A DNA stretch of 64,000 nt from Deltaproteobacteria bacterium (GTDB lineage Bacteria; Desulfobacterota; Binatia; UBA9968). Each line of letters starts with the position of its first letter. The stretch's first letter is position 1. The stretch covers positions 62,501 through 126,500 of the forward strand of contig VGTH01000002.1 in assembly GCA_016874755.1 (NCBI GenBank), given 5' to 3'. The notes under the pieces were generated by a model that saw only the letters and a list, made by a program, of their open reading frames with translations, was not told where the DNA came from and did not search any database. Shown one piece after another: positions 1 to 64,000 of this stretch. The position numbers were made by a program, and so were the translations under genes.

Positions 1-1353
1 CCGTTCGAGATCTTCCAAACGCCTCGTGTAATTCTCCATCATCTCACGGCGCGCGCCCGGGCGCGCGCCCGACAAGGCGTCGGCCGCGTCGACTAGCGGC
101 GCTAAAATTGTCTCGGCTTTTACGTCTTCATGATGCGCCGCAATCGCATTGACGATTTTCGGCGACTCGCCGTACTTGCGCGCCAGCTCGGCGCCGATGA
201 TGGCGTGCGAGCCTTCGACCTCATGATCAACAGCTTTGCCAATGTCGTGCAGCAGCGCAGCGCGGCGCGCCTGCTTCTCGTTCAACCCCAACTCCGCCGC
301 CATCGAGCCGCAGATAAACGCCGCTTCAATCGAATGCAGTAACACGTTCTGCGCATAGCTGTAGCGATATTTGAGCCGCCCCAAAAGTTTTACAATTTCA
401 GGATGCACTCCAGCGACGCCGACGTCGAAGATCGCCTTCTGCCCGGCCTCCTTGATCGCGTCTTCCAACTCCTGTTCCGATTTGCGCACGACTTCTTCGA
501 TACGGCCAGGGTGGATACGCCCGTCCGACACCAACTTCTCAAGAGATAAGCGCGCGACCTCACGGCGGATCGGATTATGCCCCGAAATCACCACGGTTTC
601 CGGCGTGTCGTCGACAATCAGGTCGATGCCTGTTGCCGCTTCCAGTGCGCGAATGTTGCGTCCCTCGCGACCGATGATTTTACCTTTCAATTCATCGTTC
701 GGCAGCGGAAACACGGTCACCGAACGCTCGGCGACAAAGTCGCCGGCGAGCCGTTCGATCGCCAACGCGACGATCTTCTGGCTTCGGCGCACCGCATCTT
801 CTTTGGCCTCCTCTTCGATCACGCGAATGCGTTTGGCCGACTCATGCTTGGCCTCTTCAACCATCTGATCGATCAGGCTCTTTCTTGCCTCCTCACGAGT
901 CAAACCCGCAACCTGTTCCAGCTGTTTGCGCGCTTCGTCGATCTGCCGATCGCACTCGGCTGCTTTGTCGTCGACGTTTTTCTCCCGCGCCTTGAGCGAC
1001 TGCTCGCGGCGCCCGAGCTCGGCTTCGCGCTTGTCAACCGATTCAATGCGTTTGTCGATGCCCTCTTCTTTGGTAATCAGCCGCTTTTCTTGATTCTGCA
1101 GCTCGCGTTTGGTCTCGCGCACCTCGTTTTCAAAGTTTCCTTTCTCCTTGAGCACACTATCCTTGGCCTGAATCTCGGCTTCCTTCTTGATCGCGCTCGC
1201 GTCCTTCTTCGCTTCATCAATGATACGCGCCGCAGCGCCTTGAGCGGATTGTACTTGGCCGCTCTGTTGTTTGCCGCGGAACCAGTTAAGTCCCAGCGCG
1301 ATGATGATGCCGCCGACTAGGCCGGCAATGGTCATGATTAGTTCTTGACCCAA
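1..1353 (-). CDS. rny: Ribonuclease Y, C-terminus cut by window edge
   Basis: RNase Y is a membrane-anchored endoribonuclease that starts mRNA decay. On the minus strand the frame stays open from a TTG at 1353 to the window edge, about 451 residues of the usual 510-520. It has an N-terminal membrane segment (about residues 7-20), a long charged coiled coil, a KH domain with the GxxG loop IIGREGRN, and the HD-domain metal motif LLHDIGKAVDHE. The final visible stretch, ending MMENYTRRLEDLER, is also typical. I prefer TTG at 1353 because an AGGGGGG ribosome site lies 8 nt upstream; the in-frame ATG at 1335 has none. Confidence 0.93.
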   Translation of the reverse strand, partial: MGQELIMTIAGLVGGIIIALGLNWFRGKQQSGQVQSAQGAAARIIDEAKKDASAIKKEAEIQAKDSVLKEKGNFENEVRETKRELQNQEKRLITKEEGIDKRIESVDKREAELGRREQSLKAREKNVDDKAAECDRQIDEARKQLEQVAGLTREEARKSLIDQMVEEAKHESAKRIRVIEEEAKEDAVRRSQKIVALAIERLAGDFVAERSVTVFPLPNDELKGKIIGREGRNIRALEAATGIDLIVDDTPETVVISGHNPIRREVARLSLEKLVSDGRIHPGRIEEVVRKSEQELEDAIKEAGQKAIFDVGVAGVHPEIVKLLGRLKYRYSYAQNVLLHSIEAAFICGSMAAELGLNEKQARRAALLHDIGKAVDHEVEGSHAIIGAELARKYGESPKIVNAIAAHHEDVKAETILAPLVDAADALSGARPGARREMMENYTRRLEDLER

Positions 1354-1382
1354 TGAAAACACCCCCCTTCACAATAATTATC

Positions 1383-2000
1383 TTACACATTCTGCACAGA
1401 CTGCGTCGCTATGCTCGCGCAGTCGATGGTTCTCCTTTCGGTAACAATTAAATGAACTCTTTGATCCCAGCTCTCGCACGGGACCGTTTCAACAACCTGA
1501 AAGTCGTATGCCAGCGCAACGAAAGTCGCGCCGGGCGAAAGCTCCTTTATCAATCGATCGTAATAACCCTTGCCATGCCCCAGACGATTGCCACGCTCAT
1601 CGAACGCGATCCCCGGCACGAAAACCACCAACCCCCTGGCCTGGCCCGTTTCCAGCCGCTGCTCACCCTTGGGTTCAAGAATCCCCAATGGCCCGGCTTT
1701 GAAATCCAAAACGGACGACACCCGAATCAAGCTGAGGGTTCTGCCGGGCTCAATACGCGGAAAATAGACTGACTTTCCCGCTCTCTGGGCATTGTCAAAG
1801 ACCTCTCGAGTCGAGACTTCGTTGTTGATCGAGCTATAAAGCGCCACCGCACCGGCGGCTCGGTATTGCGCGAGCTCTACGGCCCGGCGTTGAATCAGCC
1901 GGCTCCAATCGCCTGCGTCGGTCGCACTGAGCCCTTGACGCTGTGACAGGATAGCGCTGCGGATCGCTTGCTTGCTCGTCGCTTGAAAGGCCCCCCGCAT
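1383..2000 (-). CDS. fau: 5-formyltetrahydrofolate cyclo-ligase
   Basis: This enzyme converts 5-formyl-THF to 5,10-methenyl-THF with ATP in cytosolic folate metabolism. The 205-residue product has the normal family length. The C-terminal signature PGIAFDERGNRLGHGKGYYD is intact, including the glycine-rich GxGKGYYD loop. It sits just downstream of the 6S RNA, the classical zapA-ssrS-ygfA order. No clear ribosome site precedes the ATG. A 6-bp CCCCCG/CGGGGG hairpin (about 1992-2019) places the start codon in its loop, which could restrict translation or mark RNA processing; that is inference. Confidence 0.93.
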   Translation of the reverse strand: MRGAFQATSKQAIRSAILSQRQGLSATDAGDWSRLIQRRAVELAQYRAAGAVALYSSINNEVSTREVFDNAQRAGKSVYFPRIEPGRTLSLIRVSSVLDFKAGPLGILEPKGEQRLETGQARGLVVFVPGIAFDERGNRLGHGKGYYDRLIKELSPGATFVALAYDFQVVETVPCESWDQRVHLIVTERRTIDCASIATQSVQNV

Positions 2001-2060
2001 TGTCGTTTTGCATCGGGGGAGAGATGAAGAGAAAATCCTTGGCCGGAAAAACTCTGCTCT

Positions 2061-2244
2061 ATAGATCGGATCTACGTATCGACGAAGTCGGTCCCCTCGA
2101 CAGCCGCCCGCCGCTTAGCATCACCGCCGGCGCAAATGTCCGGACAGCAGACGGGATTGCGACCCGCATTGACCAGCCCTTGGCAAAAGGCTGCCGAGCT
2201 CCCAACGGAATAAATAACGCGATCACCCAGTAGATCAGATCCAT
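2061..2244 (-). ncRNA. ssrS: 6S RNA (SsrS), regulator of RNA polymerase
   Basis: 6S RNA binds the sigma-70 holoenzyme as a long rod that mimics an open promoter. The 358-nt zapA-fau gap holds no convincing gene, but its minus-strand transcript folds into such a rod. The 5' arm (2230-2244) pairs with the 3' arm (2061-2075) over 15 positions with one mismatch. Further in, CTCGGCAGCC (2189-2198) pairs with GGCTGTCGAG (2096-2105) over 10 bp, and small apical hairpins follow. Arm to arm is 184 nt, the usual 6S size. The ends are estimates, and a covariance-model search was not possible. Synteny between zapA and fau strongly supports the call. Confidence 0.78.
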
Positions 2245-2358
2245 TAGTATTGCTTTTCCCCGTTCCCTCATCTTTCCACACCGCCTCGTTTAAGGCTTCT
2301 CCAGATGTTGCTCCGCGTTTCACGCGATGCACCGGAGAAATGGATCACCTTAAAGTCG

Positions 2359-2640
2359 TTAACCCTCCTCAGACAAAGTCGTTGACAGTTTTTCTGACAA
2401 TTGATTCAGCCGGTGCAACACCGCTTCGTGAGCATCTTTCAATCTATGATACTCGTCAGCAATGTTTAGCGCCGCGAGCATGGCCACATTGGCCTTTGCC
2501 ACCGGCTTGGGCGCTTGCACTAGCTCCTGCATCTTGCCGTCGACATAGCCGGCCACCTTCAGCATGTAACCCTCTTCGGCATCACTGCTGATGGTGAATT
2601 TCTGGCCAAGTATCTCGACGTCTAGTGCGCGCTTGGTCAT
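2359..2640 (-). CDS. zapA: Cell division protein ZapA
   Basis: ZapA binds FtsZ and bundles protofilaments at the division ring. The 93-residue product has the family pattern: an N-terminal beta part (VEILGQKFTISSDAEEGYM), then VAGYVDGKMQEL and a long helix containing ANVAMLAALNIADEYHRL that forms the dimer coiled coil. It follows the zapB-like gene by 9 nt and precedes the 6S RNA, so all probably share the promoter at 2912-2940. Confidence 0.92.
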   Translation of the reverse strand: MTKRALDVEILGQKFTISSDAEEGYMLKVAGYVDGKMQELVQAPKPVAKANVAMLAALNIADEYHRLKDAHEAVLHRLNQLSEKLSTTLSEEG

Positions 2641-2649
2641 TGTACTGCT

Positions 2650-2880
2650 TTATTCGGGCAGATCTAGCGCAGCGAACTGGTTTAAAATCTTGTCCAATTT
2701 TTCCCTTAACTCGCCCCGCTCACGCTCGTATTGCCGGATTTGCCCCTTGAGATCGTGCCACTCGTTCTCTTTTCCCTGCAGTTGTCTTTCAATCGATTGC
2801 TTCTCTTTTTTAACGCGCTCGTGCTGCTCAATTAGGCGATTGATTTTGATTTCTAACTGTTCAAGGTTTTCCAGCGGCAT
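2650..2880 (-). CDS. ZapB-like coiled-coil division protein
   Basis: The 76-residue product is almost entirely heptad-like and charged (MPLENLEQLEIKINRLIEQ, then EKQSIERQLQGKENE). This matches the short coiled-coil proteins annotated as ZapB next to zapA, which tether ZapA to the divisome. A longer reading from TTG at 2940 is possible, but that TTG is part of a -35 box and the predicted transcript starts near 2905. The ATG at 2880, with AGGA just upstream, is therefore the better start. Function is inferred from shape and neighbour, not from a diagnostic residue. Confidence 0.75.
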   Translation of the reverse strand: MPLENLEQLEIKINRLIEQHERVKKEKQSIERQLQGKENEWHDLKGQIRQYERERGELREKLDKILNQFAALDLPE

Positions 2881-2911
2881 ACGATCCTGCTCATAGGATA
2901 ATTCATCTTTG

Positions 2912-2940
2912 AGATTAGTTTCAAGTACTTGCGATGTCAA
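2912..2940 (-). promoter_or_regulatory. Sigma-70-type promoter for zapB-like/zapA/6S/fau
   Basis: On the minus strand TTGACA (2935-2940) is followed after exactly 17 nt by TAATCT (2912-2917). The predicted start is near 2905, about 25 nt before the ATG at 2880. It lies between the SCO stop at 2968 and the zapB-like gene. Confidence 0.75.
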
Positions 2941-2967
2941 GCTTATTTACATTCTTAACTCCGGCGA

Positions 2968-3567
2968 TCATGGTTTGGCAGCCCCTTTGAGCAGTTCGCG
3001 AACATCGGCGAGGATAGTTTTCGGCTCCGGTGCAGTGCCGTGGTAGGCAAATTTCATCACGCCAGCCCGGTCGACAACGGCGGTCAGCGCAGTGTGGTCG
3101 ACCAAGCCGCGCGCCTTGCGAGTGGCTTTGACGCCAAAGCTTTGCCAAACAGGCTTGAGCAGCGCCTCATTGCCGGTGAGAAAACTCCAATGGGTCAAAT
3201 CGACTGCATAGCGCTTAGCGTAGCCCGCGAGCACCTGCGGGTTATCGATCTCTGGGTCAGTCGTGATCGTAACGAAGTAAACGTCGCTTTTCTCAGAAGA
3301 GCTAAGACCATCCTGCACATGGCGCATCGCCGCGGTAATCAGTGGGCAAACATCGGGGCAGGTCGTGTAACCGAAGCCGACGACGACAATCTTTCCTTTG
3401 AGCTTTGCGGATTCGAAAGGCTGCCCACGCTGGTCGGTCAGCGTGAAGTTCTTGATCGCCTGATTGCTGACACTTCGCTGCAGCTTGGCGGGGCGCGGCG
3501 GCTCCGGATGCGCTGCCGCTTGAGGAACTAGTGCAAACACCAGCACAAGCACAAGCAAAGGGATCAC
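2968..3567 (-). CDS. SCO1/SenC copper chaperone family protein
   Basis: SCO proteins deliver copper to the CuA site of cytochrome oxidase or act as thiol reductases outside the membrane. The 199-residue protein opens with a hydrophobic signal anchor (residues 2-19). It carries the copper motif TTCPDVCP (Cys70, Cys74) and the distal ligand His158 in GLVDHTA, inside a thioredoxin fold. I chose GTG at 3567: it overlaps the cytochrome stop (GTGA) and has GGAGG 10 nt upstream; a longer frame reaching 3663 reads into the cytochrome gene. Translational coupling to the cytochrome suggests a joint role in respiratory metal or electron handling. Confidence 0.9.
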   Translation of the reverse strand: MIPLLVLVLVFALVPQAAAHPEPPRPAKLQRSVSNQAIKNFTLTDQRGQPFESAKLKGKIVVVGFGYTTCPDVCPLITAAMRHVQDGLSSSEKSDVYFVTITTDPEIDNPQVLAGYAKRYAVDLTHWSFLTGNEALLKPVWQSFGVKATRKARGLVDHTALTAVVDRAGVMKFAYHGTAPEPKTILADVRELLKGAAKP

Positions 3568-4010
3568 GGCTTCTTCGCCTCCGGCGGATCGTCCACGCCC
3601 AGCACCGCCTCCCACGGCACACTGCAATGCGCCGCCACTAGCGTATCGTACTTCTCCCACCATTGAAGATCGCGCCCTTCACGGCTCAAAAAGCGCACCA
3701 TCTGCAGCATGTCGTTGATCTCCGACGGCTTCAACGCCGGCTCAAACGCAGGCATCGTGCCGCGGCCGTGCGCGATGATTCTTCGGATCTGTGCGTTGCT
3801 TTTGGTCTCGACTGTTTGACGAAAGTCCGGCGGCTTTACCGGCAGCGACGCTGCAATCGGCCCATCGCCCTGCCCGCTTGGCCCATGGCAATTGATACAG
3901 CGCTGCGCATAAAGCGCATCCATGCGCGGGTTACGACCGCAGCCGGCGAGCAACAGGCATGAGAGTAGCATAGCTGCCAAAATCGGGGACATTTCTATTG
4001 AACATACCAC
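3564..4010 (-). CDS. Lipoprotein c-type cytochrome (monohaem)
   Basis: The 148-residue protein has a signal peptide ending in a lipobox (LLLAGC, Cys24), one haem-binding CINCH (Cys38, Cys41, His42), and a likely axial Met86 in GRGTMPAF. It is predicted to be an outward-facing, lipid-anchored electron carrier. The C-terminal tail with paired tryptophans (DLQWWEKYD) is not part of the usual cytochrome fold. GTG at 4010 has GAGGG 7 nt upstream; ATG at 3992 is an alternative without a site. It starts 20 nt after modC and overlaps the SCO gene by 4 nt. Confidence 0.87.
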   Translation of the reverse strand: MVCSIEMSPILAAMLLSCLLLAGCGRNPRMDALYAQRCINCHGPSGQGDGPIAASLPVKPPDFRQTVETKSNAQIRRIIAHGRGTMPAFEPALKPSEINDMLQMVRFLSREGRDLQWWEKYDTLVAAHCSVPWEAVLGVDDPPEAKKP

Positions 4011-4030
4011 TCGGAAACCCTCGGTGAAAT

Positions 4031-5104
4031 CTACAGCAAATGAAACGACCGAGTTTTCATGATGAGAAACACCGGGCTTTGCTCGGCAAGCCCGAGGCGC
4101 GTCACCGCCGATCCGGTTAAGCGCACATAGAATTCTTCGCCGGCGAGCACCGTAATGACGACTTCGCCGTCGAGCGCTTCAACGCGCTGAATCACGCCCG
4201 CCACGATGTTACCCGCGGAGATGCCCTCGGGTTTCTGCGTGCCCAGCAAAATATCGTCGGCGCTGATGCGAACCTGCAGAGCTTGGATGGTTGGCCGTTC
4301 CATATAAGGAATGAACAGTTCCTGGCCCGAAGGAGTTCTGACGCGCGCGCGACCGCTCGCTTTGTCCGAGTCGACGAAGGCGACGGTCAAAACGTTGTCA
4401 AAATCATCATCGGCCGCCTGCGCAACTGAAAGCGACGAACGGAGAACTTCTTTGGGCGCGCCCTGAGCGAGCAATTGCCCGCGCTGAATCATCAGCACCC
4501 AGTCCGCCAGTGTGAGAACTTCCGTTAGATTGTGCGTGACGTAGATCATTGGAATCGCAAATTCGTCGCGCACCCGCGCCAGGTAAGGCAAGATGCGCTC
4601 TTTCAACCCGACATCGAGCGCCGCCAGCGGCTCGTCGAGCAGCAGCAGTCGCGGCCGCGAAAGAATCGCACGCGCCAGCGCGACCCGCTGCGCTTCACCG
4701 CCGGAGAGTTTCGCCACTGGGCGTTCGAGCAAGCTGCCAATCTCCAGTACCTCGGTCACATGTTCCAGCGTCATCCCTTTGGCATCGTTGACCGAATCCT
4801 TGCGCACCGAGCCGAAAAGGATGTTGTTCCACACCGATAGATGCGGAAACAACGCGGCTTCCTGCGGCACATAGCCGATGCCGCGCTGCTGCGGCGCGAG
4901 ATTGATGCCGCGCGCCGAGGAATATAGCGTCTTGCCGCCAATCTCGATCTCCCCCGAACTAATCGCGCGCAATCCGGCGATGGCGTCGAGCAGGGTTGTC
5001 TTTCCTGATCCCGACGGACCGAAGATCGACGTCAGCCGCGCCTCGAAGCTGGCGTTGATGTTCAATTCAAATTCCGCCAGCGGTATGCGGCAAGTAATTT
5101 TCAT
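4031..5104 (-). CDS. modC: Molybdate ABC transporter ATPase ModC
   Basis: This is the ATP-hydrolysing subunit of the molybdate importer. The 357-residue protein has Walker A GPSGSGKTT (about 29-37), Q-loop region GYVPQEAALFPHLSV, signature LSGGEAQRVALARA, and Walker B LLLLDEPLAALD. The C-terminal third (about 285-355) looks like the molybdate-binding Mop/TOBE domain found in ModC. Its ATG follows the modB stop after one base (TGA-A-ATG), so the two are translationally coupled. Confidence 0.94.
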   Translation of the reverse strand: MKITCRIPLAEFELNINASFEARLTSIFGPSGSGKTTLLDAIAGLRAISSGEIEIGGKTLYSSARGINLAPQQRGIGYVPQEAALFPHLSVWNNILFGSVRKDSVNDAKGMTLEHVTEVLEIGSLLERPVAKLSGGEAQRVALARAILSRPRLLLLDEPLAALDVGLKERILPYLARVRDEFAIPMIYVTHNLTEVLTLADWVLMIQRGQLLAQGAPKEVLRSSLSVAQAADDDFDNVLTVAFVDSDKASGRARVRTPSGQELFIPYMERPTIQALQVRISADDILLGTQKPEGISAGNIVAGVIQRVEALDGEVVITVLAGEEFYVRLTGSAVTRLGLAEQSPVFLIMKTRSFHLL

Positions 5105-5105
5105 T

Positions 5106-5780
5106 TCACGCTACCCGCCGTGAACGCAGCAGCCACTCGGAGGACCAAACAAAAATAAAAGCAAGGGCGACGGTGATCGCGAGCAACACGTACGCTTCGT
5201 CATCTTTGCCCGACTGCACGAACCCAAAAATCGCCAGCGACAAGGTTTGGGTCTTGCCGGGGATATTCCCCGCGAGGAGAATCGTCGCGCCAAACTCACC
5301 CAAGGCGCGTGAGAAAGCCAACAAAGCGCCGGCGACAATACCTTTGTAGGCGAGCGGAATCGTCACCGTAAAAAAAATCCGCAAACGCGAAGCGCCAAGC
5401 GTTGCGGCGATCTGCTCCAATCGGGGATTCACTTCGGCAAACGCCGTCCGCGCCGAGCGAAAGAACAGCGGAAACGACATCACCGCCATGGCGATCAGCA
5501 CGCCTTTCCAATTGAAGACGATCTCAACGCCGCGATCGTAAAGCCAACTACCCACAGGACTGCGGCGGCCGAAAGTTTTGAGTAAAATCAAACCTGTGGA
5601 CACCGGCGGCAGCACCAGCGGCAACAGCAGGACGGTCTCCAACGCGCTTTTGAAAGGCCACTCTTTGCGCGCAAACCACCAAGCGAGCACGATCGCAAAG
5701 GGTAGGATCGCCAACGTGCTCGCTAACCCAACGCCAAGCGAAAACAGCGTGATTTGCCAAGTCTCGGGAGAAAAAATCAC
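5106..5780 (-). CDS. modB: Molybdate ABC transporter permease ModB
   Basis: The 224-residue inner-membrane permease has about five or six hydrophobic segments. The cytoplasmic EAA loop (AATLGASRLRIFFTVTIPLA), which docks on ModC, is followed by RALGEFGATILLAGNIPGKT, a stretch diagnostic of ModB. It starts 18 nt after modA and is coupled to modC. Confidence 0.94.
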   Translation of the reverse strand: MIFSPETWQITLFSLGVGLASTLAILPFAIVLAWWFARKEWPFKSALETVLLLPLVLPPVSTGLILLKTFGRRSPVGSWLYDRGVEIVFNWKGVLIAMAVMSFPLFFRSARTAFAEVNPRLEQIAATLGASRLRIFFTVTIPLAYKGIVAGALLAFSRALGEFGATILLAGNIPGKTQTLSLAIFGFVQSGKDDEAYVLLAITVALAFIFVWSSEWLLRSRRVA

Positions 5781-5798
5781 AGGAGTGACGCGCGCGAC

Positions 5799-6578
5799 TT
5801 ATTCCAGAACGACAAAGCCATATTGCTTGATCAGACTTTTCGCCGCCGGCGTTGTTAGAAAGCTCAGGAAATCCCGCGCTGCCGCCTTCTTTTTGGAGTC
5901 TTTTACGACGGCGACGGGATAAACGATCTTCGGAGCTTTTTCCACCGGCACCGCGAATGCGACTTTGACTTTCGCCGAAATCGCCGAGTCGGTTTTATAA
6001 ACGATTCCCGCGTCGACATTGCCAGCCTCCACCGCTGCCAAGGTAGCGCGCGCATCGAGCACCGGAACAATCTTGGCGGCAACACCGCTCCACAACTTTT
6101 CATCGGTCAGATACCGCTTCGCGTAAACGCCCACCGGCACGCCCGAAGGGTCCGCCAAAGCGATCCTTTTTATTTCCGGCTTAAGCAGATCCGCGGCTGA
6201 AGAAATTTTCAACTTGGAATCGGCCGGCACCACGATCACGAGCTGATTGGACAGAAAGCTCCGCCGTGTGCCCGGCTCAAGACGATTATTCTTTTCGAGG
6301 CTGTCCATCTGCGCCAGATCCGCGGAAAAAAACACATCCGCCGGCGCCCCCTCGTCAATTTGCCGCGCGAGAAAATTCGACGGCCCCAAAGTCAGAAACA
6401 GTTTGTTTTGGCTCTTTGCCTGATAGGCTTTGCCGACATCTTTCAGCACGTCGGTGAGGCTAGCGGCTGCCGACACCAAGATCTCTTCGGCACGGGCGTT
6501 AATCTGATTCACCGCCAAAGCCAACACGAACACGACTATCCTTGTGAACACTCGCCAAGTTTTCTTGAAGCCATGCAC
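5799..6578 (-). CDS. modA: Molybdate-binding periplasmic protein ModA
   Basis: ModA captures molybdate or tungstate for the ModBC importer. After a signal peptide, the mature part begins EEILVSAAASLTDVL, the usual ModA start, and continues with GPSNFLARQIDEGAPADVFFSAD and the DAGIVYKTDSAISAKV segment. I use GTG at 6578 (259 residues, normal length, well-placed signal peptide). The frame extends to a GTG at 6665, which would add a basic non-conserved leader. First gene of the probable modABC-cytochrome-SCO operon. Confidence 0.88.
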   Translation of the reverse strand: MHGFKKTWRVFTRIVVFVLALAVNQINARAEEILVSAAASLTDVLKDVGKAYQAKSQNKLFLTLGPSNFLARQIDEGAPADVFFSADLAQMDSLEKNNRLEPGTRRSFLSNQLVIVVPADSKLKISSAADLLKPEIKRIALADPSGVPVGVYAKRYLTDEKLWSGVAAKIVPVLDARATLAAVEAGNVDAGIVYKTDSAISAKVKVAFAVPVEKAPKIVYPVAVVKDSKKKAAARDFLSFLTTPAAKSLIKQYGFVVLE

Positions 6579-6990
6579 GGTCAAGGCATTGTTTCGATTG
6601 CGGACCGGCGAACCGAGTGTCCCATCAGTGAAAAAACGCACCCGGCGAAGACGTCCACTACTCACATGTCCACCGCTTCATTGGAATCGTCGAAACCGCC
6701 CTTCACATAGCATCTGGCAAATTCTTGCTTTACAACCGACCCAGCATCCATGTTTGCCAATTGCCGAGTTGCATGAAAAACGGCTATCGAATTCCGAATA
6801 TGCCGTAAACTCATAGGTTTTAGAGAGACTCCGGCGCACTAACGATCCGACTCGTTTGTCCTTTGTGACCAAAAAACCGATCGTCCGACCAAGCGTCAAC
6901 GACAAACGACAGCACAGCACCGCCCAATCCCATGCTTGCCACCGATTCCAGTCCGGGTCTCGATCAGCCTTCCTCAACACCAGCGGATCG

Positions 6991-7037
6991 TTGACACAAA
7001 ATTAGCATACGTGTTACGAGCCAATGAGAGTAACACG
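6991..7037 (+). promoter_or_regulatory. nikR promoter overlapping a NikR-like operator
   Basis: TTGACA (6991-6996) and TTACGA (17 nt later) form a plausible promoter. Over its -10 lies a perfect dyad CGTGTTAC-N12-GTAACACG (7010-7017 and 7030-7037). Written as 6-N16-6 it spans 28 bp, the same geometry as the E. coli NikR site GTATGA-N16-TCATAC. It ends 3 nt before the chosen nikR ATG. Autorepression by nickel-bound NikR is inferred. Confidence 0.65.
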
Positions 7038-7040
7038 CCC

Positions 7041-7457
7041 ATGCACCACCTATCGCGATTTGGCGTTTCGCTGGAAGACGACCTGCTCGAAGCTTTCGAC
7101 AAAAGCATCGGCGGGCAGGGTTATCAAAACCGTTCGGAGGCGATTCGCGATCTGATCCGGGATCATTTAATTCAGAAAAAGATCAATCACGGCAACAGCG
7201 ATGTGATCGGCGTGGTGACGCTAGTCTATGACCATAGGGTGCACCGCCTGAGCGATGTTTTGGCGGACATGCAGCACAAAGCCGAGGTCAATGTGAATGC
7301 TAGCCTGCACATTCACCTCGACGAGCATAACTGCCTGGAGGTCATCGTCATTCGCGGCCGGGCCGACAAAGTTCACGAGATCTCCGGCAAGTTGATCGCA
7401 ACCAAAGGAGTGCAAAACGGCAAACTAGTAACCACTACGCCGGAGCTAAAGCACTAA
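7041..7457 (+). CDS. nikR: Nickel-responsive regulator NikR
   Basis: NikR is a ribbon-helix-helix repressor with a C-terminal ACT-like nickel domain. From ATG at 7041 the product has 138 residues (E. coli 133). The DNA-binding part is SRFGVSLEDDLLEAFD through NRSEAIRDLIRDHL. The four high-affinity nickel ligands are present: His79, His90, His92 and Cys98 (in HIHLDEHNC), each shifted by three from E. coli His76, His87, His89 and Cys95. A longer frame from 6936 would read through the promoter and operator, so it is rejected. A nickel transporter of the nikABCDE type is not adjacent; an MFS gene follows. Confidence 0.93.
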   Translation: MHHLSRFGVSLEDDLLEAFDKSIGGQGYQNRSEAIRDLIRDHLIQKKINHGNSDVIGVVTLVYDHRVHRLSDVLADMQHKAEVNVNASLHIHLDEHNCLEVIVIRGRADKVHEISGKLIATKGVQNGKLVTTTPELKH

Positions 7458-7495
7458 AAAATTTTTCTCCATGGTAACACGAATTTGTAAAGCTT

Positions 7496-7511
7496 GCTAT
7501 TCTAGAATAGC
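7496..7511. promoter_or_regulatory. Perfect 16-bp palindrome at the MFS gene start
   Basis: GCTATTCTAGAATAGC is perfectly self-complementary, contains a TAGAAT -10-like box, and ends 8 nt before the MFS start codon, where no ribosome site is visible. It looks like an operator over the -10 of a nearly leaderless transcript. A single NikR-type half site (GTAACACG, 7473-7480) lies just upstream without its partner. Confidence 0.5.
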
Positions 7512-7519
7512 ACACGACC

Positions 7520-8794
7520 ATGAGCCGCGCTGAACACACCCACGACATCGACACGTCAGCCGCCCACGCCCAAGGTTCGGGCTCGGCGCTCACGCTGATC
7601 AGCGTCGCCCACGGCATCAACCACGCCCAGTCGGCGCTCAAGCCCCTGGTCTTTCCTTTAGTCCTCCGTGATTTGAATTTCGGCTATAGCGAGCTCGGCA
7701 TCATGCTCGGGGTTGCCAGCGCGGTGGGCGGACTCTTGCAGCTCGCCGCCGGCTCCCTTGGCCGAATCTTTCCGCGCCACATGATCCTCGGCGTCGGCAA
7801 TGCGTCTGTCGGCGTTTGCTTCGTGCTGGTCGGTTTGGCGCAGAGTTATTTTCAATTTTTTCTCTGGACCGTCATGTCGCGGGTTGGCGGCGCAGCGCAG
7901 CACCCGGTCGGCAGCTCGCTCTTATCGCATCATTTCAAGAAGAAAAATCTGGGCACTGCGCTCGCCACTCATTTCACTGCCGGCAACGTCGGCACCGCGG
8001 TAATTCCGCTCTGCGCCGCGCTCTTGATCGGGTTCTGGGGCTGGCGTTGGACGACGATCCTTTTCGCCGTGCCGGCGATCCTCGTCGGCGCCGCCATGTG
8101 CATCTGGCTAAAAGAACCCGGCGGCGCACAGCGTGAAGCCGTCAGTGACCGTGCTTCGTTTTGGCAGGATAGCGCGGAGGCGATTCGAAATAAGAATCTA
8201 CGCTGGATTCTGGTCGCCGCGATCGTCGCCGCCGGCGGCTCGGGCCACGGCATCATTTCCAGCTTCATGCCGCTCTACCTTAGTCATAATCTCGGCATGG
8301 AAGCGGCGGCTGTCGGTTTTATCTTCACACTGATGAACGTGGGCAGCGTCGTCGGCCCCATGCTCGGCGGCAACCTTGCCGATCGTTTTCATCCGCAGCA
8401 AATTTTACTCATCAGTTACCTGTCCTCTGCCGCGATTACGCTCGCGATCCCATGGTTGGGTGCCAGCTTCATCGCTGTATCGTTGGCGGCGTTCGCGCTC
8501 GGCGTCACTGCGTTTGGCACCCATCCGATTCTGCAAACCCTGGTCACCCACACCACTTCAGAACGAATTCGTGACACGGGATTTGCCTGGTTTTATACAG
8601 CGACTTTCATCGCTGGCGCCATCTGGTCGCCGCTGGTCGGCTACCTGAGCCAATGGCTCGGACTCAAGGCTGCCTTCGGTGCCATGGCGGCGTCGTTTGT
8701 CCTCGCCATTTCCTGCATTCTGCTCGGTAAGCTGCGCCAAATCGAGGTCACCCCGACCGCCCACGCGATTGGCGATCACCATCACTCGAATTAA
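7520..8794 (+). CDS. MFS transporter with His-rich termini, possible metal or drug efflux
   Basis: The 424-residue protein has the 12-segment pattern of a major facilitator and resembles the fosmidomycin-resistance (Fsr) branch: AHGINHAQSALKPLVFPLVL in the first helix, then SRVGGAAQHPVGSSLLSHHF. The N-terminus (HTHDID) and C-terminus (HAIGDHHHSN) are rich in histidine, which Fsr proteins do not need. With nikR directly upstream and a palindrome over its start, a role in nickel or other metal export is a reasonable guess, but the family includes drug exporters. Confidence 0.85.
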   Translation: MSRAEHTHDIDTSAAHAQGSGSALTLISVAHGINHAQSALKPLVFPLVLRDLNFGYSELGIMLGVASAVGGLLQLAAGSLGRIFPRHMILGVGNASVGVCFVLVGLAQSYFQFFLWTVMSRVGGAAQHPVGSSLLSHHFKKKNLGTALATHFTAGNVGTAVIPLCAALLIGFWGWRWTTILFAVPAILVGAAMCIWLKEPGGAQREAVSDRASFWQDSAEAIRNKNLRWILVAAIVAAGGSGHGIISSFMPLYLSHNLGMEAAAVGFIFTLMNVGSVVGPMLGGNLADRFHPQQILLISYLSSAAITLAIPWLGASFIAVSLAAFALGVTAFGTHPILQTLVTHTTSERIRDTGFAWFYTATFIAGAIWSPLVGYLSQWLGLKAAFGAMAASFVLAISCILLGKLRQIEVTPTAHAIGDHHHSN

Positions 8795-9220
8795 GGCACG
8801 CGGCCCCATGCGGGAAAGAACTCTGCGGTATCTTTGCACTCGCGCTAGGTCGAGGATGGTGTTAATTTTATTTGCCCTATCGCTGTCGGCACGGCGCCCG
8901 TTACACGCTCACCCCTTCACTCATTTTAGATCTCGCGGCCGGCCGTAGCCTGCGCTCCTCTGGTGCCAGGTTCTAAGGTAACTTTGGCATGACCTGGACG
9001 GTCGACGTTCTGAACGCCTTTCGGCGCTGAGCGGCGGCGGATTCGACGAAGGAGCTTTGAAGGCCGTTAAACCATCGCGCCTCGGGCCGGCGCAGCGCGA
9101 CGGCCAAAACATGCCGGCAGAGTTTACGGACGTTTGCAAGTTTCGCTTGCAGCGTCCGACCCGCTAGTTGCCTATTGGGTCGGCCTGTTGATATTATCTT
9201 TTGATTGGGGAGATCAAGAA
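8795..9220 (+). other. Gene-poor gap between MFS and AAA genes
   Basis: About 425 nt with no convincing gene. A short plus-strand frame beginning near 8857 (MVLILFALSLSARRP) resembles a secretion leader but stops soon after. Near 9129-9154 there is an imperfect hairpin (GTTTGCAAG-TTTCG-CTTGCAGCG). The only clear signal is the promoter at 9168-9197. Confidence 0.4.
9168..9197 (+). promoter_or_regulatory. Promoter for AAA ATPase/bicupin genes
   Basis: TTGCCT (9168-9173), an 18-nt spacer, and TATTAT (9192-9197) lie just ahead of the GGGGAG ribosome site and ATG at 9221. The -10 matches consensus at 5 of 6 positions. Confidence 0.5.
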
Positions 9221-10072
9221 ATGCGCGCAAGTGACGGTCATCATCATCTATCTGCCGGCAACGTTATTTCATTCGATAAGCTTTCATTGCTCTTTGGCGG
9301 CACGGACGACGCCGGCGTCGTCCGTGGCAGCGAAGTGGTCGGGGATCGCTACCACGATCTGCTGCAGGAAATCGCCGCTATTACCGAGTACCAATGGCGC
9401 TCAAGCAGCACCCGCGGTTTGGTGAAAGGGTTTTTGCTCAGCGGCCCTCCGGGCACAGGGAAAACAACCTTGGCCAAGCGTTTGGCCTACGAGCTCGGCC
9501 GCAGATTCGATAACGACAACGATCCACCGGTCGCTCTGGCCTTTATCGACGGCGGCGAGATTTCGCGCTCGCGTTATGGCGAAAGCGAAGAGCGCATCCG
9601 CGATATTTTTCTCCATGCCAAATCGGGCTTCACCGCCCAGGGGCAGCGCTCGGTGCTCTTGTTCGACGACGTCGAGTCGATTTTCATGGCGCGTGGCAGT
9701 CAGCATGCCAAAGAGTGGCACTTTTCTCAGGACAGCGTTTTCTTTCATTCCATCGATGACATCGACACCTCGCGCTCGACGATCATCTTGACCAGCAACC
9801 GTCCGGATCTGATCGACGAGGCGATTCGCGATCGCTTTCTCAGCTATGTCGTCGACTATCCTGACCTCGAAACGCTGCTAAAAATGGTCGAGCAGATACC
9901 GGCGCTGCAGGAACTCTCCGGCACGCAGCAAGCGGAATTGAGAAAAGATCTGCTGGCGGCAGTAAACGACGGCACCGTGCGCAGCATGCGCGACGGTCAG
10001 CGTTTTGCCATGCGCCACTTTGTCGCCAAGCTGCTGAAAAAGGAATCGCTGGCAGAAAGACCCGCCGACTAA
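9221..10072 (+). CDS. AAA+ ATPase (single domain), function unknown
   Basis: The 283-residue protein is one classical AAA module: Walker A GPPGTGKT (75-82), a pore-loop-like segment YGESEERIRD (119-128), Walker B VLLFDD (145-150, second Asp where Glu is usual), sensor-1 ILTSNRPDLID, and an arginine-finger region (RDRFLSY). The N-terminus has a HHH cluster. I chose ATG at 9221 because GGGGAG lies 8 nt upstream; the frame opens earlier at 9134 but would cross the promoter. The bicupin begins 30 nt downstream, so the two are probably co-transcribed. An activase or remodelling role on that cupin enzyme is inference. Confidence 0.85.
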   Translation: MRASDGHHHLSAGNVISFDKLSLLFGGTDDAGVVRGSEVVGDRYHDLLQEIAAITEYQWRSSSTRGLVKGFLLSGPPGTGKTTLAKRLAYELGRRFDNDNDPPVALAFIDGGEISRSRYGESEERIRDIFLHAKSGFTAQGQRSVLLFDDVESIFMARGSQHAKEWHFSQDSVFFHSIDDIDTSRSTIILTSNRPDLIDEAIRDRFLSYVVDYPDLETLLKMVEQIPALQELSGTQQAELRKDLLAAVNDGTVRSMRDGQRFAMRHFVAKLLKKESLAERPAD

Positions 10073-10102
10073 TTTTTCGAACACTAAACAAGGGGACTTA
10101 AA

Positions 10103-11119
10103 ATGGCAAAGAACTTCTATGAACAATGGCTGGAAACACCGAACCGACTCCAAGACGAGCTTGAACAGAGCCGGCTGGTCGCGGTCGACAAAGATATCCC
10201 ATGGGTCTCAACCCCGCACGACGCCAAAGTGAAGCTGATGGTGGCCAGTCACCTAGGTTACGCCACCATGGGCAGCAACGTGCTCAAGTCCGAGATCCCG
10301 GTGGGTTGGCACACCGGCAAGCATCGCCATGGCGAAGAGTCGATGCATATCCTCGAAGGCGAGGGCTTCAGCATTATCAACGGCCAGCGTTTTAATTGGC
10401 ACACTAGCAGCACCTTGCAGATTCCGTTTTGGGCGGAGCATCAACATTTTAACACCGGCAAAGTTCCGGTCACCATTCTGCACGGCATGTGTTTCGATCT
10501 CGAAGCCTTCCTGCGGGTTGCGCGCATCGAGCAGATCGAGACCTGCGGCCCCAACGATCCGACGATGGTCGCCGCCATGCCCGAGGAAACCTCGCAATAT
10601 TATCCCGACGGCAGCCGCGCGATTATCCACCTTGAGCAGGCGCCGACCAACAAAGAAAAATTACCTCCCGGAGAGAGTTACAACCCGCAGGGCGCCATCG
10701 CCGCGACCAAAAACCAACATGATTTTTCTAACTATTTGGTCGTGCCCAAAAACGGCTTTCGTGCGGTCAGCGTTGCGATCACCAATCGCTGGATTGAGCC
10801 GGCCTTCCATGAAAGCGGCCGGCACAAACATTTAGAGGCCGTGGTTTACGCGATCGAAGGCGAAGGTTTCACCGACATGCAGGGGAAGCGCATTCCCTGG
10901 AGCGCCGGCGACGTCCTCTACGTGCCGCCGGCGATGTGGGAACACCAGCACATTAATGAAAACCCGAACTCGATTACCCAGATTCGTATTGGTTTCAATA
11001 TTCGCCAGTGGATTACCTCAATCTGGCCGCAGGGTTTTACCAGCACGCGCATCTATGACGACGAAGGCAACCCGATCGAGGCTGGGCGTATCACGCGCAA
11101 ACGTGAGCGTTCCTACTAG
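10103..11119 (+). CDS. Bicupin, gentisate 1,2-dioxygenase-like
   Basis: The 338-residue protein has two cupin barrels, each with full metal-ligand sets: HTGKHRHGEESMHILEG...WAEHQHF in the first half, and ESGRHKHLEAVVYAIEG...MWEHQH in the second. Ring-cleaving dioxygenases such as gentisate 1,2-dioxygenase share this plan, but two complete metal sites and the conserved C-terminal FNIRQWITSIWPQGF do not pin down a substrate. An AAGGGG-type ribosome site precedes the ATG. It pairs with the AAA ATPase upstream. Confidence 0.82.
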   Translation: MAKNFYEQWLETPNRLQDELEQSRLVAVDKDIPWVSTPHDAKVKLMVASHLGYATMGSNVLKSEIPVGWHTGKHRHGEESMHILEGEGFSIINGQRFNWHTSSTLQIPFWAEHQHFNTGKVPVTILHGMCFDLEAFLRVARIEQIETCGPNDPTMVAAMPEETSQYYPDGSRAIIHLEQAPTNKEKLPPGESYNPQGAIAATKNQHDFSNYLVVPKNGFRAVSVAITNRWIEPAFHESGRHKHLEAVVYAIEGEGFTDMQGKRIPWSAGDVLYVPPAMWEHQHINENPNSITQIRIGFNIRQWITSIWPQGFTSTRIYDDEGNPIEAGRITRKRERSY

Positions 11120-11163
11120 TCAAGTTGCGAATAGGCGCAGAGTCACCACAGGCGACCTCCGCT

Positions 11164-11244
11164 GTGTCATTCTGAGCGACAGTGAAGAATCTGCCCGTAG
11201 CGCCAAACCAACCAGCAGATGCTTTGCTTCGCTCAGCATGACAC
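11164..11244. repeat. Dispersed palindromic element (GTCATTCTGAGCG type)
   Basis: Arms GTGTCATTCTGAGCGA (11164-11179) and TTCGCTCAGCATGACAC (11228-11244) are inverted copies with one mismatch, enclosing about 48 nt. It lies between the bicupin and the methyltransferase, is non-coding, and resembles REP/MITE-like intergenic repeats. A partial relative lies at 40571-40606. Confidence 0.6.
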
Positions 11245-11309
11245 CTCACCGCTCCCCGTACCCCTTTCCGAAAACAGCTTCTGCGCAAAAAACTTGTCCG
11301 GAGTAAACG

Positions 11310-11921
11310 ATGGCTCAATCTACCTCACCATCGAAATACCGCCCCGACCATCACGATTGGGACTCGTCCGATTACGTCGCTCATTGGGCTGCAGGCCAAG
11401 ACCCCAAGGAGGCCCTACGCCAGAAGCCGTTTGCCGTGCTCGCCGACACTATTCCGCATCAGCAGAACGCCGCGATAAAAATTCTCGATATCGGCGCCGG
11501 CTACGGTGCGCTGACGCAATTTCTTTTGCAGCGCTTCCCCAACGCCGAAGCAGTCTGCCAGGATGGCTCCAGCGAAATGGCCCAGCTCGGCAGCGAGCGC
11601 ATGAAACATCTCGCCGGCAGATTCAACTACGCCATTTGTGATTTCAGCCGACCAAAGTGGGTCAAAGACATTCCCGGCAACTATGCCGCCGCGGTTTCAT
11701 CCATCGCCATTCACAACGTGCGCGACCCGAAAATTATGCAGCGCGTTTACGGCGAGCTTTTTCCCTTGGTCAAACCCGGCGGCTGTTTTTTGAACTTCGA
11801 CCGGCCGCGGCCGCCCTGGGAAGATCAACTCAAGTGGCTCAGCGAAGCGGGATTCCACGATACGCAAATATTCTGGCGCGGCGAAAACCGCGCCGTCTAT
11901 GGCGGCTTTCGGAGTACCTAA
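11310..11921 (+). CDS. Class I SAM-dependent methyltransferase
   Basis: The 203-residue protein has the Rossmann SAM motif ILDIGAGYGALTQFL (motif I), an acidic residue ending strand 2 (CQDGSSEM), and the post-I to IV segments FNYAICDFSRP and AAAVSSIAIHNV, followed by LVKPGGCFLNF. It is complete but short. The substrate cannot be told. It ends 1 nt before the metal-binding lipoprotein gene, so it may be co-transcribed with the metal ABC transporter. Confidence 0.82.
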   Translation: MAQSTSPSKYRPDHHDWDSSDYVAHWAAGQDPKEALRQKPFAVLADTIPHQQNAAIKILDIGAGYGALTQFLLQRFPNAEAVCQDGSSEMAQLGSERMKHLAGRFNYAICDFSRPKWVKDIPGNYAAAVSSIAIHNVRDPKIMQRVYGELFPLVKPGGCFLNFDRPRPPWEDQLKWLSEAGFHDTQIFWRGENRAVYGGFRST

Positions 11922-11922
11922 C

Positions 11923-12945
11923 GTGGCTCGAATTTATTCTTTACGCCCGGTGCGGTTAATTTTCTGCCTACTCTTGATCGCCTGCGCCTGCAGCCGTAAA
12001 GAAGAAACCGCCAAACCCGCCGCAGCGCCGCAAAAGTTCAAAGTCGTCACGACGGTTGCGCCGATCACCAGCATCGTCGAAAACGTCGCCGGCGACAAAG
12101 TCACAATCACCGGCATCGTTCCCGAAGGCGTCAACTCGCACACCTTCGAGCCGGTACCATCGGATAGCAAGCTCCTAGCCGAGGCCGATCTGGTGATTCT
12201 CAACGGCCTCGATCTGGAAACGCCGACGTTAAAACTTGCCCAAGCCAATCTGAAAAAAGGCGCGGCGATTTTTTCCCTCGGCGACAAAACGATCGAGCAG
12301 GCCGACTATGTTTTCGATTTCAGTTTTCCCAAAGACAAAGGTCATCCCAATCCCCATCTTTGGTTGAACCCTGAATATGCCATGCGCTTTGCCACGCTAG
12401 TGCGCGACGAGTTGGCGCGCCTCGATCCGCCCAACAAAGCGGCCTACGAAGCCAACACCGCGCAGTTTCTCAAAAAGCTCGAGGCCCTCGACCAGGCGAT
12501 CAAAGCAGCGGCGGCAACCGTCCCGGCGCAAAATCGCCGGCTGCTCACGTATCACGACTCCTGGCCCTACTTTGCCCGCCGTTACGGCTTCACCGTCATC
12601 GGCGCGGCGCAGCCGTCGGACTTTGCCGACCCCAGCCCCAAAGAAGTTATTCGTTTGATCGAACAGATTCGCCAAGAAAAAGTCCCCGCCGTTTTTGGCT
12701 CGGAAGTTTTTCCCAGCCGCGTCCTCGAACAGATCGCCCGCGAGAGCAAAAGCCGTTACGTCGACAAACTGCGCGACGATGAATTGCCCGGTAAGCCGAG
12801 CGATCCCAACCATTCGTACATCGGCATGATGGTTGAGAACATTACGATCATGTTCGAAGCCCTCGGCGGCTCCGCCGACGCCTTGAAAAAAGTCGATCCT
12901 GCGCCCGTGGCTGGCAGCCACGCGGACTATCGGCGCAGGAATTAA
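11923..12945 (+). CDS. Zinc/manganese ABC transporter binding lipoprotein (ZnuA/TroA type)
   Basis: The 340-residue protein begins at GTG 11923, with GGAG 8 nt upstream. It has a lipoprotein signal (LLLIACACS) and the TroA fold: VVTTVAPITSIVENVAGDKV, then metal ligands in NSHTFEP, NPHLWLNPEYA, TYHDSWPYFARRYGF and an acidic GSEVFPSR. Three His plus a carboxylate is the family's metal site for Zn or Mn. First gene of a three-gene importer. Confidence 0.9.
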   Translation: MARIYSLRPVRLIFCLLLIACACSRKEETAKPAAAPQKFKVVTTVAPITSIVENVAGDKVTITGIVPEGVNSHTFEPVPSDSKLLAEADLVILNGLDLETPTLKLAQANLKKGAAIFSLGDKTIEQADYVFDFSFPKDKGHPNPHLWLNPEYAMRFATLVRDELARLDPPNKAAYEANTAQFLKKLEALDQAIKAAAATVPAQNRRLLTYHDSWPYFARRYGFTVIGAAQPSDFADPSPKEVIRLIEQIRQEKVPAVFGSEVFPSRVLEQIARESKSRYVDKLRDDELPGKPSDPNHSYIGMMVENITIMFEALGGSADALKKVDPAPVAGSHADYRRRN

Positions 12946-12955
12946 TATTCCTCCC

Positions 12956-13825
12956 ATGGCTCACTCACATGATCACGACCACCGGCCCGGCGATCCGCAC
13001 ACGCTCCATCCGCCGGGCATCGAAGAATCTGCCGAGCTGCAAAAGCACGTCACGCCGCTTGTCGAGTTGACCGATGTCAGCATCTCCTACGGCGCCACCA
13101 GCGCGCTGCAAAACGTCTCGCTGAAAATCTGGCCGCGCCAATTCATGGCGATTGTCGGCCCCAACGGCGGTGGCAAAACCACGCTGCTGCGCACTGTGCT
13201 CGGCATGATTCCAATGACGAGCGGGCACATTCACCTGCGCGGCAAGGCGCTGCGCCGCGGCGCCCTCGACCGCGTCGGCTACGTGCCGCAGCTGGAAGCC
13301 ATCGATTGGAATTTTCCAATCACGGTCGAGGAAGTCATCGCCATGGGCTTTTTCGTCAGGAACCGCTGGTTCGGCGGCATCGGCGCAAACGAAAAAAAGA
13401 AATTACACGAGATCATGGAACGGCTAAATCTTGCCGGCCTCGGCCAACGCCATATTCGCGAGCTTTCCGGCGGTCAGCAGCAAGCGGTGTTCATCGGCCG
13501 CGCACTACTTGGCGACCCCGAATTGATCTTTCTCGACGAGCCGGCCTCGGGCCTCGACATCCGCTCGCGCGACGACGTCATTCACTTTTTGCACGAGATC
13601 AATCACCAAGGCGTCGCCATCGTCCTGACCGCGCATGATCTGAATTGGGTCGCCGCCCACCTGCCCTGGGTGGTGTGTTTGAATCGCCGCTTGATCGCCG
13701 AAGGCAAACCCTATCAGGTTTTCAACCCGGAGGTGCTCAAGGAGACCTACAGCGGTGAGCTCTTAGTAATGCGCCAGGACGGCATGGTGATGATCGGCGA
13801 ACGGCCCCATGCGCCGCATTCTTAA
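12956..13825 (+). CDS. Metal ABC transporter ATPase (ZnuC type)
   Basis: The 289-residue protein has Walker A GPNGGGKTT, Q-loop GYVPQLEAIDWNFPITVEEV, signature LSGGQQQAVFIGRALL and Walker B LIFLDEPASGLD, all typical of Zn/Mn importers. The first 20 residues are extremely His-rich (MAHSHDHDHRPGDPHTLH), unusual for this subunit; it could buffer or sense metal in the cytosol (inference). It starts 10 nt after the binding-protein gene. Confidence 0.92.
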   Translation: MAHSHDHDHRPGDPHTLHPPGIEESAELQKHVTPLVELTDVSISYGATSALQNVSLKIWPRQFMAIVGPNGGGKTTLLRTVLGMIPMTSGHIHLRGKALRRGALDRVGYVPQLEAIDWNFPITVEEVIAMGFFVRNRWFGGIGANEKKKLHEIMERLNLAGLGQRHIRELSGGQQQAVFIGRALLGDPELIFLDEPASGLDIRSRDDVIHFLHEINHQGVAIVLTAHDLNWVAAHLPWVVCLNRRLIAEGKPYQVFNPEVLKETYSGELLVMRQDGMVMIGERPHAPHS

Positions 13826-13842
13826 CGGCTTAAACCAAAAAG

Positions 13843-14682
13843 ATGTTCGTTCCTTTTGAGTATGAGTTTTTCCGCCATGGCCTGATCGCCGCCGTCCTGG
13901 TTGGCGCGCTCTGCGGCTATATCGGCGTCTACGTCGTCTTGCGCCGCATGAGCTACATCGGCCACGGGCTTTCGCACGCGATCTTTGGCGGCGCGGTCTT
14001 GAGCTATGTGTGGAATCTGAACTTTTATTTGGGCGCGGGCGTTTGGGCGCTACTCGCGAGCGGCTTGATTCACGTGATCAGCCACCGCCGCTGGGTCGGC
14101 GCCGATGCGGCGATCGGCGTCGTCACCACGTCGAGCTTCGCCCTGGGTGTCGCGCTGATCTCCACCCACCGCCAATTCACCCGCAACATCGAAGCCGCGC
14201 TGTTCGGAAACATTCTCGGCATTACTCGCAGCGATCTTTGGGTGATAGTTGTCATCTCGATCCTAGTTGTCACCGCGCTGTCGATCATGCGCCGCCAACT
14301 GTTGTTTGCGACCTTCGATCCGGAAGTGGCGGCAGCCTACGGCGTCGCCACCGGAAAGACTGACTTTCTTTTCGTCGTGCTGCTCGCCGTCACGGTGCTC
14401 GGCGCCACCCAAATTCTCGGCGTGACTCTGGTCGCGGCGGCGATGGTCATCCCGCCGGTGATCGCGCGTTATTTGACGCGCAGGTTTCATACCCTACTCT
14501 TGGTCTCGCCGCTGCTCGGCGCCTTTTGCGGCGCGACCGGTATGTTCCTGAGCTTTTACCTCGACATATCTTCGGCCGCGACCATCGTGTTGACTGCGGC
14601 GGCAATCTTCATATTGGTCGAATTGCGCTTGGTCGGCCGCAGCGGCGCAACCCTCAGTCATACTCAAAACCACACGCACTGA
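13843..14682 (+). CDS. Metal ABC transporter permease (ZnuB type)
   Basis: The 279-residue inner-membrane protein has about eight hydrophobic segments and the family landmarks YVVLRRMSYIGHGLSHAIFG near the N-terminus and TKTDFLFVVLLAVTV-like and LGVTLVAAAMVIPPVIAR segments later. The tail ends SHTQNHTH, again His-rich. Third gene of the cluster, 17 nt after the ATPase. Confidence 0.92.
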   Translation: MFVPFEYEFFRHGLIAAVLVGALCGYIGVYVVLRRMSYIGHGLSHAIFGGAVLSYVWNLNFYLGAGVWALLASGLIHVISHRRWVGADAAIGVVTTSSFALGVALISTHRQFTRNIEAALFGNILGITRSDLWVIVVISILVVTALSIMRRQLLFATFDPEVAAAYGVATGKTDFLFVVLLAVTVLGATQILGVTLVAAAMVIPPVIARYLTRRFHTLLLVSPLLGAFCGATGMFLSFYLDISSAATIVLTAAAIFILVELRLVGRSGATLSHTQNHTH

Positions 14683-14698
14683 CCCGCGAGAAGGCGTT

Positions 14699-14727
14699 TT
14701 GACATTTCCCACGCGCCCTACTAGCTT
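14699..14727 (+). promoter_or_regulatory. Possible promoter before the GlcG-like gene
   Basis: A perfect TTGACA (14699-14704) is followed after 17 nt by a weak TAGCTT. It lies just after the permease stop and about 70 nt before the next start. The -10 is poor. Confidence 0.35.
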
Positions 14728-14796
14728 GAGCGCAGTTTTCTACTGAGTAGCGGCGGACGCTCACGACAAGGCACCCAGTTTATAAAGGATCGATCA

Positions 14797-15219
14797 ATGA
14801 AACTCACTTTAGAAAAAGCCAACATCATCGCCGACAAAACCCTCGCCAAAGCACGCGACGCTAAGTATCGCCCCATGTGCGTCGCGGTGTTAGACGACGG
14901 CGGCTGCTTGAAAGTACTCAAGCGCGAAGACAACGCCAGCATCCTGCGCCCCGACATCGCCATCGGCAAAGCCTGGGGCGCCGTCGGCATGGGTGAATCG
15001 AGCCGCTCGCTAAGCGAACGACTGAAAGAACGCCCGGCGTTCCTCGGCGCGCTGTCGACGATGTCGCAAGGCAAAGTCGTGCCCGTGCCGGGCGGCGTGT
15101 TGATCATGGACGGCAATGAAATCGTCGGCGCGGTCGGTGTCAGCGGCGGCACCGCCGAAGAAGATGAGGCCTGCGCCATCGAAGGCATCAAGGCGGCGGG
15201 CTTTGTCGCGAAATCGTAG
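14797..15219 (+). CDS. GlcG/HbpS family protein (DUF336)
   Basis: The 140-residue protein matches the GlcG/HbpS fold: LTLEKANIIADKTLAKARD, VAVLDDGGCLKVLKRED, IAIGKAWGAVGMG, then VVPVPGGVLIMDGNEIVGAVGVSGG and DEACAIEGI. Members bind haem (HbpS) or sit in glycolate and other catabolic operons, and their exact role is usually unknown. AAAGGA precedes the ATG. The bicupin that follows may be in the same transcript. Confidence 0.9.
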   Translation: MKLTLEKANIIADKTLAKARDAKYRPMCVAVLDDGGCLKVLKREDNASILRPDIAIGKAWGAVGMGESSRSLSERLKERPAFLGALSTMSQGKVVPVPGGVLIMDGNEIVGAVGVSGGTAEEDEACAIEGIKAAGFVAKS

Positions 15220-15230
15220 AAGGGCTAACG

Positions 15231-15262
15231 CACCACGAAGACGCGAAGAGCAAGAAGTATCA
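15231..15262. repeat. Dispersed repeat (CACCACGAAG type)
   Basis: CACCACGAAGACGCGAAGAG, in the gap after the GlcG-like gene, matches the arm of the larger inverted element at 62690-62760. Non-coding. Confidence 0.4.
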
Positions 15263-15385
15263 CAAGACAGAAATTCTAATTATCAGTTTCCAGTTGAAGC
15301 CGAAACTCGAAACAGCGCTTTGCGCTATTTGCAGATTCCCGGTTGATTTGACACTAATGATGAAAGCCTTATAGGAGGGACGATC

Positions 15386-16267
15386 ATGGGAACTAAGTTT
15401 AGGGAGATCAACACGCTGTCCTTCATCGGCAACGTCGGCCCAAAGACCGAGCGCGTCTGGAAAGAGGTCGATGAGGGAGAAGACATCATCGCCGGCAAAG
15501 ATAAGCCGGAACGGGCCTGTGTGCACCTATCGCCGCTCAAATTGCTCGCCATGGATATACCAGGCGACGGCGATACCAAGCAGCTGCCGATCTTTGTCAA
15601 CGATGACGTGCGCCTGGAGCTCCAATACTGCCGCGGCGCCAATGGCACCAACGGCCGCCGCCCCAATGGTTTTTCGGAAGCCCAGATTCAGGTGCAAAAC
15701 AAACGTGTGACAAAAACTTCCGAGGGCGATTTCGAACTGGACATTGGCGACCTGCTGGTGGTACCGCCGAGCATCCATCACGAAAGCGCCGGCAACGGTG
15801 CCTGCACGCGCCTGATCGTTTACACACGCAACCCGCTGCAGATCGGCCATACCTATCCCGTCAAACAAAGCGTTGTCCCCAACAAGCAATGCACTTTTCT
15901 CAAGCCCAGCACTGTGCTCGACAAAATCGACGAAGGCGCCGCATCGGGCGGCAAGCATTTCGAATTGGTGGAAAATGCCGACATCATGATTGAAACAACC
16001 CATCGCTCCGATGCGCAAAAGATTTATCACCGCGGCTTTGGCCAGGACGAGATTGCCTTTCAACTCTCCGGCCAGCGTGCCACACGCACCAACCAAGGCG
16101 ATTACATGCTCGACACAGCCGATTTTCTGTTAATCCCGCCCGGCACCTCGCACCGCAACATCGGCGACATGGCAACTATCCGGGTGATCCTCTACACCCG
16201 CAACTCCGTGCGGCTGGCCGACGAATACGTCGCGCGGGCGAAACAAGCGGGAATAAAAATCTACTAA
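15386..16267 (+). CDS. Cupin-domain protein, possible bicupin
   Basis: The 293-residue protein has two beta-rich halves. The first contains LDIGDLLVVPPSIHHESAG, the second HRGFGQDEIAFQLSGQ and TADFLLIPPGTSHRNIG, both typical cupin motif 1/2 stretches. The repeated closing phrase (LIVYTRNPLQIG and ILYTRNSVRLAD) supports internal duplication. Only the second half shows an obvious His/Glu/His metal set. AGGAGG lies upstream of the ATG. The substrate is unknown; the neighbours (GlcG-like, glycine-reductase-type pair) hint at small-acid metabolism. Confidence 0.78.
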   Translation: MGTKFREINTLSFIGNVGPKTERVWKEVDEGEDIIAGKDKPERACVHLSPLKLLAMDIPGDGDTKQLPIFVNDDVRLELQYCRGANGTNGRRPNGFSEAQIQVQNKRVTKTSEGDFELDIGDLLVVPPSIHHESAGNGACTRLIVYTRNPLQIGHTYPVKQSVVPNKQCTFLKPSTVLDKIDEGAASGGKHFELVENADIMIETTHRSDAQKIYHRGFGQDEIAFQLSGQRATRTNQGDYMLDTADFLLIPPGTSHRNIGDMATIRVILYTRNSVRLADEYVARAKQAGIKIY

Positions 16268-16356
16268 GGAGTAAAAAGTAAGGAGCGAGGAGTCCGTAGC
16301 GAGGAGAGTGCATTCCGAGTCTCCTTACTCCTTGCTACTCACTCCTTACTACCCGA
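16268..16356. repeat. Inverted AGGAGTAA-rich repeat
   Basis: A purine-rich arm (AGGAGTAAAAAGTAAGGAG, from 16267) faces a pyrimidine-rich arm (CTCCTTACTCCTTGCTACTC, about 16321-16340, then ACTCCTTACT). They can form a long imperfect hairpin. It separates the cupin gene from the binding-protein remnant. Confidence 0.5.
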
Positions 16357-16359
16357 TTC

Positions 16360-16515
16360 ATGCTGACAATTGCGCTGATCGTAGTCGCTTACGTTACACT
16401 GATTTTTGCGCCCGCCACAGCCCGCGCTGCTGCCGCTCCGGAAAACGTCAAAGTCTCCTACGCCGTGTTGAGCATGGCCTATATGGACCATGTGCTCGCC
16501 ATGGACAAAGGCTAT
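16360..16515 (+). pseudogene. Truncated NMT1/TauA-like substrate-binding protein (N-terminus only)
   Basis: From ATG 16360 the frame gives a signal peptide (MLTIALIVVAYVTLIFAPAT, then ARAAAA) and the start of a mature binding protein, VKVSYAVLSMAYMDHVLAMD plus KGYF. This matches the start of the NMT1/THI5-like proteins seen elsewhere in the window. Similarity stops abruptly near 16515, where palindromic repeat DNA begins, and the rest of the usual 300 residues is gone. It is a remnant, probably left by deletion or repeat insertion. Confidence 0.75.
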
Positions 16516-16547
16516 TTTCGCTTTCGACTTCCTCGTTCTCTGAAGAC

Positions 16548-16636
16548 TGTGTCACAATGGAGAAAATCAGCGGTCTTGTCATCCTGCAGAATGACAATTG
16601 CGACACAATCTCCTCTGGGAGAGGATTGAGGTGAGG
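16548..16636. repeat. Nested palindromic element plus GGGAGAGG repeat
   Basis: Outer arms TGTGTCACAAT (16548-16558) and ATTGCGACACA (16597-16607) match with one mismatch. Inside them TTGTCAT (16576-16582) pairs with ATGACAA (16591-16597). Directly after comes CCTCTGGGAGAGG with TTGAGGTGAGGG, a second family also found at 19327-19356. The element sits exactly where the binding-protein remnant loses homology. Confidence 0.55.
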
Positions 16637-16721
16637 GGGCGCACGGTGGCACGATCTGCGACACTTCGAACCGGCCCTCACCCCGGTCGAAGGACTCCGA
16701 AAACGTTTGAGGAAATATTTC

Positions 16722-17996
16722 ATGCGTCTAGAACTCGGCGAAGTCACCGTCAAAGATGTACGGTTCGGTCCACGCACGGCGCTTGAAGACGGCGTGCTGA
16801 CGATCGATCGCGCCGAGCTGATCGCGCTGCTGCAACAGGAATCGCTCTTTGAGAAGGTCGCAGTCGACCTCGCCCACCCCGGTGAGTCTTGTCGCATCAT
16901 TCGCGTGCTTGATGTTCTCCAGCCGCGCTATCGGCTCAACGGCCCCAACTTCCCCGGGGCTCTCGACGGCGTCGGCCTGGTCGGCGACGGTCACACGCGC
17001 GTGCTCAAGAACGTCGCCGTCGTCGAAATCAGCCAGTCGGAAACCCACGACCGCGACATCATCGACATGAGCGGCCCGGCCGCCGAGCTCACGCCCCTTG
17101 GGAAAACCCACAACGTTGCCTTCACGCCCACAGCGAAAGCCAACGCCGACAAGGATGCCTACCGCTTGGCCATCAAGAAAGCCGGTTTGAAAGCCGCCAC
17201 TTATCTAGCAGAAGCGGCAAAACAAGTGGCGCCTGGCGAGACGCAGGTCTACGAATTACCGCCGGTGGCCTGCAATCAAGGTCCCAAAGAGCTACCGCGC
17301 ATCGCTTATATATTTCCAATCCATTCGCACCAGCATCCAACGCAGCAGAGCGAAACGGTTTTCTACGGCAGCAACATTCAAGGCTTCATGCCGACGATTG
17401 TCCATCCCAACGAGATACTCGATGGCGCTCTGATGTTCTCCTATTCGGCTTTCACCTGGTTCGCGCAAAACCATCCGGTGATTTTGGAACTCTACCGCCG
17501 CCACGGCCAAGACCTCTGGTTCGCCGGCGTGGTCGCTACCCTCGCGCCGAAGACGATCGCGGAGAAGGAAAGATATGCCTATCTCAACGCCCGGCTGGCC
17601 AAGGAAACCCTCGGCGCCGACGGCATCTTAGCGACCAAGATCGGCGGCGGCGCCGTGGACACAGATCTAATGTTGACCTACACCCGCGCCGAAGAAATGG
17701 GCATGAAGGCGACGCTGATCATCATGGAACGCTATCCGGACACGGGCATCACTTTTGTGCCGGAGAATGTCAACGCACTGGTAACGCCCGGCTTAACCCG
17801 CGATCCGATCGATCTTCCCGCGGTCGCGCGCGTCATCGGCGGCGAGACGATCCCGCTGGACAATTCCAATCCGGACAACACCAACCCCGATGTGCCTTTG
17901 ATACCGGCGACGCAAGCCATGCGCGTTTCGCATGGCGACATCGTCGGCGCGATCAGCCAGGTGGGCGGCTCGCGCTTGACCACCTACATGGGTTGA
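16722..17996 (+). CDS. Glycine/sarcosine/betaine reductase component B, GrdE-like proprotein
   Basis: In glycine reductase, GrdE is made as a proprotein that cleaves itself at a Cys, forming a pyruvoyl group used with selenoprotein GrdB to activate glycine or betaine. The 424-residue product opens MRLELGEVTVKDVRFG as GrdE does and carries the probable processing cysteine Cys184 in ELPPVACNQGP, followed by LPRIAYIFPIHSHQHPTQQS. The last 200 residues (LGADGILATKIGGGAVDTD, GDIVGAISQVGG) match the family. ATG at 16722 has TTGAGGA upstream; a TTG at 16707 is the longer option. No GrdA, GrdC or GrdD is in the window. Confidence 0.85.
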   Translation: MRLELGEVTVKDVRFGPRTALEDGVLTIDRAELIALLQQESLFEKVAVDLAHPGESCRIIRVLDVLQPRYRLNGPNFPGALDGVGLVGDGHTRVLKNVAVVEISQSETHDRDIIDMSGPAAELTPLGKTHNVAFTPTAKANADKDAYRLAIKKAGLKAATYLAEAAKQVAPGETQVYELPPVACNQGPKELPRIAYIFPIHSHQHPTQQSETVFYGSNIQGFMPTIVHPNEILDGALMFSYSAFTWFAQNHPVILELYRRHGQDLWFAGVVATLAPKTIAEKERYAYLNARLAKETLGADGILATKIGGGAVDTDLMLTYTRAEEMGMKATLIIMERYPDTGITFVPENVNALVTPGLTRDPIDLPAVARVIGGETIPLDNSNPDNTNPDVPLIPATQAMRVSHGDIVGAISQVGGSRLTTYMG

Positions 17997-18006
17997 GGAA
18001 AAACTT

Positions 18007-19296
18007 ATGAGCGAGAAAGTTCGCGTCATCCATTATTTGAATCAGTTCTTCGCCCAGATCGGCGGCGAAGACAAAGCCGATGTAGCGCCTGGAGCAAAAG
18101 ACGGTCCGTTCGGCCCCGGTCTCGCGCTCCAAAAGGCCCTCGGCGAGAATGCTGAAGTCGTCGCGACAATTCTCTGCGGCGACAATTACTTTGCCGAGCA
18201 TGAAGCTCAGGCCATCGAAACACTGTGCGGCCACATCGCCCAGCGCAACGCCGACCTGCTGGTCGCCGGCCCGGCCTTCGAAAGCGGCCGCTACGGCGTT
18301 GCCTGCGGCGCCATTTGCCAAGCGGCGCAGGAGCGCCTCGGCATTCAAGTGGTTGCCGGCATGGACCGGGAAAATGCCGGCGCCGATCTTTATCGCAAGA
18401 GCATCTACATCGTCGACTCCGGTGCATCCATCGCCAAGACCGCCGCGGTGCTGCAACAGATGGCGGCACTCGGGCTCAAGCTCGTGCGCCACGAAACCAT
18501 CGGCAGGCCGAATCTCGAAGGCTATCTCTCGCGCGGCGTCAAGCGCAACGAAATCGCCGCCAAGCCGCCGGCCGAGCGCGCCGTCGACATGCTGCTCGCC
18601 AAGCTCCGCGGCGCGCCGTTCCAGTCGGAGATCGCCGCGCCGAAGTTCGCCGCCAACAAACCGGCGGCGCCGTTGCGCGATCTCAAGGCCGCGACAATTG
18701 CCCTGGTAACGGACGGCGGATTGGTGATTGAAGGCAACCCAGAAAAAATCGAACCGGGCCGGCCAACGCGCTACACCAGCATTCCCATCCAAGGCGTCGA
18801 GTCGCTCGCCGCCGACCGTTACGATGCGGTGCATTCTGGCTACGACACGGCGCTGGCCAATCAAGATCCGAATCGCCTGGTGCCCCTCGATACCCTGCGC
18901 GAGCTGGAACGTGAGCATGCGATTGCCAAAGTGCATGAATTCATCCACAGCACCGGCGGCGCCCATGCCGCCGTCGAGAACGCGACGATCATCGGCCAAA
19001 GCATCGCCGAAAAATTGCAGGCCGCCGGCGTCACCGGCGTGATCCTCACCTCGACGTGAGGATCGAGCACTCGCTGCGGCGCAGCGATCAGCAAAGAAAT
19101 CGAAAAGCTCGGCATCCCAGTGACGCAAATCTGCACCATGATTCCAGTCGCCAAAGAAGTCGGCTCGCTCCGCGCCATCGCCGCGGGCGGCATCGTCAGC
19201 CCGACGGGCAATGCGGATCTGGCGCCGGAAAAAGAAAAAGAGTATCGCCGCGAGCTAGTCATGCGCGCGCTAAAAACTTTGCAAGAAGAGGTCTAA
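18007..19296 (+). CDS. Glycine/sarcosine/betaine reductase component B, GrdB-like selenoprotein
   Basis: This is the catalytic selenoprotein partner of the upstream gene. The conventional frame stops at TGA 19057-19059 (350 residues), but the same frame continues 79 codons to TAA at 19294-19296 with clear family sequence: VILTST-U-GSSTRCGAAISKEI, then KLGIPVTQICTMIPVAKEVG and SPTGNADL. GrdB selenoproteins have Sec at exactly this place (TSTUGTCTRCG). Sec would be residue 351 of 429. A stem-loop right after the TGA supports recoding. N-terminal landmarks GPFGPGLALQKALG and ILCGDNYFAE also fit. GAGGA lies before the ATG, 10 nt after the GrdE-like gene. The genome must carry selA, selB and selC for this to work; they are not in the window. 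Confidence 0.9.
19057..19087 (+). promoter_or_regulatory. Bacterial SECIS element (UGA plus hairpin)
   Basis: After the in-frame TGA (19057-19059) and 11 nt, TCGCTGC (19071-19077) pairs perfectly with GCAGCGA (19081-19087) around a GGC loop. The 18 nt from UGA to a small loop beginning with G fits the published bacterial SECIS description (short apical loop, early G, about 16-37 nt from the UGA). SelB is expected to bind it. Confidence 0.75.
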
Positions 19297-19326
19297 CTTA
19301 CCGCGATCAAAATCCGAGTTCCCTTG

Positions 19327-19356
19327 CCCTTTGGGAAAGGGTTAGGGTGAGGGCGC
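19327..19356. repeat. Dispersed repeat (CCCTTTGGGAAAGGG type)
   Basis: Palindrome CCCTTTGGGAAAGGG (19327-19341) with the tail TTAGGGTGAGGG repeats the arrangement at 16611-16636. It lies between the selenoprotein stop and the convergent rpoN stop and has no T-tract, so it is a poor intrinsic terminator. Confidence 0.5.
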
Positions 19357-19357
19357 A

Positions 19358-20713
19358 TTAGACTAACGCGACGGCATCGCGGCGCCGTTGACTGGCCGCG
19401 AGAATATTTAAGCTGTCTCGATATTTGCTCACCGTGCGCCGCGCCAGCTCGATACCATGATCGTCGCCTAGGCGCTTGACGATTTCATCATCAGTAAGCG
19501 CATTGCACGGGTCCTCCGCCGCGATCAGCGCTTCGATTTTCGCCTTCACGCTTTCAACCGTGAGCGCTGGCCCGCGGGTGCGCGCCACCCCGTCCTGAAA
19601 GAAAAATCGCAGGGGTAAAATGCCGTGTGGCGTGCGCGCGAACTTGTCCGCCACGGCGCGGCTGACAGTGGACTCGGTGCGACCTATCTCTTCACCGATT
19701 TCTTTCATCATCATGGGCCGGACCCAACAACGCCCACGATTAAGAAAATCTTCCTGGCGCTTGAACATGGCAGTTGCCACTTTGAGCAGCGTCTGGTGCC
19801 GGTCTTGAACCGCACGAAAAAGCTGCTTCGCGTAGTCCAAATGCTCTTTCAAACTTTCTTTCAGCTCCTTTTGCTCGCCGCTCAGCTGCGTAAGCTGCCA
19901 TTGGAAACGACGTTTGTTGACGCGAAAACGTGGCAAATTACTGTCCGCAAGCTGAACCCGCCACTCACCTTGGACGCCCTCGACAGTCACTTCCGGAATG
20001 GCGACACGGATCTGCTCACAGTCGAACTCACGCGCCGGTTTCGGCTCCAAAAACAAGATCCGCTTACGGGCGAGCTCGACTTCGCTAACTTCGACTCTAA
20101 GCTCCTCGGCGATCTTGCGGTAGCGGCGCGCCCCCAGATCCTCCAGATGAGTAGCGACAATGCGCGCCGCCAAACCATCGCCTTCACCTACATGTTCTAG
20201 CTGCACCAACAAGCATTCGCTCAGGCTGCGCGCCGCCACGCCCACCGGATCGAAGTTTTGAATGCGCTGGAGCACAGCCTCCACCAGCGACGCTGGCGCC
20301 CCGCTCTCTGCAGCGAGCTCGTCGAGGGTAACCTCGAGGTAGCCGCGGTCATCAAGATTGCCGATAATATGCTCACCGATCACCCTCTTCTCTCGGGTCA
20401 AGCGCGACTCACAGAGTTGCCGCGTCAGGTGTTCGATAAGGGAAGGTTTGTTTGCCAACGTTTGCTGCGCCTCATCTATAAAGTAGTCCTCTCGCATGCC
20501 GCGCAGCGCGAAGTCCCGGGCGGGACGTTGGTTCAAATATTCATCCCACGCCTCGATCTTGATGAAGGGGTTCTCCATCGACTCTTCGTGAATCATTTCC
20601 TCCAGCTTCGCCTGTGGCACAGTCAGCACGTAGAGCGAGTGCTGCTGCTTGAAGGTCAATATCGGCTTAAGAATTGGCCGCAGCTCTCGACTGATTGTCA
20701 TCGACATCGGCAT
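19358..20713 (-). CDS. rpoN: RNA polymerase sigma-54 factor RpoN
   Basis: Sigma-54 directs polymerase to -24/-12 promoters that need an AAA+ activator. The 451-residue protein has region I (RPILKPILTFKQQHSLYVL), the core-binding region with NLDDRGYLEVTLDELA and NFDPVGVAARSLSECLLVQL, the helix-turn-helix TESTVSRAVADKFARTPHG followed by LPLRFFF, and the RpoN box ARRTVSKYRD. ATG at 20713 is preceded by AGGAG with 8-nt spacing; the frame stays open to 20884 without conserved sequence. Confidence 0.95.
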   Translation of the reverse strand: MPMSMTISRELRPILKPILTFKQQHSLYVLTVPQAKLEEMIHEESMENPFIKIEAWDEYLNQRPARDFALRGMREDYFIDEAQQTLANKPSLIEHLTRQLCESRLTREKRVIGEHIIGNLDDRGYLEVTLDELAAESGAPASLVEAVLQRIQNFDPVGVAARSLSECLLVQLEHVGEGDGLAARIVATHLEDLGARRYRKIAEELRVEVSEVELARKRILFLEPKPAREFDCEQIRVAIPEVTVEGVQGEWRVQLADSNLPRFRVNKRRFQWQLTQLSGEQKELKESLKEHLDYAKQLFRAVQDRHQTLLKVATAMFKRQEDFLNRGRCWVRPMMMKEIGEEIGRTESTVSRAVADKFARTPHGILPLRFFFQDGVARTRGPALTVESVKAKIEALIAAEDPCNALTDDEIVKRLGDDHGIELARRTVSKYRDSLNILAASQRRRDAVALV

Positions 20714-20911
20714 TGTTGTTACTCCTGTTCCGTGGAGAGTTTTCACTGTACAGCAGAGCAAGTGCGATGCCACAAGACCAATTAGGGAATTTGCTAGTAT
20801 TTTCGCGCCTCTGTAGCTCGCTGGGCCATTTCGACTGTGACTTAAAGTACACGCCCGCTGTAAACGAAGTATTACGCTTAGCAACGAAGTGGCAGCACGA
20901 TTTTAATGCGC

Positions 20912-20942
20912 AAAAAAAAGGCGGGCCATTGCCCGCCTTTTT
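20912..20942. terminator. Bidirectional intrinsic terminator
   Basis: GGCGGGC-CATT-GCCCGCC (20920-20937) is a perfect 7-bp stem flanked by A8 on the left and T5 on the right, so it can act both ways. It lies upstream of rpoN, just past the stop of the amidohydrolase remnant, and probably once terminated that gene. Confidence 0.85.
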
Positions 20943-20964
20943 CCCCAGCTATTTTCGACGCCGA

Positions 20965-21106
20965 TCAGCGCGCCGGCAAATCCTCGTCTTTCAAATTAAA
21001 AAACTTCATCGCATTCTCGCCCAGCACATGGCGCAGCTTGTCGTCGGTCATACCTTTGATCTTCTTCACTTCCTTCACGGAGTCGGGAAATTCCGAATCC
21101 CAGTTC
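20965..21106 (-). pseudogene. Amidohydrolase_2 remnant (C-terminal end only)
   Basis: The minus strand encodes WDSEFPDSVKEVKKIKGM and then TDDKLRHVLGENAMKFFNL, ending at the TGA at 20965. This is the standard tail of amidohydrolase_2 proteins, after their metal-binding GSDYPH. Everything upstream is missing, and the reading changes near 21107 into an oppositely oriented fragment of another gene. Confidence 0.75.
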
Positions 21107-21119
21107 CGCTGACGAGCCC

Positions 21120-21299
21120 GAGCTGTTTCGCCAGGCCGCGACCTATGTCGACAAGATATTGAAAGGCGCCAAACCGGCCGACCTGCCGGTTGGCGAGCCG
21201 GATAATTTTGAGTTCGCGATAAACCGCGAGACCGCCGCGGCACTCCGCCTTGCCATTCCGCACTCGCTACTGCAGCGGGCTAATAAAATTATCCGCTAA
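21120..21299 (+). pseudogene. ABC substrate-binding protein remnant (PF04392-like tail)
   Basis: Plus-strand codons from 21120 read ELFRQAATYVDKILKGAKP, ADLPVGEPDNFEFAINRETA and AALRLAIPHSLLQRANKIIR, then TAA. The DKILKGAKPADLPV...FE..IN..TA..L...IP...L.RA pattern is the usual C-terminus of the PF04392 (TrpX/YcjX-type) binding-protein family. There is no start codon and no N-terminal 250 residues. It abuts the amidohydrolase remnant head to head. Confidence 0.78.
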
Positions 21300-21312
21300 G
21301 CACGGTGCGCAG

Positions 21313-21744
21313 CTATTTCTGGTGGCGCTCGGTCAGTTCCAAAACGTAGCCGTCGGGATCTTTGATGAAGGCATAAATGTCTTTGCTGCCCGGACGATTG
21401 GGGCCGGGGCCGCTAACGAACTCCACGCCATTGACTTTCAACTGTTCGCTGAGCTTGTAGCAATCCGACACATAGAGCGCGACGTGACCGGTCCAGCGCG
21501 GCAGCGAAGTTTTGCCGCGGCTGTCGGCGGACTCGATCAGCTCCAGCGCCGGCCCGGCGTCTTCGTCGTCGCCATAGCCAAGATAGCGCACCCGCTCGCC
21601 CTTTTCCGGAACGTCGCGCACGCGCTGCACGTCCATACCCAAAAGGCGCGTATAAAAATCGAGCGTCCGCTCCATGTTGCTAACCGGCAGCATAACGTGG
21701 CGAATTTTGAAGGTGATCCCATTGGCAGTTTTTTGCGGCAGCAT
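21313..21744 (-). CDS. Glyoxalase/lactoylglutathione lyase-like VOC protein
   Basis: The 143-residue protein follows the glyoxalase I pattern: IRHVMLPVSNMERTLDFYTR then LLGMDVQRVRDV in the first module and WTGHVALYVSDCYKLSEQLK plus IKDPDGYVLELTE in the second. The likely metal ligands are His16, Glu68 of ALELIE, His87, and Glu137 of the final LELTE. It probably handles methylglyoxal-type adducts or a related substrate. Confidence 0.87.
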   Translation of the reverse strand: MLPQKTANGITFKIRHVMLPVSNMERTLDFYTRLLGMDVQRVRDVPEKGERVRYLGYGDDEDAGPALELIESADSRGKTSLPRWTGHVALYVSDCYKLSEQLKVNGVEFVSGPGPNRPGSKDIYAFIKDPDGYVLELTERHQK

Positions 21745-21879
21745 GTACGGGGTCTCGCTTTCTTTAAGTCAGTGTGAAAATGAGCTGTATCGCAGGAGAC
21801 CGCGACGGGTCAAGCCAGCATCGCTCCCCACTGCGACTACTGGCTTATTCACCGCTCGTCGACTAAAAATAGAGGCGCA

Positions 21880-22710
21880 ATGACCGGCACGCTTTATATC
21901 GTCGCCACGCCCATCGGCAATCTCGAAGACGTCACGCTGCGCGCGCTGCGCATCTTAAAGGAAGTCAATCTGATCGCCGCCGAGGACACCCGCCACACCC
22001 AGACTCTCTTGCGCCACTACGATATCCGCACACCGCTGGTCAGTTACCACGAGCACAACGAAAGAGCCAAAGCGCAAGAGCTCGTCGCCGACCTGCTCGC
22101 TGGCAAGAATGTCGCATTGGTTTCTGATGCCGGGACGCCGGCAGTTTCCGATCCCGGTTATCGCTTGGTCGTCGCTGCCGTCGCAGCCAAAGTCAACGTC
22201 GTGCCGATACCCGGCGCGTCGGCATCCGTGCTGGCGTTGAGCGCCAGTGGCCTGCCAACCGATCGCTTTGCTTTCGAAGGTTTTCTTCCCGCCAAAACGC
22301 GCGAACGCCGCTCGCTGTTACAGGCCCTGCGCGTTGAGAGCCGCACGCTGCTGTTCTACGAAGCACCGCACCGGCTCGCCGACTCACTGCGCGACCTGCA
22401 GGAAATTCTCGGCGACCGCGAAATCGTAATCGCGCGTGAGTTGACCAAACTCCACGAAGAGTTCCTGCGCGGGCGCGTCAGCGAAGTCCTGGCGGCCTTG
22501 GGCGATCAGGCGATCCGCGGTGAAATTACCCTGGTCGTGAGGGGCGCCTCCGAGCCGGGCGATATCTCCAAAGAAATAATCCAAGCAGAAATCGCCAAGC
22601 TCAAAGCTGACGGCGTGCGCGTCAAAGAGATCGCCGAGATCATCGGCGAAAAATACGGGCTCGCCAAACGAGAAGTCTATCGCTTGGCGCTCGATATCGG
22701 GTCTCGTTAG
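21880..22710 (+). CDS. rsmI: 16S rRNA (cytidine-1402-2'-O)-methyltransferase RsmI
   Basis: RsmI methylates the ribose of C1402 in 16S rRNA to tune P-site decoding. The 276-residue protein starts with the family signature GTLYIVATPIGNLEDVTLRA and contains AAEDTRHTQTLL, ALVSDAGTPAVSDPG and the SAM-pocket GASASVLALSASGLPTDRFA with FLPAKTRERR. Complete. Confidence 0.96.
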   Translation: MTGTLYIVATPIGNLEDVTLRALRILKEVNLIAAEDTRHTQTLLRHYDIRTPLVSYHEHNERAKAQELVADLLAGKNVALVSDAGTPAVSDPGYRLVVAAVAAKVNVVPIPGASASVLALSASGLPTDRFAFEGFLPAKTRERRSLLQALRVESRTLLFYEAPHRLADSLRDLQEILGDREIVIARELTKLHEEFLRGRVSEVLAALGDQAIRGEITLVVRGASEPGDISKEIIQAEIAKLKADGVRVKEIAEIIGEKYGLAKREVYRLALDIGSR

Positions 22711-22720
22711 ATCGCGCGCC

Positions 22721-22749
22721 TTGACAGGTTTCGCGCCGTGCCATAAACC
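22721..22749 (+). promoter_or_regulatory. Promoter with GGTTTCGCGCCG spacer motif
   Basis: TTGACA (22721-22726), a 17-nt spacer and TAAACC lie ahead of the first amidohydrolase. The spacer contains GGTTTCGCGCCGTGCC, almost identical to the spacer of the promoter at 43780-43808 (GGTTTCGCGCCGCGCC). A shared regulator is possible. Confidence 0.55.
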
Positions 22750-22825
22750 AAAATCTACAACGGCATGCCGCCGTGCTGCCACCGACAAAAACGCCGCGCC
22801 AGTAGCGCACAGCCCAGGAGGTTTT

Positions 22826-23878
22826 ATGCGTATCGATGTCGATGCCCACGTAGACGAAACGGATGCAACTTGGGAATATCTCAGCGAGAGCGACAAACGC
22901 TTTAAACCGGTGACCCTCGATCCCGGTGCGGCGACGGCCCATGGCGATAACCGGCCGCATCGTTTGTGGATGATCGACGGCACGATTTTGCTGCGCCGCT
23001 GGCGCGACGACAAGCGCACTGGCACGGTGAAAGAAACCCGTGAGCTGCTCGACGTCGGCAAGCGCATCCGTCACATGGACGAACTCCACGTCGACGTCCA
23101 GGTGCTCTACCCGACCATGTTTTTGCACTCGTACACGGCCAAGCCGGAGATCGAGCTGGCGCTGTGCAAGGCTTATAATCGCTGGATCGCCGCGTCGACA
23201 GAAAAAAGCAAAGGGCGGCTCCGTTGGGTGGCGATGATGCCCTACTTGTCGATGGACGAGGCGGTCAAAGAGGTCCAGTGGGCCAAAGATCACGGCGCCT
23301 GCGGGGTCTTCAAAAAAGGCATTGAGTGCGACGACCGGGCGGCGAGCGATCCCTATTATTTTCCGATTTATGAAGAAGCCGGCCGCTTGGACCTGCCGAT
23401 CTGCATTCACAACGCCACCAGCCACATTCAATCGCTGACCGTGCCCGGCAACGGCATCGGCGGCGGCATGATCGCCATCACAGCGTTTAGCGCGCTGGCC
23501 GAGGCCGGCGTGCCGGATAAATTTCCCAAACTGCGCATCGGCTTCATCGAAACCGGCGCGTCGTGGATTCCCTTTCTCCACGCCGACCTGATGGCAAAAA
23601 TGCTGCGCCGCACGTTTTTACCGATCGAAGTAAAAGAAGATCTGTTCCGCAAGTACCGCATTTACGTCGCCTGCCACACCAACGACGATCTGCCGTATAT
23701 TTTGAAATACGGCACCGAGGACAGCCTAATGATCGGCACCGACTACAGCCACGCCGATCAATCGGCGGAGATCGAAGCCCTCGATGTCATCGAGCAGCGC
23801 GGCAAGACCGGAGATATTTCCGCGGAGGTGGCGCGCAAAATTATTTCGGACAATCCGCGGCGGTTCTACGCGCTGTAG
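22826..23878 (+). CDS. Amidohydrolase_2 family metal-dependent hydrolase
   Basis: The family (ACMSD-like, TIM barrel) hydrolyses or decarboxylates carboxylic acids at a metal site. The 350-residue protein has the N-terminal metal motif DVDAHVDET, a mid-barrel His in LPICIHNATSH, and the C-terminal motif MIGTDYSHADQSAE, ending NPRRFYAL. AGGAGG directly before ATG 22826 fixes the start; the frame opens earlier without conservation. It is a paralogue of the gene at 26624 (same opening and GTDYSH tail). The substrate is unknown. Confidence 0.88.
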   Translation: MRIDVDAHVDETDATWEYLSESDKRFKPVTLDPGAATAHGDNRPHRLWMIDGTILLRRWRDDKRTGTVKETRELLDVGKRIRHMDELHVDVQVLYPTMFLHSYTAKPEIELALCKAYNRWIAASTEKSKGRLRWVAMMPYLSMDEAVKEVQWAKDHGACGVFKKGIECDDRAASDPYYFPIYEEAGRLDLPICIHNATSHIQSLTVPGNGIGGGMIAITAFSALAEAGVPDKFPKLRIGFIETGASWIPFLHADLMAKMLRRTFLPIEVKEDLFRKYRIYVACHTNDDLPYILKYGTEDSLMIGTDYSHADQSAEIEALDVIEQRGKTGDISAEVARKIISDNPRRFYAL

Positions 23879-23940
23879 CTCTGCGTTGGCGGCTCTCGTT
23901 TAGTCTGCTAAAAAAATGCGCTTCATTATGTCTTCTTCCT

Positions 23941-24029
23941 TCCCCCTTTGAAAAAAGGGGGATCGAGGGGGCTTTTCTTCTCACGCAAGTTCCAAATCCC
24001 CCCTACCCCCCTTTTTCAAAGGGGGGATG
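23941..24029. repeat. Large inverted repeat (CCCCCTTTGAAAAA type)
   Basis: The left arm TCCCCCTTTGAAAAAAGGGG faces the right arm CCCCCCTTTTTCAAAGGGGG across about 40 nt. Each arm is itself nearly palindromic. This dispersed element fills most of the 342-nt gap 23879-24220; nothing else is visible in that gap. Confidence 0.65.
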
Positions 24030-24220
24030 CATCGAAGTCACTCGGGAATTGTTCAGAAAATCGTTTAATGCAGGACGGTAGTGCAAGCACTGCCTTGAGT
24101 CTCCCCACCCCCCTTTTGGCTTGCATGCTTCACGGGTAAGATTATCCGGGTCATGAAATGACGCGGCGGGTCAATCGTCTAAAACGATGGTCCGCCACGC
24201 AGTGACGTGACCCCCGGCAC

Positions 24221-26527
24221 ATGACTTATCTGAATCGTTTGTTGAGCTGGCTCAAACGCTTGCACGAACGCCTCGCGGTTTATTTCCGCGGCGTGCTCGA
24301 TCCGGCGCGCAGTTGGCGTGAGAAAGCATTCTCCGCGGCCAAAGGCTTTGGCCTCATCGCCGCGGGGATCACCACGCTGTTTTTTATTTACGCTCTGATT
24401 CTGCTGCCGTTCACACCGAGCATCGCCGACCTGCGCAAAGCCAAGGTCGACCAACCGAGCATTCTTGTTTCGGCGGACGGCAAGCGGTTGGCCGCGTTCA
24501 AGCCGATGAATCGCGAGTGGGTCGGCTTAAATCGCATTGCAGCGCCGGTGATTAATGCATTGATCGCCACCGAAGACCATCGTTTTTACCAACACCGCGG
24601 CATCGACTGGCGCCGCACCATCGGCGGCGCGCTGCGGATTTTCATCGGCGACCCGCAGGGCGGCTCGACACTGACGCAACAGTTGGCGCGCAATCTCTAC
24701 CCCGACTCCATCGGCCGTGCGCGCTCCATCACGCGCAAGATCCGAGAGACCATCACCGCGCTAAAAATTGAGTACGCTTACACCAAGAAAGAAATCCTCG
24801 AGACCTATTTGAACAGCATGCCGTTTCTCTACAACGCCTTTGGCATCGAGATGGCGGCGCGCACCTATTTCGACAAATCGGCGCAGAAGCTGACGGTGCT
24901 GGAGAGCGCGACCTTGATCGCCATGTTGAAGGGCACGAGCTACTACAACCCGGTGCTCAACCCCGAGCGCGCGCTGCGCCGCCGCAACGTTGTCCTATCG
25001 CAGATGGTCAAGCGCGCGGTGTTGAATCAAGCGGATTTCGATCGCTTGAAGGCGCAGCCGATCCGCCTCAATTTCGCGCGCCAGCCTGAGCCGCTCGGAC
25101 CCGCGCCGCACCTGGCGGTGCAGGTTCGCAGGTGGCTCGTCGACTGGGCCGACCGCAATGACCGCGACATTTACGCCGACGATTTGCGCATCCACACGAC
25201 GATCGATTCGCGCGTCCAGGCGTTGGCCAATCGCGCGGTGGCGCGGCAGATGGAGCTCTTGCAAGCGGTGGCCGATGTCGAGTGGGGCCGTAGCTCCGGC
25301 GCGCTGCTTTCGGGCGATGCGCGCGAATACGTCCAAGCGCGCCGGCAGGTGGCGCCCTTCGCGCATTTTTGGAAAACCAAGTCTGACATCGTCGATCAGT
25401 TCGTGCGCGAAACCGCCGCGTATCAAAATGCGGTAAAAGCCGGTACCACTCCCGAAGACGCTCTGGCCGAATTCAAAAACAAGCAGGAATTCATGGCCAA
25501 GCTGCGCGCCGAGAAGACGCGGCTGCAAGCAGGCTTTGTCGCCATCGACCCGTTTACCGGACACGTCAAAGCCTGGGTCGGCAGCCGCGATTTCAAAACC
25601 GATGAGTTCGATCATGTCGCGCAGGCGCGGCGCCAACCAGGATCGACTTTCAAACCCTTCGTCTACGGCGCGGCCCTCGAACAAGGCATGTCGCCCGACA
25701 AACGCTTTACCGATCGCGCGGTGGAAATTCCCATGCCCGACGGCACGGTATGGCGGCCGACGGATCAGTCGCAACCGAGCGGCGAGCGCATGTCGGCGCG
25801 CGACGGCTTGATCCATTCGAAAAACACCATCACGGCGCAGGTGATGCAGGAGGTCGGCGCGCGCAAGACCGCCGAGTTCGCGCGCCGCTTGGGTGTCAAT
25901 CAGAGCAAGCTGGAACAAGTGCCGTCCTTGGCGTTAGGGACCAGCCCAGTAACGCTCTTGGAAATGGTCGGTGCTTACAGCTCCATCGCGGCCATCGGTG
26001 ATTATCACCGGCCGGTTTACGTGACCCACATCACCGACAAGTACGGCAACGTGCTGGCCCGTTTTTCCACCGGCGGTGAGCGTGTGCTGTCGGAGAGGAC
26101 CGTTGGTCACCTGATCAACATGCTGCGCGGCGTGGTCGACAAGGGCACGGGACAAACGATCCGCAGTGCCTTCGGCCTGCGCGCCGACTTAGCGGGCAAA
26201 ACCGGCACCACGCAAAAAAACACCGACGGCTGGTTTATCATGATGCATCCGCGCTTGGTCGCCGGCGCGTGGGTCGGCTTCAATGACGCGCGCGTAACCA
26301 TGCGCAGCAACTATTGGGGTGAAGGCGCCCACAACGCGCTGCCGATCGTCGGTGATTTTTTTCAGCAGACCCTTGCGTCGCGGTTAGTCGACAGCCATGC
26401 CGAGTTCCCATTCGCGCGGCCCACCGAATCGATTTTCGACCCGCTGGTCGACGCGGTCAAGGATTGGTTTGGCGGCCTGTTGGAGGGCGTTTTGGGTGGC
26501 CCCGCCAGTCGACGGGCGCCGCGCTGA
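24221..26527 (+). CDS. Class A penicillin-binding protein (PBP1A type)
   Basis: This bifunctional enzyme polymerises and cross-links peptidoglycan from the inner membrane. The 768-residue protein has one membrane anchor (about 42-64), a GT51 glycosyltransferase domain with catalytic Glu118 in ATEDHRFYQHRG and GGSTLTQQLARNLY, and a transpeptidase domain with Ser475 in GSTFKPF, SKN (HSKNT) and KTGTTQ. A charged insert at about 350-430 lies between the domains. Complete, although no strong ribosome site precedes the ATG. Confidence 0.94.
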   Translation: MTYLNRLLSWLKRLHERLAVYFRGVLDPARSWREKAFSAAKGFGLIAAGITTLFFIYALILLPFTPSIADLRKAKVDQPSILVSADGKRLAAFKPMNREWVGLNRIAAPVINALIATEDHRFYQHRGIDWRRTIGGALRIFIGDPQGGSTLTQQLARNLYPDSIGRARSITRKIRETITALKIEYAYTKKEILETYLNSMPFLYNAFGIEMAARTYFDKSAQKLTVLESATLIAMLKGTSYYNPVLNPERALRRRNVVLSQMVKRAVLNQADFDRLKAQPIRLNFARQPEPLGPAPHLAVQVRRWLVDWADRNDRDIYADDLRIHTTIDSRVQALANRAVARQMELLQAVADVEWGRSSGALLSGDAREYVQARRQVAPFAHFWKTKSDIVDQFVRETAAYQNAVKAGTTPEDALAEFKNKQEFMAKLRAEKTRLQAGFVAIDPFTGHVKAWVGSRDFKTDEFDHVAQARRQPGSTFKPFVYGAALEQGMSPDKRFTDRAVEIPMPDGTVWRPTDQSQPSGERMSARDGLIHSKNTITAQVMQEVGARKTAEFARRLGVNQSKLEQVPSLALGTSPVTLLEMVGAYSSIAAIGDYHRPVYVTHITDKYGNVLARFSTGGERVLSERTVGHLINMLRGVVDKGTGQTIRSAFGLRADLAGKTGTTQKNTDGWFIMMHPRLVAGAWVGFNDARVTMRSNYWGEGAHNALPIVGDFFQQTLASRLVDSHAEFPFARPTESIFDPLVDAVKDWFGGLLEGVLGGPASRRAPR

Positions 26528-26550
26528 TGCGGGCTTAGGCTGCCATCGAG

Positions 26551-26577
26551 TTGACAGTGAAAATCGGAAGTTATAAC
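26551..26577 (+). promoter_or_regulatory. Promoter for second amidohydrolase
   Basis: TTGACA (26551-26556) and TATAAC (26572-26577) are near-consensus but separated by only 15 nt, shorter than the ideal 17. The ATG follows 46 nt later behind GGGAGGAG. Confidence 0.5.
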
Positions 26578-26623
26578 CGTAAAAATGAGTCGAAAGATTT
26601 AGTTTGAATCGGGAGGAGCCATC

Positions 26624-27688
26624 ATGCCAATAGTCGATGCCGACACTCATGTCGACGAAAGTGAAGATACCTGGAAGAAGCTCGAAGGGACCAAGTACGC
26701 GCAGTATATTCCTGTGACCGTGGAGATTTCCGCGGACGAAGCCAAGCGGGCCGGTTACAACGCGACGACGCGGCGCTGCTGGGTCGTCGAGAGCCGGCTG
26801 CAAAACCGCGCCATTCGCGACGAGATCAATCATCCGTTGCGCGTCTATCGCGAGCTGGAAGATGTGCCGGGCCGGTTGGCGCACATGGACAAAATGGGTG
26901 TCGATGTCCAGGTGATTTTTCCGACTTTTTTTATTCGCTACAACACCAGGAACGCTGAGGCCGAGTGGGCTTTGACGACTACTTACAATCGCTGGCTGGA
27001 AGAAAAATGCCGCAACACCAACGGCCGTCTGCGTTGGGCCGCCATACTGCCGTTCCTGTCGCCTGACAAAGCAGTCGAAGAGCTGCGCTGGGCCAAGGAC
27101 CACGGCGCGGTGGGCATTTTTAAGCGCGGCTTTGACCTCGACCGCTACGTTAACGACCCGCACTTTTTCCCGGTCTATCAAGTGGCCAACGATCTCGATA
27201 TGCCGCTCTGTATTCACACCGGTCATCCCCTGCCGGGACACGAGTGGGATCGCGGCTTTCCGATCATGTATTCGTTCTACAACGTCATCAGCTCAGACCT
27301 CGCCAAGAAATTTCCTAAGCTGCGCTTCGGCTTCATCGAATCGGGCGCGTCGTGGATTCCTTACATGATCTCGCAAATCGGCGCGCTAAAACGCGTCGGC
27401 CTGCGCGGCAAGAGCAATCGCTCGCCCAATCTCTACGAGCTCGACCCTGAGATTTTTCGCAGCAATCGCTGCTTTGTCACCATCGATCCCATCGACGACA
27501 TCGAAGCGCTGCTGAAATTTGGCACGGAAGATCACTTCATGATCGGCACCGATTATAGCCACACCGATATTTCGGCCAACTTGAGCGGCCTCGACGAAGT
27601 GCGCTGCTGGGCCGACGAAGGCAAAATCACCAAGTCTCAATCGAAGAAGATTCTCGAAACCAACTCGGTGGCATTCTACGGTCTGTAA
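26624..27688 (+). CDS. Amidohydrolase_2 family metal-dependent hydrolase
   Basis: The 354-residue protein begins with the metal motif DADTHVDES, has MPLCIHTGHPLPGHEWD in the barrel, and ends with MIGTDYSHTDISANL and SVAFYGL. It resembles the 22826 gene throughout (TYNRWLEEK versus AYNRWIAAS; GRLRWAAILPFLSPDKAVEE versus GRLRWVAMMPYLSMDEAVKE), so the two are paralogues on either side of the PBP gene. GGGAGGAG precedes the ATG. The substrate is unknown. Confidence 0.88.
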   Translation: MPIVDADTHVDESEDTWKKLEGTKYAQYIPVTVEISADEAKRAGYNATTRRCWVVESRLQNRAIRDEINHPLRVYRELEDVPGRLAHMDKMGVDVQVIFPTFFIRYNTRNAEAEWALTTTYNRWLEEKCRNTNGRLRWAAILPFLSPDKAVEELRWAKDHGAVGIFKRGFDLDRYVNDPHFFPVYQVANDLDMPLCIHTGHPLPGHEWDRGFPIMYSFYNVISSDLAKKFPKLRFGFIESGASWIPYMISQIGALKRVGLRGKSNRSPNLYELDPEIFRSNRCFVTIDPIDDIEALLKFGTEDHFMIGTDYSHTDISANLSGLDEVRCWADEGKITKSQSKKILETNSVAFYGL

Positions 27689-27693
27689 TTTTT

Positions 27694-28857
27694 TCACTCG
27701 CTGGCGCCTGAGCCCTGGGTAGGGTTCAGGCGCCTTTGCGCGAGCTCGGTCATTTCCTGCTTAAGATCAGGGTGGGCGTTCAGCATGCGCCGAAAATCGG
27801 CAGCATCGAGCGTCAGCAGCAGGCAGTCGGAGACCGCCGTCACCGTGGCGTTGCGCACCGTGTCGTTCAAGAGCGCGAGTTCGCCGAAATACTGCCCGCG
27901 GCGCAGGCGCAGCGGCACAGGTTGAATGTCGACCTCGACTTCGCCTTCCAAGATGAAATACATCGAGTCGGCCGTCTCACCGCGGCGCACCACCACGTAT
28001 TGAGCCGGTACGACTTGTCTTTTTAACAAGCCGGCGATTTCGGCAATCCGGCCGGCGTCCAGGTGAGCGAACAGCGGCAGCTTGGCGACCATCTGCCAAG
28101 TAACGACGAAATCGCGCTTGCGAATTTCCGCGGCAAACCCGGTGGCGAGAATACCTGCCGGCACGGCGAACATGGCGATGCCAAACAGCATGACGAAGCC
28201 GCCGAAGACTCTGCCAGCGGCAGTGACCGGAATTATGTCGCCATATCCGACCGTCGCCATAGTCACCATGCACCACCACATGGCGTGCGGGATGCTCGAA
28301 AAGCTCGTCGGTTGCGCGTCGTGCTCCAGTGCATACATCGCGGCCGAGTTGATCAGCAACAGCACCAGCATCACCATCAACGCCGCAAGCAACGGACGCC
28401 TTTCGGCACGCAGCACGGCGGCAAACAAGCCGATCGCGGGCACGTAGCGCGCCAACTTGAGCACGCGCAACAGGCGCAGGACGCGCAGCCAATCGGCGTC
28501 CATAGGCAGAACCAGACCGAGCAGAAACGGCACGATCGCGACGAGATCGATAACGCCGTAAACCGAGCAAAGATAGGCCCAGCGGGCTTTGCTAGGCTGG
28601 AGCAGTCCGTCCGGCATCAACTCCGGGGCCACCCAGAGACGCAGCAGCAGTTCCAAGACGAACAGAACCCCCGCCAGGTATTCGACGGCTTGCAGCTGTG
28701 TCCCATGTGTCCGCCCGGAAACCGTGGTTTCGCAAACGATGGCGGTGATGCTGATCAGGATGAACGCGACTAGCGCGAGCTTCGTCAATCGATGAGCGGT
28801 TGAGAAGGACTCTCCCTCTTCCAGCAGGGAGGCGGCGATGATGCGCGGCAATGGCAT
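27694..28857 (-). CDS. Cyclic-nucleotide-gated-type K+ channel
   Basis: The 387-residue protein has six membrane segments, an S4-like helix with spaced arginines (LRVLRLLRVLKLARY, about 124-138), the potassium filter TVGYGD (202-207), and a C-terminal cNMP-binding-like domain (about 255-370: RGETADSMYFILEGEVEV, GQYFGELALLNDTVRNATV). This is the architecture of MloK1-type prokaryotic channels. The FGELALL...RNATV stretch matches the phosphate-binding cassette, so cAMP gating is likely. It converges on the amidohydrolase with 5 nt between stops. Confidence 0.92.
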   Translation of the reverse strand: MPLPRIIAASLLEEGESFSTAHRLTKLALVAFILISITAIVCETTVSGRTHGTQLQAVEYLAGVLFVLELLLRLWVAPELMPDGLLQPSKARWAYLCSVYGVIDLVAIVPFLLGLVLPMDADWLRVLRLLRVLKLARYVPAIGLFAAVLRAERRPLLAALMVMLVLLLINSAAMYALEHDAQPTSFSSIPHAMWWCMVTMATVGYGDIIPVTAAGRVFGGFVMLFGIAMFAVPAGILATGFAAEIRKRDFVVTWQMVAKLPLFAHLDAGRIAEIAGLLKRQVVPAQYVVVRRGETADSMYFILEGEVEVDIQPVPLRLRRGQYFGELALLNDTVRNATVTAVSDCLLLTLDAADFRRMLNAHPDLKQEMTELAQRRLNPTQGSGASE

Positions 28858-29101
28858 AAAACTGGGCCATTCTAACGGCGCCGCGATTCACTTGTCGAGC
28901 CCGGTCATGCTGAGACCGTGGCTTTTTGGCAAGAGGAGGCGAAAATGGCACGGAATTGCGAGTATCTTCCCGAGTTATCATCGCGTTTCTGCCAGCGCTC
29001 GCAATTGCACTAAGCTTTCCGTTGCCGCTGCCGATCTAAGGGATAGTAGCGCGAGGGGACGGATGTTGAGAGGGGTGGTCTCGTGCCCAAGGAGGCTGAT
29101 C

Positions 29102-29605
29102 ATGGGTCCCTACGAATTTGCCATGTTTGCTGAGTCCACCGCACCGATGCAAAAAAGCCAAGAGGCATTGCCGATGACCGTCGGCGAAATCATGACTCGC
29201 GAGGTGGTCACGGTGTCGCCCCATCAAAGTCTCGCGGATGCCATGGCGCTCATGTCCATCCACCGCTTTCATCATTTGTTGGTCACCAACGCCGATGGCA
29301 AGCTGCTCGGCGTGCTTTCCGATCGCGACTTGCTCGGTGCGCTGCCCGGTAAGCCCGATTGGGAAACTTATGAAGTCAGCCAACTGATGACCAAGAATCC
29401 AGTCACGGCCAACCCTGAAGATCCGCTGGCGACCGCCGCAGCAAAAATGCTCAGCCTGCGCATTCACAGCCTGCCCGTCGCCACCGCCGACGGCGCGGTG
29501 CTCGGCATCATCACGTCCACCGACATGATGCGTCACTATCAACGCCTGGTGGAGACGATGCAGAGCAAGCTCAAACAAGTGGGCTTCATCGAGTTCTCTT
29601 TGTAA
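29102..29605 (+). CDS. CBS-domain-pair protein
   Basis: The 167-residue protein contains two CBS motifs: VGEIMTREVVTVSPHQSLAD...LLGVLSDRDLLGAL and VSQLMTKNPVTANPEDPLAT...VLGIITSTDMMRHY. Such pairs bind adenine nucleotides and regulate partners. AAGGAGG before ATG 29102 sets the start; the frame opens at 28838 without conserved sequence. It is divergent from the K+ channel gene across 244 nt that hold nothing else. Confidence 0.88.
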   Translation: MGPYEFAMFAESTAPMQKSQEALPMTVGEIMTREVVTVSPHQSLADAMALMSIHRFHHLLVTNADGKLLGVLSDRDLLGALPGKPDWETYEVSQLMTKNPVTANPEDPLATAAAKMLSLRIHSLPVATADGAVLGIITSTDMMRHYQRLVETMQSKLKQVGFIEFSL

Positions 29606-29733
29606 TCCAGAAAAGACCGAAGAGCTCGATTCCTCACCCTGGCGACTTCCGGTTTATTGACCGGCGGGCCCGAGCCACGAACCCGAGTCACGATTCATAT
29701 TCCCGCTTTATTCGGTTTGTGTTAGCGTGACCT

Positions 29734-31791
29734 ATGGACGCACGCCGCGCTAATCGTTTGATCCACGAAACCAGTCCCTATCTTTTGCAGCATGCCCATA
29801 ACCCGGTGGATTGGTACCCCTGGGGCGAAGCAGCTTTTCAAAAAGCCGTCAGCGAGAACAAACCGATCCTGCTGAGTATCGGCTACTCTGCCTGTCACTG
29901 GTGCCATGTGATGGAGCGCGAGTCGTTCGAGAACGAAAAAATCGCCGTGCTGATGAACGAGCTGTTCGTCAACATCAAGGTCGATCGCGAGGAGCGGCCC
30001 GATCTCGATGAAATCTACATGAGCGCGGTGCAGATGCTCACCGGCCGCGGCGGCTGGCCGATGACGATGTTTTTGACGCCGGATCGCAAGCCGTTTTATG
30101 GCGGCACTTACTTTCCGCCCGAAGACCGCGGCAGCATGTCGGGATTCCCGCGGGTGCTGATGGGCGTGGCGCAAGCCTATCGCGACAAACCGCAGGACGT
30201 CGCCAAGAGCGTCGAGCAGATTCTTGATAATTTACAGCGGATGTCGCAGTCGCCCGGCGGCGACCGACCGTTTTCGCCGGACATTATCTCCGACAGCGTC
30301 AGCGCCATCGCCCGCGCCTACGATTCTGAGCACGGCGGCTTGGGCCAAGCGCCGAAATTCCCCAATCCCGGGGCGTACGAGTTGTTTCTGCGTGACTATC
30401 ATCACACGAAGAATCAGCGTTCGCTCGAGATGGCGACCTACACGCTCACCAAGATGGCCCAGGGCGGCATCTACGACCACCTCGGCGGCGGCTTTCATCG
30501 CTATTCGACCGACGCCAAGTGGCTGGTGCCGCATTTCGAAAAAATGCTCTACGACAATGCCCAGCTCGTGCGCTGCTACGCGCAAGCCTATCAAGCGACC
30601 AGCGATCCACTGTTCAAGAAAGTCGTCGAAGCAAGCGTCGAATATTTGCTGCGCGAAATGCTCCACAGCGAAGGCGGTTTCTATTCGACCCAGGACGCCG
30701 ACAGCGAAGGCGTCGAAGGCAAGTTCTTCGTCTGGACACCGGCCGAGGTTAACGCGCTGGTCGGCGAGGACGACGGCGAAGTTTTCAACCGCATGTACGA
30801 CGTCACCGAAGAAGGTAACTTCGAAGAGCAAAACATTCTGCACCCGATCTTGACCGTCGAGCAGGCGAGCAAATTCTTCCGCAAAAGCCAAAGTGAAATT
30901 GACGAGCTGGTGGCGCGTGTAAAGCAAAAGCTTTTCGCTGAGCGCGAAAGGAGAATCAAACCCTTTCGCGACGAAAAAATCATCACGGCCTGGAACGGCT
31001 TGATGCTGTCAGGCCTCGCCGAGGCAATCAAAATCGCGCCGAGGCAGGAGTATATCGACGCCGCCAATCGCACCGTCGAGTTCTTTTTCAGCAAACTATT
31101 CCGCGACGGATTTCTACTGCACACCTACAAAGACAACCAGGCAAAGCTGCTCGGCTATCTCGACGACTACGCGTTTTTCGCCATGGGTCTAGCCGATCTC
31201 TACGAAGCCACACTCGAACGTAATCGACTTGAACGCGCCGTCCAGCTTGCCGACATCATGCTGGACGAGTTCTGGGACGATGCCGACGCGGGATTTTTCT
31301 ACACCGGTGAATCCCATGAACAATTGATCAGCCGCGCCAAGCCGGTCTTCGATGCCTCGATGCCATCGGGCAATGCCACGGCGACTCATCTATTACTCCG
31401 CCTCCATTATCTCACCGGCAACGAGACTTACCTGCAGCGCGCCGAGCAGGTTTTACGCGCGTACTCCGAAGCCATGGAAAGTCAGCCGTTCGGCTTTGCG
31501 CACCTACTGTGCGCGCTCGATTTTCATCTGCAGAAGCCGCAGGAGATCGTGATTGTCGGTGCCAATGATGCGGCCGATACGCGCGCCTTGCTCGATGCCG
31601 TCCATTGGTTCTATCTGCCCAACAGCACATTGCAGCTCGCCGCACCCGGCGATGCTTTAGAAAAAACCTCGCCATTACTGGCCGGCAAAACCCAGCTCAA
31701 CGGCAAAGCGACCGCTTATGTCTGCCGGAATTTCACTTGCTCTGCCCCGGTCACGGATGCTGCAGAGCTAAAAAAACTGCTGCTCGGCTAA
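29734..31791 (+). CDS. YyaL/SSP411-type thioredoxin-domain protein (DUF255)
   Basis: The 685-residue protein has an N-terminal thioredoxin-like domain ([20 protein letters not shown], then [14 protein letters not shown] with Cys54 and Cys57) and a C-terminal (alpha/alpha)6-barrel resembling N-acylglucosamine epimerases ([32 protein letters not shown]). The family is widespread and its reaction is not settled. Normal length, complete. Confidence 0.92.
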
Positions 31792-31859
31792 AGCTCGTTT
31801 GCAATCCGAACTGGACGCGGGTTACAAGAGACCGCGCATTTTCGCGCGAGGGGTGTCCT

Positions 31860-32858
31860 ATGATCCACGCGGCTCTCCAGCTGGGCTTTTCACTGTTTTG
31901 GCTGTTCTTTCTGTCTTTGCATGTGCAGGTCCACGCGGCCTCGGCGCCGCATAAAGCCGTCTACACCTTTGGTGGTTTGAATGAGCGCAGCGGCATCCTC
32001 TGGGTGGCGCGCGACGCGGGAATCTTTCAAAAACACGGCATCGAACCGACTATTGTTAACGTGCGCAACGCGCAGGTCGGCATTTCGGCGTTGGCCGGCG
32101 GCGAGACGCACTTTCATGTTGGCTCGGCGACCGGAACTTCCATCGGCGCCATGGCGGGTGGGCTCGATCTCGCTTACATCGCTGGCTTGATCAACAAGCT
32201 CGACGGCGCGTTCATCGTCAATCCGAACATCAAGACGCCAGCCGATCTCAAAGGTAAGAAACTCGGTGTGCAAAGCATCGGCGGCGGCGTCTGGATGTTC
32301 TCCATGCTTGCCCTCGAACATTGGGGCTTAAACCCCGAGCGCGACAACATCCAATTCCGCATCATCGGCGACCAATCGGTGCTAGCCCAGGCGATTACCC
32401 AGAACACCATCGACGGGGGCTACCTCGGTTACTCCTTCGGCGCGCAGATGGAACGGCAGGGTTACCGCATGCTCGGCGACTTAATGAAAATGGGCATCCC
32501 TTACCAGGGCCTCGGCATGATCGCCAAGCGCAGTTTAATCGACCGGACACCGGAAGTCCCCGAGCGCACACTGCGGGCGATGGTGGAAACAATCACCTAC
32601 ATCAACAATCCGGCCAACAAAGCCGCCGTGGTCAAAACACTCTTCAAAGAATTGCGCTTGACCAAAGTGGAAGACGCGCAAGCGGGTTATGAAGTCATGC
32701 GCACGCTTTACGACAAAAGAATTTATCCCAACGTCGAGGGGTTGCGTAATGTAGTTCGCCTACTCGGCAGAACCAGCGAACCGATCCGCAAGACCAAAGT
32801 CGAAGAAATCATTGACGACCGGTTGGTGCGGAAGTTGGAGAAGGAAGGGCTGTTCTAA
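31860..32858 (+). CDS. ABC substrate-binding protein (NMT1/TauA-like), orphan
   Basis: The 332-residue protein has a signal peptide ending about residue 27, then GILWVARDAGIFQKHGIEPT, GETHFHVGSATGTSIGAMAGG and the ADLKGKKLGVQSIGGG hinge. These are the family landmarks for binding taurine, nitrate, thiamine-precursor or aromatic acids. GAGGGG precedes ATG 31860; the frame extends upstream without a signal peptide. No permease or ATPase gene is nearby. The amidohydrolase that follows may process its ligand. Confidence 0.86.
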   Translation: MIHAALQLGFSLFWLFFLSLHVQVHAASAPHKAVYTFGGLNERSGILWVARDAGIFQKHGIEPTIVNVRNAQVGISALAGGETHFHVGSATGTSIGAMAGGLDLAYIAGLINKLDGAFIVNPNIKTPADLKGKKLGVQSIGGGVWMFSMLALEHWGLNPERDNIQFRIIGDQSVLAQAITQNTIDGGYLGYSFGAQMERQGYRMLGDLMKMGIPYQGLGMIAKRSLIDRTPEVPERTLRAMVETITYINNPANKAAVVKTLFKELRLTKVEDAQAGYEVMRTLYDKRIYPNVEGLRNVVRLLGRTSEPIRKTKVEEIIDDRLVRKLEKEGLF

Positions 32859-32985
32859 GAAATTCTCTAGCGTCTAGAGCCCGGAGTCTCGCGCCGCCGC
32901 GCGGATTCTTGACGCTCCAAGCCCGATGGTGGTAGACCAGCGTTGTAGAGTTGGTCAAAGCATCGCCTTAGCCGAAGGAGGCAAT

Positions 32986-34044
32986 ATGGCAGGAAATGAC
33001 GCTGGGTTTGAAGTAATTATCTCGTCGGATTCCCATGTGATGGAACCGTCGGAAATCATTGTCGAGCGAGCCCCCAATTCGTTGAAAGACAAAGTGCCGC
33101 GTTTTCCCAAATTGGAAGTCGGCAGCAGCTTTCAAACTCATCCAGGCGGCTCGGACCCGACGCAGCGGATCAAAGAGATGGAGACCGACGGCCTTTCCGC
33201 TGAAGTGCTCTATCCAACCTATCTTCTGCCGCAGTATGCGATGGACGATGCCAAGCTGCAGGAAGTCACCTTTCAGGCTTACAACGATTGGCTGATCGAT
33301 TACTGCAACAGCTCCCCGAAGCGGCTGCTCGGCATCGCCGCAATCGCGGTCTATGACATCGACGTAGCGGTGAAGGAATTGGAGCGTTGCGCCAAAGCCG
33401 GCATGCGCGGCTCGCTCATCTGGCAGGCACCCCATCCCGACCTGCCGCTCCATTCGGACCACTACAATAAGTTCTGGGCGGCATCGCAGGACTTGAACCT
33501 TCCCGTGCATCTGCACATCCTGACCGGCCACGGCTACCACAAGCAGACCGTGTTCGGGAACAAACGGACCGGCATCGAAGCCTATCGCGGCAGCGTCAAT
33601 TTGAAGCTCAAGGAAATCATTGACGATTTCTTCGAACTGATTTTTTACGGCGTGCTCGAGCGCTATCCCAAACTGAAATTCGTCAGCGTCGAAAACGAAA
33701 TCGGCTGGATGCCGTTCATGATGCAGCAGTGGGATTATTACTATAACCGCTTCAAAAAAGTGAACCCGCCGCCGTTTACCAAGAATCCCAGCGAATATTT
33801 CAACACCCAGATCTACGGGACGTTTTTCCGCGACACCGTGGCCGGTCATAACTTCCAATGGTGGGGTCAGGACAACTGCATGTGGTCCAACGACTATCCG
33901 CACGGCAACTCGACCTGGCCGGAGTCGAAGAAATATATCGACCGCGATCTCGGCCATCTGCCGGCGGACATCCGCCGCAAGCTGGTCTATACCAATGTGC
34001 AGAAGCTCTATAACATCGATATTCCGCATCCGGTGCTGCATTAG
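32986..34044 (+). CDS. Amidohydrolase_2 family hydrolase
   Basis: The 352-residue protein has the metal motif SSDSHVMEPSEI near the N-terminus, GMRGSLIWQAPHPDLPLHS and NLPVHLHILTGHGYH in the barrel, and MWSNDYPHGNSTWPES near the C-terminus. It belongs to a different branch from the two paralogues at 22826 and 26624 (DSHV start, NDYPH tail). GAAGGAGG before ATG 32986. It lies between a binding protein and a TPP enzyme and ends at a strong terminator. The substrate is unknown. Confidence 0.88.
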   Translation: MAGNDAGFEVIISSDSHVMEPSEIIVERAPNSLKDKVPRFPKLEVGSSFQTHPGGSDPTQRIKEMETDGLSAEVLYPTYLLPQYAMDDAKLQEVTFQAYNDWLIDYCNSSPKRLLGIAAIAVYDIDVAVKELERCAKAGMRGSLIWQAPHPDLPLHSDHYNKFWAASQDLNLPVHLHILTGHGYHKQTVFGNKRTGIEAYRGSVNLKLKEIIDDFFELIFYGVLERYPKLKFVSVENEIGWMPFMMQQWDYYYNRFKKVNPPPFTKNPSEYFNTQIYGTFFRDTVAGHNFQWWGQDNCMWSNDYPHGNSTWPESKKYIDRDLGHLPADIRRKLVYTNVQKLYNIDIPHPVLH

Positions 34045-34069
34045 TCGCTAGCATCGGCAGGTAAGCCAG

Positions 34070-34117
34070 TGGCGCGCTTTCGGACGAAAACAAGTCTGCT
34101 AGCGCGCCATTTTTTTG
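34070..34117 (+). terminator. Intrinsic terminator after the amidohydrolase
   Basis: TGGCGCGCT (34070-34078) pairs perfectly with AGCGCGCCA (34101-34109) over 9 bp with a 22-nt loop and is followed by T8. It ends the SBP/amidohydrolase unit. Confidence 0.8.
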
Positions 34118-34135
34118 TTAGGAGCAACCCGAAGA

Positions 34136-34170
34136 TCTCGCGCTAAGGCGCAAAGGGCGCAAAGTTCGGA
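34136..34170. repeat. Dispersed CGCAAAG repeat, copy 1
   Basis: TAAGGCGCAAAGGGCGCAAAG followed by TTCGGA precedes the TPP-enzyme ribosome site. Related copies lie at 53387-53417 and 59432-59463. Confidence 0.5.
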
Positions 34171-34183
34171 AGACGGAGGCTCT

Positions 34184-35932
34184 ATGCCGCCACGCTACGG
34201 CTCCGATTTGGTCGTCGAATTGTTGAAGCTCCTGAACATCGAAGCGGTCGCGCTTAATCCCGGCTCGAGCTTTCGCGGCATCCACGATTCTCTGGTCAAC
34301 TACGAGAGCGGCACCAAGCCCAATCCCGAGATGATTCTCTGCTGCCACGAAGAGATCGCCGTCGCCGTGGCCCATGGCTACTTCAAAGCTACCGGCAAGA
34401 TCATGCCGGCCATCGTCCACAACGTCGTCGGCCTGCAGCATGCCTCGATGGCGATCTACAACGCCTGGTGCGACCGCACGCCGGTGATGGTCATGGGCGG
34501 CACCGGGCCGATAAATTCGAGCAAGCGGCGGCCGTGGATCGACTGGATCCACACGGCGCAGGTGCAGGGCAATCTGGTGCGCGATTTTGTCAAATGGGAC
34601 GACCAGCCGGTGGGCGTCGAAGCTATCCCGTCGTCGATTCTGCGTGGCTACCGGCTCGCTCTCAGCGACCCGCAGGGGCCGGTCTATCTCTGCTTCGATG
34701 TCAGCGACCAGGAGGCGGCCATTGAAAAAGAGATTTCGCTGCCCGATGTCAGCCGCTTCCGCCCACCAGCGCCCCTGCAAGCCGAGGCGGAGTCGATCAA
34801 AGAGGCGGCACGGCTGCTTGCAAACGCAGAGAACCCAGTGATTTTGGCCGACTATGTCGGGCGCAACAATGATGCGGTTTGGAGTTTGGTGCAGCTCGCT
34901 GATTTGCTGTCGATTCCGGTCGTCGATCTCGGCGCCCGGCTCAATTTTCCCAATACCCATGCGTTAAATCTCACTGGCAAGAACGCCGATCTGGTTGCCA
35001 ACGCCGATGTGATTCTCGCTCTCGATCTGACCGACCTCTACGGCGCGCCGGTCAAACAAGATGCGGCCACTCATGCCGCCGTGCCAGCAACCAAGCCAGG
35101 CTGCAAGATTATCAATGTTACGCTCAACGATCTCGCTACCCGCAGTTGGACCAGCGACTTTCAAGAGCTTGCGCCGGTCGACCTGCCGATCATCGCCAAC
35201 ACCAAAGTGTTTTTACCGGCCCTGATCGAAGAGATTCAAAAGCAAGGCAAATTTTCCAAGAACGCGGTCGGAGACCGGCGCAAGGCGCTGGCCGCGCAGC
35301 ACGACGAAGTGCACGCGCGCTGGGAAAATATCCTCAAGCGGCGCTGGGACGAAAAGCCGATTGCGCCGCCGCGCTTGGCCTATGAAGTTTGGCAAGCGTT
35401 AAAGAATGAAGATTGGCTCTTGGTCGCCGGCGCGTTCCGCGGTTGGCCGAGCCGCTTGTGGACTTGGGACAAACCAGGATTGTTCTTGGGCGGCTACGGT
35501 GGCGGTGGCTTGGGCTATGGGCCGGCAGCGTCGGTCGGCGCGGCGCTGCCCTACCGTGGAACTAACAAGATTTGCGTCAACCTGCAGCGCGACGGCGAAA
35601 TGCTCTATACCTCGAGCGCGTTGTGGACCGCGGCAAATACCGGCGTGCCGTTGCTGACGGTAATGACCAACGATCGCGTCTATTACAATGATGTCGAGCA
35701 CCAGGAAAAAGTCGCGATCCACCGCGGCCGGCCCGTTGAAAACAAACTGATCGGCATGGAAATGGCCAAGCCTGCCGTCGATTTCGCGAACTTGGCGCGC
35801 TCGTTTAGCATCCATGGGGAAGGACCCATCACCGAGCCGGAGCAAATCCGCCCGGCGGTGGAGCGGGCGATCAAAGTGATCAAAGAAGAAAAGCGGCCGG
35901 CGTTAGTCGATGTTTACATGAATATGATCTAG
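34184..35932 (+). CDS. Thiamine-diphosphate enzyme (acetolactate synthase/benzoylformate decarboxylase family)
   Basis: The 582-residue protein has the three-domain plan of ThDP decarboxylases and synthases: an N-terminal PYR domain with the catalytic Glu in ILCCHEEIAVAVAHGYFKAT, a central domain (about 190-340), and a C-terminal PP domain with GGYGGGGLGYGPAASVGAAL and VNLQRDGEMLYTSSALWTAA then VPLLTVMTNDRVYYND. The usual GDG of the Mg-ThDP motif reads RDG here, a possible functional difference. ACGGAGG before ATG 34184. The context suggests cleavage or carboligation of a 2-oxo acid. Confidence 0.88.
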   Translation: MPPRYGSDLVVELLKLLNIEAVALNPGSSFRGIHDSLVNYESGTKPNPEMILCCHEEIAVAVAHGYFKATGKIMPAIVHNVVGLQHASMAIYNAWCDRTPVMVMGGTGPINSSKRRPWIDWIHTAQVQGNLVRDFVKWDDQPVGVEAIPSSILRGYRLALSDPQGPVYLCFDVSDQEAAIEKEISLPDVSRFRPPAPLQAEAESIKEAARLLANAENPVILADYVGRNNDAVWSLVQLADLLSIPVVDLGARLNFPNTHALNLTGKNADLVANADVILALDLTDLYGAPVKQDAATHAAVPATKPGCKIINVTLNDLATRSWTSDFQELAPVDLPIIANTKVFLPALIEEIQKQGKFSKNAVGDRRKALAAQHDEVHARWENILKRRWDEKPIAPPRLAYEVWQALKNEDWLLVAGAFRGWPSRLWTWDKPGLFLGGYGGGGLGYGPAASVGAALPYRGTNKICVNLQRDGEMLYTSSALWTAANTGVPLLTVMTNDRVYYNDVEHQEKVAIHRGRPVENKLIGMEMAKPAVDFANLARSFSIHGEGPITEPEQIRPAVERAIKVIKEEKRPALVDVYMNMI

Positions 35933-35975
35933 AGATCTTGTTCCAATGGTTCCAGGGGTTTTTTCGAGGTGATCT

Positions 35976-36980
35976 ATGATGCGTCGTAAGCTCAGGGTTG
36001 CTGCTACGTTGGTGATTTCGATTCTCGCGTTTGCCGGAGCGGCTCTCGCACAAAGTAAACCGGTGAAGAAGATTCGTGTCGGCGTGCCCTCCGTCGGCAT
36101 GGGCAATATCATCATTTTCATCACCAAAGAGGGAAAGTTGTTCGAGAAGCACGGCCTCGAAGCCGAAGTCATTACGGTCATGGGTTCTGGTATCGGCTCC
36201 AAAGCGCTGATCAGCGGCAACATCGATATCATTCCGATCGCCACGCCGACTGTTATCGCCGCCAACTTGGCTGGCGCCGACATGCAAATCTTGGCGCACA
36301 CCATGCCCGCCGTGGTGCACGCGCTCATGGTCCGGCCCGACATCAAACGGCCGGAAGATTTGAAGGGCAAAAAGATCGGCGTTTCGAGTCTGGGGTCGCT
36401 AACCGATTTCCTGGTGCGGTCGATCGCCAAAAAGAAAGGACTGAATCCCGAACGCGATATCACGCTGCTGACCACTGGTGGCAGCGATACCGAGCGGGTG
36501 ATGGCGCTCAAAGCTGGTTCGGTGGAAGCCTCGGCGCTGTCCCATCCCGGTTACGGCCTGGCGCGCAAGATGGGCTTCCATATGCTGTGGGATTCGGCCA
36601 AAGAGTTGGACTACCCGTGGATGGAAATCACCACGCGACGCACCGCGATCAAAAACGACCGCGACTTGATCATGCGTTACATGAGGGCGCATCTGGAAGG
36701 CATCGCACTGTTCAAATCCAACCGCGAGTTCAGCATTCGAGTGATCAAAAAAATGCTCAAGACGCCCGATGACGAGCTGGTCAATGAATCCTACGATATC
36801 TTCTCCAAGATGTTTCTGCCCACGCCCTATCCCAACCATCCCGGCATGAAAGCGAGCTTCGAATACGTCGCCGAGACCCGCCCCGACGTGTGGAAGCACA
36901 AGCCGGAGGAGTTCACCGATCCGAGCTTTGTGGCGGAGTTGGACAAGAGCGGGTTTATCAAGGCGCTGTACGCAAAATAA
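35976..36980 (+). CDS. ABC substrate-binding protein (NMT1/TauA-like), orphan
   Basis: The 334-residue protein has a signal peptide ending AALAQS, then IRVGVPSVGMGNIIIFITKE and HGLEAEVITVMGSGIGSKAL, the NMT1-like fold start. Its end (EEFTDPSFVAELDKSGFIKA) is nearly the same as that of the protein at 43846, so they are paralogues. No membrane partner genes. It follows the TPP enzyme on the same strand after 43 nt, so the two may be co-transcribed. Confidence 0.88.
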   Translation: MMRRKLRVAATLVISILAFAGAALAQSKPVKKIRVGVPSVGMGNIIIFITKEGKLFEKHGLEAEVITVMGSGIGSKALISGNIDIIPIATPTVIAANLAGADMQILAHTMPAVVHALMVRPDIKRPEDLKGKKIGVSSLGSLTDFLVRSIAKKKGLNPERDITLLTTGGSDTERVMALKAGSVEASALSHPGYGLARKMGFHMLWDSAKELDYPWMEITTRRTAIKNDRDLIMRYMRAHLEGIALFKSNREFSIRVIKKMLKTPDDELVNESYDIFSKMFLPTPYPNHPGMKASFEYVAETRPDVWKHKPEEFTDPSFVAELDKSGFIKALYAK

Positions 36981-36995
36981 GCCTGACCGACGATT

Positions 36996-37643
36996 TTAGT
37001 ACATTTTGTTCTCGAACACCCAACGATCCAGATTGTCGAAATAAGCCCGGCGTAAGACCAAGCTCATCGCCACGGCGCGGGTCGCTTTGTCTTGCAGCTC
37101 CGGCGTGGTGGCGTACTTGACGAGAATCTCGAACGGGTAGTTGCCGTGCTCTTCTTCGTCCTCGTGGATTCTTCGGTAAGGCGCCGTGACCCAGTCGGGG
37201 ACTGTTCCTGCCTTCAAACTCTTAGCGATCAGATAGTCGGCCACGCCTTCGCCCGCCATTGGAAAGGCGGCGATGCGCTCCACGGTCGTGGTTAATCCTT
37301 CGAAAGCATTGAACATTGCCATCTGCGCCGGCAGTGCCTGGTACTCGTACGGCGTCGCACCTTTGCTGCGCAGCGCTTCTTCAAGAAAGACGGCATGCTC
37401 GTACTCTTCGTGAGTCGCTTCGGCCAAAGTTTTCTTCACGTCCAACTCCGGCGTGGTTTTTAGCCAGCCGCCGAAGATTTCACCGGCGCGGATTTCGTTG
37501 AACAGCCGGCTCTGCATGACCTTGATTCTCGCTTCATCGTTGGTCAACGGGATGAAGCTGTAGGTCGGCAGCTTGGCGTCGAGTGATTTGCAAAAATCGG
37601 CGACTTGTTTTTCCAGCGACTGGGCAAATTCGCGGCTGTCCAT
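36996..37643 (-). CDS. Ferritin-like di-iron protein
   Basis: The 215-residue all-helical protein has two iron-type motifs: ATHEEYEHAVFLEE (ExxH class) and HEDEEEHGNYPFEI. It fits the ferritin-like or iron-containing redox superfamily (haem-oxygenase/TenA-like shape is an alternative). The acidic and His residues are placed for a di-iron centre. GGAGG precedes the ATG. It converges with the binding-protein gene with 15 nt between stops. The substrate is unknown. Confidence 0.72.
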   Translation of the reverse strand: MDSREFAQSLEKQVADFCKSLDAKLPTYSFIPLTNDEARIKVMQSRLFNEIRAGEIFGGWLKTTPELDVKKTLAEATHEEYEHAVFLEEALRSKGATPYEYQALPAQMAMFNAFEGLTTTVERIAAFPMAGEGVADYLIAKSLKAGTVPDWVTAPYRRIHEDEEEHGNYPFEILVKYATTPELQDKATRAVAMSLVLRRAYFDNLDRWVFENKMY

Positions 37644-37690
37644 AAGCGTTCCTCCGTGGTGATTTCGCTATCAAAGAAGCCGGCACCGGG

Positions 37691-38560
37691 TCAAGCATGG
37701 CCGCGGCTCGTGATCAATATCACGCCGGCGACCATCAGAACGGCGCCGCTGATGATGCGCGCGTTGACGGTTTCCAGGTTGCGCAGAAAAATCGCACTGA
37801 GCAGCACAGTGAAAAGCGGCGTTGTGTTGAGCAGTGGGATGATTGCCGACATCTGTCCCTGTCCCAAGGCGACAAAGTTGGCGATTTGAGCGAGGGTCGC
37901 GAGCACCGCGGCGCAAAAGAAAAAGAAGAAACTATGCCGATCCATTCGGAGTTGCGCCGATCGGCCGGTCGTCAGAACGAAACCAATCATGAGCGCCAGA
38001 GAAACCGTGGTAACGATCGCTACAGCGACGAACGGGTCGGGAATGATTGCCAAAGCCTGCTTGCGCAGGGTCTGAGAAATAGCGGAGATCAATGCTGCGA
38101 GAATCGGCAACGATGCGTCGATCAGGCGCCATTTCTTGGCGCCTTCTTGCTTACCGGTGATCAACCAGACGCTGGCGACAATTAAGATAGTTCCAAAGAA
38201 CACGACGATGCCCGGCTGTTCGCCGAGGAACATGACCGCAGCGGCGGCGCCAAAGAGCGGTTCGGTTCCCCGCAGCGGGCCGGCGCGGGCAACCCCGATA
38301 CGGTTGATGCCTTCGTAAAACAGCGCCCTGGCGAAGATCGGCTGCAAGCAGCCGCTGATGATGTAGTAGATCATCGCCGGCGAGCGCAAAAATTCCAGCG
38401 ACGTAGTTGCGATCAGATAGCTCCACACGCACGTGATCGAAACCACGTAACTCATCAACATCGCGGCGAAGATATTCGAACGGCGCAGGCCGAAGCGGAC
38501 GAAGATCGAGTCTCCGGCCCAACCCATGGCGGAGAATATGGCGATGATCTCGGCAGACAA
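37691..38560 (-). CDS. EamA/DMT family transporter
   Basis: The 289-residue inner-membrane protein has about ten hydrophobic segments in two EamA repeats (first ending around 140, second beginning LIDASLPILAALISAISQTL). The conserved RVGPLRGTEPLFGAAAAVMF-like stretch reads here ARAGPLRGTEPLFGAAAAVM. It probably exports metabolites. TTG at 38560 is used because the first helix begins immediately after; ATG at 38527 would cut it. Confidence 0.87.
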   Translation of the reverse strand: MSAEIIAIFSAMGWAGDSIFVRFGLRRSNIFAAMLMSYVVSITCVWSYLIATTSLEFLRSPAMIYYIISGCLQPIFARALFYEGINRIGVARAGPLRGTEPLFGAAAAVMFLGEQPGIVVFFGTILIVASVWLITGKQEGAKKWRLIDASLPILAALISAISQTLRKQALAIIPDPFVAVAIVTTVSLALMIGFVLTTGRSAQLRMDRHSFFFFFCAAVLATLAQIANFVALGQGQMSAIIPLLNTTPLFTVLLSAIFLRNLETVNARIISGAVLMVAGVILITSRGHA

Positions 38561-38756
38561 GGACGTTGAAGTGCTTTCGTTGTGTGTAAAATATCAGCTA
38601 ATCCGAGCGAAGGCGGTTTTGCAAACGGGGTCGGACGGGCCTACTAAGGGATTCTGGAATGCCCGTGTCCGATGTAGGGGGGCGCCTTTTATTGCGATTG
38701 CCTGGGACTAACAGAAAAAAGATTGACAATTGACAGAAGAGAAAGGAGGCAGGCCC

Positions 38757-38825
38757 GTGCCTCGTGGGGTCGGGCAGGGGCCTGTGGCGGAGTCGGTCCG
38801 CCTGAGGAAAGCCGGGTTTAGTTGA
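38757..38825 (+). CDS. Candidate 22-codon micro-ORF with strong ribosome site
   Basis: GAAAGGAGG (38741-38749) precedes GTG 38757 with 7-nt spacing, and the frame runs 22 codons to TGA (MPRGVGQGPVAESVRLRK, then AGFS). It lies at the 3' side of the 257-nt gap between the DMT gene and the minus-strand zinc-finger gene, whose last codons it overlaps antisense. Two overlapping TTGACA boxes (38723-38735) lie upstream, but no -10 fits. No homology recognised; it may be chance. Confidence 0.25.
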   Translation: MPRGVGQGPVAESVRLRKAGFS

Positions 38826-39027
38826 AGTCGCGCATGCGCAAAAACGTGTCTTGAAGCTTCTTTAGCTCAGTCGTGAACCAAAGATGCCGCCGGCGGTGAC
38901 GGCTCAGATGCGGCTGCAAAAGCCCTGGCGGATACATCTTGGCGCCACATTGGTCGCAAAGCGCGGCGCGGAACTTTTTGTTGTCAATGACGATCGCGTT
39001 CTTACCTTGGTTCAATGCCGGTTCCAT
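38818..39027 (-). CDS. Small zinc-finger protein (CxxC...HxxxH)
   Basis: The 69-residue protein has a CDQCGAKMYPPGLLQPHLSR block followed by HRRRHLWF, consistent with a Cys2His2-like zinc knuckle. GGAGG lies 7 nt before ATG 39027, which makes this start clear; the frame extends upstream to 39078. The basic HRRRH region suggests nucleic-acid binding, which is inference. The family is not recognised. Confidence 0.65.
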   Translation of the reverse strand: MEPALNQGKNAIVIDNKKFRAALCDQCGAKMYPPGLLQPHLSRHRRRHLWFTTELKKLQDTFLRMRDFN

Positions 39028-39217
39028 GGTCCACCTCCAGACGATTCTGGTAGGGACCATCAGCAAGCGTAGTGCCAAGGCTGACAGCGAAGTGAAACCG
39101 CTGCTCAGGAGGGGATTTTACTTAATCTAGTCCCGACTGCAGCGCTGTGCGTCAACTCCGTTGTGACAACACAGTAGCCGATGACGTTTTGTGGCAATGC
39201 CCTGGACGAGACGGAAG

Positions 39218-39540
39218 CTATTGTTTAATGCCAAAAAACTCCGCCGCCGGGCCGCCTCGCGGGCGTCGTAGGCCATTTCCAGCCGGTCGGTTTACCCCCA
39301 ACAAGGGACCGCTGTCGACGCCGTGCACCGAGATCGGCGCGCCGAGCCTTTCGGCGGCTTCGTAGAACGGCCAGAGAAATTCGCTATCCAGATCTTTGCC
39401 GTTGACGTTCTGGTACACGATGATCGAGTCGAGGCCCAACTCCTTGACCGCAAACTCCGCCTCTTGAATGGCTAGTTTGATATTCGACGGACTGCGCTGC
39501 GCCATTGAACGGCGTCACAGCGAAGATCGCGATATCTAGG
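39218..39540 (-). pseudogene. Amidohydrolase remnant, frameshifted
   Basis: The minus strand encodes PSNIKLAIQEAEFAVKELGL, DSIIVYQNVNGKDLDSEFLW and PFYEAAERLGAPISVHGVDS, a typical middle piece of amidohydrolase_2 enzymes, then loses the pattern (RPRGGPAAEFFGIKQ). Upstream, in another frame, IFAVTPFNGAAQ continues the expected sequence, so a frameshift lies near 39500. Both ends of the gene are missing. It directly follows the first E1 beta gene. Confidence 0.7.
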
Positions 39541-39570
39541 AGAAAGAGAACTTTGCCGAGCTTCATGTGC

Positions 39571-40542
39571 TTATGCGAGCGACTGCTTCACCGCGGCGAC
39601 GATTCGTTCTTTCCCGGGCAGAAAGCCCTCCTCTAAAGTTGGCCCCGCGGGCACCGGCGCGAAGGGCGCCGCAACGCGCAGAATCGGGCTGTCGAGGTGA
39701 TAAAACGCTTGTTGCTGAATTCTCGCCGCGATCTCTGCGCCGATACCGCCCTGCTCCACCGCTTCGTGGGCAATGACCAAGCGGCTGGTTTTTTTTACAG
39801 AGTTGGCGATCGTTTCCACATCGAGCGGTGACAGGCTACGCGGATCGATGACTTCGACCCTGATGCCATCTTTGTTCAGCTCTTCCGCGGCGGCCAGCGC
39901 TGGGCCGACCATGTTGGCGATCGCGACGATCGACGCCTGTTCACCCTCGCGCAAAACCGCGGCTTTGCCAATTGGCACGATGCCATCACTGTCACTCACT
40001 TGGCCCTTCGACCAGTACAAACCGCGATGCTCGATAAACACCACCGGATTGTCGTCGCGAATGGCAGATTTCAAAAGACCTTTCGCATCGGCTGCGTTCG
40101 ACGGCATGACGACTTTCAACCCAGGCACGTGACATAACCACGACTCCAAGCTTTGCGAGTGATGCGCCCCCATGGCGCCGCTGATGCCGCACTGCACACG
40201 CACAGTCAGGGGAATTTTTAACTGCCCGCCAGACATATAGTGCAGCTTGGCGGCGTGATTGATCAGCTGGTCCATCGCCAAGGTAATGAAGTCGATGAAC
40301 ATGACTTCCACCACCGGCCGCAATCCCGCCGTGGCGGCGCCGATGGCGATGCCCATCACCGTCGCTTCGCTGATCGGCGTGTTGACGGTGCGATTAGCGC
40401 CGAATGCTTCGGCCAAACCTTTGGTGACACCGAAGGGCCCACCGAGGGCGACATCCTCACCGAAAAGGTAAACCGAGGAATCGCGGCGCATCTCTTCTTC
40501 AAGACCGGTGCGGATTGCATCTAGGAAAGTAAGTTCGGGCAT
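39571..40542 (-). CDS. 2-oxo acid dehydrogenase E1 beta subunit (AcoB/PdhB type), pair 1
   Basis: The 323-residue protein is complete: MPELTFLDAIRTGLEEEMRR, VYLFGEDVALGGPFGVTKGL, then NTPISEATVMGIAIGAATAG and FIDFITLAMDQLINHAAKLH, MSGGQLKIPLTVR and the C-terminal IDPRSLSPLDVETIANSVKK. With the adjacent alpha subunit it forms the ThDP-dependent E1 heterotetramer that decarboxylates a 2-oxo acid or acetoin. Confidence 0.93.
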   Translation of the reverse strand: MPELTFLDAIRTGLEEEMRRDSSVYLFGEDVALGGPFGVTKGLAEAFGANRTVNTPISEATVMGIAIGAATAGLRPVVEVMFIDFITLAMDQLINHAAKLHYMSGGQLKIPLTVRVQCGISGAMGAHHSQSLESWLCHVPGLKVVMPSNAADAKGLLKSAIRDDNPVVFIEHRGLYWSKGQVSDSDGIVPIGKAAVLREGEQASIVAIANMVGPALAAAEELNKDGIRVEVIDPRSLSPLDVETIANSVKKTSRLVIAHEAVEQGGIGAEIAARIQQQAFYHLDSPILRVAAPFAPVPAGPTLEEGFLPGKERIVAAVKQSLA

Positions 40543-40570
40543 GGTTCTTTCGAATTCTATTTTTCCTATA

Positions 40571-40606
40571 CGAAGGCGAGATCCTTCGCTGCGCTCAGGA
40601 TGACGG
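40571..40606. repeat. Partial dispersed repeat (CGCTCAGGATGAC type)
   Basis: CCTTCGCTGCGCTCAGGATG between the E1 beta and alpha genes of pair 1 resembles one arm of the element at 11164-11244. Confidence 0.4.
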
Positions 40607-41575
40607 CTACGCTGTCACCTGGCTGTCGACCTCACTGTCGGCGGGCCACGGCGACGCGAGTGAGAACTGCGCCGCTTTCTCGATGATCGCGCGGGCTTCG
40701 CTTTCGATTTCTGCGAGCACGCTCTCCGTCACGAGTTTCTTTTGTTTCAAATTCGCAGCGACCCGCGCGATCGGGTCTTTCTTCTTCCACTCGGCTAACT
40801 GCGATAGTTCTCGGTACTTCGCCGGATCGCCCTCGTAGTGGCCGCGCATGCGGTGGGTTAAGCATTCGATAAACACCGGCCCCTTGCCGGCGCGGCATTT
40901 TTCCACCGCTTTGATCATTTCCCCACGCACGGCGAAGAGATCGTTGCCGTCCACCGTCTTTTCAGGAATTCCATAGGTCTTGGCGTGCTGCGCCAAGCGT
41001 TCGATTTTGGTGTGCGCCGACAGCGGCGTGAATTCGGCGTAGCCGTTATTTTCACAGATGAAAATAACCGGCAGTTGCCACAAGCTGGCGATATTCAGCG
41101 ACTCGTGAAACGGCCCGGCTTGTCCGGCACCATCGCCGAAAAACACCACGGCGAGTTGGCCCTTCTTGTTCTCTTTCGCCGTGAAGGCGGCGCCAAGCGC
41201 CAGTGGAATCGTGCCGCCGACCACACCGGTGGCGGTCATGAAGCCGCACTCTTTCGCGACGATGTGCATGGAACCGCCCTTGCCGCCACAGTAGCCGCCG
41301 GAGCGGCCGGCGATCTCCGCCAAGAGCCTATTGACGTCGGCACCCTTGGCGATGGCGTGACCGTGCGAGCGATGAGTGCCGTAGACGTAGTCGGCCTGGC
41401 GCAACAAAGCCAGCGCGCCGACCGCAACGGCTTCCTGGCCGATGCCGAGATGCAACAAACCTTGGATTTGCCGCTCGGCATAGAGCGCCGAAACTTTTTC
41501 TTCAAACGCGCGGATGAGCCACATCCGGCGCAAAAGATCGACGATCTCTTTGGGGTTTTCTTTTCTATTTGCCAT
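40607..41575 (-). CDS. 2-oxo acid dehydrogenase E1 alpha subunit (AcoA/PdhA type), pair 1
   Basis: The 322-residue protein carries the ThDP motif FFGDGAGQAGPFHESLNIAS through FICENNGYAEFT, plus RSHGHAIAKGADVNRLLAEI and GGKGGSMHIVAKECGFM. The RMRGHYEGDP region near the C-terminus is the conserved phosphorylation-loop area. ATG at 41575 is used; an upstream start at 41584 is possible. No E2, E3 or lipoyl domain gene is nearby. Confidence 0.93.
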   Translation of the reverse strand: MANRKENPKEIVDLLRRMWLIRAFEEKVSALYAERQIQGLLHLGIGQEAVAVGALALLRQADYVYGTHRSHGHAIAKGADVNRLLAEIAGRSGGYCGGKGGSMHIVAKECGFMTATGVVGGTIPLALGAAFTAKENKKGQLAVVFFGDGAGQAGPFHESLNIASLWQLPVIFICENNGYAEFTPLSAHTKIERLAQHAKTYGIPEKTVDGNDLFAVRGEMIKAVEKCRAGKGPVFIECLTHRMRGHYEGDPAKYRELSQLAEWKKKDPIARVAANLKQKKLVTESVLAEIESEARAIIEKAAQFSLASPWPADSEVDSQVTA

Positions 41576-41643
41576 GAGCACCAATTAACCGGAAATCAAA
41601 TGGGCCAGAACGCTAGACTCAAGACGCTAGACTCCAAACGTAT

Positions 41644-42615
41644 TCATGCCACCGCGGCGCGAACGGCCGCGCCGATGCGCTTCTCATTGGGCCCAATATG
41701 TTCTTCCAGCGGCGGGCTGTAGGGCACCGGAACATCCAGCGTCGACACACGCCGAATCGGCGCTTTTAACTTGTCGAAGCCGCTCTCGGCGATGCGTGCG
41801 GCGATCTCGGCGGCGACGCCGCAGCTCTGATGGGTTTCGTCGGCGATGACGACGCGATGGGTTTTGTCGATGGACGCTAGGATGGTTGCCAGATCGAACG
41901 GCACCAGCGTGCGTGGGTCGACGACTTCGATGTCAATTTTCTCTTTAGCGAGATCCGCAGCAACCTTGAGGCAAACCTGAACCGTGTACGACGTCGCAAT
42001 CAACGTGACGTCACTGCCCTTGCGCTTGATATCGGCAACGCCAAACGGAATCGGCTTGTCGTTCTCCGGAACTTCACCGCGAACATCGAGCAAGCGCGTG
42101 TGATCGACGAAGATCGTCGGGTTGTCGCTCGCCGCTGCGGTTTTCAGTAAGCCTTTGACGTCACGTGGTGACGATGGAATGACGATTTCCAAGCCAGGCA
42201 CGTTCCACAACATCGACTGTGGACTGCCCGAGTGCTGCGCCGCGCCGCCGCCGCGCAGGCCGTGAAATAAATGAAACACCACCGGCACTTTCGTCTGACC
42301 GCCGGACATGGAATAAGCATTGGCCGCTTCGTTGGCGACTTGCGGCCAGGCTTCGTAGATAAAGCTGCCGGTGCTCAAGTCGACGATCGGTCGCAGACCC
42401 GCCATCGCTGCGCCGATGGCGAGGCCGCAAAAGCCCAGCTCTGAAATTGGCGGAGCGACCATGCGCTCGGCAAATTTCTTTTGCAGATTTTGGTAGACGT
42501 GGCGGTGCGGGCTTAGGCTGAGAAACGTCCCGTTGATCAAATGCACGCGCTCGTCGGCGCTCATGATTTCGTCGAGCGCCTCGAATTTGGCTTCGTAGTA
42601 AGCGAGTTCTCTCAT
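41644..42615 (-). CDS. 2-oxo acid dehydrogenase E1 beta subunit, pair 2
   Basis: The 323-residue protein has the E1 beta pattern: ISELGFCGLAIGAAMAGLRP, SGGQTKVPVVFHLFHGLRGG, HSGSPQSMLWNVPGLEIVIP and VVDPRTLVPFDLATILASID. It is divergent from pair 1: the usual GEDVA region reads INGTFLSLSPHRHVY, so its substrate pocket may differ. It is preceded by a palindromic repeat (42631-42699) in the gap to the alpha gene. Confidence 0.9.
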   Translation of the reverse strand: MRELAYYEAKFEALDEIMSADERVHLINGTFLSLSPHRHVYQNLQKKFAERMVAPPISELGFCGLAIGAAMAGLRPIVDLSTGSFIYEAWPQVANEAANAYSMSGGQTKVPVVFHLFHGLRGGGAAQHSGSPQSMLWNVPGLEIVIPSSPRDVKGLLKTAAASDNPTIFVDHTRLLDVRGEVPENDKPIPFGVADIKRKGSDVTLIATSYTVQVCLKVAADLAKEKIDIEVVDPRTLVPFDLATILASIDKTHRVVIADETHQSCGVAAEIAARIAESGFDKLKAPIRRVSTLDVPVPYSPPLEEHIGPNEKRIGAAVRAAVA

Positions 42616-42630
42616 GGTTGGTTCTCGGAG

Positions 42631-42699
42631 TCCTTCGACAGGTCTCAGACGAACGGATCAAGCGCCGAAAAAACTGAAGATCCGTTCGTGCTGCGGAGC
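42631..42699. repeat. Inverted repeat (CGAACGGATC type) within pair 2
   Basis: CGAACGGATC (42650-42659) and GATCCGTTCG (42679-42688) are perfect 10-bp inverted arms with a 19-nt spacer. They are flanked by TCCTTCGACAGGTCTCAGA and GTGCTGCGGAGCATG, which resemble a common dispersed repeat (CCTTCGACAGGCTCAGGACG). It lies between alpha and beta of pair 2. Confidence 0.6.
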
Positions 42700-42710
42700 A
42701 TGTTTTTCAT

Positions 42711-43730
42711 TTAGGCGAAGTAGCCGGTCTCGGCTTCTTCAGGTTTCGGATAGGGGCTCGCGACCGCGAATTCCGCCGCCGCAGCGATTTCCGCTTTTAC
42801 CTGCCGTTCGATGGCGCTGATTTCTTCTTTCGTCGCTTGCTTGCCATCGACCAGTTCACGGACATAGATCAACACCGGATCGCAGCTGCGATACCATTCG
42901 CGGGCCTTTTCCGGCACGCCGCTGACGTCCCAAGCCAACGATGTATCCGTCGGCTTCGGCACCGTCGGCCAGTTGGTCTCGCTGCCGGGATAGCGCACGG
43001 TCTGGGTTTCGACAAATTGCGGCCCCTCGCCGCGGCGGATTTTTTCCACTGCTTCTGAAATCGTCGCGTGCACCAGCCCGGCGTCCATGCCGTCGATCTG
43101 CTGCGCGGGAACTTTGTATGCCTTCGGCAACTCCGTCAGCGGGTAGGCAGCCATCGTCGTTGATTGTGCCGCACCCGTGGCGCGGCCGGCGCCGTATTTA
43201 CCGTTGTTCTCGCAGAGAAACAGCACCGGCAGTTTGAGCAACGAAGCGTGATTAAACGCTTCCGGCGCGGCGCCTTCTTCCAACGAACCGTCGCCGAATA
43301 GGCAGACCGTCAGGCGGCCGTTTTTTAATGCCTTGGACGCGTAGGCCGTGCCCGTCGAGAGCGGAATGATGCCTGCGACCACACCGGAGCTGTGCAGAAA
43401 CCCCAGCGATGGCGCGACGGAATGAAACGAGCCGCCCTTGCCTTTGTTCAAACCGTCGACGCGGCCGAGGATTTCGGCGAATAATCGTTTCGGGTCCACG
43501 CCGCGCGCCAGCAAGTGGCCGTGATTTCGGTGCGTCGTAAAAAGATAATCGTCGGCGCGCAGGCAAGAAAGCGCCGCGACACCTGTGGCCTCCTGGCCGC
43601 AATACAAATGATAATGGCCGCCGAACACGCCCTTGTCGTACAGCCCGACCAAGGTCTCTTCAAAATGGCGGATGACGAACATGCGGCGACACAAGTCCAA
43701 CAATTTTTCCCGTGGCAGTTTGGGCAGCAT
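42711..43730 (-). CDS. 2-oxo acid dehydrogenase E1 alpha subunit, pair 2
   Basis: The 339-residue protein has the ThDP motif LFGDGSLEEGAAPEAFNHAS through FLCENNGKYGAG, RNHGHLLARGVDPKRLFAEI and GKGGSFHSVAPSLGFLHSSG. It is clearly a paralogue of the pair 1 alpha gene but shares only the core motifs. It ends with YPKPEEAETGYF. Transcription is probably beta-ward through the repeat region. Confidence 0.92.
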   Translation of the reverse strand: MLPKLPREKLLDLCRRMFVIRHFEETLVGLYDKGVFGGHYHLYCGQEATGVAALSCLRADDYLFTTHRNHGHLLARGVDPKRLFAEILGRVDGLNKGKGGSFHSVAPSLGFLHSSGVVAGIIPLSTGTAYASKALKNGRLTVCLFGDGSLEEGAAPEAFNHASLLKLPVLFLCENNGKYGAGRATGAAQSTTMAAYPLTELPKAYKVPAQQIDGMDAGLVHATISEAVEKIRRGEGPQFVETQTVRYPGSETNWPTVPKPTDTSLAWDVSGVPEKAREWYRSCDPVLIYVRELVDGKQATKEEISAIERQVKAEIAAAAEFAVASPYPKPEEAETGYFA

Positions 43731-43779
43731 GAGTTGTGACTTAGTCCAAAAACATGGAGCTTGTCAACGCGACCCTCGA

Positions 43780-43808
43780 TTGACATTGGTTTCGCGCCGC
43801 GCCTTAAT
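43780..43808 (+). promoter_or_regulatory. Promoter with GGTTTCGCGCCG spacer motif
   Basis: TTGACA (43780-43785), a 17-nt spacer and CTTAAT (43803-43808) lie 37 nt before the binding-protein ATG. The spacer repeats the GGTTTCGCGCCG[T/C]GCC motif of the promoter at 22721-22749. Confidence 0.6.
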
Positions 43809-43845
43809 ATCGGCAAAGACGAGCATGATTTTAGGAGGAATAAAC

Positions 43846-44841
43846 ATGAATCGCCGTTTGGTATTTTTCTTCCTGGTGCTGGTTTCGCTTACGCTGACCG
43901 TGCCGTTGGCGGCGCAAAGCCAAAAACTCAGAAAAGTGCAAGTCGGCGTGCCCGCGGTTAGCATGGGCAATATCGTTATCTACTTCAGCAAGGACGCAAA
44001 AATTTTTGAGAAATACGGCCTCGATGTCGAGCCGATCGTTGTTGCAGGCTCAGGTATCGCGTCAAAGGCATTGATCTCAGGCAGCGTGCAGATCTCGCCG
44101 ATTGCCACACCGACTGTCATCAACTCGGTGCTATCGGGCTCGGACATGGTGATCTTGGCGCATACGATGCCGGGCGTGATTCAATACTTGATGGCGCGGC
44201 CGGACATCAAACGCACGGAAGACATCAAAGGCAAATCCATCGGTGTCACGCCCTACGGCGGACTCAGCGATTTTCTAGTTCGACACCTGGCCCGCCAAAA
44301 AGGGCTAGTGCCGGACAAGGACTTTGCTTTGCTGCAGCTCGGCAGCGATACTGACCGCTTCATCGCCCTACAACAGGGGCGGATTCCGTTGTCGACTTTG
44401 TCTCATCCGAATTACATCTACGCACAACGCCAGGGCTTTCATATCCTCTGGGATTTTTTCAAAGAAGTGGACTATCCCTGGAGCGAGATCGCCACGACGC
44501 GCGCACAGATCAAGCAAGACCGCGATTTAGTCATGCGCTACATGCGCGGCCATATCGAGGGCATCGCTCGCTTCAGACAGGAGCCGGAGTTGGCCAAACG
44601 GGTCATAAAGAAAATGCTGCGCCTAAACGACGACGTCATGGCGCAGGAGTCGTGGGAACTTTTCGCCAAGCATCGCCTGGCGGCCCCCTATCCCAATCTG
44701 AAAGGCATGAAAACCAGCTTCGACTACGTCGCCGCCACGCGCCCGGAAGTGTACAAGCACAAACCAGAAGACTTTGTCGATTCGAGTTTCGTCGAGGAGC
44801 TGGACAAGAGCGGGTTTATTAAAAAGCTGTACGAGAAGTAA
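43846..44841 (+). CDS. ABC substrate-binding protein (NMT1/TauA-like), orphan
   Basis: The 331-residue protein has a signal peptide (ending about AAQS, residue 26), VQVGVPAVSMGNIVIYFSKD, then GSGIASKALISGSVQISPIA and the RPDIKRTEDIKGKSIGV hinge. It is a close paralogue of the protein at 35976 (shared GVPxVxMGNI, GSGI.SKALISG, and tail LDKSGFIK.LY). TAGGAGG fixes ATG 43846. It sits beside two E1 pairs on the opposite strand, with no permease. Confidence 0.88.
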   Translation: MNRRLVFFFLVLVSLTLTVPLAAQSQKLRKVQVGVPAVSMGNIVIYFSKDAKIFEKYGLDVEPIVVAGSGIASKALISGSVQISPIATPTVINSVLSGSDMVILAHTMPGVIQYLMARPDIKRTEDIKGKSIGVTPYGGLSDFLVRHLARQKGLVPDKDFALLQLGSDTDRFIALQQGRIPLSTLSHPNYIYAQRQGFHILWDFFKEVDYPWSEIATTRAQIKQDRDLVMRYMRGHIEGIARFRQEPELAKRVIKKMLRLNDDVMAQESWELFAKHRLAAPYPNLKGMKTSFDYVAATRPEVYKHKPEDFVDSSFVEELDKSGFIKKLYEK

Positions 44842-44845
44842 TTAT

Positions 44846-45838
44846 CTACATCACCAACACCGCAGCGCCTTGGATCTTCCCGGTACGCAAGCGGTGCAAA
44901 GCCTCGTTTGCCTCTTCCAACGCAAACGTTTGCACTTCTGTGTGAACGGGCACTTTCGGTGCTAACTCCATAAATTCCTCGCCATCAAGACGCGTGAGAT
45001 TTGCCACCGAGCAGAGTGAGCGTTCCTCCCATAGGATGGAATATGGGAACGATGGAATGTCGCTCATATGAATGCCGCCGCAGACGACCATGCCGCCTTT
45101 GCGCACCGCGCGCAGCGCCTGCGGGACCAATTCACCTGCCGGCGCGAAGATGATCGCCGCGTCGAGTTTCTCCGGCGGCAGTTCATCTGATCCACCTGCC
45201 CAAACCGCGCCGAGATCTCTCGCAAACTGTTTTGCCGCTTCATCGCCCGGGCGCGCGAACGCGTAGATTTCTCGCGCCTGATACCGTGCCACCTGTGCGA
45301 CGATGTGGGCAGCGGCACCGAAACCATAGATGCCCAGCCGCTTGCCTTCACCCGCTTTCACTAAGCTTCGATAACCGATCAAGCCGGCACACAAGAGCGG
45401 TGCGGCTTCGGCATCGCTGTAGGATTTGGGAATCGGCAAACAAAAACGTTCGTCGGCAACCGTATATTCCGCATAGCCACCGTCGAGCGTGTAGCCGGTG
45501 AACTTTGCTGCGTCGCATAGATTCTCTTGGCCGGTTTGACAGTAGAGACAACTGCCGCACGTCCAGCCTAACCACGGCACGCCAACGCGATCGCCGTTGC
45601 GGTAACGCGCCGTGCCCGTGCCGGTGGCAACTACCATGCCGATAATTTCGTGACCGGGAATGAGCGGTAATTTGGGCTGCGTTAACTCGCCGTCAACGAC
45701 GTGCAAGTCGGTGCGGCAGACCGCGCAAGCTTTGACTTGGATCAAAATCTGCCCGCGCGCCGGCTTGGGGATATCGATTTCCGATTCGACCAGCACTTGC
45801 CCGGGAGCGCCGAACATCATCGCGCGCATGGCTGGCAT
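44846..45838 (-). CDS. Zinc-dependent alcohol dehydrogenase (MDR family)
   Basis: The 330-residue protein has the catalytic-zinc motifs CAVCRTDLHV and IPGHEIIGMV, four structural-zinc cysteines in WTCGSCLYCQTGQENLC, and a nucleotide-binding domain (LGIYGFGAAAHIVAQVARY). It matches AdhA-type alcohol dehydrogenases oxidising primary alcohols with NAD(P). Several starts are possible (45838, 45829, 45820); no ribosome site decides. It directly follows the TPR gene (15 nt). Confidence 0.9.
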   Translation of the reverse strand: MPAMRAMMFGAPGQVLVESEIDIPKPARGQILIQVKACAVCRTDLHVVDGELTQPKLPLIPGHEIIGMVVATGTGTARYRNGDRVGVPWLGWTCGSCLYCQTGQENLCDAAKFTGYTLDGGYAEYTVADERFCLPIPKSYSDAEAAPLLCAGLIGYRSLVKAGEGKRLGIYGFGAAAHIVAQVARYQAREIYAFARPGDEAAKQFARDLGAVWAGGSDELPPEKLDAAIIFAPAGELVPQALRAVRKGGMVVCGGIHMSDIPSFPYSILWEERSLCSVANLTRLDGEEFMELAPKVPVHTEVQTFALEEANEALHRLRTGKIQGAAVLVM

Positions 45839-45853
45839 ACTTGCGAACAAAGT

Positions 45854-47803
45854 TTAAAGCGACTGTTTCGGCACAATGGCTTGATTGCTGGCGCGAATCA
45901 GAATCTCGCGGCTAGCAGTTTCCGCGAGTATCTCGCCCATGTCACTCAAACCACGACGGATGACGCTGGAAAACCAGCGGCCGTCCGGCGTCTCTAAAAA
46001 TTTTATGTAGTCGAGAACCTCGCCGCCTGGAATATCTCGGTAGATATACAAGAAGCGGCCCGCGGTCAAAGTTTCGATGGCGCCTTTGGCAGCCAGACGC
46101 TCGCGCGCCATGTCCTCTTTACTGAGCCGTTGATCGCTGGCGATGAGCGGGTTGAGCACGCGGCCGATGCCGCGCTTGAAAGCGAAGATGATATCGAGCT
46201 GTGCTTCGGTGGACTCCTGCGCAGCGTCAAGGCGCGCCATCAGGCGGACCCGTTCGGCTTCTTCCGCGCTGCCCTTGAGCTTGCTGGTGTATTCCTGAAT
46301 CACTTCGTGCGGCGCGTCAGCGTGAGCTTCTTCAATTTTGGTTACCTTGGCGCCGAGCGGCGTGCGCAGCCAAGACAACACGCGCGACAAACGATCGAAG
46401 TCGAAGTCGAAGTCGAAGTCGGTGTCCAAGGCCGCGGTCAACAGGCGCAACAGGTTGGCACTACGGAACACTTGCTCCAGCACGGGATTTACGATCGGCG
46501 CATCTTTTTCAGTGGCGCCGAAAATAAGCCGGAAGCCGTCGCGCAGGCCACCGGCCATTTTGCCGGCGCTGCGCTGGATTCCCGATGCATCGAGCACGTT
46601 GTCAATCGTCTCGCCGCGGTTGGCGAGCCCATTCAAGAATTCGCGCTCCCTTTCGAGTTTAGGATTCAACGCTAATGCGTGTTGCAACGCTTTGATACCT
46701 TCGTCCCTCTGGCCGAAAGCGACCGCGATGCGGCCAATCTCCGCCACCGAGCCGGCGTCACCGGGGTTGAGCTGCACCGCGCGGGTGTAAGCCACCAGGG
46801 CTTCGTCATAACGGCGCGCCCGCCGCGCCGCGCCGCCAAGGTTCCGGAAAGCCAACCAGTGGTTAGGGTTGACCGCTACCGCTTCACGTAGCCAGCGCAG
46901 CGCTTCGTCAAAGTTGTTGCGCTGCAGGTAAACCAGCGCCAGATTCATATAGGGCCAGCTAAATTTGGAATCGAGCTTTATTGCGCGCTCGTAAACTTCG
47001 ATAGCAAGGTCCGGCTGCTTGTGCAGAGTAGCCAAGCGATAAGCCAGAACATTGAGAGCCTCCGCTTGCGCACCCACCTCATGACTCGGTAGCCGCACTC
47101 GCATGATTGCGCTGACTTGTTCGCGGTTTTTTTCATCGCCACGCTCGGCCACGCCTTTCAGTATCAAACGCGCCATGCTCAGTTGCCCATTGTCGGCGAG
47201 ACTAACTCCCAAGGACAGCACGCATTCGGCCTTTTCTGGATGCAGCGCCAGCGCGAGCAAAGAAAGCGTGAAACGCGAAACGCCGCTCAACGGTAAGCCG
47301 CAATAGTCGGCTCCCTCGCGCACCCAATTGCGTTCGCGGGCAAGCGCCAGCGCCTCCTCCTGCTGACCACTTTCCAAGAGCACGGCGAAGAGCGCTTCGG
47401 CAGTCCCACTCGTCGCGTCCCGCGTGAGATGACCGCGCAGTTCTTTGATGCCCTCGTCGCGCCGTCCCATGCGCACTAGCAACGAGGTGAGCTTTTGATA
47501 GTTCTGATCATTGCGCACCAAACTCGCCGCACGCCGGTAAGCGTCGAGCGCCTCGTCCAGCTCACCCAGCATCTCGGCGACCTCGCCGCGATAGTAGTGC
47601 GCCACAGAAGAATCCGGCGCGCGTTTGACCACCGCGCGAAAATGCTCGGCCGCTTCTTTGATGGCGTTGCGCTCCAAGGCCTGGCGCCCCCGCTTGAGCA
47701 GGTTCTCGGCCTCTTCGTTGAGAACTTGGCAGTAGGTTATTTGCGGCAGGAGCAGGCAGACAAAGTAGGAACAGACAAACGCGGCGCGATATATCAGCTG
47801 CAT
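45854..47803 (-). CDS. Secreted TPR-repeat protein
   Basis: The 649-residue protein has a signal peptide (first 26 residues), about eight tetratricopeptide repeats (for example AIELDSKFSWPYMNLALVYL-like units at about 285-400), and a C-terminal region with FLETPDGRWFSSVIRRGL resembling DUF2059-type helices. A DFDFDFDFDR run at about 460-475 comes from a hexanucleotide repeat. GGGAG precedes the ATG. It is likely a periplasmic scaffold; the partner is unknown. Confidence 0.82.
   Translation of the reverse strand: MQLIYRAAFVCSYFVCLLLPQITYCQVLNEEAENLLKRGRQALERNAIKEAAEHFRAVVKRAPDSSVAHYYRGEVAEMLGELDEALDAYRRAASLVRNDQNYQKLTSLLVRMGRRDEGIKELRGHLTRDATSGTAEALFAVLLESGQQEEALALARERNWVREGADYCGLPLSGVSRFTLSLLALALHPEKAECVLSLGVSLADNGQLSMARLILKGVAERGDEKNREQVSAIMRVRLPSHEVGAQAEALNVLAYRLATLHKQPDLAIEVYERAIKLDSKFSWPYMNLALVYLQRNNFDEALRWLREAVAVNPNHWLAFRNLGGAARRARRYDEALVAYTRAVQLNPGDAGSVAEIGRIAVAFGQRDEGIKALQHALALNPKLEREREFLNGLANRGETIDNVLDASGIQRSAGKMAGGLRDGFRLIFGATEKDAPIVNPVLEQVFRSANLLRLLTAALDTDFDFDFDFDRLSRVLSWLRTPLGAKVTKIEEAHADAPHEVIQEYTSKLKGSAEEAERVRLMARLDAAQESTEAQLDIIFAFKRGIGRVLNPLIASDQRLSKEDMARERLAAKGAIETLTAGRFLYIYRDIPGGEVLDYIKFLETPDGRWFSSVIRRGLSDMGEILAETASREILIRASNQAIVPKQSL
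46396..46419. repeat. Tandem CGAAGT hexamer (4 copies) inside the TPR gene
   Basis: Four perfect copies of CGAAGT on the plus strand, encoding alternating Asp-Phe on the minus strand. Copy-number change would keep the frame and vary linker length. Confidence 0.8.
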
Positions 47804-47838
47804 GGGTCTCCCGGAACCTGTTATTTGACAGCCTCCGG

Positions 47839-48144
47839 CTAGTCGAGATCGATGTCTTTCAATGGTTTTTCAATCGGCTCCTCTTTGGCTTTCTTGAAAA
47901 GTTCCTGAAACTTCGCCTCGAGTACTTTGGATTTGTTTCGCTCAGCCTCCACTGCCTGCTTGTACTTTTCTTCGCGCTTGTTGGCTTCCTCTTTGACAAA
48001 GGACACTGCGTCCTTGATCTGCGCCACCGGCGACGGCTTGACCGCGGCCTTGTGATCGAGCACAACCGCCAAAGTTGAATCAATGGTCAGCATGGCATCG
48101 CAGCACGGGCAAGCGATTTGAATGGTTTTGGTTTCGTTGGACAT
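47839..48144 (-). CDS. Small zinc-ribbon/coiled-coil protein
   Basis: The 101-residue protein starts at ATG 48144 behind AGGGAG. It has a CPCC zinc-ribbon-like half (IQIACPCCDAMLTIDSTLAV) and a charged helix (EEANKREEKYKQAVEAERNK) to the C-terminus. Only two cysteines are present, so metal binding would need a dimer. The function is unknown. Confidence 0.68.
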   Translation of the reverse strand: MSNETKTIQIACPCCDAMLTIDSTLAVVLDHKAAVKPSPVAQIKDAVSFVKEEANKREEKYKQAVEAERNKSKVLEAKFQELFKKAKEEPIEKPLKDIDLD

Positions 48145-48160
48145 GTTGGCTCCCTGAGAC

Positions 48161-48223
48161 GTGAGTCGCGAGGCACGAGTAGGAGGCTGAACTGGCGACT
48201 CGTGGCTCACGGCTCGTGCCTAC
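48161..48223. repeat. Inverted repeat (AGGCACGAG type)
   Basis: AGGCACGAG (48171-48179) and CTCGTGCCT (48213-48221) are inverted copies, with a second complementary pair GTGAGTCGCGAG and GACTCGTGGCTCAC nearby. Intergenic, REP-like. Confidence 0.5.
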
Positions 48224-48224
48224 T

Positions 48225-48593
48225 TCATCCTCTTAGTTCTATTTGTTCCCCATCCGGGCCGCCGAAAACGACGCGGCGCCAACCTTGTTCGCGCGCCTCG
48301 CGCGCGGCGGTGTCGTGCGGCGCGCGCATCAATTTGACGCCGTCCTTTTGTAATTGCGCAACCGTTTCATCGAAGCTGTCGGTTTCGAGGCAAAAATGGA
48401 ACCCTTTCATCTCACCGTCGGTGTGATGCGTCAATTCGAGGACCGTGTCGCCCAATTTGAGATAGGCAATCTGCAAGCCGCCGCTGGCGGTCTGTTGAAA
48501 GTAATGTTTGAAACCAAAATGCTTTTCGTAGAATTGGACCGAGCGATGGAGATCGGCAACATGCAGGGCGACGTGATCGATGCGCTTGAACAT
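48225..48593 (-). CDS. VOC family protein (glyoxalase superfamily)
   Basis: The 122-residue single-domain protein begins MFKRIDHVALHVADLHRSVQ and ends VVFGGPDGEQIELRG, with FYEKHFGFKHYF between. It has the His (IDHVALHV) and Glu (EQIEL) metal positions of vicinal oxygen chelate enzymes. The substrate cannot be told; it is distinct from the 21313 homologue. Confidence 0.87.
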   Translation of the reverse strand: MFKRIDHVALHVADLHRSVQFYEKHFGFKHYFQQTASGGLQIAYLKLGDTVLELTHHTDGEMKGFHFCLETDSFDETVAQLQKDGVKLMRAPHDTAAREAREQGWRRVVFGGPDGEQIELRG

Positions 48594-48690
48594 GACGTTT
48601 TCCTCAACTCAAAGGATAAGCCGCCGGGGACTGTCTTTGCAAGCGAGCTTCGGATATAAGAACACACCGCTTGGCGGGTAATCTTCTACA

Positions 48691-49374
48691 ATGCCCATCT
48701 ATCGACTCAGTCGAGAACCGATCTTTCCACCGGCGGATGCCGCTGATCCGACCGGTTTGCTCGCCGTCGGTGGCGACCTGTCGAGCGAGCGCTTACTCGA
48801 AGCTTATCGCGCGGGAATTTTTCCCTGGTATTCGGACGATCAACCAATCCTTTGGTGGTCGCCCGATCCGCGCACGGTGCTCAACCTCGACGAGTTTCGC
48901 CTGTCACGCAGCCTGCGCAAAACCATCAACAAAAATCTTTTTACCGTCACCTTCGACCGCGCCTTCGCCGAGGTCATCCATGCCTGCGCCCAGGTGGCGC
49001 GCACGACTCAAAGCGGCACCTGGATCACCGATGAAATGCAAGAAGCCTATGTGCATCTGCACGGTTTGGGCTATGCCCATTCAGTAGAAACCTGGGTCGG
49101 CGATGAATTGGCCGGCGGCCTCTACGGTGTCTCGCTGGGCAAAGCGTTCTTCGGCGAGTCGATGTTCCATTTCAAGACCGATGCATCCAAAGTCGCCCTG
49201 GCCGCCCTAGTGCAGCAATTGAAGGAATGGGAGTTTCATCTCATCGACGCGCAGATGACGACCGAGCATTTGCTGAGCTTAGGCGCGAAAGAGATTTCCC
49301 GACGGGTGTTTTTGAAGCGACTCACAGAGGCCCTAAAACATCCGACGCGGCGCGGCCGCTGGCGCAGCGCGTAG
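48691..49374 (+). CDS. aat: Leucyl/phenylalanyl-tRNA-protein transferase
   Basis: Aat adds Leu or Phe to N-terminal Arg/Lys to mark proteins for ClpSAP. The 227-residue protein has the typical start PADAADPTGLLAVGGDLSSE, the substrate pocket AGIFPWYSDDQPILWWSPDP, and GTWITDEMQEAYVHLHGLGY plus GGLYGVSLGKAFFGESMFH, all diagnostic. Complete. Confidence 0.95.
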   Translation: MPIYRLSREPIFPPADAADPTGLLAVGGDLSSERLLEAYRAGIFPWYSDDQPILWWSPDPRTVLNLDEFRLSRSLRKTINKNLFTVTFDRAFAEVIHACAQVARTTQSGTWITDEMQEAYVHLHGLGYAHSVETWVGDELAGGLYGVSLGKAFFGESMFHFKTDASKVALAALVQQLKEWEFHLIDAQMTTEHLLSLGAKEISRRVFLKRLTEALKHPTRRGRWRSA

Positions 49375-49393
49375 CGAGTTGCGAGCGCGGGGT

Positions 49394-49930
49394 TTAAGAT
49401 TTTGTGCTGGTTTCAATCTTTTGCAGTAGATCCGCGAAGGATTTCTGCAACGGAAATTCGCACGCGAATAGCGCCAGCGCCAGCCCCGAAAGAATATACT
49501 GATCAAACTTGTAGGCGCCGACAATGGCGAGAACCAAACCATAAACCGCCAGCGCCTCGATGATCGCGAACGCGACAACTTTGCGCGTGACAAACGTCGA
49601 GATCACGCTGGCCGCGCGTTGCTCCACCGGGCCTTTATGTGCTTCAAGGGCGCGCAATAGCTTCGATTGTTTTTCCCGTGTGAGCAGCGCCTCATTGCTG
49701 AGAAACTGGCGCTTCCACCAGAAAAGGTAGCCAAAATCGACCGCGGCCAGTGCCCAGAGCACAACCCGCAAGCTCTCGCCAAAGGCAAACCCGGCAGCAT
49801 ATTTCGGGTTGGCGAGTATGCTGCGCGCGATGAACAGGTATATTCCCACCGCCGCCGTAAATATGCTCCAGAGAATGACCGCGGCACCGCGCTGGTCGAG
49901 TAGAATGGTTCTAAACTCGGGACGGATCAT
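49394..49930 (-). CDS. Predicted 4-segment membrane protein, unknown
   Basis: The 178-residue protein has hydrophobic segments at about 18-35, 51-66, 115-136 and 140-158, with charged linkers (LTREKQSKLLRALEAHKGPV). ATG at 49930 is used; the frame stays open to 50014 with no conservation. It converges with aat (19 nt between stops) and is divergent from the D-aminoacylase-like gene. Family not recognised. Confidence 0.6.
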   Translation of the reverse strand: MIRPEFRTILLDQRGAAVILWSIFTAAVGIYLFIARSILANPKYAAGFAFGESLRVVLWALAAVDFGYLFWWKRQFLSNEALLTREKQSKLLRALEAHKGPVEQRAASVISTFVTRKVVAFAIIEALAVYGLVLAIVGAYKFDQYILSGLALALFACEFPLQKSFADLLQKIETSTKS

Positions 49931-50019
49931 GGTGAGGTTATCTAACACAATCCTATTTTGCTGTCTTGCTTGTCGGCACCGACCGGAGGATGCTATAGCG
50001 GCGTCAAGGAGCAAAAGCC

Positions 50020-51609
50020 ATGCAAGAATTCGATCTTGTCATTCACGGCGGGCGCGTCATCGACGGCACCGGCAACCCTTGGTTCTACAACGATATTGGC
50101 ATCAAAGACGGCAAGATCGCGGCCATCGGCAAGATCGCGCCGGAGGCTGGCAAACGAGCGATTTCCGCCAAGGGCTACGTCGTCACGCCCGGCTACATCG
50201 ACATGCACACACACAGCGACCAGCCGATCATTCACGACGGCAACGCCGAGAGCAAAGTGCGCCAGGGTGTCACGCTCGATATTATCGGCGAAAGCCAAAC
50301 CGTCGCGCCGTTGGCGGGCGAGGTGCTGGAGGAGTATCGTCTCGAACATCGCAAGCGCAATTTCATCGAAACCGACTGGACCGACTTTACCGGCTACTTC
50401 GATCGGGTGATGCGCGGCGGCGTGTCAATCAATTTTGCCTCCGGCGTTTCGCCGCAACAGGTTAAGCGCGTGGTCTGCGGCTTCAAAGAACGGCCGGCGA
50501 CTGCCGCAGAGCAAGAGCAGATGAATCGCTTGGTCGCGCATGCGATGGAACAGGGCGCGCTCGGATTGACCGCCGCATGGCACGCCAAAGGACCCGAGTA
50601 TCCCGGCGAAGTCGTCGAGATGGCCAAGGTTGCCAAGCGCTACGGCGGCTACTACGGCGTGCATGTCGGCAGCGAAGGCTTTGACATGATGGAGGAGCTG
50701 GCCAAGATGCTGCGGGTGGCGCGCGAGTCGCGCATTCCCGTGCATGTCTATCACTTGAAAATGCGCGCCAAGGCCAACTGGGGTCGGATTCGCCAGGTGA
50801 TTCAACAATTGGAAGAAGCGCGGGGCGAAGGCTTGGAGATCACCGCCAATCAGTATCCCTATACCGCGATGCAGCACCCGTGGCGCCGGCTATTTCCGCG
50901 CTGGGTGCAGGACGCACCGGTGCAGGAGACCATCAGTCAATTCAAAAATCCCGACTACCGTGCCCGAGTCGTCAGTGATCCCGAGTTCAACCAGTACGTC
51001 GATGAGCATGGCGGCTGGGAAGGCATCGTCGCGGCGCGCATGGACGGCGAAAAGATCAAAAAGTTCGAAGGGATGACCATCGCCGAGATCGCCAAGATCC
51101 GTGAGAGCGATCCGGTGTCGACCTGCTTCGATCTCATCCACGAAGAGGGCAGCTTCATTCACGGCGTGCACCACACCATGAACGAAGACGACGTGAAGAC
51201 CGTTATGCGCATGCCGTGGATATCGATTGGTTCCGATGGCAGCGCCTTGAATCAGAAATTTCCCGGAAAGCCCCACCCGCGCAGCTTTGGCACCAATCCC
51301 CGAGTGCTTGGCAAATACACCCGCGATGAAAAAGTTTTGACCGTAGAAGACGCGGTGCGTAAGATGACTTCGCTGCCGGCGCAGGTGTTGGGGCTCAAGG
51401 ATCGCGGTTTGTTGAGAGAAGGGTACTGGGCGGACGTTGTGTTGTTCGATCCCGATACTGTCGCCGATCGCGCCACCTATGACGAACCGAAGCAGTATCC
51501 GAAGGGAATTGATTATGTGCTGGTCAATGGCACAGTCGTCATAGAAAATGGCCATCACACCGGGGCGCGGCCGGGGCGGGCGATCTACGGACCGGGGCGT
51601 GTCGCGTAG
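50020..51609 (+). CDS. N-acyl-D-amino-acid deacylase family amidohydrolase
   Basis: The 529-residue protein starts DLVIHGGRVIDGTGNPWFYN and has PGYIDMHTHSDQPIIHDGNA, the zinc motif HTHSD, VRQGVTLDIIGESQT, and a C-terminal GLKDRGLLREGYWADVVLFD. This is the D-aminoacylase/dihydroorotase-like superfamily that removes N-acyl groups. An AAGGAGC site precedes the ATG. It is followed by a second, related gene, so these form a small catabolic pair. Confidence 0.9.
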   Translation: MQEFDLVIHGGRVIDGTGNPWFYNDIGIKDGKIAAIGKIAPEAGKRAISAKGYVVTPGYIDMHTHSDQPIIHDGNAESKVRQGVTLDIIGESQTVAPLAGEVLEEYRLEHRKRNFIETDWTDFTGYFDRVMRGGVSINFASGVSPQQVKRVVCGFKERPATAAEQEQMNRLVAHAMEQGALGLTAAWHAKGPEYPGEVVEMAKVAKRYGGYYGVHVGSEGFDMMEELAKMLRVARESRIPVHVYHLKMRAKANWGRIRQVIQQLEEARGEGLEITANQYPYTAMQHPWRRLFPRWVQDAPVQETISQFKNPDYRARVVSDPEFNQYVDEHGGWEGIVAARMDGEKIKKFEGMTIAEIAKIRESDPVSTCFDLIHEEGSFIHGVHHTMNEDDVKTVMRMPWISIGSDGSALNQKFPGKPHPRSFGTNPRVLGKYTRDEKVLTVEDAVRKMTSLPAQVLGLKDRGLLREGYWADVVLFDPDTVADRATYDEPKQYPKGIDYVLVNGTVVIENGHHTGARPGRAIYGPGRVA

Positions 51610-51683
51610 CGCGATGCGATTTCAGATTCCAAATTGCAGATTCGAGATTTTTTCAGACCGGAGATTCGCTGCTTGGAGGGACG

Positions 51684-53366
51684 ATGGATTACGATTTACT
51701 GATTAAGAATGGGCGTGTGGTCGATGGTTCGGGGCTGCCGTCGTTTGTTGCCGACGTTGGCATTCGAGACGGCAAGATTGTCGATGTGGGGCGATTGAAC
51801 GGCACGGCCAAGCGGACCATCGATGCGAGTGGTTTCGTCGTTTCTCCTGGTTTTATCGATCATCACACCCACATGGACGGGCAGATTCTCTGGGACCCGT
51901 TTGGCACCTGCGAGCCGCAGCATGGCGTGACTTCGATCATTATGGGCAACTGCGGTTTGGCGCTAGCGCCTGTAAAAAACGGCGATGAAGATGCCATCGT
52001 GAAAAGTTTCGTGCGCGTCGAAGCGATCCCGCGTGTCGCTCTAGAAAAAGGCGTGCCCTGGGGCTGGAAGAGCTATGGTGAATATTTAAACAAGCTCGAA
52101 GGCAACATCGGCATCAATGTCGGTGGCATCGTCGGCCACATCGCGGTGCGCCAGTTCGTCATGGGCGAGGAGTCCACGCAGCGCAAGGCAACGGATAGCG
52201 AAGTGCAGAAAATGCGCGGAGCGGTCGGCGAGGCGATGCGCGCCGGCTCGTTTGGCCTCTCGACCAATCGCAACGAGCGCCACATGCGCGAAGATGGCCT
52301 GCCGGTGCCGAGTCGGCTAGCCGATGATCACGAGCTGTTCGCGCTGTGCGAAGTCGTCAGCCAATCCAACGCCGGGGTGATTCAAATGAACATGGGTCGC
52401 CACTGCGTCGAGCAGATTCCACAATACGACGAGCTGGCCCGGCGCGTGCGCCGGCCGATCGTTTGGCAGAGCGTGCAGTACAAAGAGAGCGAGCCGGAGC
52501 TGTGGCAAAACATGCTGAGCGGCATCGCCAAGACTTTTGCCGAGGGTTACCAAGCCTATGGTTTGACCCACACCGTGCCGCTGATGCGCCACTTCAGCAT
52601 GAAGGACGCGCAGATTTTTGACGAGTTCCCAGTCTGGAAAAATCTGATGTTCCGGCCCGAGCCGGCGCGCAAACAGGCGTTCGCCGACCCAGCCACGCGG
52701 CAGAAGATGCGCGACGACATGGCTGAGCCGCGCTCGGTATCATATCACCGCAACTGGGGCCGCGTGTTTGTCGAGAAAGCCGCCAAGACGGAAAATCAGA
52801 AATACGTCGGCAAGAGCGTTGCCGAAGTCGCCGCGGCGAGAAATCAAGATTCGCTCGACGCGTTCCTGGATTTGTCCTTGGAAGAAAATCTCGAAACCAT
52901 GTTCGAGACGACCAACCGCGGCTTCAACCCCGAAGCGATGAGCACGATCATGAAGAGCCCCTACGTAGTCATCGGCACCTCCGACGCCGGGGCGCATGTG
53001 CAGTTTGGCGCCGATTTCGGCTACTGCACGACGCTGCTTGGCATGTGGGTGCGCGACCGCCAGATGATTGCGCTGGAACACGCCATTCACAAGCTGACGT
53101 TTCACGTCGCGTCGATCTGGGGCATCGAAGGGCGCGGCCTGCTGCGCCCGGGCTACCACGCCGATGTGACGATCTTCGATCCCAAGACGATCAAGGCCTG
53201 CGCGCCGGAGTGGGCGGAAGATTATCCCGCGGCAACCAAGCGCTTCATCCAGCGCTCCGAGGGCGTGCACTACACGATCGTCAATGGAAAAGTCGTTTTC
53301 GAAGACGGCAAAATGCGCGGTGAAATGGCTGGCGACGTGCTGCGCAGCGGCGCGTACCAAGCGTAA
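51684..53366 (+). CDS. N-acyl-D-amino-acid deacylase family amidohydrolase
   Basis: The 560-residue protein shares the plan of the previous gene (DYDLLIKNGRVVDGSGLPSF, PGFIDHHTHMDGQILWDPFG, GVTSIIMGNCGLALAPVKNG) and ends GRGLLRPGYHADVTIFDPKT. The HTHMD zinc motif is intact. It starts 75 nt after the previous stop, in a short AGATT-rich gap. The two enzymes differ enough to act on different N-acyl substrates. Confidence 0.9.
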   Translation: MDYDLLIKNGRVVDGSGLPSFVADVGIRDGKIVDVGRLNGTAKRTIDASGFVVSPGFIDHHTHMDGQILWDPFGTCEPQHGVTSIIMGNCGLALAPVKNGDEDAIVKSFVRVEAIPRVALEKGVPWGWKSYGEYLNKLEGNIGINVGGIVGHIAVRQFVMGEESTQRKATDSEVQKMRGAVGEAMRAGSFGLSTNRNERHMREDGLPVPSRLADDHELFALCEVVSQSNAGVIQMNMGRHCVEQIPQYDELARRVRRPIVWQSVQYKESEPELWQNMLSGIAKTFAEGYQAYGLTHTVPLMRHFSMKDAQIFDEFPVWKNLMFRPEPARKQAFADPATRQKMRDDMAEPRSVSYHRNWGRVFVEKAAKTENQKYVGKSVAEVAAARNQDSLDAFLDLSLEENLETMFETTNRGFNPEAMSTIMKSPYVVIGTSDAGAHVQFGADFGYCTTLLGMWVRDRQMIALEHAIHKLTFHVASIWGIEGRGLLRPGYHADVTIFDPKTIKACAPEWAEDYPAATKRFIQRSEGVHYTIVNGKVVFEDGKMRGEMAGDVLRSGAYQA

Positions 53367-53386
53367 GGGAACGATCTCGGAAAAAT

Positions 53387-53417
53387 CTCGCGCAGAGACG
53401 CAGTGCAGAGTTCGGAA
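53387..53417. repeat. Dispersed CGC(A)AAG-like repeat, copy 2
   Basis: CTCGCGCAGAGACGCAGTGC then AGAGTTCGGA repeats, in degenerate form, the sequences at 34136-34170 and 59432-59463. Confidence 0.4.
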
Positions 53418-53426
53418 ACTTGGTAG

Positions 53427-53455
53427 GGGCGGGTGTTAAACCCGCCCTCTTTTTT
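53427..53455 (+). terminator. Intrinsic terminator after the deacylase gene
   Basis: GGGCGGGT (53427-53434) and ACCCGCCC (53440-53447) form a perfect 8-bp stem with a 5-nt loop, followed by a T-rich run. It ends the deacylase pair before the DUF808 gene. Confidence 0.8.
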
Positions 53456-53470
53456 GCCTAGGAGCAATTC

Positions 53471-54199
53471 GTGGCAGGAAGCAGCCTCTTAGCATTGATC
53501 GATGATATCGCATCGATCCTCGACGACGTAGCGGTGATGAGCAAGACCGCCGCCAAGAAAACTGCCGGCGTCATCGATGACGTCGCGGCCATGAGCAAGG
53601 TCGCCGCGAAAAAGACCGCGGGCGTCTTGGGTGATGACTTGGCGTTAAACGCCAACCAGGTCGCCGGCGTCCACACCGACCGAGAATTGCCGGTGGTCTG
53701 GGCCGTCGCCAAGGGTTCGCTGATCAACAAGGTGATCCTGGTGCCGGCAGCACTGGCGATCAGCGTGTTTGTCCCATGGGCGATCACGCCGTTGTTGATG
53801 CTCGGCGGGGCCTATCTTTGCTACGAGGGCTTTGAAAAAATCGCCCACAAATTTTTGCACGACGCCGACGATGAGGCGCATCACAAGGAACATTTGGATG
53901 CGCTCGTCGACCCGGCACGCGATATGGTGGCCGTCGAGAAGCAAAAAATCAAAGGCGCCATTCGCACCGATTTCATTCTTTCCGCCGAGATCATCGTCAT
54001 CGCGCTGGGCACGGTGGCGCACGCTGATTTTGGCAAACAGGTGGCGGTTTTGGTGGCCATCGCACTGCTCATGACCGTTGGCGTTTACGGCCTCGTCGCC
54101 GCTATCGTCAAGCTCGACGACGCCGGACTGCACCTGAGCCAAAAACCCGGCAGCGGCGTTTGGTCCCAATGGCAACGGGCGATCGCTCGGCACTCTTAA
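53471..54199 (+). CDS. DUF808 (YedI-like) membrane protein, N-terminal part, frameshifted
   Basis: The 242-residue frame starts at GTG 53471 behind TAGGAGC. It has the DUF808 start ([20 protein letters not shown]), repeated [22 protein letters not shown] units, [17 protein letters not shown]-type sequence and [16 protein letters not shown]. After [13 protein letters not shown] it runs into HS-stop, while the family continues in the -1 frame (next entry). So the gene is split by a one-base change or needs frameshifting. No slippery heptamer is visible, which favours mutation or a sequence error. Confidence 0.85.
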
Positions 54200-54459
54200 G
54201 TTTGGCGCCTTGGCTGATGAAAACCCTTTCGGTGGTTGGCACCGCGGCGATGTTCATGGTCGGCGGCGGCATCCTAACCCACGGCATCCCGGGCGCCCAT
54301 GAATGGATCGAGCGCATCGCCCACGGCGCCGGCAGTTTCTTGGGCGCGGTGCTGCCAACATTGTTGGACGCGTTGGTGGGCGTGATCGCCGGCGCGATCC
54401 TGGTTGCGGTGGTAGTCGCGGTCACAAAACTGTTGCGCCCGGCCAAGCCGCACGCTTAG
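54184..54459 (+). CDS. DUF808 membrane protein, C-terminal part in the -1 frame
   Basis: This frame reads [40 protein letters not shown] and ends in a hydrophobic helix ([20 protein letters not shown]). It is the normal end of DUF808 proteins, joined to the previous frame if one base is re-read after the Arg codon CGG near 54186 (then GCA CTC TTA). It lacks a convincing start of its own. Confidence 0.7.
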
Positions 54460-54466
54460 ACGGATC

Positions 54467-54901
54467 ATGTTTCGGTTGCTGCTGCCGGCGCTGCTGCCGT
54501 CCTGGCGCTTTTTCGACACCATCGCGCCGTCACCGCGCATCCAGTTCGCCTTGCTTGATCACCACGATGAGCCTGAGCCCAGTTGGCACAGCTTTCGCCC
54601 CCATCCCGATCGTCTTTCCCTGGGCGCCATGATCCGCCGGCTTTTTCATAACCCGCGCTGGAACGAGTCGTTGTACATGGTCACCTGCGCCGAGCGGTTG
54701 CTCGAACAACCCTCGCGATTTCGCGAAGAAGAGATTCTGCGCCGCATTACCACCGCGATCGAGAGCGGCGAGATAGGGTGGGCCCCGGCCCAAGCGCGCT
54801 TTGTGCGCTTTCGAATCCTTATCCTCAAACGCCAGACAGGACGCGTCACCGAGCGCGTCATGTTCACCTCGACGGCAGCGCGATTGGCGCCGTCGCCATG
54901 A
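54467..54901 (+). CDS. Hypothetical protein, partner of the HTTM-like gene
   Basis: The 144-residue soluble protein has PSWHSFRPHPDRLSLGAMIR and RRLFHNPRWNESLYMVTCAE. Its stop overlaps the next start (ATGA), so the two are translationally coupled. Not recognised; the pairing with an HTTM-like membrane protein suggests a shared role. Confidence 0.72.
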   Translation: MFRLLLPALLPSWRFFDTIAPSPRIQFALLDHHDEPEPSWHSFRPHPDRLSLGAMIRRLFHNPRWNESLYMVTCAERLLEQPSRFREEEILRRITTAIESGEIGWAPAQARFVRFRILILKRQTGRVTERVMFTSTAARLAPSP

Positions 54902-55584
54902 GCCTGGAAATCGCCGTGCGCTGGAGCGAGATGCTCTTGGCGCTCGCTTTCATACAGCAGAGTATCGAGCATCTATCCGCACCTGGAACCGAGCGCTGGT
55001 TGTTTGCCACGCGGTTAGCGCTGGCACTTTTGTTATTGATTGGTTTGCAACCAAGCTGGGCGCTAGGCGCGATGCTGCTTTTGAGTCTAGCGATTCTCCA
55101 TCGCTTCGACGGCCCCTACAACGGCGGCAGCGATCGCATGAGTTTGTTGCTGTTGATCTGTTTACTGCTATCGCATCTGGCGCCGACGCCACATTGGCAA
55201 GAAATCGCCCTTGGCTATTTGTCAGTGCAGTTGCTGCCGTCGTACACAATCGCCGGGTGGGTGAAACTTGCCAATCCCGACTGGCGCAGCGGCCAGGCCC
55301 TGAAAGACGTCTTTGAATTTTCTGTTTATCCAGTCAGCGAAAGCATCCGCGCCTGGGCAGGCTCCCCAAGGCTGTTGTTCGGGTTGTCCTGGACGATGAT
55401 GCTATTTGAAATTCTTTTTCCGCTGGGGTTGCTCAACGCCACGGGGTTAATGGCCGTGTTGTCACTGGCAGCGCTGTTTCATCTGATCAACGGCGGTATC
55501 TTCGGCCTCAATCGCTTTCTCTGGAGCTGGATTGCGGCCTATCCTTGTCTGATCTGGTTTCAACAACGGGTGTTCGGCGGATGA
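54898..55584 (+). CDS. HTTM/VKGC-like membrane protein
   Basis: The 228-residue protein has about six hydrophobic segments and the phrase YTIAGWVKLANPDWRSGQAL, which resembles the HTTM (vitamin K-dependent gamma-carboxylase-like) membrane domain (typically GLAKL...WRDG.AL). It is shorter than full carboxylases and lacks a recognisable luminal domain. It starts within the ATGA overlap with the upstream gene. Confidence 0.7.
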   Translation: MSLEIAVRWSEMLLALAFIQQSIEHLSAPGTERWLFATRLALALLLLIGLQPSWALGAMLLLSLAILHRFDGPYNGGSDRMSLLLLICLLLSHLAPTPHWQEIALGYLSVQLLPSYTIAGWVKLANPDWRSGQALKDVFEFSVYPVSESIRAWAGSPRLLFGLSWTMMLFEILFPLGLLNATGLMAVLSLAALFHLINGGIFGLNRFLWSWIAAYPCLIWFQQRVFGG

Positions 55585-55604
55585 GGGCGACCAACCGGTC
55601 GCCC
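55585..55604. repeat. GGGCGACC hairpin between convergent genes
   Basis: GGGCGACC (55585-55592) and GGTCGCCC (55597-55604) form a perfect 8-bp stem with a 4-nt loop. There is no T-tract. A degenerate relative lies at about 63975-63998. Confidence 0.55.
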
Positions 55605-55634
55605 CTGCACCGGCCCAACTAACTCTAAAACTGG

Positions 55635-58172
55635 TTAACGCCATTCGTGTTTGGGATAGCGGCGCTGCAGTTGATTTTTTAATTGCGGGTAGGTGTTGCG
55701 CCAGAAGTCGGCAAGATTCTCGGTCACTTGCACCGGGCGATTGCTCGGCGCCAGCACTTGGATGCGCAGCGGCACGCGGCGCTGGGCGATCCAGATTCCG
55801 TCTTTGATGCCGTAGAGATCTTGAATGCGCGCAGCGATGGTTGGCGGTGCATCCGGCGAATAGTCGACTTTGACTTTGCGGCCGCGCGGCAGCTCGATGC
55901 GCTCGGGCGCGTATTCGTCGACCCAACGCTGCTGTTGGTGCGATAGCCAGGATTTCACGACCGACAGCACGGGGCGATTGCGGACTTCGCCGTAACTGAA
56001 CGCGCCGTGGCAGACGTGCTCGATCATGATGCAGCGATCTTCCGCGCCGATGGCGGGGAGCTCCAATTCCGCCATCCACTCGCGCAAACGATTGACGCGC
56101 AAGATCCAGTCTTCAACCGCGTCGTCCCAATGTTCCAATTGACAGCGACCCGCGGCAATTTCACCGGCAAGCAACGCCGCTGCGTCATCCACTGAGGGAT
56201 CGGCGCCAGGCTTCTGCTCCAGCACCAAATCGCGAAAACGAGTCTCTTGCCGGCCAACCACGCGGCGCGTGACAGGGTCGAGCGCCACCGCGCGCGTTTG
56301 TTCGATATGGCTGGGAAACAGCTCCTGCAGCCATTCTTGCTTGACCGCCGTGGCGAGATTGAGCATGACGTTCAAATTGCGCTCGCCGCTGGCGCCACTT
56401 TGCACCTCGCGTACTTCCGAGACGACAAAGAGCGGAGCCTTAACCACGCTTTCGCGCGCCAGCGTGCCACCTCGGTTGTGCACGAGAGCGCAGCGCGGGC
56501 CGTGGTCGATTCGCTTGGCCAACTGATCGGGAAAGCCAAGCAAGATGCAGCGCTGCACGGCGTCATTGGCGGCGGATTTTTCTTTGGTGTCCAGGCCCTC
56601 CTCGTCGGCGACGCGGAGAAATTGCTCGAATAGCGGGCCGACCTGTCGCGCTGCTTGAGCATTGATGCCGACGCGTCGGCAGCGCTCGGCATTGAAGTCA
56701 TGCCGCTGGGCGTAGCGCCAGGCGCGCATCAGGACAAAAAAATCGGATTCTACTTCGTGCGCGAAAATTTCATCCCGGGCTTCGCTGGTCTCATCGTTCG
56801 GTCGGCGCGCCAGCAAGTCGCGGCCTTGCGTCAATGCGGCAATCAACGCCACCTGACGAACGCAGCCGTATTCTCGCGCCGCCAGCAGCATGCGCGCGTA
56901 GCGTGGATGGGCCGGAAAAGCGAGCATGCGGCGACCGAGAGCGGTGATCTCGCCGCTGCTTTCATCTACTGCGTCCAGATCGTTCAGCAGCGTCTCGGCG
57001 CGCTCCAGCGCCCGTGGCTCGGGCGCTTCCAGCCAACGAAACGATCTAACGTCGGTGACGCCGCTCGCCTTGAGCGTCAAAACAACCTCGGCAAGATCCA
57101 ACCGTTTGACTTCGGATATCTCCTGCGCCGCGCGGCCGCTCTGCTCATGGGCCGTCCATAAACGCAGGCAACGACCGGGCGCGGTGCGGCCGGCGCGGCC
57201 GGCGCGCTGATCGGCAGCGGCGCGGCTGATTTTTTCGATGAGCAATGTGTTGATGCCGCGGTGCGGATCGAAGCGCGGTATGCGCGCCAAACCGCTGTCG
57301 ATCACCAAGCGCACGCCGTCGATGGTGAGCGAAGTTTCGGCGACGTTGGTGGCAACGACGACTTTGCGCTTATCGTAGCGCGCCACCGCCGCATCCTGTT
57401 CTCGTGGCGGCAACTCGCCGTGCAACGGAAAGACAACGAACTGGGGACCTAATGCACTCTGCGCCGCTTGCACAGTGCGGGCGATTTCGTAAGCCCCGGG
57501 CATGAAAATCAGCGCATCGCCCTCGGGATGTTCGCGCACCAGGCGCTGCAATTCTCTAACGGCATTTTCCCAAACCGGCCGATCGCCGGCGGGGTTGGCA
57601 AGATAGTCCACCTCGACCGGGAAAGCGCGCCCCGCCGATGACAGCACCGCGCAAGGCTGCAAATATTTCTCGACGCTCGCGACCTCAAGCGTCGCTGACA
57701 TCACGACGATGACAAGATCGGGCCGCGTCGCTGCCTGAATCTGCAGCGCCCGCGCCAGGGTGATGTCGCCATAAAGATGACGCTCATGAAATTCGTCGAA
57801 CAGAATTGCGCTGATCCCTTTCAACGTCGGATCGGCGAGCATGCGCCGCAACAGCACCCCTTCTGTGACATAGCAGATGCGCGTCGCCGCCGATGCGACG
57901 TTGTCCAAGCGCATCTGATAACCCACTTCGCCGCCCAGCTTGACGTTGCGCGTTTGCGCCACCCAAGTGGCCAGCAGTCGCGTCGGCAAACGGCGCGGTT
58001 GCAGGATAGCGACTTGACCGTCGCCCAACAAACCGCCGTCGAGGAGCATCTGCGGCACTTGCGTCGACTTGCCCGACCCGGTGGGCGCGGTAAGCACCAA
58101 GCGCTTTTGCGCTTTGACAACTTCGAGCAAGCGCTGCTCGATTTCGTAGATGGTAAAATCCGGCTTTGACAT
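55635..58172 (-). CDS. hrpB: ATP-dependent helicase HrpB
   Basis: HrpB is a DEAH-box RNA helicase with an HrpB-specific C-terminal domain. The 845-residue protein has Walker A APTGSGKST (about 29-37), ILFDEFHERHLYGD (DEFH at about 125), SATL, ATNVAETSLTIDGVRLVIDS and QRAGRAGRTAPGRCLRLW, then the C-terminal conserved KVDYSPDAPPTIAARIQDLY with PSNRPVQVTENLADFWRNTY. Complete. Confidence 0.95.
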   Translation of the reverse strand: MSKPDFTIYEIEQRLLEVVKAQKRLVLTAPTGSGKSTQVPQMLLDGGLLGDGQVAILQPRRLPTRLLATWVAQTRNVKLGGEVGYQMRLDNVASAATRICYVTEGVLLRRMLADPTLKGISAILFDEFHERHLYGDITLARALQIQAATRPDLVIVVMSATLEVASVEKYLQPCAVLSSAGRAFPVEVDYLANPAGDRPVWENAVRELQRLVREHPEGDALIFMPGAYEIARTVQAAQSALGPQFVVFPLHGELPPREQDAAVARYDKRKVVVATNVAETSLTIDGVRLVIDSGLARIPRFDPHRGINTLLIEKISRAAADQRAGRAGRTAPGRCLRLWTAHEQSGRAAQEISEVKRLDLAEVVLTLKASGVTDVRSFRWLEAPEPRALERAETLLNDLDAVDESSGEITALGRRMLAFPAHPRYARMLLAAREYGCVRQVALIAALTQGRDLLARRPNDETSEARDEIFAHEVESDFFVLMRAWRYAQRHDFNAERCRRVGINAQAARQVGPLFEQFLRVADEEGLDTKEKSAANDAVQRCILLGFPDQLAKRIDHGPRCALVHNRGGTLARESVVKAPLFVVSEVREVQSGASGERNLNVMLNLATAVKQEWLQELFPSHIEQTRAVALDPVTRRVVGRQETRFRDLVLEQKPGADPSVDDAAALLAGEIAAGRCQLEHWDDAVEDWILRVNRLREWMAELELPAIGAEDRCIMIEHVCHGAFSYGEVRNRPVLSVVKSWLSHQQQRWVDEYAPERIELPRGRKVKVDYSPDAPPTIAARIQDLYGIKDGIWIAQRRVPLRIQVLAPSNRPVQVTENLADFWRNTYPQLKNQLQRRYPKHEWR

Positions 58173-58180
58173 TGACTGGG

Positions 58181-59371
58181 CTAGAACAGGCGGAGCTGCT
58201 TGGGTTTATCGTCAAACACGGTGCGGCCACCGAGAGCCGGCGAGATGGCTTTTTCGTGAGCCACGACGGCGGCGAAGTCCGCTCGCGGCTGTAGATCGGT
58301 TTCAATCGTCTGAACGAAACGATCTAATCTTTGAAAGCCGCCAAGCTTATCACGATCGCCGAGCTTGGCTTTGTCGAGCGCGCTGCGCAGATATTGCAGC
58401 GAACGATCGTAGGTCTTTAGCGGCACCGGAAACGGATGGCCGTCCTTGCCGCCATGGGCAAACGAGAAGCGCGCCGGATCGCTGAATCGGCTCGGCGCGC
58501 CGTGCACGACTTCGGCGATCAGTGCCAACGACTGCAGGGTGCGCGGGCCAAGCTTTTCCACGAGCAACAGCTCGGCGAAATCGTGCAGGTCGCGCTCGTA
58601 GGCGACGGCCAGCACAGCGCCCAGGCGCTTGAGATCGACGTTCGCGGCGCGGACATCGTGATGCGCCGGCATAGTTAAATGACGCGCTTCGTTGAGAATC
58701 TTAGCCGGCTTTTCCTGGGCGATTTCCAATAATGCGTGCTGCGCCGGTTTGGCGTGGGTGTCGACGAGATTCATGATCACGCCCTGGTTCTCACCGACGA
58801 TGGCGCTGTGCGGTTCCGCGACGAAATCACGCACCGTAGCCGAGTGCCAATGATAGCGCCGCGCCATGCCGCTATGATCGTTCAAACCTTGCTGCACCAC
58901 CGCCCATTCGCCGCTCGCCGTTACCACGAAACTGTGCAGATAAATCTGGAACCCATCGGCAATCGCATTGTTGTCGACCCGCGCGGTCAATCGGCTAGTG
59001 CGCACCAGCGTATTGCCGTCAAGCCCGTGCCGCTCGGCAACCGTCAGCAACTCCTGCGGTGTGTTGCGTGAGAACCTGCCACGCCCGCCGCAGATGAAAA
59101 GACCAAGCTCCTGCGCACGCGGCGCCAGGCCGCGCTTGAGCGCGCCCATGACCGAAGTGGTGATACCGGACGAATGCCAATCCATCCCCATGACGGCACC
59201 GAAGGCTTGAAACCAAAAGGGATCGCTAAGGCGTGAGAGAAACGCTGAAGTGCCGTAATCCGCGACGATCGCCTCGGTGATTGCCGTGCCGAGCTTGGTC
59301 ATGCGCTCCGCGAGCCACGGCGGCACGCGGCCGCCATGCAGCGGCAGATCGGCGGTCCCGGAGCGATTCAT
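58181..59371 (-). CDS. DUF763 family protein
   Basis: The 396-residue protein starts MNRSGTADLPLHGGRVPPWL and contains GGRGRFSRNTPQELLTVAER, TYLHSFVV-type and MARRYHWHS motifs typical of DUF763, a family conserved in archaea and some bacteria with no settled function. ATG at 59371 is used; the frame extends to 59557 through repeat DNA. It lies 8 nt from the hrpB start, so they may be co-transcribed. Confidence 0.85.
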   Translation of the reverse strand: MNRSGTADLPLHGGRVPPWLAERMTKLGTAITEAIVADYGTSAFLSRLSDPFWFQAFGAVMGMDWHSSGITTSVMGALKRGLAPRAQELGLFICGGRGRFSRNTPQELLTVAERHGLDGNTLVRTSRLTARVDNNAIADGFQIYLHSFVVTASGEWAVVQQGLNDHSGMARRYHWHSATVRDFVAEPHSAIVGENQGVIMNLVDTHAKPAQHALLEIAQEKPAKILNEARHLTMPAHHDVRAANVDLKRLGAVLAVAYERDLHDFAELLLVEKLGPRTLQSLALIAEVVHGAPSRFSDPARFSFAHGGKDGHPFPVPLKTYDRSLQYLRSALDKAKLGDRDKLGGFQRLDRFVQTIETDLQPRADFAAVVAHEKAISPALGGRTVFDDKPKQLRLF

Positions 59372-59431
59372 GCCGTGATTGTATAGATAAATCGTGGGTT
59401 GCGACAGCCGGCCGGCAGATTCGGAACACCT

Positions 59432-59463
59432 TGCGCAAAGACGCAAAGGGCGCAAAGTTCGGA
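59432..59463. repeat. Dispersed CGCAAAG repeat, copy 3
   Basis: TGCGCAAAGACGCAAAGGGC then GCAAAGTTCGGA, the cleanest copy of the family at 34136-34170 and 53387-53417. A complementary CTCTGCG-rich stretch (59485-59511) follows and may form a loose hairpin with it. Confidence 0.55.
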
Positions 59464-59519
59464 GAAAACTATTTGTGTCTTTTACTCTGCGGCCTCTGCG
59501 CCTCTGCGCGAGACAAATC

Positions 59520-60455
59520 TTATTCCCGCCGGCTGGTTTCCGTCGAATGTGGCGCATCCACTGGATTCGTAGTTGGAAACGAGTCGAGCGGGTCGGCCAA
59601 GCTATCGGCGAGCTGATTGGCAGCGGCGGCGCGGCGGTTGTAGCGAATCGAATCCCAAAACGCAGTGACGATAAACGCGGCGCCGATCAAACCGGTGACC
59701 GCTTCCGGAATATGGTGCACCGTGCCCAAAAACATCATGACCGCCAACGCGATGATCGCGTAAAAGGCGCCATGTTCGAGATAGCGATAGGAAGCCAAGG
59801 TTTCTTTCTCAACCAGCATGATCGTCAGGCTGCGGACAAACATGGCGCCAATGGCCAGGCCGATGGCGATGATGAAAAGATTGTTCGACAACGCAAAGGC
59901 ACCGATGACACCGTCAAAACTGAAACTGGCGTCGAGAACTTCCAAATAGAGAAACGAGGCGGCGCCCGACTGGGCCACCTTGCCGGTGACCGCGGACTCG
60001 ACGTTCAGCAGGGCGGAAACGCCATCGACGGCGATATACGTTATCAAACCGAAGATGCCGGCGATCATGAATTCCATGCTCTCGGCGCCGGCCAATTTGG
60101 TGGAAATATAGTAGAGCAAGAGCAACACCAGCCCCAATTCTACCGCCTCGATCCGCCCAAGCTTGGTGAGCGGGCGCTCAATGATGCCAATCCAATGCAC
60201 ATCTTTTTCTCGGTTGAAGAAGTGTTTGAGCCCAACCATTGCGAGAAACGCGCCGCCGAATGCGGATACCGAAACATGGGCGCTGGTCAAAATCTTAGAG
60301 TATCGGTCGGGATCCGTGGCGGCGAGCACCAACGCAGAGACCGGATCGCTGTGGATGATGATGGCGACAATGAGCAGCGGAAAAACAATGCGCATGCCGA
60401 ACACGGCGATGGCGATGCCCCACGTGATAAAGCGCCGCCGCCACACCGGCGTCAT
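59520..60455 (-). CDS. TerC/DUF475 family membrane protein, main part after A7 split
   Basis: This 311-residue frame starts at ATG 60455 (MTPVWRRRFITWGIAIAVFG) and holds the rest of the family: FPLLIVAIIIHSDP, GVSALLNVESAVTG, LEVLDASFSFDGVIGAFALS (conserved metal-binding-like Glu/Asp) and about seven membrane segments. DUF475/TerC proteins are linked to manganese or tellurium handling. The ATG overlaps the upstream frame's stop as ATGA. A separate coupled start is possible, but family alignment indicates one polypeptide. Confidence 0.85.
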   Translation of the reverse strand: MTPVWRRRFITWGIAIAVFGMRIVFPLLIVAIIIHSDPVSALVLAATDPDRYSKILTSAHVSVSAFGGAFLAMVGLKHFFNREKDVHWIGIIERPLTKLGRIEAVELGLVLLLLYYISTKLAGAESMEFMIAGIFGLITYIAVDGVSALLNVESAVTGKVAQSGAASFLYLEVLDASFSFDGVIGAFALSNNLFIIAIGLAIGAMFVRSLTIMLVEKETLASYRYLEHGAFYAIIALAVMMFLGTVHHIPEAVTGLIGAAFIVTAFWDSIRYNRRAAAANQLADSLADPLDSFPTTNPVDAPHSTETSRRE

Positions 60456-60643
60456 TTTTTTAGAACCACCGCGTTGACGACGGCGTTGTCGAACGACAGC
60501 GAGACTTCAAGGATCGCGAGCACGGCGACGATGAAGACCACCGACAGAGCGTGGGTCCAACTATGGCTTGTACTCCAACCAATGAACCCGCCAGCCACCA
60601 AACCGGCAAACGTAACGACAAACGAATGACGAAAGTAACCCAT
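60452..60643 (-). CDS. TerC/DUF475 family protein, N-terminal part (frame broken at A7)
   Basis: The 63-residue frame MGYFRHSFVVTFAGLVAGGF through ILEVSLSFDNAVVNAVVLKK ends in TGA. LEVSLSFDNAVVNA is the family's first conserved repeat, matched by LEVLDASFSFDG in the second half. The end reads CTA-AAA-AAA-TGA. A -1 shift on the phased A-AAA-AAA would give LKK-MTPVWRRRF, exactly the expected continuation. It may be programmed frameshifting, a homopolymer deletion, or a sequencing error. Confidence 0.85.
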   Translation of the reverse strand: MGYFRHSFVVTFAGLVAGGFIGWSTSHSWTHALSVVFIVAVLAILEVSLSFDNAVVNAVVLKK

Positions 60644-60755
60644 ATGTAAAGCTCAGCACACTCTTGCATAACGTGATCGGGCTTTGCAAGTCCGAGGCGC
60701 GCTAGCGTCGCAGCAACCAACGGGTCCCGGGGATGTGTATATTGCTGCTGTCCTG

Positions 60756-60798
60756 TTGACTCCTCCAATGCCTATGTTGTACGCAGTCACATAGGCAT
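60756..60798 (+). promoter_or_regulatory. Promoter and dyad operator of the ornithine cyclodeaminase-like gene
   Basis: TTGACT (60756-60761) is a -35-like box. Downstream ATGCCTATG (60768-60776) and CATAGGCAT (60790-60798) are perfect 9-bp inverted arms with a 13-nt spacer (31 bp in total), ending 12 nt before the GTG start. The dyad covers the expected -10 and transcript start, so a repressor site is likely. Confidence 0.55.
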
Positions 60799-60810
60799 AG
60801 GAGTTGTACC

Positions 60811-61878
60811 GTGGTCCTAGTCCTCAAGAATGATCAGATGGAAAACCTCGTGCCCATGAACGAGGAGATCGCCGCCATCGAGCAGGCATTTGTAGAATTG
60901 GGTGCCGGCAAGGCGATGATCGCGCCGCGCGCGCGGCTGCGCACGCCCTGGAAAGAAGAAGGCGGCCAATACTATTTCAACAATATAATGGGCTTAGTGC
61001 CGGGCATGAAGTCGATGGCGCTGCGCATCGACTCGAGCTTTTCCAAAGAGATTCAGGTCGAAGGCAGCAAACGGCGCGTTTACCCGGGCGACTTCATCGG
61101 ACTGGTGATGCTCTTCGACATGGATACCTGCAATATTTTGGCGATCATGGACGATCATTTCATCTCGACGCTGCGCGTCGGCGCCACCAGCGCGGTGGCG
61201 AGCAAGTATCTCGCCCGCAAAGACGCAAAAGTCATGGCGCTGCTCGGCTCCGGTGAGCAAGCGAAAACTCAAGTCACCGCCCACGCCTGCGTCAGGAATC
61301 TAACTAAAGTCAAAGTCTTCAGCCCGACGAAAGCCAATCGGGAAAAGTTCGCCAAAGAGCTGAGCGCTGAAACCGGCATCGAAGTGGTCGCGGTGAATTC
61401 CGCCGAAGACGCGATCCGCGGCAGCGACATCGTCACGGCGGCGACCAACACCGTCGATCCGGTCATCCAGGGCAAATGGGTTGAGCCGGGCATGCACTTA
61501 AACAGCATCGTCGGCGGCGACGGCTTTTTGCCGCGCAAAGAGCTCGACGACGAAGCGGTAATGAAATCGAACTTGATCGTCGTTGGTTACAAACCGCAAA
61601 TCTTTCTCGACAAACAGGCCGAGTTTCACGACCGGCTGGAACGTGGCTTGGTCAAAGCCGAAGACCTACACGAGTTAGGAGAATTGTTGAACGGCAAATG
61701 CCGCGGCCGCGAAAGCGAAAAAGAGATCACCTTTTTTAAGAACAACACCGGCATGGGCATCCAGTTCGCAGCGACGGCGCGCTTGATGTATGAAAAAGCC
61801 AAGGCAAAAGGCATCGGCGCCGAGCTGCCGCTGGAATTGTTTATGACCCAGCGCGGCGATAAGTTGTTCTCACCGTAA
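60811..61878 (+). CDS. Ornithine cyclodeaminase/mu-crystallin family protein
   Basis: The 355-residue protein has a Rossmann core VMALLGSGEQAKTQVTAHAC, ISTLRVGATSAVASKYLARK, SDIVTAATNTVDPVIQGKWV and LNSIVGGDGFLPRKELDDE. Members include ornithine cyclodeaminase, alanine dehydrogenase and ketimine reductases that use NAD(P). GTG at 60811 has AGGAG 7 nt upstream. The specific substrate is uncertain. The next genes process amide- and proline-linked substrates. Confidence 0.9.
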   Translation: MVLVLKNDQMENLVPMNEEIAAIEQAFVELGAGKAMIAPRARLRTPWKEEGGQYYFNNIMGLVPGMKSMALRIDSSFSKEIQVEGSKRRVYPGDFIGLVMLFDMDTCNILAIMDDHFISTLRVGATSAVASKYLARKDAKVMALLGSGEQAKTQVTAHACVRNLTKVKVFSPTKANREKFAKELSAETGIEVVAVNSAEDAIRGSDIVTAATNTVDPVIQGKWVEPGMHLNSIVGGDGFLPRKELDDEAVMKSNLIVVGYKPQIFLDKQAEFHDRLERGLVKAEDLHELGELLNGKCRGRESEKEITFFKNNTGMGIQFAATARLMYEKAKAKGIGAELPLELFMTQRGDKLFSP

Positions 61879-61894
61879 AAGGAAATCATGAAAG

Positions 61895-61915
61895 CGGAAA
61901 ACGGAAAACGGAAAA
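61895..61915. repeat. Tandem CGGAAAA (3 copies)
   Basis: Three perfect heptamers in the 90-nt gap after the ornithine cyclodeaminase-like gene. Non-coding. Confidence 0.7.
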
Positions 61916-61968
61916 TTCGGATCACTGCTCATTGAGCGAAGCGACTAGAGTTAAGAAGGAGCAAGGTT

Positions 61969-62676
61969 ATGCGCGATTGGGAAGTTTTCATACCTGAAGA
62001 AGAACGACGCGTTTACGACAAGGCCGGCTACAAGGGCAAAGAAAAGTTCGGCATCAACCCGGCGCTGATCATCATCGACGTCATCACCGGTTTCACTGGC
62101 ACCAAACCGATGCCGGTGATGGAAGCCATCGATGAATTCCCGACGAGCTGCGGTCAAGTCGCCTGGGACGCGCTGCCGAAGATCAAAGAATTGCTGCATG
62201 CCTGCCGCGACGCGCAGATTCCGGTGGTCTATTCGACCAGCGATCCGGAATTCAAAGCGGCCTTCGGCAACGCGACGAAGCGCGGCACGGACAAGACCGA
62301 TTTTGAAAAGCTCGCTGTCGAATTTCCCGAGATGATCAAGCCGCGCGACGATGAATTCATCGTGCGCAAAGCCAGAGCCAGCGCGTTCTTTGGCACGCAC
62401 TTGATCACCTATCTCGTGCGCAAAAACATCGACACATTACTAATTGCCGGCACCAGCACCTGCGGCTGCGTGCGCGGCACGGTGCTCGATGGATATTCGT
62501 ATGGCTATCCGGTATTTCCGGTTGAAGAATGCATCTTCGATCGCTCGCGCACATCGCACTTGGTCAACCTCTTCGAGATGAACGCCAAATACGCTTCGGT
62601 CATCCAGCTCTCCGAAGCGCTCGACTACGTCGGCAAGATCAAACGGATGGAAGGCCGAAAGACACTGGCGAGCTAA
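61969..62676 (+). CDS. Isochorismatase-family cysteine hydrolase
   Basis: The 235-residue protein has the catalytic triad of the family: Asp in LIIIDVITGF (about residue 37), Lys in FIVRKARASAFFGT, and Cys in LIAGTSTCGCVRGTVLDGYS. It resembles N-carbamoylsarcosine amidohydrolase and related C-N hydrolases. AGAAGGAGC precedes the ATG. It is co-oriented with the ornithine cyclodeaminase-like gene and the peptidase, suggesting a nitrogen-compound pathway. Confidence 0.92.
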   Translation: MRDWEVFIPEEERRVYDKAGYKGKEKFGINPALIIIDVITGFTGTKPMPVMEAIDEFPTSCGQVAWDALPKIKELLHACRDAQIPVVYSTSDPEFKAAFGNATKRGTDKTDFEKLAVEFPEMIKPRDDEFIVRKARASAFFGTHLITYLVRKNIDTLLIAGTSTCGCVRGTVLDGYSYGYPVFPVEECIFDRSRTSHLVNLFEMNAKYASVIQLSEALDYVGKIKRMEGRKTLAS

Positions 62677-62689
62677 CCGAATAATCACT

Positions 62690-62760
62690 CACCACGAAGG
62701 ACTCGAAGTGCACGAAGGTTTCAGACGAGCAATTTTCCGAACTTCGTGTTCTTCGTGGTG
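62690..62760. repeat. Inverted repeat (CACCACGAAG type)
   Basis: CACCACGAAG (62690-62699) and CTTCGTGGTG (62751-62760) are perfect 10-bp arms with inner pairs (CGAAGTGCACGAAG and GAACTTCGTG). The 15231 region carries a single arm of the same type. Confidence 0.6.
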
Positions 62761-62813
62761 TAATCAGTTCTTCGACTCGGCTACGACCGCCGAGTTGTAA
62801 GGAGAAGACCCTC

Positions 62814-63950
62814 ATGGCAACCGAATCCCCTTTCGTCGATCAAGAATATTCAGACCGCTACGCCCGCGCCCAAGCGCTGATGCAGCGCGACGGCCTCGAC
62901 GCGCTGGTGGTCTCCGAGAAAAACAACTACTGGTACTTCAGCGGCCTGATCAGCTACCAGCTCGATCACATCCAACGCCCGCAGATTTGCATCCTGCCGA
63001 AAACCGGCAAGCCGCTCCTGATCGTCTACGGCAACGATAAAGCCAAGGCCAAGGCTCTGCCCTGGGTCGGCGAAGTGCGCTCCTACACCGACGTGCCGTT
63101 CCCGCAGGAAATGATTGCGGCGTCGATCAAAGAAATGGGCTTAGGTGAGTCCAAGCTCGGCTTCGAGTTGGGCGACGATCAACGGCTGGGCATTCCCGTT
63201 AACTATCTTTCCGGCCTCACCGAAGCTCTCCCCAAAGCGCAGATCAAAGATGGCAGCGCCGCGTTGAACGAATTGCGCACCATTAAAAGCGCTCGTGAAA
63301 TTGAGTTCATGCGCAAGGCCTGTGAGATTTCCGTCAAAGCCTACGACCGCTGTTTGCCGAAACTCAAACCGGGCATGACGCGCCGCGAAGTCGCCGACAA
63401 CTTGTACATCTCGATGATCGAAGAAGGCGCCCATCCGCGCCATCCGGGATTTCTAATGTTGAACTCGTCGACCCGCTACGACGACCGCGTCTACAAAAAG
63501 GGCGACCGCATGATCGCCGACTTCGGCGCCTGCTACGAAGGCTACTACGGCGACATTACGAGAATGGCGATCTTCGGCGCACCGACCGAAGAGCACAAAA
63601 AAGACCACGAAACCGCCTGCGACGTTATTGATCTCTGCTTTGAGTCGATGAAGCTCGGCACCCCGCTCGCCGAAGTCTCGCGCGTGGCGAATCGTGAACT
63701 AGTTAAGCGTGGCTATGAAGCCGTCGACAGCCCAAAGCGCATCGGCCACGGATTAGGCATGTCGCGCGCCGAGCCGCCGTCGCTAAACGAAGTCGAAACC
63801 GAAGTTTACCGGCCAGGAATGGTGCTCGCGTTGGAGCCCAAAGTGCGCTCGAAAACCAGCGCCGTGCATTTGGAAGAAGACGTATTGATAACGGAAAAGG
63901 GGCAGGAATTCCTAACCACGGGTTGCCGCCGCCTAGACGTGATCAAATAA
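62814..63950 (+). CDS. M24-family (Xaa-Pro aminopeptidase-like) peptidase
   Basis: The 378-residue protein has an N-terminal creatinase/prolidase-like domain (DALVVSEKNNYWYFSGLISY) and a C-terminal pita-bread fold with metal ligands in RMIADFGACYEGYYGDITRM (two Asp), GHGLGMSRAEPP (His), MVLALEPKV (Glu) and VHLEEDVLIT (Glu). It cleaves Xaa-Pro or related amides using two metals. TAAGGAG precedes the ATG. It is complete and ends 50 nt before the window edge. Confidence 0.93.
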   Translation: MATESPFVDQEYSDRYARAQALMQRDGLDALVVSEKNNYWYFSGLISYQLDHIQRPQICILPKTGKPLLIVYGNDKAKAKALPWVGEVRSYTDVPFPQEMIAASIKEMGLGESKLGFELGDDQRLGIPVNYLSGLTEALPKAQIKDGSAALNELRTIKSAREIEFMRKACEISVKAYDRCLPKLKPGMTRREVADNLYISMIEEGAHPRHPGFLMLNSSTRYDDRVYKKGDRMIADFGACYEGYYGDITRMAIFGAPTEEHKKDHETACDVIDLCFESMKLGTPLAEVSRVANRELVKRGYEAVDSPKRIGHGLGMSRAEPPSLNEVETEVYRPGMVLALEPKVRSKTSAVHLEEDVLITEKGQEFLTTGCRRLDVIK

Positions 63951-64000
63951 TTGCTCAACAACGGCTGTTGTGGGGGCGACCGGCTGGCGCGCCCGCGCCC

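Follow-up and report, generated by a model that had tools for sequence, protein, structure and literature searches.

An in-frame UGA very probably encodes selenocysteine in an atypical GrdB-family subunit of an uncultured Binatia bacterium

In the 64,000-nucleotide stretch of DNA analysed here (the window), an open reading frame on the forward strand (18007–19059) starts at ATG 18007 and stops at an in-frame TGA directly after residue 350. Beyond this codon the same frame remains open for 78 sense codons until it reaches a TAA, raising the questions whether the TGA ends the protein or encodes selenocysteine (Sec), and what kind of enzyme the longer product would be. A first-pass annotation of the DNA had proposed a GrdB-like selenoprotein hidden behind the TGA. 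Re-reading of the letters confirms the interruption after residue 350, the motifs TST-U-GSSTRCGAAISKEI and KLGIPVTQIC in the continued frame, and the TAA as the C-terminal stop. The family does continue past the TGA as claimed; the count of 79 codons given for the continuation includes the stop. Full read-through yields a product of 429 residues with Sec at residue 351. The features are listed in Table 1.

Table 1. Features of the protein B locus in the window
Feature	Position	Strand	Basis or remark
GrdE/GrdG-like subunit (protein B, alpha)	16707..17996	+	PF09338 E=5.5e-93; 429 aa from TTG
GrdB-family selenoprotein	18007..19296	+	one reading frame through TGA 19057
Sec-encoding UGA (very probable)	19057..19059	+	motif UGSSTRCG (UxxSxxC)
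bSECIS hairpin	19071..19087	+	7-bp stem, GGC apical loop; published criteria and covariation
True stop codon TAA	19294..19296	+	frame reading

A strong homologue is present in 28 of the 35 genomes of the order, and the matches that extend across the site carry exactly one TGA, with the exception of one copy in genome G003. All 42 loci that were read have TGA at the homologous position, and in none of them was Cys seen in place of Sec. Sister homologues that stop at this position would, as the first-pass annotation pointed out, argue against read-through; instead they run on past the same TGA. Comparison with four orthologues gives a pN/pS of 0.16–0.20 for the 78 codons after the TGA, indicating purifying selection, and a higher value, 0.27–0.30, for 199 codons upstream of it. 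The exceptional copy (G003:C128; L089:10150-11430, in a genome that is 67% complete) was suspected of being a Cys homologue. This was rejected, as a short deletion takes out the UGA and shifts the frame while the SECIS hairpin is kept; the copy is either a pseudogene or an assembly error.

A perfect 7-bp hairpin with a GGC loop, located by the first-pass annotation 11 nt past the TGA, is exactly as described: nucleotides 19071–19077 pair with 19081–19087, and the loop (19078–19080) lies 18 nt from the TGA. In the homologous loci, 42 of which were read, a 7-bp hairpin with a GGC or GGT loop likewise follows the TGA. Published criteria for a bacterial SECIS call for a loop of 3–9 nt with G in the first two positions, a stem of 4–16 bp, a distance of 16–37 nt from the UGA and an MFE of −7.5 or lower (PMC13188914), and all 42 sequences satisfy them. 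Fold energy was also tried as proof of a SECIS and dropped: the DNA is GC-rich, and the difference from shuffled sequences is not significant (z −0.4 and −0.8). We therefore relied on covariation. Across the stem, 98.4% of cells are paired and both sides are changed in 12 cells; the covariation score is 0.200, compared with 0.087 in shuffles, and was reached by none of 500 shuffles, for a set of sequences that are related and hence not independent. Most informative is the pairing between base one of the Sec+6 codon and the third, degenerate position of the Ala codon at Sec+8. These two codons are complementary at all 42 loci (AGC/GCT at 29, TGC/GCA at 12 and GGC/GCC at one), and the third bases A and T are rare, with GCA and GCT making up 9% and 8% of the Ala codons elsewhere in the same genes. 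Three versions of the pair occur among the six paralogues of the window genome alone.

The genome also contains the machinery for Sec insertion. All four genes whose presence the first-pass annotation had proposed to check were found: selC, as a tRNA-Sec with anticodon TCA (75.9 bits against a gathering threshold of 47), selA (600 bits), selB (411 bits) and selD (382 bits), the three protein genes lying in one cluster (G000:C16 6375-10684, G000 being the window genome). Based on the conserved TGA, the purifying selection downstream of it, the covarying hairpin and the complete sel set, UGA 19057 is almost certainly a Sec codon in a GrdB-family subunit, and the product a selenoprotein. A lesion is possible in any single genome, but the notion that translation really ends at the TGA, or that the TGA reflects a pseudogene or sequencing error, with a functional product of 350 residues, is contradicted by these same four observations, the TGA recurring in many genomes on independent contigs, and is highly improbable.

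Correcting such a gene model is in itself routine, the protein being a further member of a catalogued family. Uncultured lineages rich in selenoproteins are not new either: PMC13188914 cites a MAG of Methylomirabilota that carries 63 selenoprotein genes. Several other frames carry a TGA. The selD gene (G000:C16:6375-7301, L066) has one in frame, and SelD of this genome is probably itself a selenoprotein. In other families of the class (L037, L038 and further matches), shorter relatives with one in-frame TGA align to the C-terminal half only and are PrdB-like by length. Four further TGA-interrupted frames in the window, which are mechanical candidates, were not recognized as belonging to any selenoprotein family.

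What kind of protein B is encoded? The read-through protein matches PF07355 over its full length (E=1.4e-128, 429.5 bits against a cut-off of 22) and TIGR01918 at 455 bits (cut-off 65), placing it in the GrdB superfamily. It falls below the cut-off of each named subfamily: sarcosine reductase GrdF (NF040794), the best-scoring one, at 484 bits against 800; betaine reductase GrdH at 422.6 against 775; glycine reductase GrdB (TIGR01917) at 404 against 602; and D-proline reductase PrdB at 77 against 300, with 429 residues versus about 240 in PrdB. The window protein does not match the GrdB motif of PMC9751293, and the published GrdF motif is absent from it. At Sec, the motif reads UxxSxxC instead of UxxCxxC; the first Cys is gone and the Cys at Sec+6 is kept. 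As controls we used genomes of the same phylum that bear GrdD. Their GrdB proteins all match the GrdB motif and have UxxCxxC (3/3), and the one that was scored (L103) passes the glycine cut-off with 617 bits. In the phylogenetic tree, the window clade (five genomes, support 100/100) is sister to a clade of 17 with UxxSxxS (96/85). The two together are separated from canonical GrdB, where long branches make the placement unsure. No sequence relative of either the window subunit or its GrdE-like partner was found in the copy of the PDB that was searched.

The partner, encoded upstream, probably starts at ATG 16722. Its gene is kept beside the B gene in four other genomes (G001, G004, G005 and G014). 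Like the B subunit, it finds its best named match in the sarcosine enzyme, scoring 243 bits against GrdG (NF040793; cut-off 780) and 230.5 bits against FarE of fluoroacetate reductase (cut-off 675). Canonical GrdE of the same-phylum controls contains SGNCVSACDK with both cysteines in all three cases, which we take to be the pyruvoyl-forming cysteines. At these two columns, none of the 27 E proteins of the lineage has Cys.

Glycine reductase is described as an enzyme of anaerobes that makes acetyl phosphate; within protein C, phosphate transfer is the task of GrdD. The window genome contains six B genes, seven E genes, one GrdA gene and one GrdC gene. GrdA carries the Sec motif CFVU; its gene adjoins that of GrdC on contig C39, and the B and E genes are located elsewhere. 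GrdD scored above the cut-off in none of 58 lineage genomes; the best scores, 28 bits or less, are of the kind that PlsX gives and occur in the control genomes too. Five genomes from elsewhere in the phylum gave 493–530 bits in the same search. Acetate kinase was not found in the window genome (99.55% complete) or in G001 and G004 of the same genus. It is present in some relatives with GrdA and GrdC, so that its loss is not strictly tied to the Grd system. In lineage GrdC, the conserved Cys, His and HN of FCA(G/A)P, TQGHI and ELHN, respectively, are retained. A C-terminal tail of about 35 residues is absent from six of six lineage GrdC proteins and present in four of four from GrdD-bearing genomes, suggesting that the tail serves GrdD. 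The B, E, A and C parts thus persist in genomes that lack GrdD, and the window genome, which also lacks acetate kinase, has a COX1 oxidase gene. In the literature searched, we found no description of a Grd system without GrdD, nor of one that also has pyruvoyl-less partners. In one relative, G012 (L084, L085, L087), GrdB-like genes number about 20 and GrdE-like genes 24, several of them in B-E arrays with solute-binding-type genes; this large genome (8.3 Mb) has 9% contamination and may mix two strains.

These data bear on whether the locus encodes a conventional protein B of glycine or sarcosine reductase, that is, a standard GrdB or GrdF selenoprotein whose reaction yields acetyl phosphate. 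The window protein resembles GrdB in length, PF07355 membership, Sec position and possession of a GrdE-type partner, its genome contains GrdA and GrdC, and its highest NCBIfam score is to GrdF. However, it lies below the glycine, sarcosine and betaine cut-offs, and it fails both the glycine cut-off and the GrdB motif that same-phylum GrdB passes. It further differs in its UxxSxxC motif, in a partner without pyruvoyl cysteines and in the absence of GrdD and acetate kinase. An ordinary GrdB or GrdF is accordingly improbable, and the window gene is not an ordinary GrdB, a point missed by the first-pass annotation.

A dehalogenating protein B like that of fluoroacetate reductase is somewhat less improbable, yet still unlikely. 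In FarE, as in GrdI, the pyruvoyl-forming cysteines are missing, and the CxxC residues are absent from FarB (PMC10838667). The window pair shares the pyruvoyl-Cys-less partner, has lost a protective Cys near Sec (the first of UxxCxxC), and belongs to a genome with several B genes per A and C, a layout of many B to one A/C that the same study describes. On the other hand, the partner scores far under the FarE cut-off, and other E paralogues score 101–190 bits against FarE, so the match is family-wide. The window protein retains the Sec+6 Cys, and no farA- or farC-type neighbours or other far operon partners were seen. A third comparison is with betaine reductase: GrdI is not a pyruvoyl proprotein (PMC10838667), as appears to hold for the window partner, although the B subunit is well short of the GrdH cut-off.

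We lean towards a different reading, drawn from the sequences, in which the gene encodes a protein B that is specific for its substrate and belongs to a Grd-type reductase not coupled to acetyl phosphate. SelA, SelB, SelC and SelD would decode UGA 19057 as Sec with the hairpin acting as the bacterial SECIS, and the product would combine with the GrdE-like protein to form protein B. In known Grd chemistry, the Sec of protein B attacks the substrate and the group passes to the Sec of GrdA and then to GrdC (PMC10298544, PMC13188914, PMC10838667). By extension, the selenolate may attack the alpha carbon of a 2-substituted carboxylate and expel the substituent, giving a carboxymethyl-type selenoether. 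The single shared GrdA would take this over, and GrdC, a protein of the thiolase fold, would receive it next as an acyl group. Since the partner has no cysteines to form a pyruvoyl group, glycine and other amines that would bind as a Schiff base are unlikely substrates; by analogy with GrdI and FarE, the enzyme more probably acts on a quaternary amine or on a halogenated or otherwise 2-substituted acid. A Grd-like system without its ATP-forming parts also points to reduction of a substrate other than glycine. With neither GrdD nor acetate kinase, an ending in acetyl phosphate and ATP is unlikely; instead of leaving as acetyl phosphate, the acyl group probably passes to CoA or is hydrolysed.

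For the lineage as a whole, we offer a more tentative proposal. In these uncultured, probably oxygen-respiring bacteria, the Grd system may have become a group of Sec-dependent enzymes that reduce non-amine 2-substituted acids, with many pyruvoyl-free E-B pairs per GrdA-GrdC and transfer of the acyl group to CoA or water, bypassing GrdD and acetyl phosphate. If true, this would represent selenium-dependent reduction of C-X bonds in a little-studied group, and the role of GrdD would become testable.

The surroundings of the gene were considered as a clue to the substrate and set aside as weak. Around its orthologues only E and B are conserved; the other neighbours vary and are mostly solute-binding proteins, which are common in the lineage. 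In G001 and G004, the orthologues have a solute-binding gene of the SBP_bac_6 type nearby, and G003 has a similar one, judged by eye. In the window, a short frame at 16360–16629 has a signal-peptide-like start and, by eye, a beginning like that of a solute-binding protein; it is perhaps a remnant of such a gene. A macro-domain protein adjoins grdC-grdA in four genomes, namely G000 (L062:11236-11856), G001 (L081:12402-12959), G014 (L082:10403-10993) and G005 (L083:2805-3359), identified by PF01661 in the first and by sequence similarity, by eye, in the other three.
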